Of a DNA stretch of 41,693 bases, positions 1 through 41,693 are shown piece by piece. Source of the DNA: Thiotrichaceae bacterium (lineage in GTDB: Bacteria > Pseudomonadota > Gammaproteobacteria > Thiotrichales > Thiotrichaceae); the NCBI GenBank assembly GCA_026991755.1, contig JALXAX010000170.1:1-41693 (forward strand). Reading direction: 5' to 3'. The notes under the pieces were generated by a model. It saw only the letters and a program-made list of their open reading frames with translations. It was not told the origin of the DNA and ran no database searches. The translations under genes were made by a program, and so were the position numbers. Within the stretch, counting starts at the first letter, position 1, and the number at the start of each line of letters is the position of its first letter.

Positions 1-150
1 TCTGTGAGAAATTGTGAGCCTACTGGAGTTGTGATGTTGAACCCTGATCGGGATGAAAATACTGTCTTGAAAATGACAGGTTAAATACTAAGCAAAAGGT
101 GACAACTACCTTGAAAAACACCGGGTATTTGAAATATATTTTTTAGTTAT

Positions 151-333
151 TCAGAGATTCCTTAAGTCACCTTCCCAACTTAGTTTGCCTCTAAATTTTC
201 TAATATCTCTTTGTTTACTTCTTTTCACAAGTAGTTTTAAACCCTGCTCGACAGCTTCTTTTTTTGTTTTCAGTCCTGTTGCTTTTAGAGCATCATTCAT
301 TAAGCTATCATCAATTACTATGTTCGTTCTCAT
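151..333 (-). CDS. vapB: VapB-type antitoxin, toxin partner missing
   Basis: A 60-residue protein starting MRTNIVIDDSLMNDALKATG and ending with the segment RGKLSWEGDL. Both ends match the VapB antitoxin family (ribbon-helix-helix DNA-binding N-terminus, toxin-wrapping C-terminus). In known systems VapB neutralises a PIN-domain RNase, VapC, and represses its own operon. I chose the ATG at 331-333 because GGAG lies 7 bases upstream; the open frame extends further (ATG at 360) but the extra residues do not look VapB-like. The vapC gene normally overlaps or directly follows vapB, yet the 150 bases downstream (positions 150 to 1) hold no PIN-like reading frame. It is therefore an orphan antitoxin or the remnant of a decayed pair. 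It lies 76 bases downstream of the 921-residue DUF11 gene on the same strand. The family call is firm; activity is unknown. Confidence 0.75.
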   Translation of the reverse strand: MRTNIVIDDSLMNDALKATGLKTKKEAVEQGLKLLVKRSKQRDIRKFRGKLSWEGDLRNL

Positions 334-409
334 ATCAACTCCAATGTGTATACACCCCATGATTAATACACGCTTTAGCATTGAGAACATCCAAAGACAA
401 CAGAGTCCT

Positions 410-3175
410 CTAATCCAGCTTAACACCAAAAGTAAGCACCATCTGCCCTGCTGGAGCTAAAGAAATACTACTGCCCGCTACACTTCCACCCGATATTACA
501 CCTTCATTTCCATCTACACCGCCAGTGACCATACCTTGTGTAACAGAAGGTAAAGCCCCTGTGTTATTAAACACGGTAAAGGCGGGGGCGGCATCATCTA
601 TACGTACATTATTCACTGTGGTATTGCCATTATTGGTGGCTGTTAATCGATAGATAACACAGGTTTGTGGAGCAACTGGGAAGCTAGTCGTGGAGAAAAC
701 ACCTGTATCCGCTTGACCATTACAATCATTGTCTTCTGCTTGTTCTTTGATGATGTTTACTTCGGATTCACTGACCGTGGTGATATCCACTACAGCATCA
801 GTCAACGGTGTGCCATTACAGGTTGTGGCGTCTCCATCGCCATTATCCTTATGGCCTGATACGGTTAACGTTGTGTTATTTTTGATGCCTAATGGAACCG
901 TTGCTGGCACAAACAATTTTACCAACACCGATATTAGCTCACCTGGATTTAATAGCTGGTCTGTCAGTAAAACATCATTAGCATCGAGTTGACCATTTTG
1001 GTTGCTGTCCAAATACATTAATGAATTCCAACCTGCTTCGCTATTTTGCAGTGCTACATTAATACATTCCAATGCGGTATTACCGTCATTAGTAATATGA
1101 TGGCTATAGGTAATGGTGTTTCCAGATTGCACTTGTCCTTGCTGATCGGGTGTAATGCCCAATGCTGCTACCTCTTCGATTATCAACGCGTCATGTTTTA
1201 TATCACTCACTCCCGTGATAGCAGATTTAGCACGGAAATAGATAGAGTGCTTAACAAGGTTGCCAGACGCATCTAACGTAGCTATTGCATCTTTAGGAAT
1301 AGTCACAGCTGCGCAGACCTGTTTGGCGCTTGTGGCTGCAATCATCCCTGTTGATGTCATCACAGAACCCAATGAAGTACATTGCCCATTGCCACCGTCA
1401 TTATGGAATGTGATCGTTAGGTTATCGACAACATTACCTGCAACAAAGGGAGTATTGCTCATACTGTATTCAAGCACATAGCTACTTGCTACGTTGCTAG
1501 TATTATTGACAAACAAGTTGAATATCGCGGTTTCACCAGGGGCTGCGCTCAGCACGGTTACAGGGTTTGTTTCTGCCCCTATTCCCACACCTGTACCGCC
1601 ATTGGCAATGGATGCATTATTGGTAATATCAACACTATAAGCGGTGTTGATATTCAACAACCTGTCGGTGACGCTATCGCTGATGGTGTCATCAATGGAT
1701 GAAGTGGCTGTTTTTAATACATTGAAGCCTGCCCCGCCATTAGTCCCAACGGGTGAATTAGCAGGCAAAACGGCTTTAAGCACTACTTTAAATTGGCCAT
1801 TCGAAAGCACAGGTCCCGTATCGACTATACCGTTGTTGTTGGTATCTAATAAAGGCGTGAAACCATCTTCTTTAAATAGCTGGAAGACGGTATTAGCGGG
1901 GAAAGGGTTAAGCGTATTTTCATCAATAGTAATATCAAACGTATCGGTACTATTTCCTTTATTTCGAATGTAGTTATCAAATGATACGGTTGCTCTCTGG
2001 TTGGCATCGTTTACAATGAAAGCATCTGTACTTCCACCCAAGTTGTCTGCATCATTAGCACTATTGGTATTTGAACCATTGGCTGCTACGGCTGGCAAAG
2101 CTAGCACTTCAAAAGGTACTTTATTTGAGGGTTTCATCGGCACTATCACAGAGCTGTCGTGATACAAATAATAAGCGGTATTGTACAAAGTTGAAGCTAC
2201 CACTGAGCTATCAATTTGAACATCAAAGGTTAAAATGCCCGAAGCACCGCCCACTAATGACGAAATAATAGCGGTTACTTGTTGAGTGCTATTTCCATTT
2301 GATGGCAAACCCGTACAGTCATTATGATAAGCGCAATAGACGATACCTGACTGACTATCTGTCTTGTCGTTATCCGTCAGTTGCAAGTTACCTGTTGCAC
2401 TCCATTTAGCACTGTCAGCCACATAGCTCATACCCACTGGCAAGCTATCAATTAACGTTACATCGGTTGCCGTTTCTGTACTGTTGTTGGCATAACTCAA
2501 AGAAACCGTGAATACATCGCTGGGTGAATAACCCGTACTAGCCGACATACTTTTAGTGACATCAACCACCGCTTTATTGGTTATGACTACGCTATCGGTA
2601 TTGGTCTGCGTTACGCTGTTGTTGAAATCGCTATAGGCAGTTACCGTGATATTACCAATATCATTAGGAACAGGACCTGTGGCTGGCAAGGTAACGGCTA
2701 CTACGAAATAATATTCAGCACGGGCTGCCAAATCATTAACACTCGTTATTTCTTGTGGATTATCCAGAACTCCATCACGATTGGCATCTGCATAGATTTT
2801 AACGGAGGTAAAATCATACTGATCACCTACTGCATTTGCCGCACTTAGATAATAAGTATCTACATCATTACCTGTGTTTGTTAGTACATGCGGAAAGTAA
2901 AGCGTATTACCTAATGCGCCAGGACGAGTTTGATCTTGCAACAAATCCATCGCTGCCACTTGTTGAACCAATGTTTCAACCAGATTTGAAGTAGCCACCT
3001 GATCAACACCCGATGCATCTTTATAGGTTGCACTAGCCTGATTCTTAATCAGAGTACCCGCCAAAGTAGAGGCTGCATGTACACTATTAGCCACGCCAAT
3101 AGTCAATAGCAAACTGGCTATCACTAAGGCATTAAGAAGCAGATTATTGTGGATGTTTTTCATGGTTAAGCTCAT
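410..3175 (-). CDS. Large secreted DUF11-repeat surface protein (921 aa)
   Basis: A 921-residue protein with a Sec signal peptide (hydrophobic stretch NALVIASLLLTIGVA, probable cleavage after VHA near residue 34). The mature part is Thr/Asn/Asp-rich beta-sandwich sequence. DUF11-type units (TIGR01451-like conserved repeats) are recognisable by phrases such as VTLIDSLPVGMSYV near residue 240 and TATNNGNTTVNNVRIDDAAP near the C-terminus. Several Asp/Asn loops (DANRDGVLD, DTNNNGIVD, DSNQNGQLD) resemble calcium-binding turns. It ends in a beta-strand, LTFGVKLD, with no sorting signal or barrel, so it is presumably secreted or held at the surface by a partner. It is a paralogue of the 1004-residue protein in the same cluster: both mature N-termini carry LAGT-x-IKN-x-A. 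The ATG at 3163 is an alternative start; neither has a clear ribosome site. The biochemical role is unknown; an adhesive or structural role is inference. Confidence 0.8.
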   Translation of the reverse strand: MSLTMKNIHNNLLLNALVIASLLLTIGVANSVHAASTLAGTLIKNQASATYKDASGVDQVATSNLVETLVQQVAAMDLLQDQTRPGALGNTLYFPHVLTNTGNDVDTYYLSAANAVGDQYDFTSVKIYADANRDGVLDNPQEITSVNDLAARAEYYFVVAVTLPATGPVPNDIGNITVTAYSDFNNSVTQTNTDSVVITNKAVVDVTKSMSASTGYSPSDVFTVSLSYANNSTETATDVTLIDSLPVGMSYVADSAKWSATGNLQLTDNDKTDSQSGIVYCAYHNDCTGLPSNGNSTQQVTAIISSLVGGASGILTFDVQIDSSVVASTLYNTAYYLYHDSSVIVPMKPSNKVPFEVLALPAVAANGSNTNSANDADNLGGSTDAFIVNDANQRATVSFDNYIRNKGNSTDTFDITIDENTLNPFPANTVFQLFKEDGFTPLLDTNNNGIVDTGPVLSNGQFKVVLKAVLPANSPVGTNGGAGFNVLKTATSSIDDTISDSVTDRLLNINTAYSVDITNNASIANGGTGVGIGAETNPVTVLSAAPGETAIFNLFVNNTSNVASSYVLEYSMSNTPFVAGNVVDNLTITFHNDGGNGQCTSLGSVMTSTGMIAATSAKQVCAAVTIPKDAIATLDASGNLVKHSIYFRAKSAITGVSDIKHDALIIEEVAALGITPDQQGQVQSGNTITYSHHITNDGNTALECINVALQNSEAGWNSLMYLDSNQNGQLDANDVLLTDQLLNPGELISVLVKLFVPATVPLGIKNNTTLTVSGHKDNGDGDATTCNGTPLTDAVVDITTVSESEVNIIKEQAEDNDCNGQADTGVFSTTSFPVAPQTCVIYRLTATNNGNTTVNNVRIDDAAPAFTVFNNTGALPSVTQGMVTGGVDGNEGVISGGSVAGSSISLAPAGQMVLTFGVKLD

Positions 3176-3191
3176 TTTATTTTTATTATCG

Positions 3192-3229
3192 TGAGATTCC
3201 CTTTATCCATTTTGATAAAGGGAATCTCA
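3192..3229. repeat. Perfect 16-bp hairpin between OmpA and DUF11 genes
   Basis: TGAGATTCCCTTTATC and its exact complement are separated by a 6-base loop. It lies in the 80-base gap between the OmpA-type gene and the 921-residue gene. Neither strand has a good U-tract after the stem, so it is not a textbook terminator. It could attenuate read-through, stabilise the end of the upstream message, or be a solo palindromic repeat. Confidence 0.6.
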
Positions 3230-3255
3230 TTGAGACTTGTTTATTGATACACGTG

Positions 3256-3873
3256 TTACTTTACAGGTTGAGGCGGTGTGAATGCCGTTGCTGCCTTCTG
3301 TAATTTAACTGCTAAAGGGCGACCCGACTTATCAAGCAGCATCAGTTCAACTCGTCGATTGATGATTCTGTCTTGTTTAGATTTACCCAATAAAGGTAGC
3401 TCTTCACCTAAAGGCGAAACGGTAATACGGTTGGCTGTAATACCCATTGTTTTCAAATAATCTACAACGGTAGCTTGCCTACGCTTGGCTAGATCTTTGT
3501 TATAGGTTTTACTACCCTTGTAGTCAGTAAATGATTGAATATTTACTTTTAGACTAGGGTTCTTATCTAAGATCACAACGTCATCAGCCAGGCGTTGAGC
3601 TTCTTTACTAGTCAACGTATCCAGATCAAAACCAAAGTAGACCGCTGGTTCCCACGTTAAACCCTCTGTTTTAACCAGCTTGTTTCTATAGACCACTTTG
3701 TCTTTATATTTAACCTTCTCGATGATCTTGACGGTTGCAGGTGGTAAATTACAGCTCTTGTCATACTTTGCAAATAACTCATCATTGGTCGCACAACCTG
3801 ATAACAGTGAGAGTAGACTCAATAGAATAACGGGTTTGGCTAATTTCATTGTGTGTGTTGGTTTACCTTTCAT
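3256..3873 (-). CDS. OmpA-family peptidoglycan-binding lipoprotein
   Basis: A 205-residue protein with a lipoprotein signal ending in the lipobox LSGC (Cys27), so the mature form should be lipid-anchored, probably in the outer membrane. A Lys-rich linker (KIIEKVKYKDKVVYRNK) leads to an OmpA C-terminal domain at about residues 75-190. The peptidoglycan-binding signature is visible as FTDYKGSKTYNKDLAKRR, with the Asp and Arg that bind diaminopimelate in this family, followed by NRRVELML. The ATG lies 2 bases after the stop of the 1865-residue barrel gene, and its ribosome site GGAG sits inside that gene, so the two are translationally coupled. The likely job is to tie the barrel protein or its assembly to the cell wall. 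The domain call is strong; the partnership is inferred from gene order. Confidence 0.88.
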   Translation of the reverse strand: MKGKPTHTMKLAKPVILLSLLSLLSGCATNDELFAKYDKSCNLPPATVKIIEKVKYKDKVVYRNKLVKTEGLTWEPAVYFGFDLDTLTSKEAQRLADDVVILDKNPSLKVNIQSFTDYKGSKTYNKDLAKRRQATVVDYLKTMGITANRITVSPLGEELPLLGKSKQDRIINRRVELMLLDKSGRPLAVKLQKAATAFTPPQPVK

Positions 3874-3875
3874 TG

Positions 3876-6800
3876 TTATTCTTCTCCTGAAAACCAGTTT
3901 TTAATCGTATCGACAAAGCCTATTTCGCTGTTACCCTTATCGACGGCTTTTTCAAATTCGTCTTGTAATGAACCTTCTTGCTTTTCAGTAGACTGTTTCT
4001 TGTTAGCCTCTTTAGCATCCTGCCGAGCATTCTTCTCATTAAAAGCGCCTTCAAGACTACTTGCATCACTGATCTCCTGACCACTCAGCCAGTTCAGAGA
4101 GTTCTCATCGACCTTATATTGCAAGCCTACGTAAACACCTTGTTTGTTATAACCTTCAGCATCCAGATCATTATCCTCAAAGCCTTTAAAGTTATAACCT
4201 GCACCGACTCGTAGGTTCTTTTTAACCAGATAGTTTAAGCCCATGCCTGCTGAGTACTGGATTTCCCCAAAGCTATTGGTTCCTAACAAACCACCATGTA
4301 CATCACCGTCGATTCGGTTGGTGATGTCCCAGATGAAGCGTCCATCCATCACTACAGCATCCGAGCTAGAAGTAGTACCGCCTTTGCTACAGCGTTCGGT
4401 CTTGCCACCTAGTCTGCCTGATACGGTTTTGTTGTCATCAATTAGGTAGTTTTGATGCGTTGACAGGATATGCGTATCGCAATCGCCATCAGCGTCATAA
4501 CCACGTTCCAGTTTGTTCTGATATAAGAACAACATGCTGTGCTTGTTGTTGGTTCTGGAGCGATGTGCTAAACCTATGGTGAAGCTATTGGTATACTTTA
4601 GCGCTGCATTGTCGACATCATCCATACGTAGAGAATCTTTGGCGAGTAGGCTCCATTGCTCATCAAGTCTTCCTACATAACTTCCTTCTATACCGTAGTA
4701 GTCTCTGTCACTGTCGTGACGGGTTTCTACGCGGATGGTTTTACGGTTGTTAGTGTCACGGCTGTCTTTGATCCCCAGTGAGGCGGCTACGGAGTCTTTA
4801 CCGTTTCCTTTCACGCTGTTGATGATTTCTAGTCTTGGTGATACGTCCAGGCCTTTTTCGACTTCATACGTACCTCGGATTCCAGTAGCGGTTTCCATAT
4901 CTCTGCCATCTATAGCGCCTCTTAGGCGGTATTCTGAGTACATCTCGGTGTTTTCCATTACGTTTGATTTAACGCCGATAGCCAGTGTATCTTGTTGTTG
5001 ATTACTGCTTAGACCACTCACACCTGTTAGGCTGTTGATACGCTCGGCACGTCCATAGATTTTGACTTTGTCCATGATTTCGATGTCGCCACCGATGGAG
5101 ATTCTTTTTCTATCTGACTTTCCTATATCTTGCTCGTATTCACCTGTGATGTTGCCTTTACGATCAAATACGTCAATGGCGCGTTTGGCTCCTACAATTA
5201 CGGTGTTAAAGCTGTCGCTATCGGCTGAGTTCTTTTGCTTGATGTGACGTGCACCGCCTTTGAGGGTCCAGTCCCCTGCTTTGACATCGGCGGTTACACC
5301 TATGCTTTGCTGGATGGCTTTGGTATCTAGCTCTTTGCTGTGGATGCCTTCTATATTCACCGTTACATCTTTGCTGATTTTTTGACGGTGAGTAATTCTT
5401 GCCTCTTCTCTGTTTTTAGCGATGCCGCCTGACTGGTTGTCATAACCTTTGTCGGCTTTGCCATAGCTTAGTCGGGTGCTGGCTTCTTTGTTCCAGCGGT
5501 TTTCTACGTCTACTCTAAAGCCTCGACCATCGCTTTTGCTACTGTCTTCGTGCGTGAGTTTAGCGGCACTGGCGGTTATTTTTAGATCGCCTGTTTTGTA
5601 TTCGCCTGAGATACCGGTAATGTTTTTGCCCTCGGTGCTGTGTTGATCAATCGAGTGACTTAAACCTATGTTTAATGAGTCGTTGATTTGACGGTTATAG
5701 CGGATACCTCCGACGGTATATTTATTGCCGTTACTTTCCAGATCATAAGAAATGCGAATGTAAACAGGGTTTAGTTGATCATCTAGCGTGGGTACGCTGT
5801 CTGAGAAGCTTAGGTCGCCTGTGATATCGTCTAGGGTGTAATCTCCAAAGCGCGTTAGTTGTCTTCTGCTCAGTACTATTCCAGGGTTGTCTCTGGCGTA
5901 GGTGATCAGTTCTACTACTTCACTTCCCCTGATTACAGGATGTTTGTCGATACGGTAGTTAAGTGCCGTGCCCTGCCCTCTGATTTCTTCGGTGATGTGG
6001 TTGTCTTCGGGTCGTGCTACGTAGACTTGCAGGCGGTTTTCTCCATCATCCAGAATGGCATTAGCACCTGTCAGACTGCGTTGTACTCTGGCTACAGACT
6101 CGTGCTGCATATTGGAGTCGGTTAGGTAGTCTCCCCATAGTAGGCTGTTTTTGTCTTTTTCTATTTTGGCGTACAGTTTGCTTCGGCTTTGTGCTTCGTA
6201 GCCGCGTTGTGAGGCATCTCCGTATAAGGGGTAGCCTGTGTTCGGGTTGATGTCGCGGAAGCGTTGGCCTTTGGTGTCTTTGTCGCTGTCGTAAGACAGG
6301 GTTAGGTGGGCGTTGCCTCGGACTCTTCCTTTTAGGAAGATGGCGCCTCGGCTATTGATACCGTTTTTGTCGCGTTGGCTTTTGGGTGCGTTTAATACGT
6401 TGTCGAAGCTGTTGCTGAAGGTGTTGACTTCAATTATGCCTACTGCCATTAATGGGCGTAGTGCGGCTACTTGGGTGACGTTCTTTTCTGCCTTCAGTTC
6501 GCCTTCGGTCGCGCGTAAGGTGATATCACCTGTGCGCTCTGAGCTGCGTAGGTGGACGGTACGTTGTCCATTAACTACTCTGACTTGTAAGCCTGCTGTT
6601 TGATCCTGGATATCACGTTCTACCCATCGCCCTGCACTGCTTTCTAGGGTAACGAAGTAGGTGCCTCTGGCGGGGTAGTTATTTTCATCCAGTAGTTTGA
6701 TAGTGACAGGCAGGTAGCTGCGTCCACCATCTGCGGGGAGTACGTCTGATGCGGGTTGCATGACTAGCTTTACGGCATTGTCGGGGCGCTTAAAGATACC

Positions 6801-9473
6801 TTTGGCGAGTGTGCGTTTGTTGCCAAACGGGTCTTTGGCGACGACTTCTACGGTGTTTTCTCCTGCTTGTAGATCGACTCCGTACCATGCAACGACTTGA
6901 GCCTTTTCGCGTTTGTTTTCGATGCGTTCACCGATTTGTGCATTCGAGATGGCTTTGCCGTTGACTATTAGTGTAGGCGTTAGTCCTGCTCGAATAGTCA
7001 CCATGAAGCGTCCGTCCAGGCTGATGTCGTCTTGTGGCCATAACCAGGTTCCTGCCTTAGCCAGTTTACGGTTGACTTGTTTGATGGCTTCTTGTGGCGT
7101 GACCATGGCGGTTGCGGTGGTCGGTGAGGCCATACGGTCTAGTACTTCTAGCGGTAGACGTTCGTATATTGTGGCGACTTTAGTGGCTTTTAAGTTGAGC
7201 TTGTCTAGTTGTTTTCCTAAGTTATCTAGTCCGTGCTTTTGTAAGCTAAAGCCGATTCTCAGGGTTTGGAAGTCACCGGTTTTATAGATATAGGCTTCTT
7301 GTCTGACGGAGTCAGGTAAGACGCTGATGGCTTGGGCAGCGGCTGCTTTACTACGGTAGCGGGCGACCATGTAGCTATAGCCACGGTTAATTTGGGGGCC
7401 GGTGGCGATTTGTTTTGCCGCTTGGCGTTGTTGCTCGAAGCCTACTGTGCCGTTGGAGATATCGCCATCGGTGCCTGCTTTACGAGACAGGTCATCGCTG
7501 GTCTGCTGACGGTTTGGGTCGTATTTTTGGGCATTGTCTAACATGAAGTCGTTTGTGCCTGCATTACGTGCCTGAATTTGTTCGAATACGTATTCGGTAT
7601 CACCTTTGGGGCAACTGGCTACGAAATCGGCTCGGTGGAAGTCGCCTGTGGTGATGTCGACTAGTCGACTATTGGGGTCAGCCATTTGGCGGTTGTCGGT
7701 GGGTTTTAGGGTGACGCCATCGGGTAGTGTGATGGGGTCTACTTTGATCACGTGGTTGCCAGGGTTTAGGCCGTATAGGCTGTATTGACCGTTGCCGTCG
7801 GTGATGACCCAAGTGCCATCTTCTAAGTAGAGTTTTACGCCGCCGATAGGCCATTCTCCGCCGTTTTGGAGGTTGTCGCAGTCGGCATCGACGTAGACTT
7901 TACCGAATACGATGCCGCGGGCGTCTAGTACGCCGTCTTGGCTGATGGTGACTTTGGCGCTACTGGTATTAGAGTTTACAACAGCACTATTGGCAGCCGC
8001 ACCCACTTGACCCACAACGGTAGCAGTATTCACGCCGTCACCATCAACAGCACCTGCAGATACACGCACACGATACGTCAATGTATGTTCTGTTGTGTCG
8101 AGTGAGTTATCTGCTGAATCATTAAAAATTGAAAACACTAGGTTAGGACCAGGCGCACCTACTGGTTCGGCTATCTTTTTGCCATCCAGAAAGGCTGTGC
8201 CTGAAACATAACGAAAGCCATAAGGAAGCTGGTCATTCAATTTAGTTGCGAACAACTTTGGATCGTAAGAGTTGTTGATTTTGATGCTGTATGTTAAAAA
8301 GTCACCAATGCTCACTTGAGCACGCGATACTGATTTTTCGATACTCAACTTGCCCGTAGTATCAGGATCCAGAGGAATATCAGCCACCAAATCAGGCGAG
8401 GTCACTAAGAGCGTAAAGATACCGCTATTGACAACGCCATCTTGTCCATTAATACCGTAGGAAAAGCTACCGACCTGTCGAGCAAAATTGCCTACCAAGG
8501 TAATAGCAGGAACGCTACTAGGGAAGCTGTAGTTAGCTGGAGGTACTACGTGTAAATAATAACGCCCCGTATGTGTGGCATCTTGAGGATATAGAAAAGG
8601 AAATTGATAACGTCCATCAGCCATTGTGATTTGTGGCGCATACGGATTTCCCGTTACAGGGTTTTCTGCAATGCTGCCATCATCATTACGAATGGTTACA
8701 GTTGCACCTATTACAGGGATATTGTTGGCTGAATCAAAGACAATACCGAGCGGGTCAATTAATGCGGAGTCGGTTAAAATAACCCCAACGCCTGGATCGT
8801 TAATACTAGCGGCTAGCGAACCACCTGCGCTGCTTTGTAAGACACAGCTTTGTTCCACCACGTCATAGTTCACAGTAACGGTATTGACATCACTGGCATT
8901 AGCAGGGCAATCTGCACCATTACCTCTCTCAGTAGTGCTTAAGCGGACGGCACGAATACTTCTGAAAACACCAGTATTGGGACCTGTTTCTAATACCGCT
9001 ACCCGTAAACTATCACCTGTGGGGGAGGAAATAGTAACAAAGTGAAGTTCTGCCGTATTTGCATCTGCATTTAGGCCTGTTGAATCGACTTCAATGTAAA
9101 CACCATCACGACCAGGTGTATAGGCATCGCTTCCCTGGAAAACAAAGCCATTATCCAATTGATAAAAGGGTGCATCAACAAAATCGGCATCGGATGAAAA
9201 GTTGGGGGTATTTCCACTGCGCTTGATGTCTAAGGTAGGTGCTAAAAAACGGATTTCAGCTTCATTTCCAACTACTACCGAGGCTACCTTTATTTGTGCA
9301 ATATTGGAGTGATCACTTTGAAAGCTGTTATCAGTACCTGACCACGTAACATCGGCTTGATTGGTAATGCTTACGCCTGATGGAGCTGTTTCTGCAAATA
9401 TTGGCAAGCTACATAAAACCATTATCAAGGAGACTGATAATAGTTTCTGCCAAGGCAAAGTTAGAAAGCGCAT
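3876..9473 (-). CDS. Giant DUF11/SdrD_B-like outer-membrane barrel protein (1865 aa)
   Basis: Residues 1-27 are a Sec signal peptide ending IFA. Residues 28-370 are beta-rich. Residues 374-505 are a DUF11-like domain (LSIEKSVSRAQVSIGDFLTY). Residues 507-610 are an SdrD_B/carboxypeptidase-regulatory-like domain (GIVFGKVYVDADCDN, then NGQYSLYGLNPGNH). Residues 695-760 contain a segment resembling SPOR repeats (GYSYMVARYRSKAAAAQA). Residues 895-1010 look Ig/invasin-like. From about 1040 to 1797 there are many alternating amphipathic strands with Arg, Asp and Tyr turns, as in large outer-membrane beta-barrels, ending YVGLQYKVDENS. A charged tail of about 65 residues follows, rich in Lys, Glu and Gln. 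AAAGGT lies 7 bases before the ATG. Either it exports or displays the neighbouring DUF11 proteins or is itself the surface scaffold; neither is proven. Base composition shifts sharply near 7,960. Confidence 0.8.
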   Translation of the reverse strand: MRFLTLPWQKLLSVSLIMVLCSLPIFAETAPSGVSITNQADVTWSGTDNSFQSDHSNIAQIKVASVVVGNEAEIRFLAPTLDIKRSGNTPNFSSDADFVDAPFYQLDNGFVFQGSDAYTPGRDGVYIEVDSTGLNADANTAELHFVTISSPTGDSLRVAVLETGPNTGVFRSIRAVRLSTTERGNGADCPANASDVNTVTVNYDVVEQSCVLQSSAGGSLAASINDPGVGVILTDSALIDPLGIVFDSANNIPVIGATVTIRNDDGSIAENPVTGNPYAPQITMADGRYQFPFLYPQDATHTGRYYLHVVPPANYSFPSSVPAITLVGNFARQVGSFSYGINGQDGVVNSGIFTLLVTSPDLVADIPLDPDTTGKLSIEKSVSRAQVSIGDFLTYSIKINNSYDPKLFATKLNDQLPYGFRYVSGTAFLDGKKIAEPVGAPGPNLVFSIFNDSADNSLDTTEHTLTYRVRVSAGAVDGDGVNTATVVGQVGAAANSAVVNSNTSSAKVTISQDGVLDARGIVFGKVYVDADCDNLQNGGEWPIGGVKLYLEDGTWVITDGNGQYSLYGLNPGNHVIKVDPITLPDGVTLKPTDNRQMADPNSRLVDITTGDFHRADFVASCPKGDTEYVFEQIQARNAGTNDFMLDNAQKYDPNRQQTSDDLSRKAGTDGDISNGTVGFEQQRQAAKQIATGPQINRGYSYMVARYRSKAAAAQAISVLPDSVRQEAYIYKTGDFQTLRIGFSLQKHGLDNLGKQLDKLNLKATKVATIYERLPLEVLDRMASPTTATAMVTPQEAIKQVNRKLAKAGTWLWPQDDISLDGRFMVTIRAGLTPTLIVNGKAISNAQIGERIENKREKAQVVAWYGVDLQAGENTVEVVAKDPFGNKRTLAKGIFKRPDNAVKLVMQPASDVLPADGGRSYLPVTIKLLDENNYPARGTYFVTLESSAGRWVERDIQDQTAGLQVRVVNGQRTVHLRSSERTGDITLRATEGELKAEKNVTQVAALRPLMAVGIIEVNTFSNSFDNVLNAPKSQRDKNGINSRGAIFLKGRVRGNAHLTLSYDSDKDTKGQRFRDINPNTGYPLYGDASQRGYEAQSRSKLYAKIEKDKNSLLWGDYLTDSNMQHESVARVQRSLTGANAILDDGENRLQVYVARPEDNHITEEIRGQGTALNYRIDKHPVIRGSEVVELITYARDNPGIVLSRRQLTRFGDYTLDDITGDLSFSDSVPTLDDQLNPVYIRISYDLESNGNKYTVGGIRYNRQINDSLNIGLSHSIDQHSTEGKNITGISGEYKTGDLKITASAAKLTHEDSSKSDGRGFRVDVENRWNKEASTRLSYGKADKGYDNQSGGIAKNREEARITHRQKISKDVTVNIEGIHSKELDTKAIQQSIGVTADVKAGDWTLKGGARHIKQKNSADSDSFNTVIVGAKRAIDVFDRKGNITGEYEQDIGKSDRKRISIGGDIEIMDKVKIYGRAERINSLTGVSGLSSNQQQDTLAIGVKSNVMENTEMYSEYRLRGAIDGRDMETATGIRGTYEVEKGLDVSPRLEIINSVKGNGKDSVAASLGIKDSRDTNNRKTIRVETRHDSDRDYYGIEGSYVGRLDEQWSLLAKDSLRMDDVDNAALKYTNSFTIGLAHRSRTNNKHSMLFLYQNKLERGYDADGDCDTHILSTHQNYLIDDNKTVSGRLGGKTERCSKGGTTSSSDAVVMDGRFIWDITNRIDGDVHGGLLGTNSFGEIQYSAGMGLNYLVKKNLRVGAGYNFKGFEDNDLDAEGYNKQGVYVGLQYKVDENSLNWLSGQEISDASSLEGAFNEKNARQDAKEANKKQSTEKQEGSLQDEFEKAVDKGNSEIGFVDTIKNWFSGEE

Positions 9474-9500
9474 TGTCGTACCTTTTTATTATTATTTTTA

Positions 9501-9622
9501 GTAACTACTCAGCTTACCCTCTACTTTGCCCAATAGCTGCGTAGAAAGTGCTCATTTATACTTATAAACTGCGCGCTTTCGCCTTGCTCTTGTACAAAGT
9601 AGAGGGCAATCTGAGCAGTTAC
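9501..9622. repeat. Imperfect inverted repeat, MITE-like remnant
   Basis: The arms 9501-9528 and 9595-9622 match at 25 of 28 positions when one is reversed and complemented (core CCCTCTACTTTG). The enclosed 66 bases contain GCGCGCTTTCGCCTTG. A single solo-arm fragment lies 50 bases downstream. The structure resembles a small non-autonomous mobile element or a degenerate palindromic repeat. It is unrelated in sequence to the GAGACC family found elsewhere in the window. Confidence 0.55.
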
Positions 9623-9818
9623 GAATTACACTGATACTGAGTAGTAGTTATTATTTTTATAGGTTTTGTCTGCCCTCTACACTGATTCTTCTCAGTTTTG
9701 GGGCAGCATCAATCACTACTTATAAGCTCAAACAAGTAACTTATAAGTAGAAACTAATTTCATTCGTTTTAATCTTAGAGGTGCTATCAGCTTCTTAAAA
9801 ATCATCAAGAGTAATAGT

Positions 9819-9841
9819 CGGGCTGGAGTTTATCCAGCCCG
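9819..9841 (-). terminator. GC-rich hairpin after the 1004-aa gene, weak terminator
   Basis: CGGGCTGGA and TCCAGCCCG form a perfect 9-bp stem with a 5-base loop, 70 bases past the stop of the minus-strand 1004-residue gene. The T-run (GATGATTTTT) on the minus strand comes about 13 bases after the stem, so it is a weak Rho-independent candidate. An overlapping alternative stem pairs AGTCGGG with CCCGACT (ending near 9856). Confidence 0.4.
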
Positions 9842-9912
9842 GCTATTAACCCGACTATCAATGATTATTTACATGCTTTATAAGCCATGTAACTAACCAT
9901 CACCATACTCTG

Positions 9913-12900
9913 TTATTGATCAACTTTAACAGTGAAGCGTACGGTTGCTGTTTGACCAGGCTGTAACTCACCACCTGTACTGCTAGCGGGTGTTGAACCT
10001 GCTCCGACATAGAACGTTACAAGGTCATTTACGATTTCACCCGCATCATTACCTGCTGTATCTGATACGCTAGCAGGTGTGCAGTTAAGACCTTCACAAT
10101 ATTCCAGTGTGCCTGCCATCGAAGTAGTGTAAGCAGGAATGTTATCCTTGATCACTACATTCTTAACAACCGCAGTACCTTCGTTAGTTGCAACAATTTG
10201 CCATACTGCACATTGGCCTGGCTCTACTGTTGCCGATTGAATAGCTTGGTAGTTAGCTGCAACTGGAGGAGTTGTACAGTCCGCTTGCAATGCAACCGTT
10301 TTGTCCAAACGTACCTGTCCCAGAATAACGTTACTGGTATCGGTCGCGGTATTACGAACCGTTTCTGATGCACCTTGATCCTGAGCAGTTATCAAGGTTG
10401 AGTTCACAGCACCCTGAGCCGCAGTAGAAGGAGCGAATACACGGTTAGTAAACTTCACATATTGACCCGGAGTCAGTGGGAATTCAACTAGTCCATCACC
10501 ATCTAGATCCGTCAATGTGGCAGGCGTTGTTGTTCCATTATTGTTAAAGACATCTATAGTAGTACCCGATGTCAATGAACCTAGTTCTGTGTCACCAACC
10601 CCATCACCATTAGTATCAATCAACAACTTAGATGTCCATGACGTTGCTGAGTCTGAAGCTATCAGTTCGATACTTTCATTAACATTGCCGTAATTTTGTA
10701 AACGGTGAGGATAATCTATCGTTCCACCTGGTTGAATCTGGTTTTGTCCGTCTGGTGTAATAGTTACCGAAGGTGTAGTGGCTACATCGACCGCATGAGT
10801 AATGGTGTCATAACGTGTACTATCTGAAGCCGAAGCTACTTTAAATATAATGTTGTAGTCATTATCACCATCTGCACCAACTAAAGCACCTGCACCATTT
10901 AGGTTGTCAAAACCGTCTACATCAGTCGCACGTGGAGAGTCACTTTCTGATTGAGCGGGATCACTGGATAGTGTCACGTATGCTGTGTAGTTAAACGTGC
11001 CACCTGCTGGGATGAAGTCCGTAGCGGTAATGGTTTGATTACTTGCATTTTTGAACTCAACGGTCCAACCTGCTGGTAAATCAATCGCGCTTAGCAAGAA
11101 TGAATCACTACTACCCGACTCATTAGCAATCGACATGGGGAAGCTTACTGTGCTTCCTACCGCCGCATCATTAGCGAAGATAACAGGGCCTTCATCGTGC
11201 GCGTTTGCTGTACCACCATCGTTAAAGCCAGCTGAATCTTGCGCTGTGCTGTTGAATACAGAAGCATTGTTGCTAGTAATAGCATCATTAGCATCCGTTG
11301 TTACCGCCGCTAAATCTACAGCGGGTGCAGTAATTGCACCCAAGTTAAGGCTTGTGGTATCGCTCACACTACCATCGACGGTTGAAGTTGCAGTTAATGT
11401 AGCAACATAACCACCTACGGGTGAGCCTGATTCGCTTGCAGGTAATACTGCTTTAACCACAATCTTTACATCAGCACCTGATGCAATAACGCCAGTATCG
11501 GGAATGCTTCCGCCATTAGTGTCATTAAGTGGAACGCTGCCGTCAGCACTCCAGAATGTGAACAAGGTAGCTGCTGGGAAGTTGGTATTAGCCACTGAAA
11601 GATCAAAAGTGTCGTCACCATTACCTGTATTGGTAATCGTATGAGTAAATACAACGGTTGAACCTGCTGAAACCACATCAACGAATTGGATATCATTCAC
11701 GGGTGCGCTATCGTCATCGTTACCATCGTTTACGCCAGGGCTTGGAACAGCAGGGTTAACCGAATCATCTTCTGCAACAACTGCTACAAGCTGTGGAATG
11801 GTATTATGAGTAGTGTTTGAAGAAGTGGTAATTTTAGGTGTATTAACGTCTCCATCATCATCCGAAGAAGTAATGAAGGTGTTATCAATGCTGATATCCG
11901 CGTGCCATGCGGGGTCATAATCTGCACTATATTCGATAGATACCGATGTATTGGGAGCAAGCACTGCATCCGTTGCTTTAATAACCGCTACGGATGTGTT
12001 GCTGATATTGCCATCGCCATCAATGTCTGCGCCCAAGGCAACTTCATCTGCAGTGGTAAGCGTAGCTGCACCCAACGCAGGAACAGTATCACCATTAGAC
12101 GTTAATAATCCGTTGATAGAAATAATAGTTGGATTAAGTAAAGGCACTTCAGCAGTTACTGCTCCGTTGTCATTATCATGGTCAACACGTGGTAGTGCAT
12201 CAATAATATCAACTAGTTCTGCATTTGAACCACCTGTATTACTAACCGTTAGGGTATATGTGATCTTGTGATTTACTTCATCAAAGGTAGCGTTTTTAGT
12301 TAGGACCAGTACGGGGCCTGTAGTTACTGTTACTAAATCATCATTGGTTGCACTGTTGTCATCCGTATCGCTATCACCGTTAGTACCGGTATCTTTTACG
12401 ATGGCATTAGTACCCGAAGATGTAGCAGTTAGTACAACACTTTCCGTTGATTGATTCGTTGCACTTACTGATACATCATAAGCAACAATCAGTTGAGCAG
12501 AATCACCTGAGTTTAATGTAACTTGAGTAACTGGGTTTTCACCTGGGTCAGGCTGACCATTACTGTTTGTATCAAGGTAAATAGTGGCACCATTGGTTAC
12601 AGCCAGTGCGTAGGTATCAGCAGTATTACCCGTATTCACCAACGTATGTGGGAAGTATACTGTTTGCCCAGGAGCGGCATTTTGCACACGATCATTCTCT
12701 AACGTGGCTCGGTATTGTGGTGCAACCGTAATGATGGCTTCATTAGACTGAGCGGTATAAGTATTACCATTCTCATCTTCATAACTGACGGTTGCCAGGT
12801 TTTTAATTTCTGTACCTGCAAGAGGTGCGGCGGCATAAGCAACTCCACCGATAACCGAAGTACTCACTAAGGCCATCGCAATTAAGTTTGCTAGTGGCTT

Positions 12901-12927
12901 TCGTTTAAACTGCTTTGTAGTTTTCAT
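9913..12927 (-). CDS. Large secreted DUF11-repeat surface protein (1004 aa)
   Basis: A 1004-residue protein with a Sec signal peptide (KPLANLIAMALVSTSVIGG, cleavage probably after AYA near residue 32). It is very acidic, with Thr/Asp/Asn-rich beta repeats. Clear DUF11-type phrases are VLTKNATFDEVNHKITYTLT near residue 210 and VVKNVVIKDNIPAYT near 910. Acidic loops (DTNSNGQPDPGEN, DIDGDGNISNT, DTNGDGVGDTEL, DLDGDGLVEF) look like calcium-binding turns of the thrombospondin-3 or dockerin kind. It ends ATVRFTVKVDQ, the same terminal strand type as the 921- and 168-residue proteins of the cluster. No anchor is visible. It is transcribed toward the giant barrel gene, with a hairpin between them. 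A function as adhesin, sheath or surface-layer component is inference only. Confidence 0.82.
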   Translation of the reverse strand: MKTTKQFKRKPLANLIAMALVSTSVIGGVAYAAAPLAGTEIKNLATVSYEDENGNTYTAQSNEAIITVAPQYRATLENDRVQNAAPGQTVYFPHTLVNTGNTADTYALAVTNGATIYLDTNSNGQPDPGENPVTQVTLNSGDSAQLIVAYDVSVSATNQSTESVVLTATSSGTNAIVKDTGTNGDSDTDDNSATNDDLVTVTTGPVLVLTKNATFDEVNHKITYTLTVSNTGGSNAELVDIIDALPRVDHDNDNGAVTAEVPLLNPTIISINGLLTSNGDTVPALGAATLTTADEVALGADIDGDGNISNTSVAVIKATDAVLAPNTSVSIEYSADYDPAWHADISIDNTFITSSDDDGDVNTPKITTSSNTTHNTIPQLVAVVAEDDSVNPAVPSPGVNDGNDDDSAPVNDIQFVDVVSAGSTVVFTHTITNTGNGDDTFDLSVANTNFPAATLFTFWSADGSVPLNDTNGGSIPDTGVIASGADVKIVVKAVLPASESGSPVGGYVATLTATSTVDGSVSDTTSLNLGAITAPAVDLAAVTTDANDAITSNNASVFNSTAQDSAGFNDGGTANAHDEGPVIFANDAAVGSTVSFPMSIANESGSSDSFLLSAIDLPAGWTVEFKNASNQTITATDFIPAGGTFNYTAYVTLSSDPAQSESDSPRATDVDGFDNLNGAGALVGADGDNDYNIIFKVASASDSTRYDTITHAVDVATTPSVTITPDGQNQIQPGGTIDYPHRLQNYGNVNESIELIASDSATSWTSKLLIDTNGDGVGDTELGSLTSGTTIDVFNNNGTTTPATLTDLDGDGLVEFPLTPGQYVKFTNRVFAPSTAAQGAVNSTLITAQDQGASETVRNTATDTSNVILGQVRLDKTVALQADCTTPPVAANYQAIQSATVEPGQCAVWQIVATNEGTAVVKNVVIKDNIPAYTTSMAGTLEYCEGLNCTPASVSDTAGNDAGEIVNDLVTFYVGAGSTPASSTGGELQPGQTATVRFTVKVDQ

Positions 12928-13048
12928 CTTTTAAAGTTCTCTTTTTTATTGTTTTTTTTCGAATAGAGCTTACAGAATTCGGGGATCACTCAGTTAGGGG
13001 CTGCAACATCCCTTATCCAGATTCATGTACTCTATCTGGCTTTATTGA

Positions 13049-13126
13049 GAGACCTTTGCACGAAAGATATGACGGATACAAAAGGCTTGAATTTTTTCTC
13101 TCACCATCCTTTCGTGAAAAGGTCTC
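13049..13126 (+). mobile_element. GAGACC-family MITE, short copy (78 bp)
   Basis: It begins GAGACCTTTGCACGAAAG and ends with the near-complement CTTTCGTGAAAAGGTCTC. The flanking ATTGA at 13044-13048 is repeated at 13127-13131, a 5-bp target duplication. The interior is shorter than in the other three copies, as if by internal deletion. It sits between the 168- and 1004-residue genes and encodes nothing. Confidence 0.85.
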
Positions 13127-13186
13127 ATTGAATGGATTAGTAAAGGAACGAATATGCTTTATTAAGTCCATTCTTAATAACTTGTT

Positions 13187-13693
13187 CTAATTAATCTTTA
13201 CTCGATAGTTAAAGGTTTGTTTAGCACCTGACTTAAGCGCACTTTTAGTCTTCCAGCGAACGTGTGTGTATTTATTTGCAGGGATAACCACCAGCTTTTT
13301 TGTGCCATCAGACATTTTTTTCATCCGTTTAACAGGCTCTTTTTCGTATGTCTTACCCCCATCTATACTTACAACAAGCTCAGATTTAACAGCAGTAGTG
13401 GTTGATTTAGCCAAAAAGTGAGTATTGGCAGGAATCGGTCCCGTGACCGTTAGTCCCTTAATAGCACCCTGGCTTTGATTTTTATAAGTTAGCTGGTATT
13501 GAATAGTCTGACCCGGCTCAGCTTGCTTCGAGAGTAGTTTTTCATGACCTTTAGCATCAGTTTCTACTACAAACGCTTTCATTTCACTACTAATAGGCGC
13601 TTTGCTTTTATTGGCAGCAACAGCAGTAACAGAACCAATAGCTCCTATAAATGCCATCGTGTAGGCAAATTTCTTAAACGGTTTTTTTATCAT
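13187..13693 (-). CDS. Small secreted DUF11-like single-domain protein
   Basis: A 168-residue protein with a Sec signal peptide (KKFAYTMAFIGAIGSVTAVAA). A single DUF11-like domain follows, with the typical phrases PGQTIQYQLTYKNQSQGAIK and LTVTGPIPANTHFL, then a basic Lys-rich half ending QTFNYRVKIN. I chose the ATG at 13693 because GGGG lies a few bases upstream; a TTG four codons earlier is less likely. A perfect TATAAT (13716-13721, minus strand) lies just upstream, though without a good -35. It is the first minus-strand gene of the surface cluster and is the minimal version of the domain in the large neighbours. It could be a subunit, cap or chaperone-like partner, which is inference. A short MITE separates it from the 1004-residue gene. 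Confidence 0.8.
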   Translation of the reverse strand: MIKKPFKKFAYTMAFIGAIGSVTAVAANKSKAPISSEMKAFVVETDAKGHEKLLSKQAEPGQTIQYQLTYKNQSQGAIKGLTVTGPIPANTHFLAKSTTTAVKSELVVSIDGGKTYEKEPVKRMKKMSDGTKKLVVIPANKYTHVRWKTKSALKSGAKQTFNYRVKIN

Positions 13694-14660
13694 AATTATC
13701 CCCAATTATTTTTTTATTATAGTTTTCTTGAGCGTACGTATTTAAAATCGTAGCTACTCACTAACCGATGGTTACATGCAATAGATTTTCTGTCACATTT
13801 CATTGATAAGCGGTTGTTTAATAAAGATTTTATAGGTTAATAACTGTACTATGTTGGTGCTAAAATAGCCATGAGTGGCAAACAATCAATCATCTCACTT
13901 TGAAAAACACTGTTAAGAGTTGTTTGAATGCCAGAAAAACCAAATAATATTAAGAACCTCCCCTAAACAGTTACTATTAAGTCTGAAAAAACGCTATGAG
14001 TTAAGGAAACTGATTAAGTTGATTAGAATTTAGCACAGGGAAAGCAGTCACTATTTTTCACGAAGTTGAGGGTAATAGACGTTCTGCATACGCTTTTAAA
14101 TCATTTGCAAGTAAAACACTAAATATTGCGCCGATCTTCTGGGTAAATAGCGATTGTTTTAATCAGCTAAAACTAATTTGACTTGTTTTTATGAGGTTAG
14201 AATCCGCCAGATTTTCGTTATAAAAGTGACCAATAGCTACGTCTATTGCTGACTTTTCTATCAAAAACCCGACATATTCTATTACTCAGAAATTCCGACT
14301 AGTAAACATCTAGATAGTGCATAAGTAATACTCTATATCCAAGTATAAAATAAAGAATTTATTCCTTTACCTGCTGATGAAAGGTAGTATTATTAGGATA
14401 ATCAACATTACTATTGAAATGAAATAGGTAGTACTTAGAACTCAAGATATTGAACCGATACATCTATACCTCATATCCAGTCCATATATCATAATATTAA
14501 TAGTTGCAAAAGTATATTCAGTAAAAACCGCGCCCTTCGACTCCGCTCAGGGTGCTACTCTGTAGCCTGAGCGGAGTCGAAGGCGATGCTTGTATGTAAA
14601 GACTTATGCAACGATTAATAATAAAAAGCGCTCCTCTATTTCATCTACTGAGGCTACACT
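13694..14660. other. Long intergenic region between divergent genes
   Basis: These 967 bases separate the minus-strand DUF11 cluster from the plus-strand beta-helix gene. I see no reading frame worth calling and no tRNA. An imperfect inverted repeat (AAAAGTGACCAATAG, 14222-14236, against 14243-14257) and the strong palindrome at 14534-14583 are the only structures found. Promoters for both directions must lie here. The length would allow a small RNA, but nothing in the sequence proves one. Confidence 0.4.
14534..14583. repeat. REP-like GC-rich palindrome
   Basis: CCTTCGACTCCGCTCAGG (14534-14551) is exactly complementary to CCTGAGCGGAGTCGAAGG (14566-14583), with a 14-base loop. It is GC-rich in an AT-rich spacer and of the type found as dispersed palindromes in many bacterial genomes. 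No second copy was noticed in this window. Confidence 0.75.
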
Positions 14661-17600
14661 ATGAGTCATACTCAATTATCTCATCATGCGCAAGTGCACC
14701 ACGTTAATGATGCTAATGCTTTACGTGAGGCAATTTCTATCGCCCGTTCTGGTGATACTATTTCACTCGGAAAAACAGGTGATTATGGTGATATTCGACT
14801 AGTAAATAAATCAGGTATTCGACTTACTTCCAGAAGTAAGCAGCTTGCTATTCAGGCAACGCTAAGTGTAGATGGCACTTGTAATGATATCGTTATAGAA
14901 AACCTTAACCTCTGGAATAACAATCATTCTAAAAAACAAATTCTTTTAGTTGGCGCACAAAGTAAAGATATTACTATCCGTCACTGTATTCTGTCTTCGT
15001 TTCCTGTTTCCATGAATACGCTAAGGGATAGGCTTTCGGGAAAGCCCAAGAGCTGGATCAATGGAATCAGGCTGTTAGGCAACAATTGTAAGGTAACAGA
15101 TAACATTATTGTTAATGTAAAACTAGGAATTCAAGCCAATAGCCTAGATTCTGTTTTAACTAGCAATATCATTCAGTACTTTTCGGATGATGCCATACGT
15201 GTTCAGCAACATAGCATCCAATTACGTAACAATCATATCTATGATTCTGTATTGAGTCATTCTGCTGATACCTTACCTCGAGATGCGATTAAGCTTATTC
15301 CACCTGAACATCGTTTTAAGGGCGGTAAACTCAGAAACATTGAGATCGTTTCAAACATTATACGTAGCCAGTCCCGTAGCACCTCTGTACCCAAACACCT
15401 ACAAGGTACGTTACATGGTATCGCCGCTAGGGATGGTTACTTTGTAAATATAACCGTAGAAAAAAATTCTATAGTGCTCAATTCACACTATGGCATCGTC
15501 TTTAATGGTGTATATCAACTTGAACTGTCCGATAACAAAGTACTTGCGGCACCTGAACATCACTTAGCAACCCCTGCTATTATTTTATACTTAACGTGCA
15601 TTACCACCTCTACACCTTATACACAGAAGTGGCTGGATAGTATCCCCTATTCTGTTAGATATGGTAAAAACCAGGCTCCCTTGTTTAATGTACCTAGTGA
15701 TGTGTATGTTTGTGAAGATCTTGGGCAAAATTATTTTAAGAAAAAGACGCATGATTTAACGCAAGAAGAACATCCTGAATTTGTGCAGAATGCAGTGGGT
15801 ACTGTTGACGGAGTCGATGATATCCATGCTGCAACGTTATCAGCTAATGATGCTTCTCTAGCCCATAACACTACTATTGAGACTGAAAGTGAGGATGATG
15901 ATAGTGGTGAATGCGGTCTGGTTTTTCCACCTTCTTTGCCTGAAGCCAGTCAAAAAGCTACTCAAAGAACCGCTCGAAAAGATATTCAAAACGACATTCA
16001 AGAAGTGGGTGATATTTCTACACCAGATATCAAGTCGGTTGATGTTCCCGTCTTGCACAATCCTATCTCAACTAAAAAAGCCAAACCGATTGCCGCCAGT
16101 CGAAAAGAGGTAGCTTCACCTCCTGTTAACTCCAATCGTCATACTGCCAGCCGCAGTTCTAAGGTATCAATTTCAGCTAGTGTTAGACAAGTCTCGAATG
16201 CAGAACAGTTAACACGTGCTATCGCTGATGCGGTTCCAGGTGACACTATATTGATCACTCACTCAGGTAATTATGGTCAAGTTAGAATTACCAATAAGAC
16301 TAGATTAAGAATTAAATCGTTTAATACGGATATACCTATTCAAGCCACTTTTGTGATTGATGGTTCATCTCGTCTTATCTTGATCGAGAATATGCAACTA
16401 TGGAATGATAATGTGAGCAAGCGGCAGATCATTATCACCGGCCAATCAACCGATAGTATTTTAGTTCGCCACTGCATTATTTCAACGGTTCGTGTCAATC
16501 GCAACACCATGCGCAGACGTTATTCAGGCAACCCTCAGCAGTGGATTAATGGTATTCGTATGCTGGGTAGTAATGGTCAGATTATTAGTAATTATCTGAT
16601 GAACCTAAACATGGCTATTTCTCAAACAGGACCCAATACGCTGGTTCAGCATAACTTGGTACAGTTCTACTCTGAGGATGCGATGCGCGCCAGCAACCAC
16701 GGTGTGAAGATACTGCACAATAATATTTATGATTCAGTTGCCGCACACCCAGGGCAAAATGCTCATAAAGATGCAATCCAACTCATCCCACCGCGTGACA
16801 GATACAATGCGGGCAAGCTGGTTAATGTACAAATTATCGGTAATATTATCCAAAGTTTTACCCAGCCACCTAGCGTGCCTGCTCATCAGCGCGGCACGGT
16901 ACAGGGTATTTTTGGTAGCGATGGCTACTTTATTAATACAACGATTAGTGGCAATACGGTGATGGTCAATTCCGATCATGGTATTACGCTAAACGGGGTT
17001 AGAAATCTAAAACTGATCGATAACAATATTGTCGATTTATCAACCAACAATCAGTTTACCCCTGGTATCAAGCTGTACTTAACGCGTGTAAGTCAGCACG
17101 GACAGCAGAAATGGTTAGCTAACCGCCCTTACTCCCTTCGTATGCAACACAACCAAGCTCCACTGCTTAATATCCCTAATGAGGCATACGATATTGATGA
17201 TGCAGGAAACAATCATTTTGCTAAGCGTTCTCATGATTTGGCTAGAGGTGTTAACCCCATCATCATTAGAAACAGGCTAGAGCCTCAACAGCCAGCTATA
17301 CCTCCAGCGACACCTCCTACTGATTCTTCTATAGGTCATACAGGCTCCGCAGTTAGCGCATTTTCAATTACTAATAGAGATGAGTTGCAACGCGCTATTC
17401 ACGCTTCATCTTCTGGCGATACGCTTGTGTTTGAGCAATCAGGTCATTATGGTTTGATTCGCATCACTAATAAGACAGGGCTTCGTATTCGTGCAGCTCA
17501 TTCAGGTATAACGATTAACGCCAACTTCTTATTAGATGGCCAATCAAAGAATATTATTATTGAGAATCTAAATATTTGGTTCTCGGAAAGAGACTGGAAA

Positions 17601-18458
17601 CCCGTTATTTTAACAGGTCCTGAAACGGCCAATATGACCATCAGAAACTGTTTGATTTCTTCCTATCAAGTGACTCGTAGTAATGCACGAACACAAATGA
17701 CAGGGACACCAGCCAACTGGGTGACGGGCATTTGGTTACGAGGCCGTGGTAATGAAGTCATCAACAACCATATAACCAATGTGCGGGTAGGCATTGCGAT
17801 TAATGGTATGCACACGTTATTACAAAATAATCTCATTCAGTACTATACCGATACAGGAATTAGAGCTATTAATGATCATTTAGAGATTGTACATAATAAT
17901 ATTTATGATGCTATTTCTCGCAAACCTAACAGCAAGAGACTGGCGACAGGTATTCAGCTTATTCCCGCTAAAGATCGTTTTGATGGTGGCATGATTAAGA
18001 ATATTCAAATTACCCATAACGTTATTCAAGCAACTAACTCAGGTAGCCCGACTCCTGAAGAACTGCAGGCACCGTTACAAGGTATTTCTATGCATGATGG
18101 TTATATTTCTGGCATGGTGATCAACTCTAATACCGTTATTGTCAACACGGAGTATGGGATTACACTAAACGGTGCGAGTGGTTTGTCACTCAACGGAAAT
18201 CGTGTATTTGACTCCCGCCCAACTGATAACTTTATACCTGGAATTCGCATTTACTATACACGTACTATTGATATTAACGGCAGCCGTGAACAGGTTTGGC
18301 GAAGCGGAAGAAATTACTCTATAAGCTATAGTAGCAATCAAGCGGCTGTATTTAATATTCCAGATACGGGATATGAGATAAATGATGGAGGTGATAATCG
18401 CTTTGGTCGTATCAGTTATGATAAAGCTCGCGGATTTGACCCCATCATCGTACCTTAA
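14661..18458 (+). CDS. Triplicated right-handed parallel beta-helix protein (1265 aa)
   Basis: A 1265-residue protein made of three homologous units at about 12-375, 506-872 and 901-1265. Units 1 and 2 are joined by a Ser/Thr/Lys-rich linker of about 130 residues. Each unit shows the same ladder: GDT-x-n-GxYGxIR-xxNK, DG-x-I-IENLNLW, WINGIRLLG, an Asn-rich run (NHIYDSV or NNIYD), DAIxLIPP-xxRF-xGG, then DGYF and YGIxLNG, closing with NQAP-x-NIP and HDLxRG. Asn and Ile ladders of this kind are typical of pectate-lyase-like and C5-epimerase-like beta-helices, which usually bind or modify acidic polysaccharides. No catalytic signature that I know is evident. GAGG sits 8 bases before the ATG, so the start is sound, and there is no signal peptide. 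Localisation is therefore puzzling: cytoplasmic, or exported by a non-Sec route. Confidence 0.82.
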   Translation: MSHTQLSHHAQVHHVNDANALREAISIARSGDTISLGKTGDYGDIRLVNKSGIRLTSRSKQLAIQATLSVDGTCNDIVIENLNLWNNNHSKKQILLVGAQSKDITIRHCILSSFPVSMNTLRDRLSGKPKSWINGIRLLGNNCKVTDNIIVNVKLGIQANSLDSVLTSNIIQYFSDDAIRVQQHSIQLRNNHIYDSVLSHSADTLPRDAIKLIPPEHRFKGGKLRNIEIVSNIIRSQSRSTSVPKHLQGTLHGIAARDGYFVNITVEKNSIVLNSHYGIVFNGVYQLELSDNKVLAAPEHHLATPAIILYLTCITTSTPYTQKWLDSIPYSVRYGKNQAPLFNVPSDVYVCEDLGQNYFKKKTHDLTQEEHPEFVQNAVGTVDGVDDIHAATLSANDASLAHNTTIETESEDDDSGECGLVFPPSLPEASQKATQRTARKDIQNDIQEVGDISTPDIKSVDVPVLHNPISTKKAKPIAASRKEVASPPVNSNRHTASRSSKVSISASVRQVSNAEQLTRAIADAVPGDTILITHSGNYGQVRITNKTRLRIKSFNTDIPIQATFVIDGSSRLILIENMQLWNDNVSKRQIIITGQSTDSILVRHCIISTVRVNRNTMRRRYSGNPQQWINGIRMLGSNGQIISNYLMNLNMAISQTGPNTLVQHNLVQFYSEDAMRASNHGVKILHNNIYDSVAAHPGQNAHKDAIQLIPPRDRYNAGKLVNVQIIGNIIQSFTQPPSVPAHQRGTVQGIFGSDGYFINTTISGNTVMVNSDHGITLNGVRNLKLIDNNIVDLSTNNQFTPGIKLYLTRVSQHGQQKWLANRPYSLRMQHNQAPLLNIPNEAYDIDDAGNNHFAKRSHDLARGVNPIIIRNRLEPQQPAIPPATPPTDSSIGHTGSAVSAFSITNRDELQRAIHASSSGDTLVFEQSGHYGLIRITNKTGLRIRAAHSGITINANFLLDGQSKNIIIENLNIWFSERDWKPVILTGPETANMTIRNCLISSYQVTRSNARTQMTGTPANWVTGIWLRGRGNEVINNHITNVRVGIAINGMHTLLQNNLIQYYTDTGIRAINDHLEIVHNNIYDAISRKPNSKRLATGIQLIPAKDRFDGGMIKNIQITHNVIQATNSGSPTPEELQAPLQGISMHDGYISGMVINSNTVIVNTEYGITLNGASGLSLNGNRVFDSRPTDNFIPGIRIYYTRTIDINGSREQVWRSGRNYSISYSSNQAAVFNIPDTGYEINDGGDNRFGRISYDKARGFDPIIVP

Positions 18459-18528
18459 GGAAGCTCTGATTAAGTAGGATTTGAGGCTTTAGCCTCGTCC
18501 AAAACAACATTATTTCAATAGTTTATGG

Positions 18529-18557
18529 GCGACACTAAAGTGTCGCTTCCAATTTTT
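18529..18557 (+). terminator. Probable terminator of the beta-helix gene
   Basis: GCGACACT-AA-AGTGTCGC is a perfect 8-bp stem with a tight loop, 70 bases after the stop codon, followed by TTCCAATTTTT. The T-run is interrupted, so this is a moderate Rho-independent candidate. The stem also resembles common dispersed palindromes. Confidence 0.5.
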
Positions 18558-18692
18558 GGACTTGATCAGGTTCCCTAAGTCATGACCCTTTTTTGTGAAA
18601 CTCCTTAACGGCTTGCTACTAGGCTGAAATAACAAGAATTTCCACACCACAGAAATAATTGATCAAAAATGCATCCATACCATTGAGACTGC

Positions 18693-18740
18693 CGTATACA
18701 GTTATACGCTTTACTGCGTATGTAAATCCTAGATTTACAT
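18693..18740 (+). promoter_or_regulatory. Two operator-like inverted repeats upstream of the EGKCG gene
   Basis: CGTATA-N4-TATACG (18693-18708) and ATGTAAATC-N3-GATTTACAT (18720-18740) are both perfect. They end 36 bases before the ATG at 18777, where a regulator would bind. They have the size and symmetry of dimeric repressor sites. No regulator gene lies nearby, so the partner is unknown. A metal- or redox-sensing regulator would fit related systems, but that is inference. Confidence 0.45.
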
Positions 18741-18776
18741 TTATTTCAAGATTTTAATAATTTAAGGATATATAAA

Positions 18777-19040
18777 ATGATTACACGTAAAAATCTTTTA
18801 GCTCTTGCAGTTTCTACTTCACTTGCTGCAACAATGGTTGGTTGTTCAAAGTACACAACAGATTCAGGATCATCTGCTGCTAAAGCAAGCGCTTCTGCCA
18901 AAGCAAAAGAAGGAAAGTGTGGCGAAGGCAAATGCGGCGGAAAGAAAGCTAAGGAAGGAAAATGCGGTGAAGGTAAATGCGGTGGAAAGAAAGCTAAGAA
19001 AGAAGGAAAGTGTGGCGAAGGTAAATGCGGTGGTAAATAA
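18777..19040 (+). CDS. HvfA/GigA-like EGKCG-repeat lipoprotein, candidate RiPP precursor
   Basis: An 87-residue protein with a signal sequence ending MVGC (Cys23), a plausible lipobox with Ser at +2, which favours the outer membrane. A short spacer rich in Ser, Ala and Lys follows. The rest is three units of EGKCGEGKCGGKKAK, the last cut short, giving six EGKCG motifs. EGKCG repeats are the hallmark of HvfA- and GigA-type peptides; in HvfA an MNIO (DUF692) enzyme, HvfB, with partner HvfC, turns the Cys into copper-binding oxazolone/thioamide groups. Those partner genes normally sit next to the precursor, but here the neighbours are a beta-helix gene and recC. AAGGA lies 8 bases before the ATG. 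It is either an orphan substrate modified in trans or an unmodified thiol-rich metal-binding lipoprotein. The motif assignment is strong; modification is inference. Confidence 0.85.
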   Translation: MITRKNLLALAVSTSLAATMVGCSKYTTDSGSSAAKASASAKAKEGKCGEGKCGGKKAKEGKCGEGKCGGKKAKKEGKCGEGKCGGK

Positions 19041-19041
19041 T

Positions 19042-19070
19042 AGAGGTTATCCTAACCAACCTCTTTATTT
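19042..19070 (+). terminator. Rho-independent terminator of the EGKCG gene
   Basis: AGAGGTT and AACCTCT form a 7-bp stem with a 9-base loop, followed by TTATTTAT. It begins 1-2 bases after the TAA stop, so the small lipoprotein gene is probably a single-gene transcript. Confidence 0.7.
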
Positions 19071-19128
19071 ATAGATACTCATCTCACTGAATACTATCGC
19101 GATTAAAACACACTGCGTACTTCATAGT

Positions 19129-19287
19129 GAGACCTTTGCACGAAAGATATGACGGATAAAAATGGCTTGAATTTTCTCTATTTCTGCTAAAAATTCGGCC
19201 AATAGCTCGGCTATTACCCTCTTTTTTAGCAAAAATAGAGAAAATTACGCTCATTTTTCTCTCGCCATCCTTTCGTGCAAAGGTCTC
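19129..19287 (+). mobile_element. GAGACC-family MITE, long copy (159 bp)
   Basis: It has perfect 18-bp ends, GAGACCTTTGCACGAAAG and its complement, and ATAGT on both sides (19124-19128 and 19288-19292) as a 5-bp target duplication. The interior contains a second long inverted repeat (TTTTCTCTATTT against AAATAGAGAAAA), so almost the whole element can fold into one hairpin. No coding capacity; it must be moved in trans. Confidence 0.88.
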
Positions 19288-19357
19288 ATAGTATCAGTGT
19301 GTTTTCCATCGTATCGCGTTACAGAATCATATCAAGTGTTACTGACCCACTGAAATA

Positions 19358-22300
19358 TCAATTTTTTTGACCATTTTCCCAAATGGGATTCAATAAAGTA
19401 CAAGCTTCCTCAAATTTATTATTAATAACTTCATCAATCGTTAGGTCTTTATAAATAAGTTGAAAGAATGAATCGTACTCATATTCTTTTCTATATCGAT
19501 TGCTAGCACTTTGTAGAGGCGATATTCGTCCTGTTTTTTTATGCTGTTGCTCATGCCATGCTATTGCGGGCTCTATCAATAAGTCGCTTGGTTGCTTTTG
19601 ACCTGCACTATAAACATCAACTAATGCTTTAAGTAATTCCTCAGCCTCACTCTTATTGACAGCATCACTAGAAAAATGCCAATTTTGATCTTTTGTTAAT
19701 AACCATGTGTCGGAAGCGGTAGTACCTGTTTCATTTTCTTTTGCAATTAGATAACTCAACCATACGGGTAACAGATCTTTACCCTTCAGTTTGGCATAAC
19801 GATAAATCAATCTCCCCTTCTGATACTGATTGTCTAATACGCCGACAATACGATAATCCCCAATTTCTATATCGATAGCCAATGCTTCCATTGATGTGCC
19901 AGCACCCACATTTTTGATCTGATCAACAAAATTGACAATATCTTGTTTTTGTTCTGTAAAACTGATGATGCCATTGCTATTATTCAGCCATCGCCCTTGT
20001 GCGATTAATTTTTTATAAAAACCCTCATCATCTTTCTCCGCTAGTTGATGTTCAACCCATTCTTGGTTGATTAGATATTGATCTAAACCATCCACTATAA
20101 ACGGCTCTGTTTCGTCAGCCCTATTTTCAATACGCGGAATATTTATTTGTAACTGTTGTTGAATAAAATGACGCTGAGGGTGTTGATAAAAAGACAATAA
20201 GTCTGCTAGTTCAATCACTGTTTTTGTATCGTTCTCGATCGAACCTTGCCACCACTTCTGGCTCCCCTCATTGATGGATCGAATTGAAGGATTTAACGCC
20301 TGAGCTGCCAACAGTTGATGTGACGAATAAGTAAAATACTGCTTACTATCAGAGAAATACCAGGGGCTATGTGCTTGTAAGCGGTGATATGTCACCCAAG
20401 GTGTTAATGAACTTTCAGCTGTAGTTTGAAAAGTGGCTTCAGCAGATGGACTTGGAGAGCCTTCAGCATGTGGAGAGTCTTCAACATGTGGAGAGTCTTC
20501 AGCGTTCGAGAAATGTTCATCTATGTATTCAAGTAATTCAGATACTACTACGGAAGGCGGGATAATACTGTTATTGCTCTTAGCTTGGCCCACGTAGGTC
20601 ATGATCAATTGTTGTCGAGCTGATAACAGCACTTCAAGAAACTGATAACGCTCGTCAACCCGTGGTGCTTTATCACCTTTTCTAAAATCATCGGCAAGCA
20701 AATCAAATGCAGGTCTTGTATCTGCACGAGGGTATTCACCATCATTCATGCCCATTAGTGCGATAACCTTGAAAGGAATTGCTCGCATGGGTAGCATCGA
20801 ACAAAACGTTAGCTGCCCCCTAAGAAAACCCGCTGCTGACTGTTGGCTGGTGGCAGCACGGGTCAATGCCGCTAGAATAACATCGAGACTTATCTTCTGT
20901 TGATGGATGCCTGAAAATTTGTCTAAATCGGTAATAAGTTCTATTAGCACAGCGTATGAGTGTTGATAATCACCCGTTGACACCAATAAGTCTTCAGCAA
21001 AACGGCCTAGATGCTTATTCCAATACTCTAGTGTATGTGGCTGTGAAAAGACCTTCTTGGCATGACTAAGCAGGCTGATAAAATCATACATTCCACCTAG
21101 TGCTTTTGCTTCAGAACCTTCGATTTCAGCAAAGGGTAATACGGACTCATTAGCATCATTTGCTGGCTCACAAAAATGCTCATCATCAGAGTTGGCATAC
21201 CCCATCAACAACCTTTCTAAACCAGCCTTCCAGCTATTTTCAGAGAAAGGAATAAAGCCATATTCTTCACGATGTTGTGCAGACTCACCCCAACGAATGT
21301 GAGTTGCCGCGACCCATACACGGATATTCTCAATATCCACTTCAGATAATCCGAAATGCTCATAGACTACGGCTTGATCCAATACATCAAAAACAGCCTC
21401 TATCTCCCAGCGGTGTTGACTTAATGTTAGAAAGCGCAGGAAAATACTGAGTGGATTATTGCTATCTAAGGTGTTTTTGTCCGCAATGGCATGAGGTATA
21501 TCCTCAAAAACAGCGGATATATAGGGGGCATATTGGGTGATGTCGGGTGTCATCACTAGAATATCTCTGATGGTCAACGTTGGATCGTCATCAAGGCACT
21601 GTAATAGCAGATCTTTTAAAACTTCCGCCTCACGCATCCTGCTATGACAAACATGAATACTAAGGCTGTTATCTGTTGTAGCTATAAGTTTTCGATTATT
21701 AACGGCTTGGTCATTAGCTTTTAAAACTGAGTTATTCAGAATATCATTTTGAATCAGTGCTAATAACGTATCATCATCATTTTTTTCGAAGCTTTGGTAC
21801 TGGATTTCAAAGTCACACTGTTCTAATAGCAATTGCTGAAAATCACGACCTTGCTGACCTAGTGCAGCTAATAACGGATTGTTTGTTATTAATAGGGGCT
21901 CAAGCTCACTATCTGGATCTCTAGTTTGTTCAAACTGTTCTGAGGCTCCTGCCCGTTGTTTTGCCAGCTGTTTTTTACTAGGCAAGTCTGCCCAGTAAGA
22001 TTGTGCTGGATTAAGTAGATAAAAATGCACATCAATAAAATGACCTATCGCTTGAAGAAAGTTTAGATAAATAGGTGACATGCCGTTAATGCCAAATATA
22101 CTCAGCCGCTCAGGTAGTAATTGCCTGGCTTGTTGCTTGTCCATTTTTGAGAGTGCTTCAATAGCATCTAACCAAAGGTGTCCTTTTCCCTTATTGTTGC
22201 TAAAGGTGTCGCTAGAGGTTTCGCTACAGGTGTCGCTACTGTTATCGCTGCCTAACTGATGCCATAAATCTTGCTGCCAGCTTTCACTCGGGTTGTTTGT

Positions 22301-22771
22301 AACCCGTCTTCCCTGCTCCCATTCAGACATCCAGTCAGGTCGCATAAATTGGTATTGATCGAACAAAAAAGCCAACTTTTCAGCTAATTGATAACGTTTA
22401 AGGTCAACACATTCGCCATCTATATAATGAGATAGGATTGGGTTTTGTAACTTGCTATGCTCATCAAGACTTCTCAATAAATGATCAAAGTGCCACAGAA
22501 GTGATTCTTGATCATAAAGCTCCGAGTGTACTTTGCCCTCAGGGACAAGCTTATCAACGATATTACCAAAAAACTTACCTGGGAAGTGGAAGTCAAAGTT
22601 AGCCCACACGCCTTTTCTATCGGCTAATTGTTGTGACAACCAACGCTCCATTCCCTGACTTTGGATTAGAAGCTGTTCTTTTTTAAAAGGATGCGATAAG
22701 GGGTTTTCTATGACTTGGTGTAAATGAGCCAATAAGTTTTCTGTTTTATTAGAAGTATGTAGGACAAACAT
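19358..22771 (-). CDS. recC: Exodeoxyribonuclease V subunit RecC
   Basis: A 1137-residue protein, close to the usual RecC length of about 1120. The N-terminus reads VLHTSNKTENLLAHL, then LIQSQGMERWLSQQLADRKG and NFDFHFPGKFF, matching the opening of RecC proteins. RecC is the helicase-like, inactive-nuclease scaffold of RecBCD; it recognises Chi and splits the strands during double-strand break repair in the cytoplasm. Residues of about 255-285 and 770-800 carry Ser/Glu-rich insertions that look like loop expansions. It lies 72 bases after the RNB ribonuclease gene on the same strand, perhaps in one transcript. recB and recD, which are its obligate partners and often adjacent, are not in the window. 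No clear ribosome site precedes the ATG. Confidence 0.92.
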   Translation of the reverse strand: MFVLHTSNKTENLLAHLHQVIENPLSHPFKKEQLLIQSQGMERWLSQQLADRKGVWANFDFHFPGKFFGNIVDKLVPEGKVHSELYDQESLLWHFDHLLRSLDEHSKLQNPILSHYIDGECVDLKRYQLAEKLAFLFDQYQFMRPDWMSEWEQGRRVTNNPSESWQQDLWHQLGSDNSSDTCSETSSDTFSNNKGKGHLWLDAIEALSKMDKQQARQLLPERLSIFGINGMSPIYLNFLQAIGHFIDVHFYLLNPAQSYWADLPSKKQLAKQRAGASEQFEQTRDPDSELEPLLITNNPLLAALGQQGRDFQQLLLEQCDFEIQYQSFEKNDDDTLLALIQNDILNNSVLKANDQAVNNRKLIATTDNSLSIHVCHSRMREAEVLKDLLLQCLDDDPTLTIRDILVMTPDITQYAPYISAVFEDIPHAIADKNTLDSNNPLSIFLRFLTLSQHRWEIEAVFDVLDQAVVYEHFGLSEVDIENIRVWVAATHIRWGESAQHREEYGFIPFSENSWKAGLERLLMGYANSDDEHFCEPANDANESVLPFAEIEGSEAKALGGMYDFISLLSHAKKVFSQPHTLEYWNKHLGRFAEDLLVSTGDYQHSYAVLIELITDLDKFSGIHQQKISLDVILAALTRAATSQQSAAGFLRGQLTFCSMLPMRAIPFKVIALMGMNDGEYPRADTRPAFDLLADDFRKGDKAPRVDERYQFLEVLLSARQQLIMTYVGQAKSNNSIIPPSVVVSELLEYIDEHFSNAEDSPHVEDSPHAEGSPSPSAEATFQTTAESSLTPWVTYHRLQAHSPWYFSDSKQYFTYSSHQLLAAQALNPSIRSINEGSQKWWQGSIENDTKTVIELADLLSFYQHPQRHFIQQQLQINIPRIENRADETEPFIVDGLDQYLINQEWVEHQLAEKDDEGFYKKLIAQGRWLNNSNGIISFTEQKQDIVNFVDQIKNVGAGTSMEALAIDIEIGDYRIVGVLDNQYQKGRLIYRYAKLKGKDLLPVWLSYLIAKENETGTTASDTWLLTKDQNWHFSSDAVNKSEAEELLKALVDVYSAGQKQPSDLLIEPAIAWHEQQHKKTGRISPLQSASNRYRKEYEYDSFFQLIYKDLTIDEVINNKFEEACTLLNPIWENGQKN

Positions 22772-22843
22772 GGAGTCGATCAGTCATCAGTAATAAGATA
22801 GAAACAGTAGCATATATTTGGTGAGCTCTGGTTACGTATAAAA

Positions 22844-24685
22844 TTATATAATTCTAAAATTGGCCTGCAAATCAGCAATATTAATAGACGATAATTGTAC
22901 AGTTATCGAGCTATCTAGCTCAAAATCTCCGTTTCTTCTTAACTTAGGTTCAAGCGCGACATCTGGCAAGATAACCGTTATCTTTCGTTCATCCTGATAA
23001 ACGACGGTAGCTTCACCCTGCCACTTTTTGGTCTCACTTTCTTGCTTCAAGTACAGCAAAGTCCAATGCTGCCTTGAAAAGCGCTCAGTTTTACGTGCCG
23101 CGAAAGACCCTTCATCAGCTAGGCCGATTCGCTCAACAAGAGAGTCGGCTTCAAGCAACGGTTGATCCGTTAAAAAAGCACGTAATTGCTGATGCACAAT
23201 TAAATCAAGATAGCGGCGCATAGGGCTTGTCACCCTTGTATAGCAGGGCAAACCCAGTCCAAAGTGGGATGCTGGAACGGTTGAGTGCTTAGAGGCTTTA
23301 AAGCATCGACGATAAGCATAATGCTCAGAGAGTTTCTCAGGATACTGGATTTCTTCTGGCTCAACCTGATATGCATACGGTATCGGAATGTTATTTTCAG
23401 TAGCAAAATGTGCAATAGCTTCGCCTGCTGCCAACATCGCTTCCGTCACTAATTGACGGCTTTCACTACGTCCAAAAGGATGAATTGAAATAGTGCCATC
23501 ACGAACCTTTATACTCACTTCAGGGAAGTCTAACATAGCGGCATCGTTGCTAAGGCGACGTTGATGATAACGTTCTGTCACTGCTTTTAAATCAACAAAG
23601 GGGTTGTCGTCTTGTTCTAACTCCTTGTCTACATCATCATAAGTGGTTCTTGTCACGTTGAGCGTTGAAAAACAGATTTGAATATCTTCTAGTTCACCGC
23701 TATCCGCCACCTTAAAACTAATCGATAATGCAGGGCTTTCCTCATGCAACCCTAAGCCAAGCTGCTCGGTAATTGCTTCGGGTAACATATGAATCACTTG
23801 ATCAGGTAGGTATACATTAGTTCCCCGAGAGCGTGCTTCAATATCCAATTCAGAGTCAGCCTCTACGAGTGATGAGACATCAGCAATATGCACCCACAAG
23901 CGTTCACCATCAAAAGAAATCGCATCATCAGGATCTTTATTTCCCACATCATCAATTGCCCACGCTTTTAAATGACGTAGATCTTTTCGTTCAGATGATA
24001 CCGCTTGAGGTACAGACAGTTCTGGGTTTTCCATATTAACACCCATGCGGCGTGGCCAGGGGTTATAGTCTTCTTTCCAGTACCCAAGCCTGATCAATAA
24101 AGCATGAGCTGATTCTTTGTTCTCACTGACACCCACTGCTTTTAAGATGCGACTTTGTTCACGCTCAGCTGTAGCGACCTGCTCAACTTCACTCAGATGG
24201 CTGTAATCTTCAGCTTCTATCTGGTTTGATTTGATCCGTGCGATTAAAGAATCCCAAGCCTGCTTTTGTTGAATCTTTTCTTCACGCTTTTGTTGATCCG
24301 CTTTTATGTCATCGAGTGGGCGAACGCTAATAAATTCTGTACTACCCTGCCCTTCAAAATATAAATTATCGACCACTAGCATCCAACTCGACCAAGCGCT
24401 TTGCGGAGTAAACTCACCATAGAGCAGTTCAGCCAGTTCAGCTAAGCTGAAGGTTTCACCTTCTAATAATTCAAGCGTCTCATCAAGGTTCTCAATAGAC
24501 CGTGGTCTTTCTAAATCAAGTGTGGATACATCAGAGATGGGGCCAGAATGCAAAAAGAGAATATCTTTATCGCGTACGCGTTTCGTCGTATTAAAGAATG
24601 AAATGGAAATTTTATCACTTACTTCTTCAACATAAGCGGCTTTACTCTTGTAATAGACTAATGCGCCTTTTTTAATATCTGACAT
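22844..24685 (-). CDS. RNase II/R-family exoribonuclease (RNB domain)
   Basis: A 613-residue protein with the RNB catalytic domain. The metal-binding motif is seen near residues 242-258 (AIDDVGNKDPDDAISFDG, with the spaced Asp residues of the family), and the RNA-binding signature YTRVTSPMRRYLDLIVHQ near 482-499. The family degrades single-stranded RNA 3' to 5' in a metal-dependent, processive way in the cytoplasm. The N-terminal 230 residues are not a typical pair of cold-shock domains, and the C-terminal S1 part is short. This makes it look like the shorter RNB proteins rather than RNase R of about 800 residues. It precedes recC by 72 bases. Whether it replaces classical RNase II cannot be told from here. 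Confidence 0.88.
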   Translation of the reverse strand: MSDIKKGALVYYKSKAAYVEEVSDKISISFFNTTKRVRDKDILFLHSGPISDVSTLDLERPRSIENLDETLELLEGETFSLAELAELLYGEFTPQSAWSSWMLVVDNLYFEGQGSTEFISVRPLDDIKADQQKREEKIQQKQAWDSLIARIKSNQIEAEDYSHLSEVEQVATAEREQSRILKAVGVSENKESAHALLIRLGYWKEDYNPWPRRMGVNMENPELSVPQAVSSERKDLRHLKAWAIDDVGNKDPDDAISFDGERLWVHIADVSSLVEADSELDIEARSRGTNVYLPDQVIHMLPEAITEQLGLGLHEESPALSISFKVADSGELEDIQICFSTLNVTRTTYDDVDKELEQDDNPFVDLKAVTERYHQRRLSNDAAMLDFPEVSIKVRDGTISIHPFGRSESRQLVTEAMLAAGEAIAHFATENNIPIPYAYQVEPEEIQYPEKLSEHYAYRRCFKASKHSTVPASHFGLGLPCYTRVTSPMRRYLDLIVHQQLRAFLTDQPLLEADSLVERIGLADEGSFAARKTERFSRQHWTLLYLKQESETKKWQGEATVVYQDERKITVILPDVALEPKLRRNGDFELDSSITVQLSSINIADLQANFRII

Positions 24686-24773
24686 AGAGTTTTATCTAGG
24701 GTGAAATCAAGGGCGTTTATGATAGCGCATCCAGAATATAGCGGGTATTTATAAATGAGCTTTGCGATGGAAT

Positions 24774-26279
24774 TTACTTGTTGAGGATTTGGTAAAGGTA
24801 GTAACGTTCGTCACTAGGGCCAAAAATGTGCTTGTCTATTTTATAGATCAATTCATAGTTAAGCAGTGATTCTGCAGGGGTTGGGGCGTTGAAAACAATC
24901 AAGCTATGATCATTATCTAACTTATTCTTCCGAATTCTTTTTTCAACCTCATGGAAATCAATATAACGATTCTTTTCAAACTTTTTAGTCCAAACGATAT
25001 AGGTTCCAAAATCCTCAATATCAGGATACCAAAAAAGTTGGTTAGGAAGGTAAAGCGCTAATGTACTACTCAATGTGGATGGGCTACCTATGAGCACTTG
25101 ATCTGACAAGTCAATCGTAGACAAATAAGTAGACATGTCTTTAGCACCTGAGTATTTCTGTGTTTGTTCTGAAAAGTGCATCAAGGCGCTTGCTAATAAT
25201 GAAAAAGCTAGTGTTCCGTTGAGCAATATTAATGTCCATTTTTTGTTGAATAAGTCGTCGGTGTAATATTTTGGCGACAGTTTGTAATAAGTAGATGTCC
25301 ACAAAGAAAAGATGAGGAAAATAAGGATGAAACCGTGATGGCGATACCCCCCATAGTATTTGAAAACGAATAAGTAGAATAGCCCTAATATAGACAAGAT
25401 ATAAACAACAAACATTTCTTTAGATCGTTTAAATAGGTAGATACAAGAGTAAACAAAGACACCTAAAGCAGTTAACGTCAAAAATACAAAAGGTAAATAA
25501 TCATGAATGCCTGAGTCAATTTGCCGTGATAGAGGAACAAAGGCATTCATAATGGCACGAGGCAATGCACGATAATTAAACTCATGAAAAACCTCAGCAC
25601 GCATATTATCAGCGGCAGGAAGCAGTTGTAGTAATGCCAGTAAAGCACCTAAACAGGCTATGGCAATTGGCCCTTTAAAGCGTTCAAAACTTACCTGTGA
25701 CTGGCCAACTTCATAAACGTAAAGCATTAACAATGCTGTAGCGATAAAAAAGCTATGTACATTAGTATTAAATAACAGCAGGATCAAAACGCAATGCACT
25801 ATAGGCTTGCTAAAACGTTCACCGTAACTTGCGGCAATAGCAAACACAAACAACACGGTTAAGTTATAGTTTCTGGCAATAACTGCATATTCCCACCCCA
25901 TATAGAATGAAAATAAAAAAAGAACTTTTGTAAGTCTGGAAAAAGGTGCTTTATAGGTGAAAATAGTGGCCGCTAATAATACGAAAGTGAGATGTATATA
26001 CGTTAATGTTGAGGGGGGGAAACCTGACTTGGCAAAAGGCATAAGAATTAAATGCCAAAGCGCGGGGGTACCTTCATAATTGATATGCTGGAATAACTGG
26101 GAAAGTGGAATATCTCTAGCAATAAGCCACGATTGAGCTTCATCTCTCCAAGGCTCATGCTGCATCGCACCAAAAAAAATCAAAATAGCGTAACAGGTCA
26201 GTACGATAACTTCCCATGTCAACACCCTACTTTTTATATGGCCAATTGATAGTAAATCGCCAGATTGTGTCTGGTTCAT
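24774..26279 (-). CDS. GT-C fold membrane glycosyltransferase, ArnT/PMT-like
   Basis: A 501-residue protein with about ten hydrophobic membrane segments. Near residues 43-52 the periplasmic first loop carries EPWRDEAQSW, with the acidic pair typical of GT-C enzymes such as ArnT and GT39 that use polyprenyl-phosphate sugars. A hydrophilic C-terminal part of about 120 residues follows the last membrane segment. It lies downstream of the flippase gene on the same strand, separated from it by a 131-bp palindromic element, so it may form a separate transcript of the polysaccharide locus. It likely decorates a lipid-linked glycan or lipid A. Acceptor and donor are unknown. Confidence 0.72.
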   Translation of the reverse strand: MNQTQSGDLLSIGHIKSRVLTWEVIVLTCYAILIFFGAMQHEPWRDEAQSWLIARDIPLSQLFQHINYEGTPALWHLILMPFAKSGFPPSTLTYIHLTFVLLAATIFTYKAPFSRLTKVLFLFSFYMGWEYAVIARNYNLTVLFVFAIAASYGERFSKPIVHCVLILLLFNTNVHSFFIATALLMLYVYEVGQSQVSFERFKGPIAIACLGALLALLQLLPAADNMRAEVFHEFNYRALPRAIMNAFVPLSRQIDSGIHDYLPFVFLTLTALGVFVYSCIYLFKRSKEMFVVYILSILGLFYLFVFKYYGGYRHHGFILIFLIFSLWTSTYYKLSPKYYTDDLFNKKWTLILLNGTLAFSLLASALMHFSEQTQKYSGAKDMSTYLSTIDLSDQVLIGSPSTLSSTLALYLPNQLFWYPDIEDFGTYIVWTKKFEKNRYIDFHEVEKRIRKNKLDNDHSLIVFNAPTPAESLLNYELIYKIDKHIFGPSDERYYLYQILNK

Positions 26280-26315
26280 TCTCGTTTAATCTCGATTAAT
26301 ATTTTTTATATATGT

Positions 26316-26446
26316 GAAACCTTATGCACGAAAGATATGACGGATATAGCAAGCTTAATAATTGAGTTGACCGTTTTGATAAAACGGCAAGCTCACTAAA
26401 AAATTACGTTCGTTTTTCTCTCGTCATCCTTTCATACAAAAGACTC
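26316..26446 (+). mobile_element. GAGACC-family MITE, degenerate copy (131 bp)
   Basis: The ends are mutated (GAAACCTTATGCACGAAAG and CTTTCATACAAAAGACTC) and no target duplication remains. It is about 90 percent identical by eye to the copy at 39223-39352, in opposite orientation, with an unbroken identical core of over 60 bases. The centre carries a small hairpin, CCGTTTT-GAT-AAAACGG. It separates the GT-C gene from the flippase gene. Confidence 0.85.
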
Positions 26447-26524
26447 ATGCCAACATTACAATTATTTTTTGAGATATAAAACATAAACACGCTTAATGGC
26501 TGTTATACGTATCCGAACAGGTTT

Positions 26525-28018
26525 TCAGGTAACTGTAATTACTTTGCTTTGTAATTTGTTACGGATTTTATCACGCATAAAGAAGAGTAATATCAGCGCT
26601 TGGAGAACCAGTATGAGCAGTTTACTAACCATCTCTCTGAGATGAAATGTGTCGACGATATTAGCTAGTAAGAATACAAAAAATGAAACGAGAATAATAG
26701 GGAGAGAGATCTTAATAAGCCTAAGTATGATAACTGAATAAGAGTGCCCAGAAACATTTGCAACCATAGTTAAGCGACCCAACAAACTTACTGCTACTCC
26801 ACTCAACAACGTGACCAGCATTAGCCCCTTAAAACCTAGAAAATGAATAGCAGGTACGGCAAGAGAAGCTTTCACAACCACTTCAAATAACGTCATAAAT
26901 GCATCACTTTTTTGCTTACCGTGTCCATTAAGATAAGGTGTAATACTCATCTGGAACGTTACTAAAATTAACAAACTGCTTAATAAGACCAATTCATCCG
27001 TTAAATGTGCATATTTCTCACCTACCCAAAGGGTTAGAAAAGTCTCACCTAATAAGTAGAAATTACCGATGAATAAGGCACTTATCCAAAAACCAATAGT
27101 CATTGATTTAAACAAATAATCCAGAGCTATTTGGTCGTCATCGCTACTATCGGTATCCGTATGGCGGATAATAATAGTTTCCCAATAGCTTAGAAAACGT
27201 GATAAAACCTGCACTGCCATATCTACAGCTGTAATTAAGATAGCGTATTGTGCGATAGAGGAAATACCCATTGCAATTCCAATAAAGACACCATCGAGCC
27301 TGTATCTAAAAAGCTCGGCCGCTTGTACAACAATGGCAAATTTCCCGAAATGAAACAGCTCTTTAATAACTGAAAAGTCAATATCATACTTACTGAAATA
27401 GGTATGATGATGGCTATACCTCACATAGAAGTAAGAACATGAAAAAAACAACACGTTAACGGCTGCACTGTACATGATCAACTGTATTAAACCGCCCCCA
27501 GCAAACAGAATGAATGGAAAACCAACGAGCCTTAACAGAACACGAAGAATCTCAAACAAGCCCAACTGAATATACTTTAAATCCGTACGTAATATGCTCT
27601 GGTAGAGCCTCAAAACCATTGAAAATCCCGTCTCAATGGCTAACACACCTACCACTAGTGACAAGGTACGATCACTAATAATATTAATGTCAAAATGCCT
27701 AAGAGCCAATAAGCCCAAACCCAACATCACGAACAACAACATGAGTACTAGGGAAAGAGCAACTGCGTTTGTAATAATACGTTGCCAACGCTTTTCATCA
27801 CCCATCGAAAGCGATAGGAATCGAGTGCATGCAAGTGACACACCAAAATCAATCAGCAACATATATCCCGTGATGGAAGCCGCTACACTCCATATCCCAA
27901 AATCATGTTCACCAATATTATTTAGAATAAACGGGAATAAAAAGAAGGTACCTAACGCGTTAAGTACTAAAGCGGCTATTCGAACAACCGTTGCATTGAG
28001 ATAATGTGAGCTGGTCAT
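26525..28018 (-). CDS. wzx: Wzx-type polysaccharide flippase
   Basis: A 497-residue protein with about 12-14 membrane segments. The N-terminus (VLNALGTFFLFPFILNNIGE, then DFGIWSVAASITGYMLLIDFG) is characteristic of the MOP-superfamily oligosaccharide flippases (RfbX/PST type). These move undecaprenyl-linked repeat units from the cytoplasmic to the periplasmic face of the inner membrane. The ATG is 5 bases after the stop of the upstream GT4 gene, so translation is probably coupled. Together with the Wzy-like gene two places upstream it defines a Wzx/Wzy-dependent pathway. Substrate unknown. Confidence 0.85.
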   Translation of the reverse strand: MTSSHYLNATVVRIAALVLNALGTFFLFPFILNNIGEHDFGIWSVAASITGYMLLIDFGVSLACTRFLSLSMGDEKRWQRIITNAVALSLVLMLLFVMLGLGLLALRHFDINIISDRTLSLVVGVLAIETGFSMVLRLYQSILRTDLKYIQLGLFEILRVLLRLVGFPFILFAGGGLIQLIMYSAAVNVLFFSCSYFYVRYSHHHTYFSKYDIDFSVIKELFHFGKFAIVVQAAELFRYRLDGVFIGIAMGISSIAQYAILITAVDMAVQVLSRFLSYWETIIIRHTDTDSSDDDQIALDYLFKSMTIGFWISALFIGNFYLLGETFLTLWVGEKYAHLTDELVLLSSLLILVTFQMSITPYLNGHGKQKSDAFMTLFEVVVKASLAVPAIHFLGFKGLMLVTLLSGVAVSLLGRLTMVANVSGHSYSVIILRLIKISLPIILVSFFVFLLANIVDTFHLREMVSKLLILVLQALILLFFMRDKIRNKLQSKVITVT

Positions 28019-28023
28019 TGGGT

Positions 28024-29199
28024 CTATATTTCTGTGTTAATAGACGGTTGTGGTTCTGTCAAACTTTCTGAAACTTCTAACCGCTCTACGAAATCTATGA
28101 CTCGACCTTCCCAGTCAAATACGTAGCGTTGTCTGGTCTTTAATGAAAGTTGAGCCAGCTTTTCTCGATAGCTATGATCAGAACAAAATAGATCCAGCTT
28201 ATTTGCTAATGACTGGGGGTCACTAAGATCAAAAACCATCTGAGAGTCATCTAATAGTTCAGCTACTTCTGGAATATCGCTCCCCATACATGAGATATGC
28301 GTACCTAGTGCTTCAAGCAATGCATTAGGTGAACCTTCCATCGTAGTAGGCAATATAAATAAATCATACTGACTGACTATTTCAGATGCATTTTTCTGCC
28401 AGCCCAACATTTTCACCTTCTTATTTAATGCATGTTGATTTGTAAAATTTTCTATGGATTGTCCATAACCCGTTTCTTCAACATCCGCACCGACAATGTA
28501 GTATTCCCAATTAGTATTTTGCATCCTGGTCATGGCTTGTAATGCATAGAGAATATTCTTTCGTTCATTTAACACAGATGTAGTTACAAACCTGAAGATT
28601 CCATCCTTTTTTGATGGTTTTTTCTGATCATAGTGTTGATCGGCATTAACAATATTGTTTGGTAAGTAGTCAATGTGTGTATAAGGTTTATTACGTTCTT
28701 TAAGTACCTTCATCATGTCTTTGTTTGTAGCTACTACTAGCGCAGAATAGCGGATACAAAATCTTTCTAACAAACGATGAATAGTAGTTCTTATGCTTGC
28801 ATATGACTTAAATTGTGAGTCATGCAGATCATCTCCTCTAATAAAAACCAGTGTCTTCACTTTAGTACCAAAGCTAGCTAATACCGCTAATGCACCATAA
28901 AAGAATGAAAACACCAGAAAGCGCTGATCATTATTCTTTTTAGCCATTTTCCGGGCTACAAATACCGTTCTAAAAAAATACTCAAGCCAAAATAAAGCAG
29001 AGCCATCACGGCTTTTACAGCTTATTAACTGTGCGTGGATATTTTTATGCTCAACAGGCAGTTTCTCAGTAGCTATATATGTTACCTTATATCCAGAGTT
29101 TGCTAACCCCATCCATGCTTTATATAACCGAGTAGTAAAACCACCTGGTTTATGCCGGTAGTAAAAAGACATTACTTGTTTATTGTTATTAGTATCCAT
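28024..29199 (-). CDS. GT4-family glycosyltransferase
   Basis: A cytoplasmic GT-B enzyme of about 391 residues. The N-terminal half ends with the donor-domain entry FVTTSVLNERKNILYALQAM. The C-terminal half has the family E-x7-E motif in MEGSPNALLEALG. It transfers an activated sugar to the lipid-linked intermediate. I prefer the ATG at 29199, which overlaps the end of the Wzy-like gene by 11 bases; the open frame runs further upstream to 29274 and another ATG lies at 29172. None has a strong ribosome site, and overlap with coupling is the most natural reading. The stop is 5 bases before the flippase gene. Confidence 0.82.
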   Translation of the reverse strand: MDTNNNKQVMSFYYRHKPGGFTTRLYKAWMGLANSGYKVTYIATEKLPVEHKNIHAQLISCKSRDGSALFWLEYFFRTVFVARKMAKKNNDQRFLVFSFFYGALAVLASFGTKVKTLVFIRGDDLHDSQFKSYASIRTTIHRLLERFCIRYSALVVATNKDMMKVLKERNKPYTHIDYLPNNIVNADQHYDQKKPSKKDGIFRFVTTSVLNERKNILYALQAMTRMQNTNWEYYIVGADVEETGYGQSIENFTNQHALNKKVKMLGWQKNASEIVSQYDLFILPTTMEGSPNALLEALGTHISCMGSDIPEVAELLDDSQMVFDLSDPQSLANKLDLFCSDHSYREKLAQLSLKTRQRYVFDWEGRVIDFVERLEVSESLTEPQPSINTEI

Positions 29200-30499
29200 A
29201 TTTGATCTGATTGCGGTTAGGTGGTGTAAAAGTAGTACTATATTGGTTTGATTGGTTGAACGTACCATCTGCATTCTTATCTAAGACTCTGTATTTATAA
29301 AATAAAATAACCGCTATAAACACATCAATGTAGAGGTCACCATTTAGAATACCTGCATTATGGAAAAATGAGTTAATTAAATAGCTACCTAAAACCAACA
29401 GAAAAAACCAATTGGTCTTAGCTAAACTGAATATATAGGTTAAAAAGATTAATAAACCGAGAAACCCATATATATGAGTTATATTTAGTACCGCATTATG
29501 TATTGCGACATAAAACTGGGCAGTTTCATCAGTATTAAAATTAAACCAGTTTCTGTCATTCATGAAATATTCATCTGCTAACTTAATAGAATCAAAACTA
29601 TAGCCATAGCCCACTGGCTTTTTCACAGCTAGCTCTGAGCCATATTTATATAATGCCGCCCTACCCTTTGCAGATTTATCACCAAGACTTAAAACTCTAG
29701 AGGAATCATCTTTATTAGTTGAAATGTAGGCTTGAATAGACATTGCAGCGATAGCCAAAATGACAGATGAAATTAAAGTAGATGCAGGTCGATATTTCAA
29801 GAAAGTCACAAAAATCATCACAGCTCCAGCCCCAATTGCTGATCGAGTTTCAGAAGCAATCATTCCCGCATATAAAATAAAAATCACGGCTAACACTAAC
29901 CATACAGGCTGGTTTTTATCCATTTTTTGGCAAAAAACTACCAACAAAAGAGCGATTGCGGTAAACAGTAAATAGACTTGCGTTATTGCAAATAAGGTTA
30001 ATCCAGGGGGGCGTAATCTTGTATCGACAAAGTCTGCATTTAGTACCTGTATTGTTTCAGTATTCTGAAGGCCTCCCAAAATAGCTCTAAGATCCCACGC
30101 AAAACCCAGGTCAATAGATTGTAGTATTCCAACAATAGATGAGGGGATTGCTACTAACAAAATAGAATACAAGATGGCTCTATATCCAAAGTTGATGAGT
30201 AGGTAATAGCTGCAAATAGTAATCAGCCAAGACTGAAACAAACGAATAGACCCTCTTAAGATATCAGGAAAAAAAGCCGCGTTGTATAAAGAAACAACGA
30301 TACCTATAACTGCTAAGACTCCATAAACAAGGTTGGCGACTTTTAAGTCAGTGAAATAGTGGCTGCCTTCCAACAAGACTAACCCTCCACACAGAACCAT
30401 TAAATAGGATCTAAAGGGAAGACCCGCGAGATAGCTATTATTGAGATAAGTTAATATCACCATATGTAGCACAAAGATGGAAAGAATTGCGTATTTCAT
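29189..30499 (-). CDS. Wzy/WaaL-type O-antigen polymerase or ligase
   Basis: A 436-residue protein with about 11-12 membrane segments and a larger hydrophilic loop between about residues 255 and 330 (DDSSRVLSLGDKSAKGRAAL, with KKPVGYGYS and HNAVLNITHIYG). Such a periplasmic loop with Arg, Gly and a His just before a membrane segment is the usual layout of the O-antigen ligase/polymerase superfamily. Beside a Wzx flippase the likelier role is polymerisation of repeat units. It is the first gene of the minus-strand module, starting MKYAILSIFVLHM, with no obvious ribosome site. Confidence 0.75.
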   Translation of the reverse strand: MKYAILSIFVLHMVILTYLNNSYLAGLPFRSYLMVLCGGLVLLEGSHYFTDLKVANLVYGVLAVIGIVVSLYNAAFFPDILRGSIRLFQSWLITICSYYLLINFGYRAILYSILLVAIPSSIVGILQSIDLGFAWDLRAILGGLQNTETIQVLNADFVDTRLRPPGLTLFAITQVYLLFTAIALLLVVFCQKMDKNQPVWLVLAVIFILYAGMIASETRSAIGAGAVMIFVTFLKYRPASTLISSVILAIAAMSIQAYISTNKDDSSRVLSLGDKSAKGRAALYKYGSELAVKKPVGYGYSFDSIKLADEYFMNDRNWFNFNTDETAQFYVAIHNAVLNITHIYGFLGLLIFLTYIFSLAKTNWFFLLVLGSYLINSFFHNAGILNGDLYIDVFIAVILFYKYRVLDKNADGTFNQSNQYSTTFTPPNRNQIKYGY

Positions 30500-30719
30500 A
30501 TTCGACCTTAGACACTCGTATCTAAACCTTTAGATGTAATCCAATTATTTTTATCGGGTTAAAACGGCTGATATTCCACGAAGATCGCGCAATATCATGC
30601 TTTACAAATGACTACTGCCCCACACTTCGAGTAATAGCGACCGCTCCCTTCGCTAAGTTCTAATCGACTTGATCAGAATTTCCTTAGGTGAGTAGAGTAC
30701 TTAAGTAGGAGAGAATTTC

Positions 30720-30968
30720 ATGATTTTTCTTACAACTGGTAGCAATTAGCTAGATATACCCGTTGAACTTCCACATGGTATACAGGCTGATACTCCAGTC
30801 CACATTGATATAGTCGGGCTGTTGTTCAACGCTGCTTCGTTAATGTTACTCGAAACCACTAACGTCTTTAAAAGTACTACAAAAGACTGCCCACATTGCG
30901 TGGACAGTTGTCAATATTTGCATAAGCATTCGCATATTTCAGCGATAAAGCCTAGGCTGTCGAAATAG
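30720..30968 (+). pseudogene. Possible decayed gene with good ribosome site and early stop
   Basis: AGGAGAG lies 7 bases before an ATG at 30720 that reads MIFLTTGSN and then TAG. The same frame stays open for 74 more codons (LDIPVELPHGIQADT, with a CPHC motif further on) until it runs into the palindromic element at 30952 and stops. The opening residues recall some small glycosyltransferase subunits, but the later part does not support that. It could be a remnant cut off by the element, or chance. Confidence 0.25.
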
Positions 30969-31137
30969 ACGGCTTTTTAAAGGCCAAAACACCATGGTTT
31001 TGGATGGTTGTAGGGTCGAATTCATTCGACACGTATGCATATCAAGCATTACTGGTCGAATAAATTCGATCCTACAAAATGATCCAGAAAATAAGATTGC
31101 AATAGCTAGCCGAAACAAGCATATTTCGACAGCCTAG
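30952..31137. repeat. Nested palindromic element (186 bp)
   Basis: The outer arms CTAGGCTGTCGAAATA (30952-30967) and its exact complement (31122-31137) enclose a second pair. In that pair 31010-31031 (GTAGGGTCGAATTCATTCGA) matches 31054-31075 at 19 of 22 positions. A third small hairpin, CCAAAAC-N5-GTTTTGG, lies near 30984. The structure is like a composite MITE or a REP doublet inserted in a larger one. It has no coding capacity and differs from the GAGACC family. Confidence 0.7.
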
Positions 31138-31226
31138 ATAAAAGCCCCCTTTAATAAAAGAGGGTAAGAGGCATATATTATCCAAGGTCGTTTATTACTT
31201 ATGAAATAACTACTTATACTAATAAA

Positions 31227-31430
31227 TCAATTGATTATCAGTATATTAGTAGCCATATCTATAGTGAACACTTGAATAGTATTACCAGAAACAAGATGTA
31301 ATTCACCATTAGTAAAATGATAAGTACCCGTCTGAGTATTTCCATTCGTATCACGGAGTACATAGGAAGTGTTGCTACCCATAAAAGTAATGACGCGTCC
31401 ATCACTGAATAGTGAACTCTTTACCACCAA
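31227..31430 (-). CDS. Small unrecognised ORF or gene fragment
   Basis: An open frame of up to 67 residues downstream of the cadherin-like protein gene on the same strand. Its first possible start is TTG, followed by GTG, and the first ATG is at codon 17. The sequence (DTNGNTQTGTYHFTNGELHL) has alternating strands and a GTY turn like the tail of small beta-barrel lipocalin-like or META-type domains. There is no signal peptide or ribosome site, so it may be the C-terminal leftover of a longer gene. Function unknown. Confidence 0.35.
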   Translation of the reverse strand: MVVKSSLFSDGRVITFMGSNTSYVLRDTNGNTQTGTYHFTNGELHLVSGNTIQVFTIDMATNILIIN

Positions 31431-31491
31431 GATATTCAGAATCCTTTGGGTTGATACAGTACGTGTCTATGTTGAACTTGCCCCGCTTTCA

Positions 31492-34134
31492 TTAATTAAC
31501 AGTTACTGTAACCGTCCCTACAACAAAGTGTCCTCTTTTATCAGAGAGGTTATATCTAAAGGTATCCGTACCTGAAAAACCCTGAGTAGGAGTATAGACA
31601 GCTCTATTATTTTGAATAGTAGCAATTCCATTTTGTGGTTGTGATCCTATATAGATAGCAAGACTATCCCCATCAGCATCACTATCATTACTAAGAACAT
31701 CAATAGTAATAGCTGACCCGTTAGAGATCTCCTGATCATCTTGAGCGATAGGTGCTACATTACCAGATGCAGTTGGTGAATTAACTGTCACTGTAACCGT
31801 GCCTACAACATAATGCCCTCTCTTATCAGAGAGGTTATATTTAAAGGTATCCATACCTGAAAAACCCTGAGTAGGAGTATAGACAGCTCTACTGTTTTGA
31901 ATAGCAGCAATTCCATTTTGTGGTTGTGATCCTATATAGATAGCAAGACTATCCCCATCCGCATCACTATCATTACTAAGAACATCAATAGTAATAGCTG
32001 ACCCGTTAGAGATCTCCTGATCATCTTGAGCGATAGGTGCTACATTACCAGATGCAGTTGGTGAATTAATTGTCACTGTAACTGTACCTACAGCATAATG
32101 GCCTCTCTTATCAGAGAGGTTATATTTAAAGGTATCCGTACCTGAAAAACCCTGAGTAGGAGTGTAGATAGCTCTACTGTTTTGAATAGTAGCAATTCCA
32201 TTTTGTGGTTGTGATCCTATATAGATAGCAAGACTATCCCCATCCGCATCACTATCATTACTAAGAACATCAATAGTAATCGCTGACCCGTTAGAGGTTA
32301 CCTGATCGTCTTGAGCAATAGGTGCTACATTATCAACAGTTGGCGCAGTGACAGTTACTGTAACCGTAGCTACAGCAGTGTGTCCTGCCTTATCTGAAAG
32401 TATATATGTGAAAGTATCTGTGCCTATAAATCCTTGATTAGGTGTATAAGTGGTTCTATTATTGGTGATTTTAACTATTCCATTTTGAGCTTGTGTACCC
32501 AAATAGACGTAAAGAGTATCAGCATCTGCATCGCTATCATTACCAAGAACATTAATGTCTATAATAGAGCCTCTAGAAACAGCATGATCATCTCGAGCAA
32601 TAGGTTCTACGTTTGTCGCACTGGAATTAACATCTACTAAATTCAGGTGTGCATTTTTGATACCGGGGTCTTTTCCATCTGCCGTTAGATTGTAAGCATT
32701 TTCTTTATCACCCAGAGACCTATAGTCTGATACGAAAAATACATATCTTCCAGTTGCCGAGGAATTTGCTCGAGGCTCACGCAGATAATTAGTTACCTCA
32801 CCTTCTTTCGTAATACCCCATGGCTGATAGAGTTTTCTAGGTCCAAATTGCTTTATCATTGCATCTGAGAAAATCTTTGTCGGCCTCTTACCTAGGTACG
32901 CATTAGCAACATATGAAGAATAACCAGGCTCATCGATATTCATAAAGTACATGCCATCATCAAGTCTAGACACAAGGATCATTCCAGGTCTTTTTGAAAC
33001 ACGCGATATATGCCCCGTTGCTGATTTTTCAATAGTAAGTACTTTCGTAGATGGGTTTTCAACATAAGTGGGCCATATCCTTTTTTCGAAACTATCTGAA
33101 AGCCTAACTGCGAAAACACCTCTGTAATCACCATAGACATACCATGAAACATTATTAGAATCTACTACAAAGTCACCATGTTTGACGCGACCGTATAAGA
33201 CTTCAGGTACGGCAGTTGCAGCATGATCAAAAGGTATTTTTAGTGTCTGCTCTATATTGTTACCATTATTATCTTTCTTCCCATTATCGACATCATAAAT
33301 AATAAATTTACCTTGAGGGTCAATACTAGCAGAATCAAACCCTTCTGGAACTGGCCGTGCTTTTAGAACTCTATCCTCTTTGACCATAAATGGAATAATG
33401 TACTGGACTCCATTCTTAAACCCTGTAATAACAATTTTATTACCAGTATCGTCAAAGTTACCATCACCTCTACCAAATGTTACATCAGTGTAATCAATAA
33501 AAGTACGTAGTGATGAGTCTACGGTCACTTTATAGGTCGAAAAGTCAATCGTTGCTTTATAAAGCTTATTATCTTGTAGAAACCAATAAACATTATTTAA
33601 GTTTTTGTCCCATAAGATTTGAATCTGGGCTAGTGTTGTGGCTTTACTAGCAGGAACCCATGCTACTAACTCTTTAGTTCTAAGACTCCATAAAGCAGAA
33701 AAAGGTCTACCCATTGCTGCAGAACCAATAGCATAGGTTTGATCACTATTAGCCACTGGTGTTCTAGAATAAAAATGTTGAGACTGTCTATCAACAACTT
33801 TACGTTTACTTTTTTGAGTCCAAAACTCATTAGGTGATCGGTATAAAACCTTTTTATCCATCTCCATATGACTCCCACCGAGCCGCCACACTTTTTTATT
33901 TGTAACTTTATCAGTCGCAGGAAGATTAGAACCATCTGAAAAAGGAGGTGCAACTGCTACGGGATGAGAAGCATCATGAAAGTCATTACTAATTATAGGT
34001 TCTGGCATCCAACTTGGAAAAGTCTGTTGTAAGTTAGCCGCTGATACAATAGATGGAAGCAGAATTATTGAGGTGGCTAGCACTAGAAAAGTTCCAGCCA
34101 CGTGCGCTTTTTTATTCATTGATAAGTATTTCAT
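31492..34134 (-). CDS. Secreted protein with probable beta-propeller and four cadherin-like repeats
   Basis: An 880-residue protein with a Sec signal (GTFLVLATSIILLPSIVSA, cleaved near residue 32). Residues of about 45-500 contain repeated short sheets around Trp, Tyr and Asp (for example ASIDPQGKFIIYDVDNGK), suggesting a TolB/PD40-like propeller. From about residue 508 there are four Big_9/cadherin-like repeats of 94-95 residues, each with VAPIAQDD, DVLSNDSDADGDSL, YTPTQGFSGTDTF and GTVTVTV. The acidic DxDxDGD runs suit calcium binding. It ends inside the last repeat with TAA TGA. AAGGG lies upstream of the ATG at 34134, and a good promoter lies at 34167-34196. It sits between two polysaccharide modules and may be a surface or matrix protein of that system, which is inference. 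Confidence 0.78.
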   Translation of the reverse strand: MKYLSMNKKAHVAGTFLVLATSIILLPSIVSAANLQQTFPSWMPEPIISNDFHDASHPVAVAPPFSDGSNLPATDKVTNKKVWRLGGSHMEMDKKVLYRSPNEFWTQKSKRKVVDRQSQHFYSRTPVANSDQTYAIGSAAMGRPFSALWSLRTKELVAWVPASKATTLAQIQILWDKNLNNVYWFLQDNKLYKATIDFSTYKVTVDSSLRTFIDYTDVTFGRGDGNFDDTGNKIVITGFKNGVQYIIPFMVKEDRVLKARPVPEGFDSASIDPQGKFIIYDVDNGKKDNNGNNIEQTLKIPFDHAATAVPEVLYGRVKHGDFVVDSNNVSWYVYGDYRGVFAVRLSDSFEKRIWPTYVENPSTKVLTIEKSATGHISRVSKRPGMILVSRLDDGMYFMNIDEPGYSSYVANAYLGKRPTKIFSDAMIKQFGPRKLYQPWGITKEGEVTNYLREPRANSSATGRYVFFVSDYRSLGDKENAYNLTADGKDPGIKNAHLNLVDVNSSATNVEPIARDDHAVSRGSIIDINVLGNDSDADADTLYVYLGTQAQNGIVKITNNRTTYTPNQGFIGTDTFTYILSDKAGHTAVATVTVTVTAPTVDNVAPIAQDDQVTSNGSAITIDVLSNDSDADGDSLAIYIGSQPQNGIATIQNSRAIYTPTQGFSGTDTFKYNLSDKRGHYAVGTVTVTINSPTASGNVAPIAQDDQEISNGSAITIDVLSNDSDADGDSLAIYIGSQPQNGIAAIQNSRAVYTPTQGFSGMDTFKYNLSDKRGHYVVGTVTVTVNSPTASGNVAPIAQDDQEISNGSAITIDVLSNDSDADGDSLAIYIGSQPQNGIATIQNNRAVYTPTQGFSGTDTFRYNLSDKRGHFVVGTVTVTVN
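31495..32328. repeat. Three near-identical 285-bp tandem coding repeats
   Basis: Units begin at 32328, 32043 and 31758 reading on the minus strand, exactly 285 bases apart. They differ by only a few bases each, while the fourth unit (282 bases, ending at 32610) is much more divergent. This shows recent duplication or gene conversion within the cadherin-like region, and unit number could vary between strains. Confidence 0.85.
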
Positions 34135-34539
34135 TATATTGCCCTTTTATAGTTACGCCCGCTAGGATAATACATTGTTTTAATGACTCTAATCAATAAT
34201 TATTATAGGTATCATGTTTGAAAAGTAATTGTAACCACTATAGATACTGCTTTTTAACAGTTTTACTCATCAATCATATATCACCTCTCACCTCGTATCA
34301 GTACAAGCTGAGTGAAGACTCCTGTTAACTTCTTTCATCACCCGCTCAACTTTAATCCAAAATATCTGGCTCAGAAAAATTACAGTCTAGCTTAATAAGA
34401 TGTCCTGCCGTTCATTCTTCAATCAAAACCGTTAATAACCACCATCAATTAATCCCAGCCACTAGGGAGTAATCACCTGTTTCAATGCAACAAATATCCA
34501 TAGTATTTGCCTATCAAAATAATAAAAACGGCGTCAGAT
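34135..34539. other. Divergent promoter region
   Basis: These 405 bases lie between the minus-strand cadherin-like gene and the plus-strand glycosyltransferase operon. They are AT-rich and hold the minus-strand promoter at 34167-34196. No reading frame, repeat or clear plus-strand promoter was seen. Confidence 0.45.
34167..34196 (-). promoter_or_regulatory. Sigma-70-type promoter of the cadherin-like gene
   Basis: On the minus strand TTGATT and TATTAT are separated by 18 bases, matching 4 of 6 and 5 of 6 consensus positions. The -10 lies 32 bases upstream of the ATG at 34134, leaving room for a short leader with the AAGGG ribosome site. Confidence 0.5.
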
Positions 34540-35736
34540 ATGAAAATAATATTTATAGCAATAAAAGGTATCGACAAAATTGGTGGGATAGAAACATACA
34601 CCAGAGAACTTGGAAAGCGTCTTGCTAAAAGTGGGCATGAAGTTATTGTGTATACGTTGAAGAATGATCAGCGCTCAGCAACCTATGAATATAAAGGAAT
34701 GACAATCATTCCCTTACCCTCTTTAAAATCTAGGTTTCTGCAAAAGATGTCATTAGTATTTTTAGCAAGTTTGCATCAGTTCAAGCATAAAGATGTAGAT
34801 ATTATTCATTATCATGCAATTGGCCCTAGTCTATTCTGCTTTATTCCTAGAATCACTGGGCGTAAGACGTGCGTTCAGAGCCACGGACATGAGTGGAAAT
34901 GGAAAAGGTCAAATTGGTCTCAACTAGAAGAAACTTTTTTTAACTTTGCAGAAAAATTCTCATTTAAGTATACAAGCACTATTACTGCTGTATCAAAAGA
35001 ACTAAAAAATTACTATCAAAGTAAGTATAACCAACATGTTAAGTATATTCCAAATGGTGTAAATACAGCATCACATACCCCCGCAAAACAGATTCGAGAA
35101 ATGGGGCTTGAAAAAGACAATTACATTTTATTTTTAGGTCGAATTTCAAGAGAAAAAGGAATTCATTATCTAATTAATGCTTATCAAAATATTAATACTA
35201 CGATGAAACTAGTCATCGTTGGGCAACAAAGGGAAGGAGATACCTATATAACAGAGCTTCAAAAGCTGGCAGATAACAACCCTCAGATTATTTTCCCCGG
35301 GGCAGCCACTGGAAACCTCTGGAATGAATTTTATAGTAATGCTGCCATATCAGTTTTACCTTCTGAAACAGAAGGACTTCCAATAGCTCTACTTGAAGCT
35401 ATGAGCTTTGGTAATTGCTGCCTAGTTAGTGATATTACACCTAACAAAGAGGCACTTGGAGATACGGGTCTAACATTCAAAAGCCAAAACTTTAAATCTT
35501 TACAAAAAGTATTAGAAAGCCTTATTTCAAACCCAGATAAAAGAGCAACCTTAGGTCAATTAGCAAAGCAAAGGGTCTCAGACAACTACACATGGAAAAA
35601 GATTTCCACTGAAGTAGAGAGGTTTTATCTTGAAACAACTGGAATGAGCCAAAGCAACGTTCAACTTATTGAAGAAGAAGCAGCACAACAAACAACTACA
35701 AACACAACACCTCATCAAAAACATCAAGAGATATAG
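34540..35736 (+). CDS. GT4-family glycosyltransferase
   Basis: A GT-B enzyme of 398 residues opening MKIIFIAIKGIDKIGGIETY, the usual nucleotide-sugar GT4 start. ILFLGRISREKGIHYLINAY begins the C-terminal Rossmann domain. The E-x7-E motif is in EGLPIALLE at about residues 278-286. I chose the ATG at 34540; an in-frame TTG at 34507 would add 11 residues that do not fit the family. The last 30 residues are a Gln/Thr-rich tail. It adds a sugar to the lipid-linked glycan in the cytoplasm. Its stop is 2 bases before the WecA-like gene, so the two are co-translated; this may be the first transfer after the initiating step. Confidence 0.87.
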   Translation: MKIIFIAIKGIDKIGGIETYTRELGKRLAKSGHEVIVYTLKNDQRSATYEYKGMTIIPLPSLKSRFLQKMSLVFLASLHQFKHKDVDIIHYHAIGPSLFCFIPRITGRKTCVQSHGHEWKWKRSNWSQLEETFFNFAEKFSFKYTSTITAVSKELKNYYQSKYNQHVKYIPNGVNTASHTPAKQIREMGLEKDNYILFLGRISREKGIHYLINAYQNINTTMKLVIVGQQREGDTYITELQKLADNNPQIIFPGAATGNLWNEFYSNAAISVLPSETEGLPIALLEAMSFGNCCLVSDITPNKEALGDTGLTFKSQNFKSLQKVLESLISNPDKRATLGQLAKQRVSDNYTWKKISTEVERFYLETTGMSQSNVQLIEEEAAQQTTTNTTPHQKHQEI

Positions 35737-35738
35737 TC

Positions 35739-36827
35739 ATGTCATTTATTATTTCTAGCGCATTGGCAAGCTTCGTTGGCCTTCTTATCATTCTAACAAA
35801 AAAATATCATCAACAAATCACGGCAGATGGACAAGATGGCGTACAGAAGTTCCACGAAGAGATTACGCCACGCATTGGTGGAATCGTGCTATCAATCGGA
35901 TTAGCGGGTGGTGTGTCGTATGAAATCTATATGGGCAACTTAGGTTTTACTTTGCCCGTTGGTTTAGCCATTTCATTATTTCCTGTATTTTTTATGGGAA
36001 TGATTGAAGATTTCACCAAAAACATCAATGCTGATTGTCGTTTTGTCACAGCAATTATCTCTGGTATTTCCTTCTTTCTTTTTTTAAACGTAGGTATTAC
36101 ACAAACAGGTCTCTTTTGGTTAGACTCCCACATACTATCTATTCCACTAGTCTCATTATTATTAACCACAGTTATCATCGCGGGTGTTTCCAATGCAACC
36201 AATATTATTGATGGTTTCAATGGATTGCTTCTAGGCTTCGCAATTATGGCAACCGCTGCGCTCTGCTGGGTGAGCTATCAAGTAGGAGATCAGCAAATAT
36301 TCTCCATTACTGTGGTGCTTATGGGCTCCATATTTGGACTCATTATCTTTAATTTTCCAAAAGGTAAGCTTTTCACAGGTGATGGAGGAGCTTATATGAT
36401 CGGCTTCTTACTATCAGCTCTTAGTATCTTATTAGTTAATAGAAATCAGGCAGTATCACCTTGGTTCCCCATGTTACTGCTACTTTATCCTATGACTGAG
36501 ACACTATTCTCGATGTTCCGTCGCATTCTTGTTGAAAAAACATCTCCTTTTGATCCCGATAATAAGCATTTACATACATTAATTTACCGTTCGATTTCAC
36601 AGAAAGAAGCAACTTTCATCAATCATAATGCTAAGACATCGGTACTTATTTGGCCACTAATGTTATGCACGGTCATTCCTTCAATACTTTTCTGGAAGGA
36701 CACTACTCTGCTAATGATTACTAATGGTCTGTTTCTTCTTGGCTATTATGCTCTTTATAAGAGACTATTACATAACTGTGAATCATTAGGTGATACTAAA
36801 GCAGACCATAACAAAGGATTAGCCTAA
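35739..36827 (+). CDS. WecA/MraY-family undecaprenyl-phosphate sugar-1-phosphate transferase
   Basis: A 362-residue integral membrane protein with about ten segments. Family motifs are visible: ATNIIDGFNGLLLG near residues 153-166, LFTGDGGAYMIGF near 210-222 and the cytoplasmic HLHTLIYR near 276-283. Enzymes of this family load a sugar phosphate (GlcNAc-P, FucNAc-P or similar) on undecaprenyl phosphate at the inner membrane, starting O-antigen or exopolysaccharide repeat units. AAGAG precedes the ATG, which follows the GT4 stop by 2 bases. It is the probable initiating enzyme of this locus; the exact sugar cannot be read from the sequence. Confidence 0.87.
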   Translation: MSFIISSALASFVGLLIILTKKYHQQITADGQDGVQKFHEEITPRIGGIVLSIGLAGGVSYEIYMGNLGFTLPVGLAISLFPVFFMGMIEDFTKNINADCRFVTAIISGISFFLFLNVGITQTGLFWLDSHILSIPLVSLLLTTVIIAGVSNATNIIDGFNGLLLGFAIMATAALCWVSYQVGDQQIFSITVVLMGSIFGLIIFNFPKGKLFTGDGGAYMIGFLLSALSILLVNRNQAVSPWFPMLLLLYPMTETLFSMFRRILVEKTSPFDPDNKHLHTLIYRSISQKEATFINHNAKTSVLIWPLMLCTVIPSILFWKDTTLLMITNGLFLLGYYALYKRLLHNCESLGDTKADHNKGLA

Positions 36828-36970
36828 TAGTTTGTTTGAAAACATTAGCTTATTCTTTAAATATGATAAAGACTCTTAACAGTTACTAGCTTCTCAGGCG
36901 AGAGGCTAATAAGAAATTAAACGCAAATAATAATAACTATAATAGAAAGCCAATAACGAGAATATTGAAA

Positions 36971-39202
36971 ATGAGTTACTTCAATAGCCCAGCTATTATC
37001 ACTGCACAACAAGAAATATCGACGGATGCTACTGCTAATACGCATCAGTATGCAAATACTCAAGCTTATCCTTCAGGAACGTCACTAGCTGATTATTTAC
37101 GTATCATTCGCAAATACTTTCTATCTGCATTATTTACATTTCTGAGTGTTGTTGCACTGACTATTTTTATTAACTCAGCATTAGTTCCTAAATATGTCGC
37201 CTCAGCTACGGTTAGAATTGATACTAATCCCCAACAAATATTGGATTACGGCATCAACGCGGGACAACCGTCTAAAATATTAGATCCAACTTTTCTGGAA
37301 ACACAATATAAATTGTTGCGTAGTCGTAAACTGGCTACAAGCGTGATCAGCGAGTTAGGTTTAGAGCCGGAACAATTAACCTTAAATACTTTCAAGCCTT
37401 TCATTCATAGGTGGTTAACTCCTGTGAAAGAGCTAAAGCAAAAAATCTATACCGCACTGGGAAAAGAACTAACAGTCACGGTAGATGATCCATCAGAGCA
37501 AGTGTTTTTACGTAACTTAACTATACGACCTATTAAGAACACACAAATTATTGAGGTTCTGTATAAGTCTGAAAACGCGGAGTTATCTGCACAAGTAGTT
37601 AATCAGCTAGTTAAAAGTTTTATTGCCTATCAGATCGATACTAAAAAGAAATCTGCCGACAAAGCTGAACAGTTTCTAAGAACAGAATTATTAAACGCGC
37701 GTCATAAACTTGAAGCCTCTGAAGGCTCACTGCTCAGCTATGCAAAGCAACAAAATATTATTAACACTGGCTCTGATCGCAGTATTCTTGAGAAAAATCT
37801 GGAAGAGTTAAGCACGGCTTATATAAAAGCCAAAGAGCAACGTATCATTGCTGAAAGTATTTACAGTAAAAAGCACAATGTTTCAGGTGCTATGCAGGCT
37901 ACTAGTAGCATATTGATCGGCACATTGAAAACTCAATTAGCTGATTTAAGCGCTAAGTATCAGGAAGGTTTAAAGATCTATAAACCTAACTACCCCAGTA
38001 TGCAGTCCCTTCAAGCACAGATTAATGATATTAAAACTCAGGTTAACCGTGAGACTCATGTACTTAATTCTTCAGTTAATAAAGACCTTAAAGCATCTTT
38101 TTTGTCCGCACAACAACAAGAAAGAAAATTAAACGGTGAAATAAAAAGATACGAAAAACGTTTGTTATCATTCAAGAACAAGAATTTACACTATGTAAAC
38201 TTGCAACGTGAAGCAGATACCAATAGAGCTTTATACGAAGGTTTACTACAACGCTTCAAAGAGGTGGGCGTCGCATCAGGTTCAGGCTCAGAAGGTATAG
38301 AGGTCATCGATTCTGCCATTGTACCACTAAGAAGTAATAGCCCTAAAAAAGGCATGAACCTTGTCATGGGTACTATGCTTGGGCTGCTACTAGCGATGTT
38401 AGCGACACTTGTTAGGAATTTATTAAATCGTAAGATTTCTACAGTAGAAGACTTGGAACGTTTAAATCTACCCTACCCTGTTCTGACTACATTACCAAAA
38501 GTAAAGCGTTCAGAGGAAAAAACACTACCTTTATTAGCAGTCGACAAACCGAATTCTGCATTAGCAGAATCCATTCGATACCTTTATACCAACCTGGCAA
38601 ATCAACAAGGTGGTATTCCAAAGCTACTGCATATTACCAGTGCATTGCCATCAGAAGGTAAATCTAGTATTGCCACAAACTTGGCAACGGTTCTAGCAAA
38701 GTCGGGAAAGAAAGTGTTAATTATTGATGGAGATTTACGTAGACCTTCTATACATAAACATTTACATATCGACAATGAAGTAGGCTTGAGTAATTACCTG
38801 GTTGGTAAATCGCCATCCATTCCATTGCATAAAGTCTCATCGAAATATGACTTGTATGTTATACCTGCAGGACCCGCCGTATCAGACCCTGTAAACCTAT
38901 TATCAAACCAGGTAATGGTAGAGCTATGTGAAAATGTTCGCAATGCATTTGACCAGATAATTTTAGACTCACCGCCTGTATTAGGTTTAGCAGATGCATT
39001 AGTTCTTTCAAACAGAGCAGATGCAACTTTATTTGTTGTTTCAAGTAATCAACCTAATGAAAACGACATTCAAAGAGCATTAACTAATATGGAAAAAGGT
39101 TTTGCTAATTTGATTGGACTTGTTTTTTCAAAAGAAAAAAGTGATACAACACAATACTACAGTTCATTTGATTATTCCGATGGACGACAAGCACTTGTAT
39201 AG
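36971..39202 (+). CDS. wzc: Wzc-type polysaccharide co-polymerase and tyrosine autokinase
   Basis: A 743-residue fused protein. A Wzz domain lies at about residues 35-140, with a first membrane segment around 50-70. A long periplasmic helical region follows (about 200-430), then a second membrane segment near 455-475. The cytoplasmic BY-kinase domain runs from about 515. Kinase motifs are Walker A (LPSEGKSSIATNLA), Walker A' (VLIIDGDLRRPS) and Walker B (IILDSPPVL). The C-terminal tail has a small Tyr cluster (QYYSSFDYS) for autophosphorylation. The protein controls chain length and couples polymerisation to export. I start at the ATG at 36971 rather than the TTG two codons upstream. Its usual partners, Wza exporter and Wzb phosphatase, are not in the window. 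Confidence 0.9.
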   Translation: MSYFNSPAIITAQQEISTDATANTHQYANTQAYPSGTSLADYLRIIRKYFLSALFTFLSVVALTIFINSALVPKYVASATVRIDTNPQQILDYGINAGQPSKILDPTFLETQYKLLRSRKLATSVISELGLEPEQLTLNTFKPFIHRWLTPVKELKQKIYTALGKELTVTVDDPSEQVFLRNLTIRPIKNTQIIEVLYKSENAELSAQVVNQLVKSFIAYQIDTKKKSADKAEQFLRTELLNARHKLEASEGSLLSYAKQQNIINTGSDRSILEKNLEELSTAYIKAKEQRIIAESIYSKKHNVSGAMQATSSILIGTLKTQLADLSAKYQEGLKIYKPNYPSMQSLQAQINDIKTQVNRETHVLNSSVNKDLKASFLSAQQQERKLNGEIKRYEKRLLSFKNKNLHYVNLQREADTNRALYEGLLQRFKEVGVASGSGSEGIEVIDSAIVPLRSNSPKKGMNLVMGTMLGLLLAMLATLVRNLLNRKISTVEDLERLNLPYPVLTTLPKVKRSEEKTLPLLAVDKPNSALAESIRYLYTNLANQQGGIPKLLHITSALPSEGKSSIATNLATVLAKSGKKVLIIDGDLRRPSIHKHLHIDNEVGLSNYLVGKSPSIPLHKVSSKYDLYVIPAGPAVSDPVNLLSNQVMVELCENVRNAFDQIILDSPPVLGLADALVLSNRADATLFVVSSNQPNENDIQRALTNMEKGFANLIGLVFSKEKSDTTQYYSSFDYSDGRQALV

Positions 39203-39222
39203 GTGCTCCATTTAAATACTAA

Positions 39223-39352
39223 GAGATCTTTGCATGAAAGAATGGCGAGAGAAAAATGAGCGTAATTTTTTAGTGGGCTTGCCGTTTTATCAAAACGGTC
39301 AACTCAATTATTAAGCTTGCTATATCCGTCATATCTTTCGTGCAAAGGTCTC
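39223..39352 (-). mobile_element. GAGACC-family MITE, inverted copy (130 bp)
   Basis: It reads GAGATCTTTGCATGAAAG on the left and CTTTCGTGCAAAGGTCTC on the right. Reverse-complemented, it is about 90 percent identical to the copy at 26316-26446. TAA flanks both sides but no 5-bp duplication is seen, unlike the copies at 13049 and 19129. It sits between the wzc and MBOAT genes. Confidence 0.87.
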
Positions 39353-39450
39353 TAATAATAAGGTGATCGTTGTACATAGATTCATGAGCACAAAGTTATA
39401 TGAATCACATACAATACCTCGATATAAGAATACTAAAAAATTGATTTTCC

Positions 39451-41004
39451 ATGCTTTTTAACTCATTAGAATTCATTTTTGTTTTCTTGCCCATCAGCGT
39501 TATCATCTACGCTTTGTTAGGTAAGAAGTTTAATCAAGTTGTTTCGATAACTTGGGTTGTTGCCTGCTCGTTCTTTTTCTATGCATGGTGGAATCCTACC
39601 TACCTTATTCTGTTGGTTTTATCTATCTTATTTAATTACAGTTTTGCCAAACTGATTCAAGCTAAAGTCCTGTCCAATAATACGCTTACACCACCTGATA
39701 AAGCATTCAACACAGGAAAATTATTACTCATAGTAGGAGTAGCCTGTAATCTTGCTTTACTAGGCTATTTTAAATATGCAAATTTCTTTATAGATACGAT
39801 CAATCAAGTGATCAACACAAGCTTTAACCTAGAGCACATCATACTGCCGTTAGCTATATCCTTTTTTACCTTTCAACAGATTGCCTATTTAGTGGATAGT
39901 TATCGTGGTGAAGTAAGCAATACCAAACTATTAAACTATTCTTTGTTTGTATCCTTCTTTCCCCAGTTAATAGCAGGTCCGATCGTGCATCACAAAGAAA
40001 TGATGCCGCAGTTTTCAAGTAACGAACACTTTAAACAATGGTATGAAAACATAACCTACGGCTTACTTTATTTTGCTATTGGTTTATTCAAAAAAATTAT
40101 TTTAGCTGATACAGCAGGAAACATTGCAACTCCTCTTTTCACAGAAGTTGCAAACGGTGTGGTTCTTAACTTTTTTGATGCATGGTTAGCTGCAACGGGC
40201 TATACCCTACAGCTTTATTTTGATTTTAGTGGTTATTGCGATATGGCGATTGGTGCAGCGCTAATGTTTGGAATCAAATTACCACTCAATTTTAACGCAC
40301 CTTATAAAGCCGTCAATATTATTGATTTTTGGCGACGCTGGCACATGACATTAAGCCGTTTTTTACGAGACTATTTGTATATTCCGTTGGGAGGAAATCG
40401 CCAAGGATTAGTACGGAAAAACACCAATCTTATGATTACCATGCTACTTGGTGGTATGTGGCACGGCGCAGGTTGGACATTTATCATATGGGGAGGGTTA
40501 CACGGTTTCTACCTCATTATGAACCACGCTTGGCAAATATTTAGAGAAAAAGTGCTAGGTCATGACATACAACAGAGCAGCTCTGTGGGACGCGCACTTT
40601 CAGTTTTTTTGACATTGATGATGGTCATTATCGCTTGGGTGTTCTTTCGATCTAGTTCATTAGAATCAGCGATTTCTATGCTACAGAGCATGGCGGGATA
40701 CAACGGCGCTTCCATCCCTGAAGCTGTCATACGCACCGTTCCAGCACTGAATAGCGTTATTAACAGCTTAAATATTCAACTAACCAGTATTGGGGGCAAT
40801 TTCTTTTATACCAGTTGGAGCAGTATTCTATTAATCATTCCATTCCTATTCGGCCCTACCTCGCATCGTTTAATCGAAATGGTAAAACAAAAGAAATGGC
40901 ACTTGGGTATGAACAAACGCACCGCTTATGCACTTAGTGTTGTGCTTTTACTAAGTTTCATTAATCTTAATAAAAACAGTGAATTCTTATATTTCCAGTT
41001 TTAG
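39451..41004 (+). CDS. MBOAT-family O-acyltransferase, AlgI-like
   Basis: A 517-residue membrane protein with about 10-12 segments, opening MLFNSLEFIFVFLPISVIIY as AlgI/DltB-type proteins do. The family core is present: FWRRWHMTLSRFLRDYLYIP with His298, and MLLGGMWHGAGW with His338, the catalytic His. MBOAT proteins of this type pass acetyl or other acyl groups across the inner membrane for transfer to a polysaccharide. A probable periplasmic partner gene follows 60 bases later. It lies after the 130-bp palindromic element, so it may be transcribed apart from wzc. The ribosome site is weak. The likely result is O-acylation of the polysaccharide made by this locus. Confidence 0.9.
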   Translation: MLFNSLEFIFVFLPISVIIYALLGKKFNQVVSITWVVACSFFFYAWWNPTYLILLVLSILFNYSFAKLIQAKVLSNNTLTPPDKAFNTGKLLLIVGVACNLALLGYFKYANFFIDTINQVINTSFNLEHIILPLAISFFTFQQIAYLVDSYRGEVSNTKLLNYSLFVSFFPQLIAGPIVHHKEMMPQFSSNEHFKQWYENITYGLLYFAIGLFKKIILADTAGNIATPLFTEVANGVVLNFFDAWLAATGYTLQLYFDFSGYCDMAIGAALMFGIKLPLNFNAPYKAVNIIDFWRRWHMTLSRFLRDYLYIPLGGNRQGLVRKNTNLMITMLLGGMWHGAGWTFIIWGGLHGFYLIMNHAWQIFREKVLGHDIQQSSSVGRALSVFLTLMMVIIAWVFFRSSSLESAISMLQSMAGYNGASIPEAVIRTVPALNSVINSLNIQLTSIGGNFFYTSWSSILLIIPFLFGPTSHRLIEMVKQKKWHLGMNKRTAYALSVVLLLSFINLNKNSEFLYFQF

Positions 41005-41064
41005 AACTATCTACTTTGTTTATAACTAAACAAGACTTACCAGAGAAAGTAAATACCCATCAAA

Positions 41065-41693
41065 ATGAACAAGCAATTTCTTAAACAGGTTTTCTTTTTC
41101 TTGATACTTAACACAGTGCTGTTATTTGGTATCAATTATATCGTTGACCCCTTACAAATATATAGAGACCAAACGGTTCTTAAGCCTCTATTTACAGAAG
41201 AGCAACGCTTGCAGGTACCTGGTTTGATCAACAGCTTTTCAGATAAAGCTGAGATTGCATTGATTGGATCTTCAATGACTTCAAATTTTAGTCATGAAGA
41301 AGTTGAAACAGCCTTTAATCAACCCCTTCTTAAACTATCTATTGATGGCTCCACTCCCTTTGAGCAAATATTTGTGCTCAAACACCTGCTAGAGCGTGAC
41401 GGTAATACCATCAATAGAGTTATTTGGGGACTGGATGTGCTACGTTTAAATGCTTACTACGGGGAGTTTTCACAACCGGTGGATATTTACCCCTTCCACC
41501 TCTATAACAATACGCTACTAGACAAATTTAAGTACTCCGTCAATATTGATACGTTAACGCATTCATTGCAAACACTTGCAGCTAGTGCCACATCCCTTAG
41601 CTTTTTAAGAAAAAAACATAATCAAAAAATGCTTAATCTATGGCAACACAAGAAAGGCTGTGACATTGTTTTTGAAAACTACAAAGATGATTT
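41065..41693 (+). CDS. Membrane-anchored AlgX/AlgJ- or SGNH-like acyltransferase partner (partial)
   Basis: An open frame of 209 codons running off the window end. It starts MNKQFLKQVFFFLILNTVLL, an uncleaved N-terminal membrane anchor, then a periplasmic domain. ALIGSSMTSNF near residues 65-75 places a Ser after Gly as in the nucleophile block of SGNH hydrolases, and VIWGLDVLRLN follows near 125-135. A second SGNH block is not visible because the C-terminus is missing. Genes of this kind commonly follow MBOAT genes and complete acyl transfer to the glycan in the periplasm. The partnership is based on order and spacing; the family is tentative. Confidence 0.65.
   Translation, partial: MNKQFLKQVFFFLILNTVLLFGINYIVDPLQIYRDQTVLKPLFTEEQRLQVPGLINSFSDKAEIALIGSSMTSNFSHEEVETAFNQPLLKLSIDGSTPFEQIFVLKHLLERDGNTINRVIWGLDVLRLNAYYGEFSQPVDIYPFHLYNNTLLDKFKYSVNIDTLTHSLQTLAASATSLSFLRKKHNQKMLNLWQHKKGCDIVFENYKDD

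Follow-up and report, generated by a model that had tools for sequence, protein, structure and literature searches.

The question raised by this locus is whether a lone gene for an EGKCG-repeat protein with a lipoprotein signal, standing apart from any MNIO gene, encodes a peptide modified by enzymes from elsewhere in the genome, or a protein that is put to another use. The window (the whole stretch of DNA analysed) is the complete contig C170, 41,693 bases, of a 3.66-Mb draft genome in 207 contigs (G000).

The orphan gene and its surroundings

The gene, referred to as the orphan, and the features close to it are listed by position.

18670..18696, plus strand: promoter-like dyad TGCATCC-N16-CGTA; its first base lies 107 bp ahead of the orphan ATG.
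18777..19040, plus strand: lipobox EGKCG protein (lipo-oxazolin-like precursor), 87 aa, stop codon within the coordinates.
18777..18845, plus strand: predicted lipoprotein signal (pattern match), residues 1-23, with MVGC lipobox, Cys23, and Ser at +2.
18846..18908, plus strand: spacer rich in Ser, Ala, and Lys, residues 24-44.
18909..19037, plus strand: three repeat units, comprising six EGKCG motifs.
19131..19292, no strand given: short inverted-repeat element, MITE-like, with ends of GAGACCTTTGCACGAAA type.

The frame 18777-19040 starts with ATG, with an AAGGA ribosome-binding-like sequence immediately 5'; the N-terminus (signal MITRKNLLALAVSTSLAATMVGC) consists of a basic start and a hydrophobic stretch up to MVGC. 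The 12-residue cores of the repeats (EGKCGEGKCGGK) begin at residues 45, 60, and 76 (spacings of 15 and 16), so that the six EGKCG motifs, the units of 15-16 residues, and the MVGC lipobox described in the original prediction are all present. Comparison of the cores in pairs gives 5, 4, and 5 base differences; the repeats are not a matter of chance, since all 14 differences are synonymous and none is non-synonymous.

The assignment to the HvfA type made at the outset is confirmed by the HvfA-family domain of NCBIfam (NF050137; 61.5 bits, cut-off 19.5), and the repeated motifs with an N-terminal export signal are those of an EGKCG/oxazolin (HvfA-family) precursor in the wide sense, as judged from sequence. 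The strict HvfA equivalog (NF050188) was rejected as the identity of the orphan (49.7 bits, below the curated cut-off of 95); three lipobox-free HvfA-like proteins also score below 95 (41.9, 78.6, and 64.5 bits). No Pfam model matched the orphan protein in a profile search at E up to 10. Lipobox calls follow a PROSITE-type prolipoprotein rule and are pattern matches; by this rule Cys23 gives the orphan the lipobox of a RiPP-lipoprotein hybrid (NedA type). According to the E. coli rule of lipoprotein sorting, a protein with Ser at +2 would go to the outer membrane; the Ser after Cys23 therefore makes this membrane the probable anchor site, and the earlier term 'surface-anchored' goes too far, the rule predicting the membrane and not its exposed face.

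The orphan is flanked directly by the gene of a beta-helix protein (14661-18458) and by that of RecC on the minus strand (19358-22771). As had been predicted, no MNIO adjoins the orphan: none was found in the 41,693-base window, which thus lacks the classical hvf/buf arrangement of an MNIO and a DUF2063 partner adjacent to the precursor. The protein encoded directly 5' of the orphan is a right-handed beta-helix protein (PF13229) of 1265 aa, with three similar long segments by eye and a NosD match under its cut-off. Downstream, at 90 bp, lies the element 19131-19292, of which the genome holds at least 40 near-full copies (40 of 257 candidates scored); a relative sits where contigs C76 and C171 end, between hvfA2 of the former and doxX of the latter, and inverted-repeat elements of this kind are perhaps behind the fragmentation into 207 contigs.

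HvfB-HvfC-DoxX and lipobox genes in the genus

The whole-genome search proposed with the original prediction was run, and returned one MNIO/HvfB, HvfC, DoxX, and three further EGKCG proteins. The only MNIO found (contig C171; PF05114, 335.9 bits) passes the HvfB equivalog (434.7 bits, cut-off 360); the gene after it is HvfC (299.3 bits, cut-off 142), the gene before it DoxX. HvfB and HvfC of a classical hvf/buf cluster are thus encoded in the same genome as the orphan. The description of the orphan as 'without its modifying enzyme' therefore applies to the neighbourhood and fails for the genome; a complete absence of MNIO from this genome, which had been put forward as refuting a modified peptide, is not what was found, and an orphan without any enzyme in its genome is ruled out by the one HvfB on C171.

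Two of the further EGKCG proteins (hvfA1, hvfA2), both without lipobox, are encoded on C76 just ahead of the contig end, and C171 begins within a repeat that also closes C76, with an exact overlap of 67 bases. From this overlap and from the position of the C76 genes at that end we infer that the operon is probably hvfA1-hvfA2-doxX-hvfB-hvfC, split by the assembly. The fourth EGKCG gene of the genome, on C112, is a second lipobox copy (LVAC), beside genes that we take, by eye, to be dsr genes.

Among six genomes of the genus, four have EGKCG matches, and all four carry lipobox copies, which make up six of the ten EGKCG ORFs counted (the counting rule missed a second HvfA-like protein of G014, which has EGQCG motifs). 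These are the same four genomes that have the MNIO-HvfC-DoxX operon, as called with the equivalog for G000 and with PF05114 and by eye for the other three. G016 (93% complete) has a single MNIO, in a differently built cluster, and in G013 (69% complete) no MNIO was found; EGKCG matches at E up to 10 were found in neither. The operon neighbourhood varies: in G014, a sister genome, two HvfA-like genes are followed by an apparent doxX start (by eye) at the end of the same contig, and in G017 the row is hvfA, doxX, MNIO, HvfC, and MsrP/MsrQ-like genes, a naming of the genes beside HvfC that we assume, the domains having been tested on the G015 copies. One of the HvfA-like proteins of G014 (L164, 5978-6301) has a His/Asp/Glu-rich middle and only two KCG motifs, C-terminal; it may be a hybrid metal binder.

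Each of the four genomes has a lipobox copy that adjoins a TauD-like gene, followed by dsrAB-like genes (TauD-like domain tested on the G000 copy; dsr-like names by eye); G017 has two lipobox copies in tandem. The window orphan is the sole lipobox copy of six away from dsr-like genes. Because its signal is identical at 21 of 23 positions to those of G017 lipo1 and of the G015 lipobox gene, it has the look of a copy that has moved away from the set beside the dsr-like genes; the similarity of the lipobox signals may be mere common descent. When residues are counted from the conserved MITRKNLL/MISRKNLL start, all six lipobox genes of the four genomes have Cys as residue 23, with A or G before it.

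The arrangement in G015 (listed as 100% complete) bears most directly on the question. Its operon consists of DoxX, MNIO, HvfC, and MsrP/Q-like genes, and no EGKCG gene was found beside it in an 11-kb stretch, where ATG frames of 30-250 residues with at least three Cys were limited to the MsrQ-like protein and, about 3.6 kb off, a frame of 41 codons. A search of the whole genome at E up to 10 gave three EGKCG matches, all within a lipobox orphan; a second MNIO has its own Buf1-like precursor in front (by eye). Since the operon has no EGKCG precursor and no EGKCG gene other than this orphan was found, the orphan is, on this reasoning, the substrate of the MNIO-HvfC pair, unless the pair is idle or serves an unrecognised substrate. 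As operon and lone EGKCG gene share a dyad, G015 is a natural test case for modification in trans.

EGKCG loci outside the genus and the shared dyad

Loci outside the genus were taken from two biased samples: a named sample of the best 80 matches to the orphan protein itself, and a class sample of 72 stretches (73 ORFs) hand-picked among the matches listed, in which 86 of 370 class genomes had EGKCG matches. The counting rule found no ORF in four of the 72 class loci, and at least one ORF occurs in both samples (as L129 and as L271). The lipobox rule was satisfied by none of the best 80 named ORFs and by none of the 73 class ORFs among the matches listed, so that lipobox EGKCG proteins are ruled out as a common type in the sampled loci. 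An MNIO lies within the fetched stretch for 67 of the best 80 named ORFs and 57 of the 73 class ORFs among the matches listed; the remaining 13 and 16, some in stretches that end at a contig end, resemble the orphan in this respect, and the missing adjacent MNIO is thereby ruled out as an unusual trait. Fourteen class genomes have an EGKCG locus with no MNIO in its stretch; in 13 of them an MNIO lies elsewhere (G353, not an orphan case, is left out of this count). In G181 (listed as 99% complete; loci L234, L251) there are two EGKCG genes, and the genome gave no match for an MNIO, which makes an unmodified use of EGKCG proteins possible.

When dyads combining a 6-mer with a 4-mer were counted over 14 upstream regions from the genus, TGCATC-N17-CGTA came out as the most frequent, with six regions; in 100 dinucleotide shuffles of these regions no dyad was common to more than three. 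It precedes all four operon heads, namely hvfA1 (G000, by way of the probable C76-C171 join, and G014), hvfA (G017), and doxX (G015), and two of the six lipobox genes, at 107 bp from the ATG in the window orphan and at 109 bp in that of G015; upstream of the other four lipobox genes, including the C112 copy, the exact dyad was not found. Exact genome-wide matches to TGCATCY-N16-CGTA number 12 (G000, 3; G014, 1; G015, 2; G017, 6; G013, 0; G016, 0); single matches can be chance, because the dyad read backward gives six in the same six genomes. The only two copies in G015 are those of the operon head and the lipobox orphan, and two of the three in G000 those of the orphan and the operon head. The third in G000 (L170, on C128; 1527, minus strand) lies upstream of a DUF302 gene, a candidate regulon member. 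Five of the six matches in G017 precede other genes, by eye those of exported redox or folding proteins and of an Rrf2-type regulator.

Across 152 loci not used for discovery of the dyad (1.41 Mb, both strands, 149 EGKCG ORFs), there were three exact matches, all at EGKCG genes, that is, from -250 to +60 bp of the chosen start (L249, L273, L285). The count in eleven further genomes was 55 (control, 8); 11 of these matches, the three above among them, lie upstream of EGKCG or MNIO matches (same strand, within 900 bp, coordinates read by eye) and 44 do not; in G034, G035, G036, and G055 no dyad was found upstream of EGKCG/MNIO matches. Given these 11 of 55, the dyad appears to be the mark of a broader regulon, which would include many EGKCG/MNIO genes and not MNIO genes alone. 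Its form presumably points to an ECF sigma factor; none could be assigned among 8-12 Sigma70_r4_2 matches per genus genome, and no literature tying an ECF sigma factor to MNIO and copper was found. The dyad offers a handle on the stress that switches on these metal-binding peptides. Another dyad, GAAAT-N17-GGTC, was seen upstream of EGKCG ORFs in 33 named or class loci searched (raw count), which suggests a second promoter type for oxazolin operons.

Weighing of the explanations and comparison with known systems

We consider it fairly probable that the orphan is an oxazolin with a lipid anchor, that HvfBC modifies it in trans, and that it acts as a copper buffer at the membrane. Of the two alternatives in the original prediction, modification in trans or a different use of the motif, the former is now favoured, as far as sequence can tell, because of the shared dyad and the arrangement in G015. 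Acting at TGCATCY-N16-CGTA, an alternative sigma factor of ECF type would turn on the hvfA operon together with the orphan; prior to export, HvfB-HvfC encoded on C171 would modify the cysteines of the EGKCG motifs, the probable product being 5-thiooxazoles; the protein would then leave by the Sec route, be acylated at Cys23, and be cut by signal peptidase II, remaining lipid-anchored, probably in the outer membrane; and, by analogy with published relatives, the anchored orphan would bind copper as a fixed pool alongside the HvfA-like proteins of the operon.

An unmodified thiol lipoprotein, independent of HvfBC and with free cysteines that bind metal or serve as a redox or sulfane-sulfur sponge, is rather unlikely: G015 keeps MNIO-HvfC-DoxX while its sole EGKCG gene is a lipobox orphan with the same dyad, and an MNIO is present elsewhere in 13 of the 14 class genomes with MNIO-less EGKCG stretches. 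In its favour are the distance of the orphan from an MNIO, the MNIO-less stretches of the two samples (13 of the best 80 named, 16 of the 73 listed class ORFs, some ending at a contig end), the two EGKCG genes of G181, the dsrAB-like genes adjoining lipobox homologues in four genomes, and the naming of this possibility in the available part of PMC12452194. If Cys23 were fortuitous, a cut by signal peptidase I would release an ordinary free oxazolin; the lipobox is indeed called by a pattern rule, and lipobox-free HvfA paralogues match the orphan at 10-14 of 23 signal positions, but Cys23 follows A or G in all six genus genes, against no lipobox in the best 80 named and the 73 listed class ORFs, and we hold such a release to be very unlikely. 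Hardly to be expected, finally, is a duplicated copy moved by repeats and fallen out of use, for which the loss of the dsr-like neighbours of the other five lipobox copies and the repeat element (at least 40 copies) 90 bp downstream would speak; the frame is intact, the dyad is kept, and the repeat-core differences are all synonymous.

Beyond the lipid-anchored oxazolin modified in trans, a broader and doubtful proposal is that HvfBC of the genus may be a trans-acting hub whose substrates have spread to anchored proteins (five of six beside dsrAB), the operon precursor of G015 having been replaced by an anchored one; the outcome would be a membrane-fixed thiooxazole buffer for copper (or sulfur), tied to sulfur oxidation, besides the free one.

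The closest known system is NedA of Neisseria dentiae (PMC12636315), which, like the orphan, has a lipoprotein signal and repeated EGKCG motifs. The available part of that paper reports lipoprotein signals in a subset of bufferins and oxazolins; NedA is a lipidated EGKCG precursor, triacylated, with a shift of -12 Da in the presence of NedBC that fits 4 Da at each of its three EGKCG motifs. NedA was expressed with NedB and NedC, from a cluster mined around MNIO genes, whereas the orphan lies away from any MNIO and has six such motifs. HvfA/oxazolin of Haemophilus influenzae and the fontiphorin FonA (PMC13097082) share with the orphan the EGKCG repeats, and homologues of HvfB, HvfC, and DoxX are present in its genome; they are encoded in clusters, in contrast to the stand-alone lipobox gene, and 'lipo' does not occur in the available text. 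The HvfA modification is reassigned there to 5-thiooxazole, which replaces the oxazolone/thioamide chemistry assumed at first; of the FonA peptides, a shortened form with two repeats was modified and a second shortened form was not. The repeats of the orphan form three double repeats.

Stand-alone Buf_EGKCG/oxazolin precursors are described in PMC12452194 and, like the orphan, have no associated MNIO gene; 67 of 2583 genomes had EGKCG genes and no MNIO. In the part available, an MNIO at another locus, or one MNIO pair serving several precursors, is proposed and left undecided, and unmodified precursors are named as a possibility; lipoprotein signals are mentioned once, for Buf2 (~16%), whereas the orphan is of the EGKCG type, and no shared promoter for stand-alone precursors was found. 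Within G000, the HvfA-like proteins of C76 resemble the orphan in their repeats and related signal, and hvfA1 has the same dyad; they have no lipobox by the rule used and sit at the probable operon, whereas the orphan has one and stands alone. A literature search for lipoprotein oxazolins with MNIO gave nothing relevant beyond the papers cited here. Lipidated oxazolins, stand-alone precursors, and modification in trans have each been published or proposed (PMC12636315, PMC12452194, as far as available); new here, compared with the same parts of these papers, are the combination of the three, its recurrence in the genus, and the shared dyad, and the arrangement in G015 addresses the question of PMC12452194 whether MNIO-distant precursors are modified in trans or unmodified.
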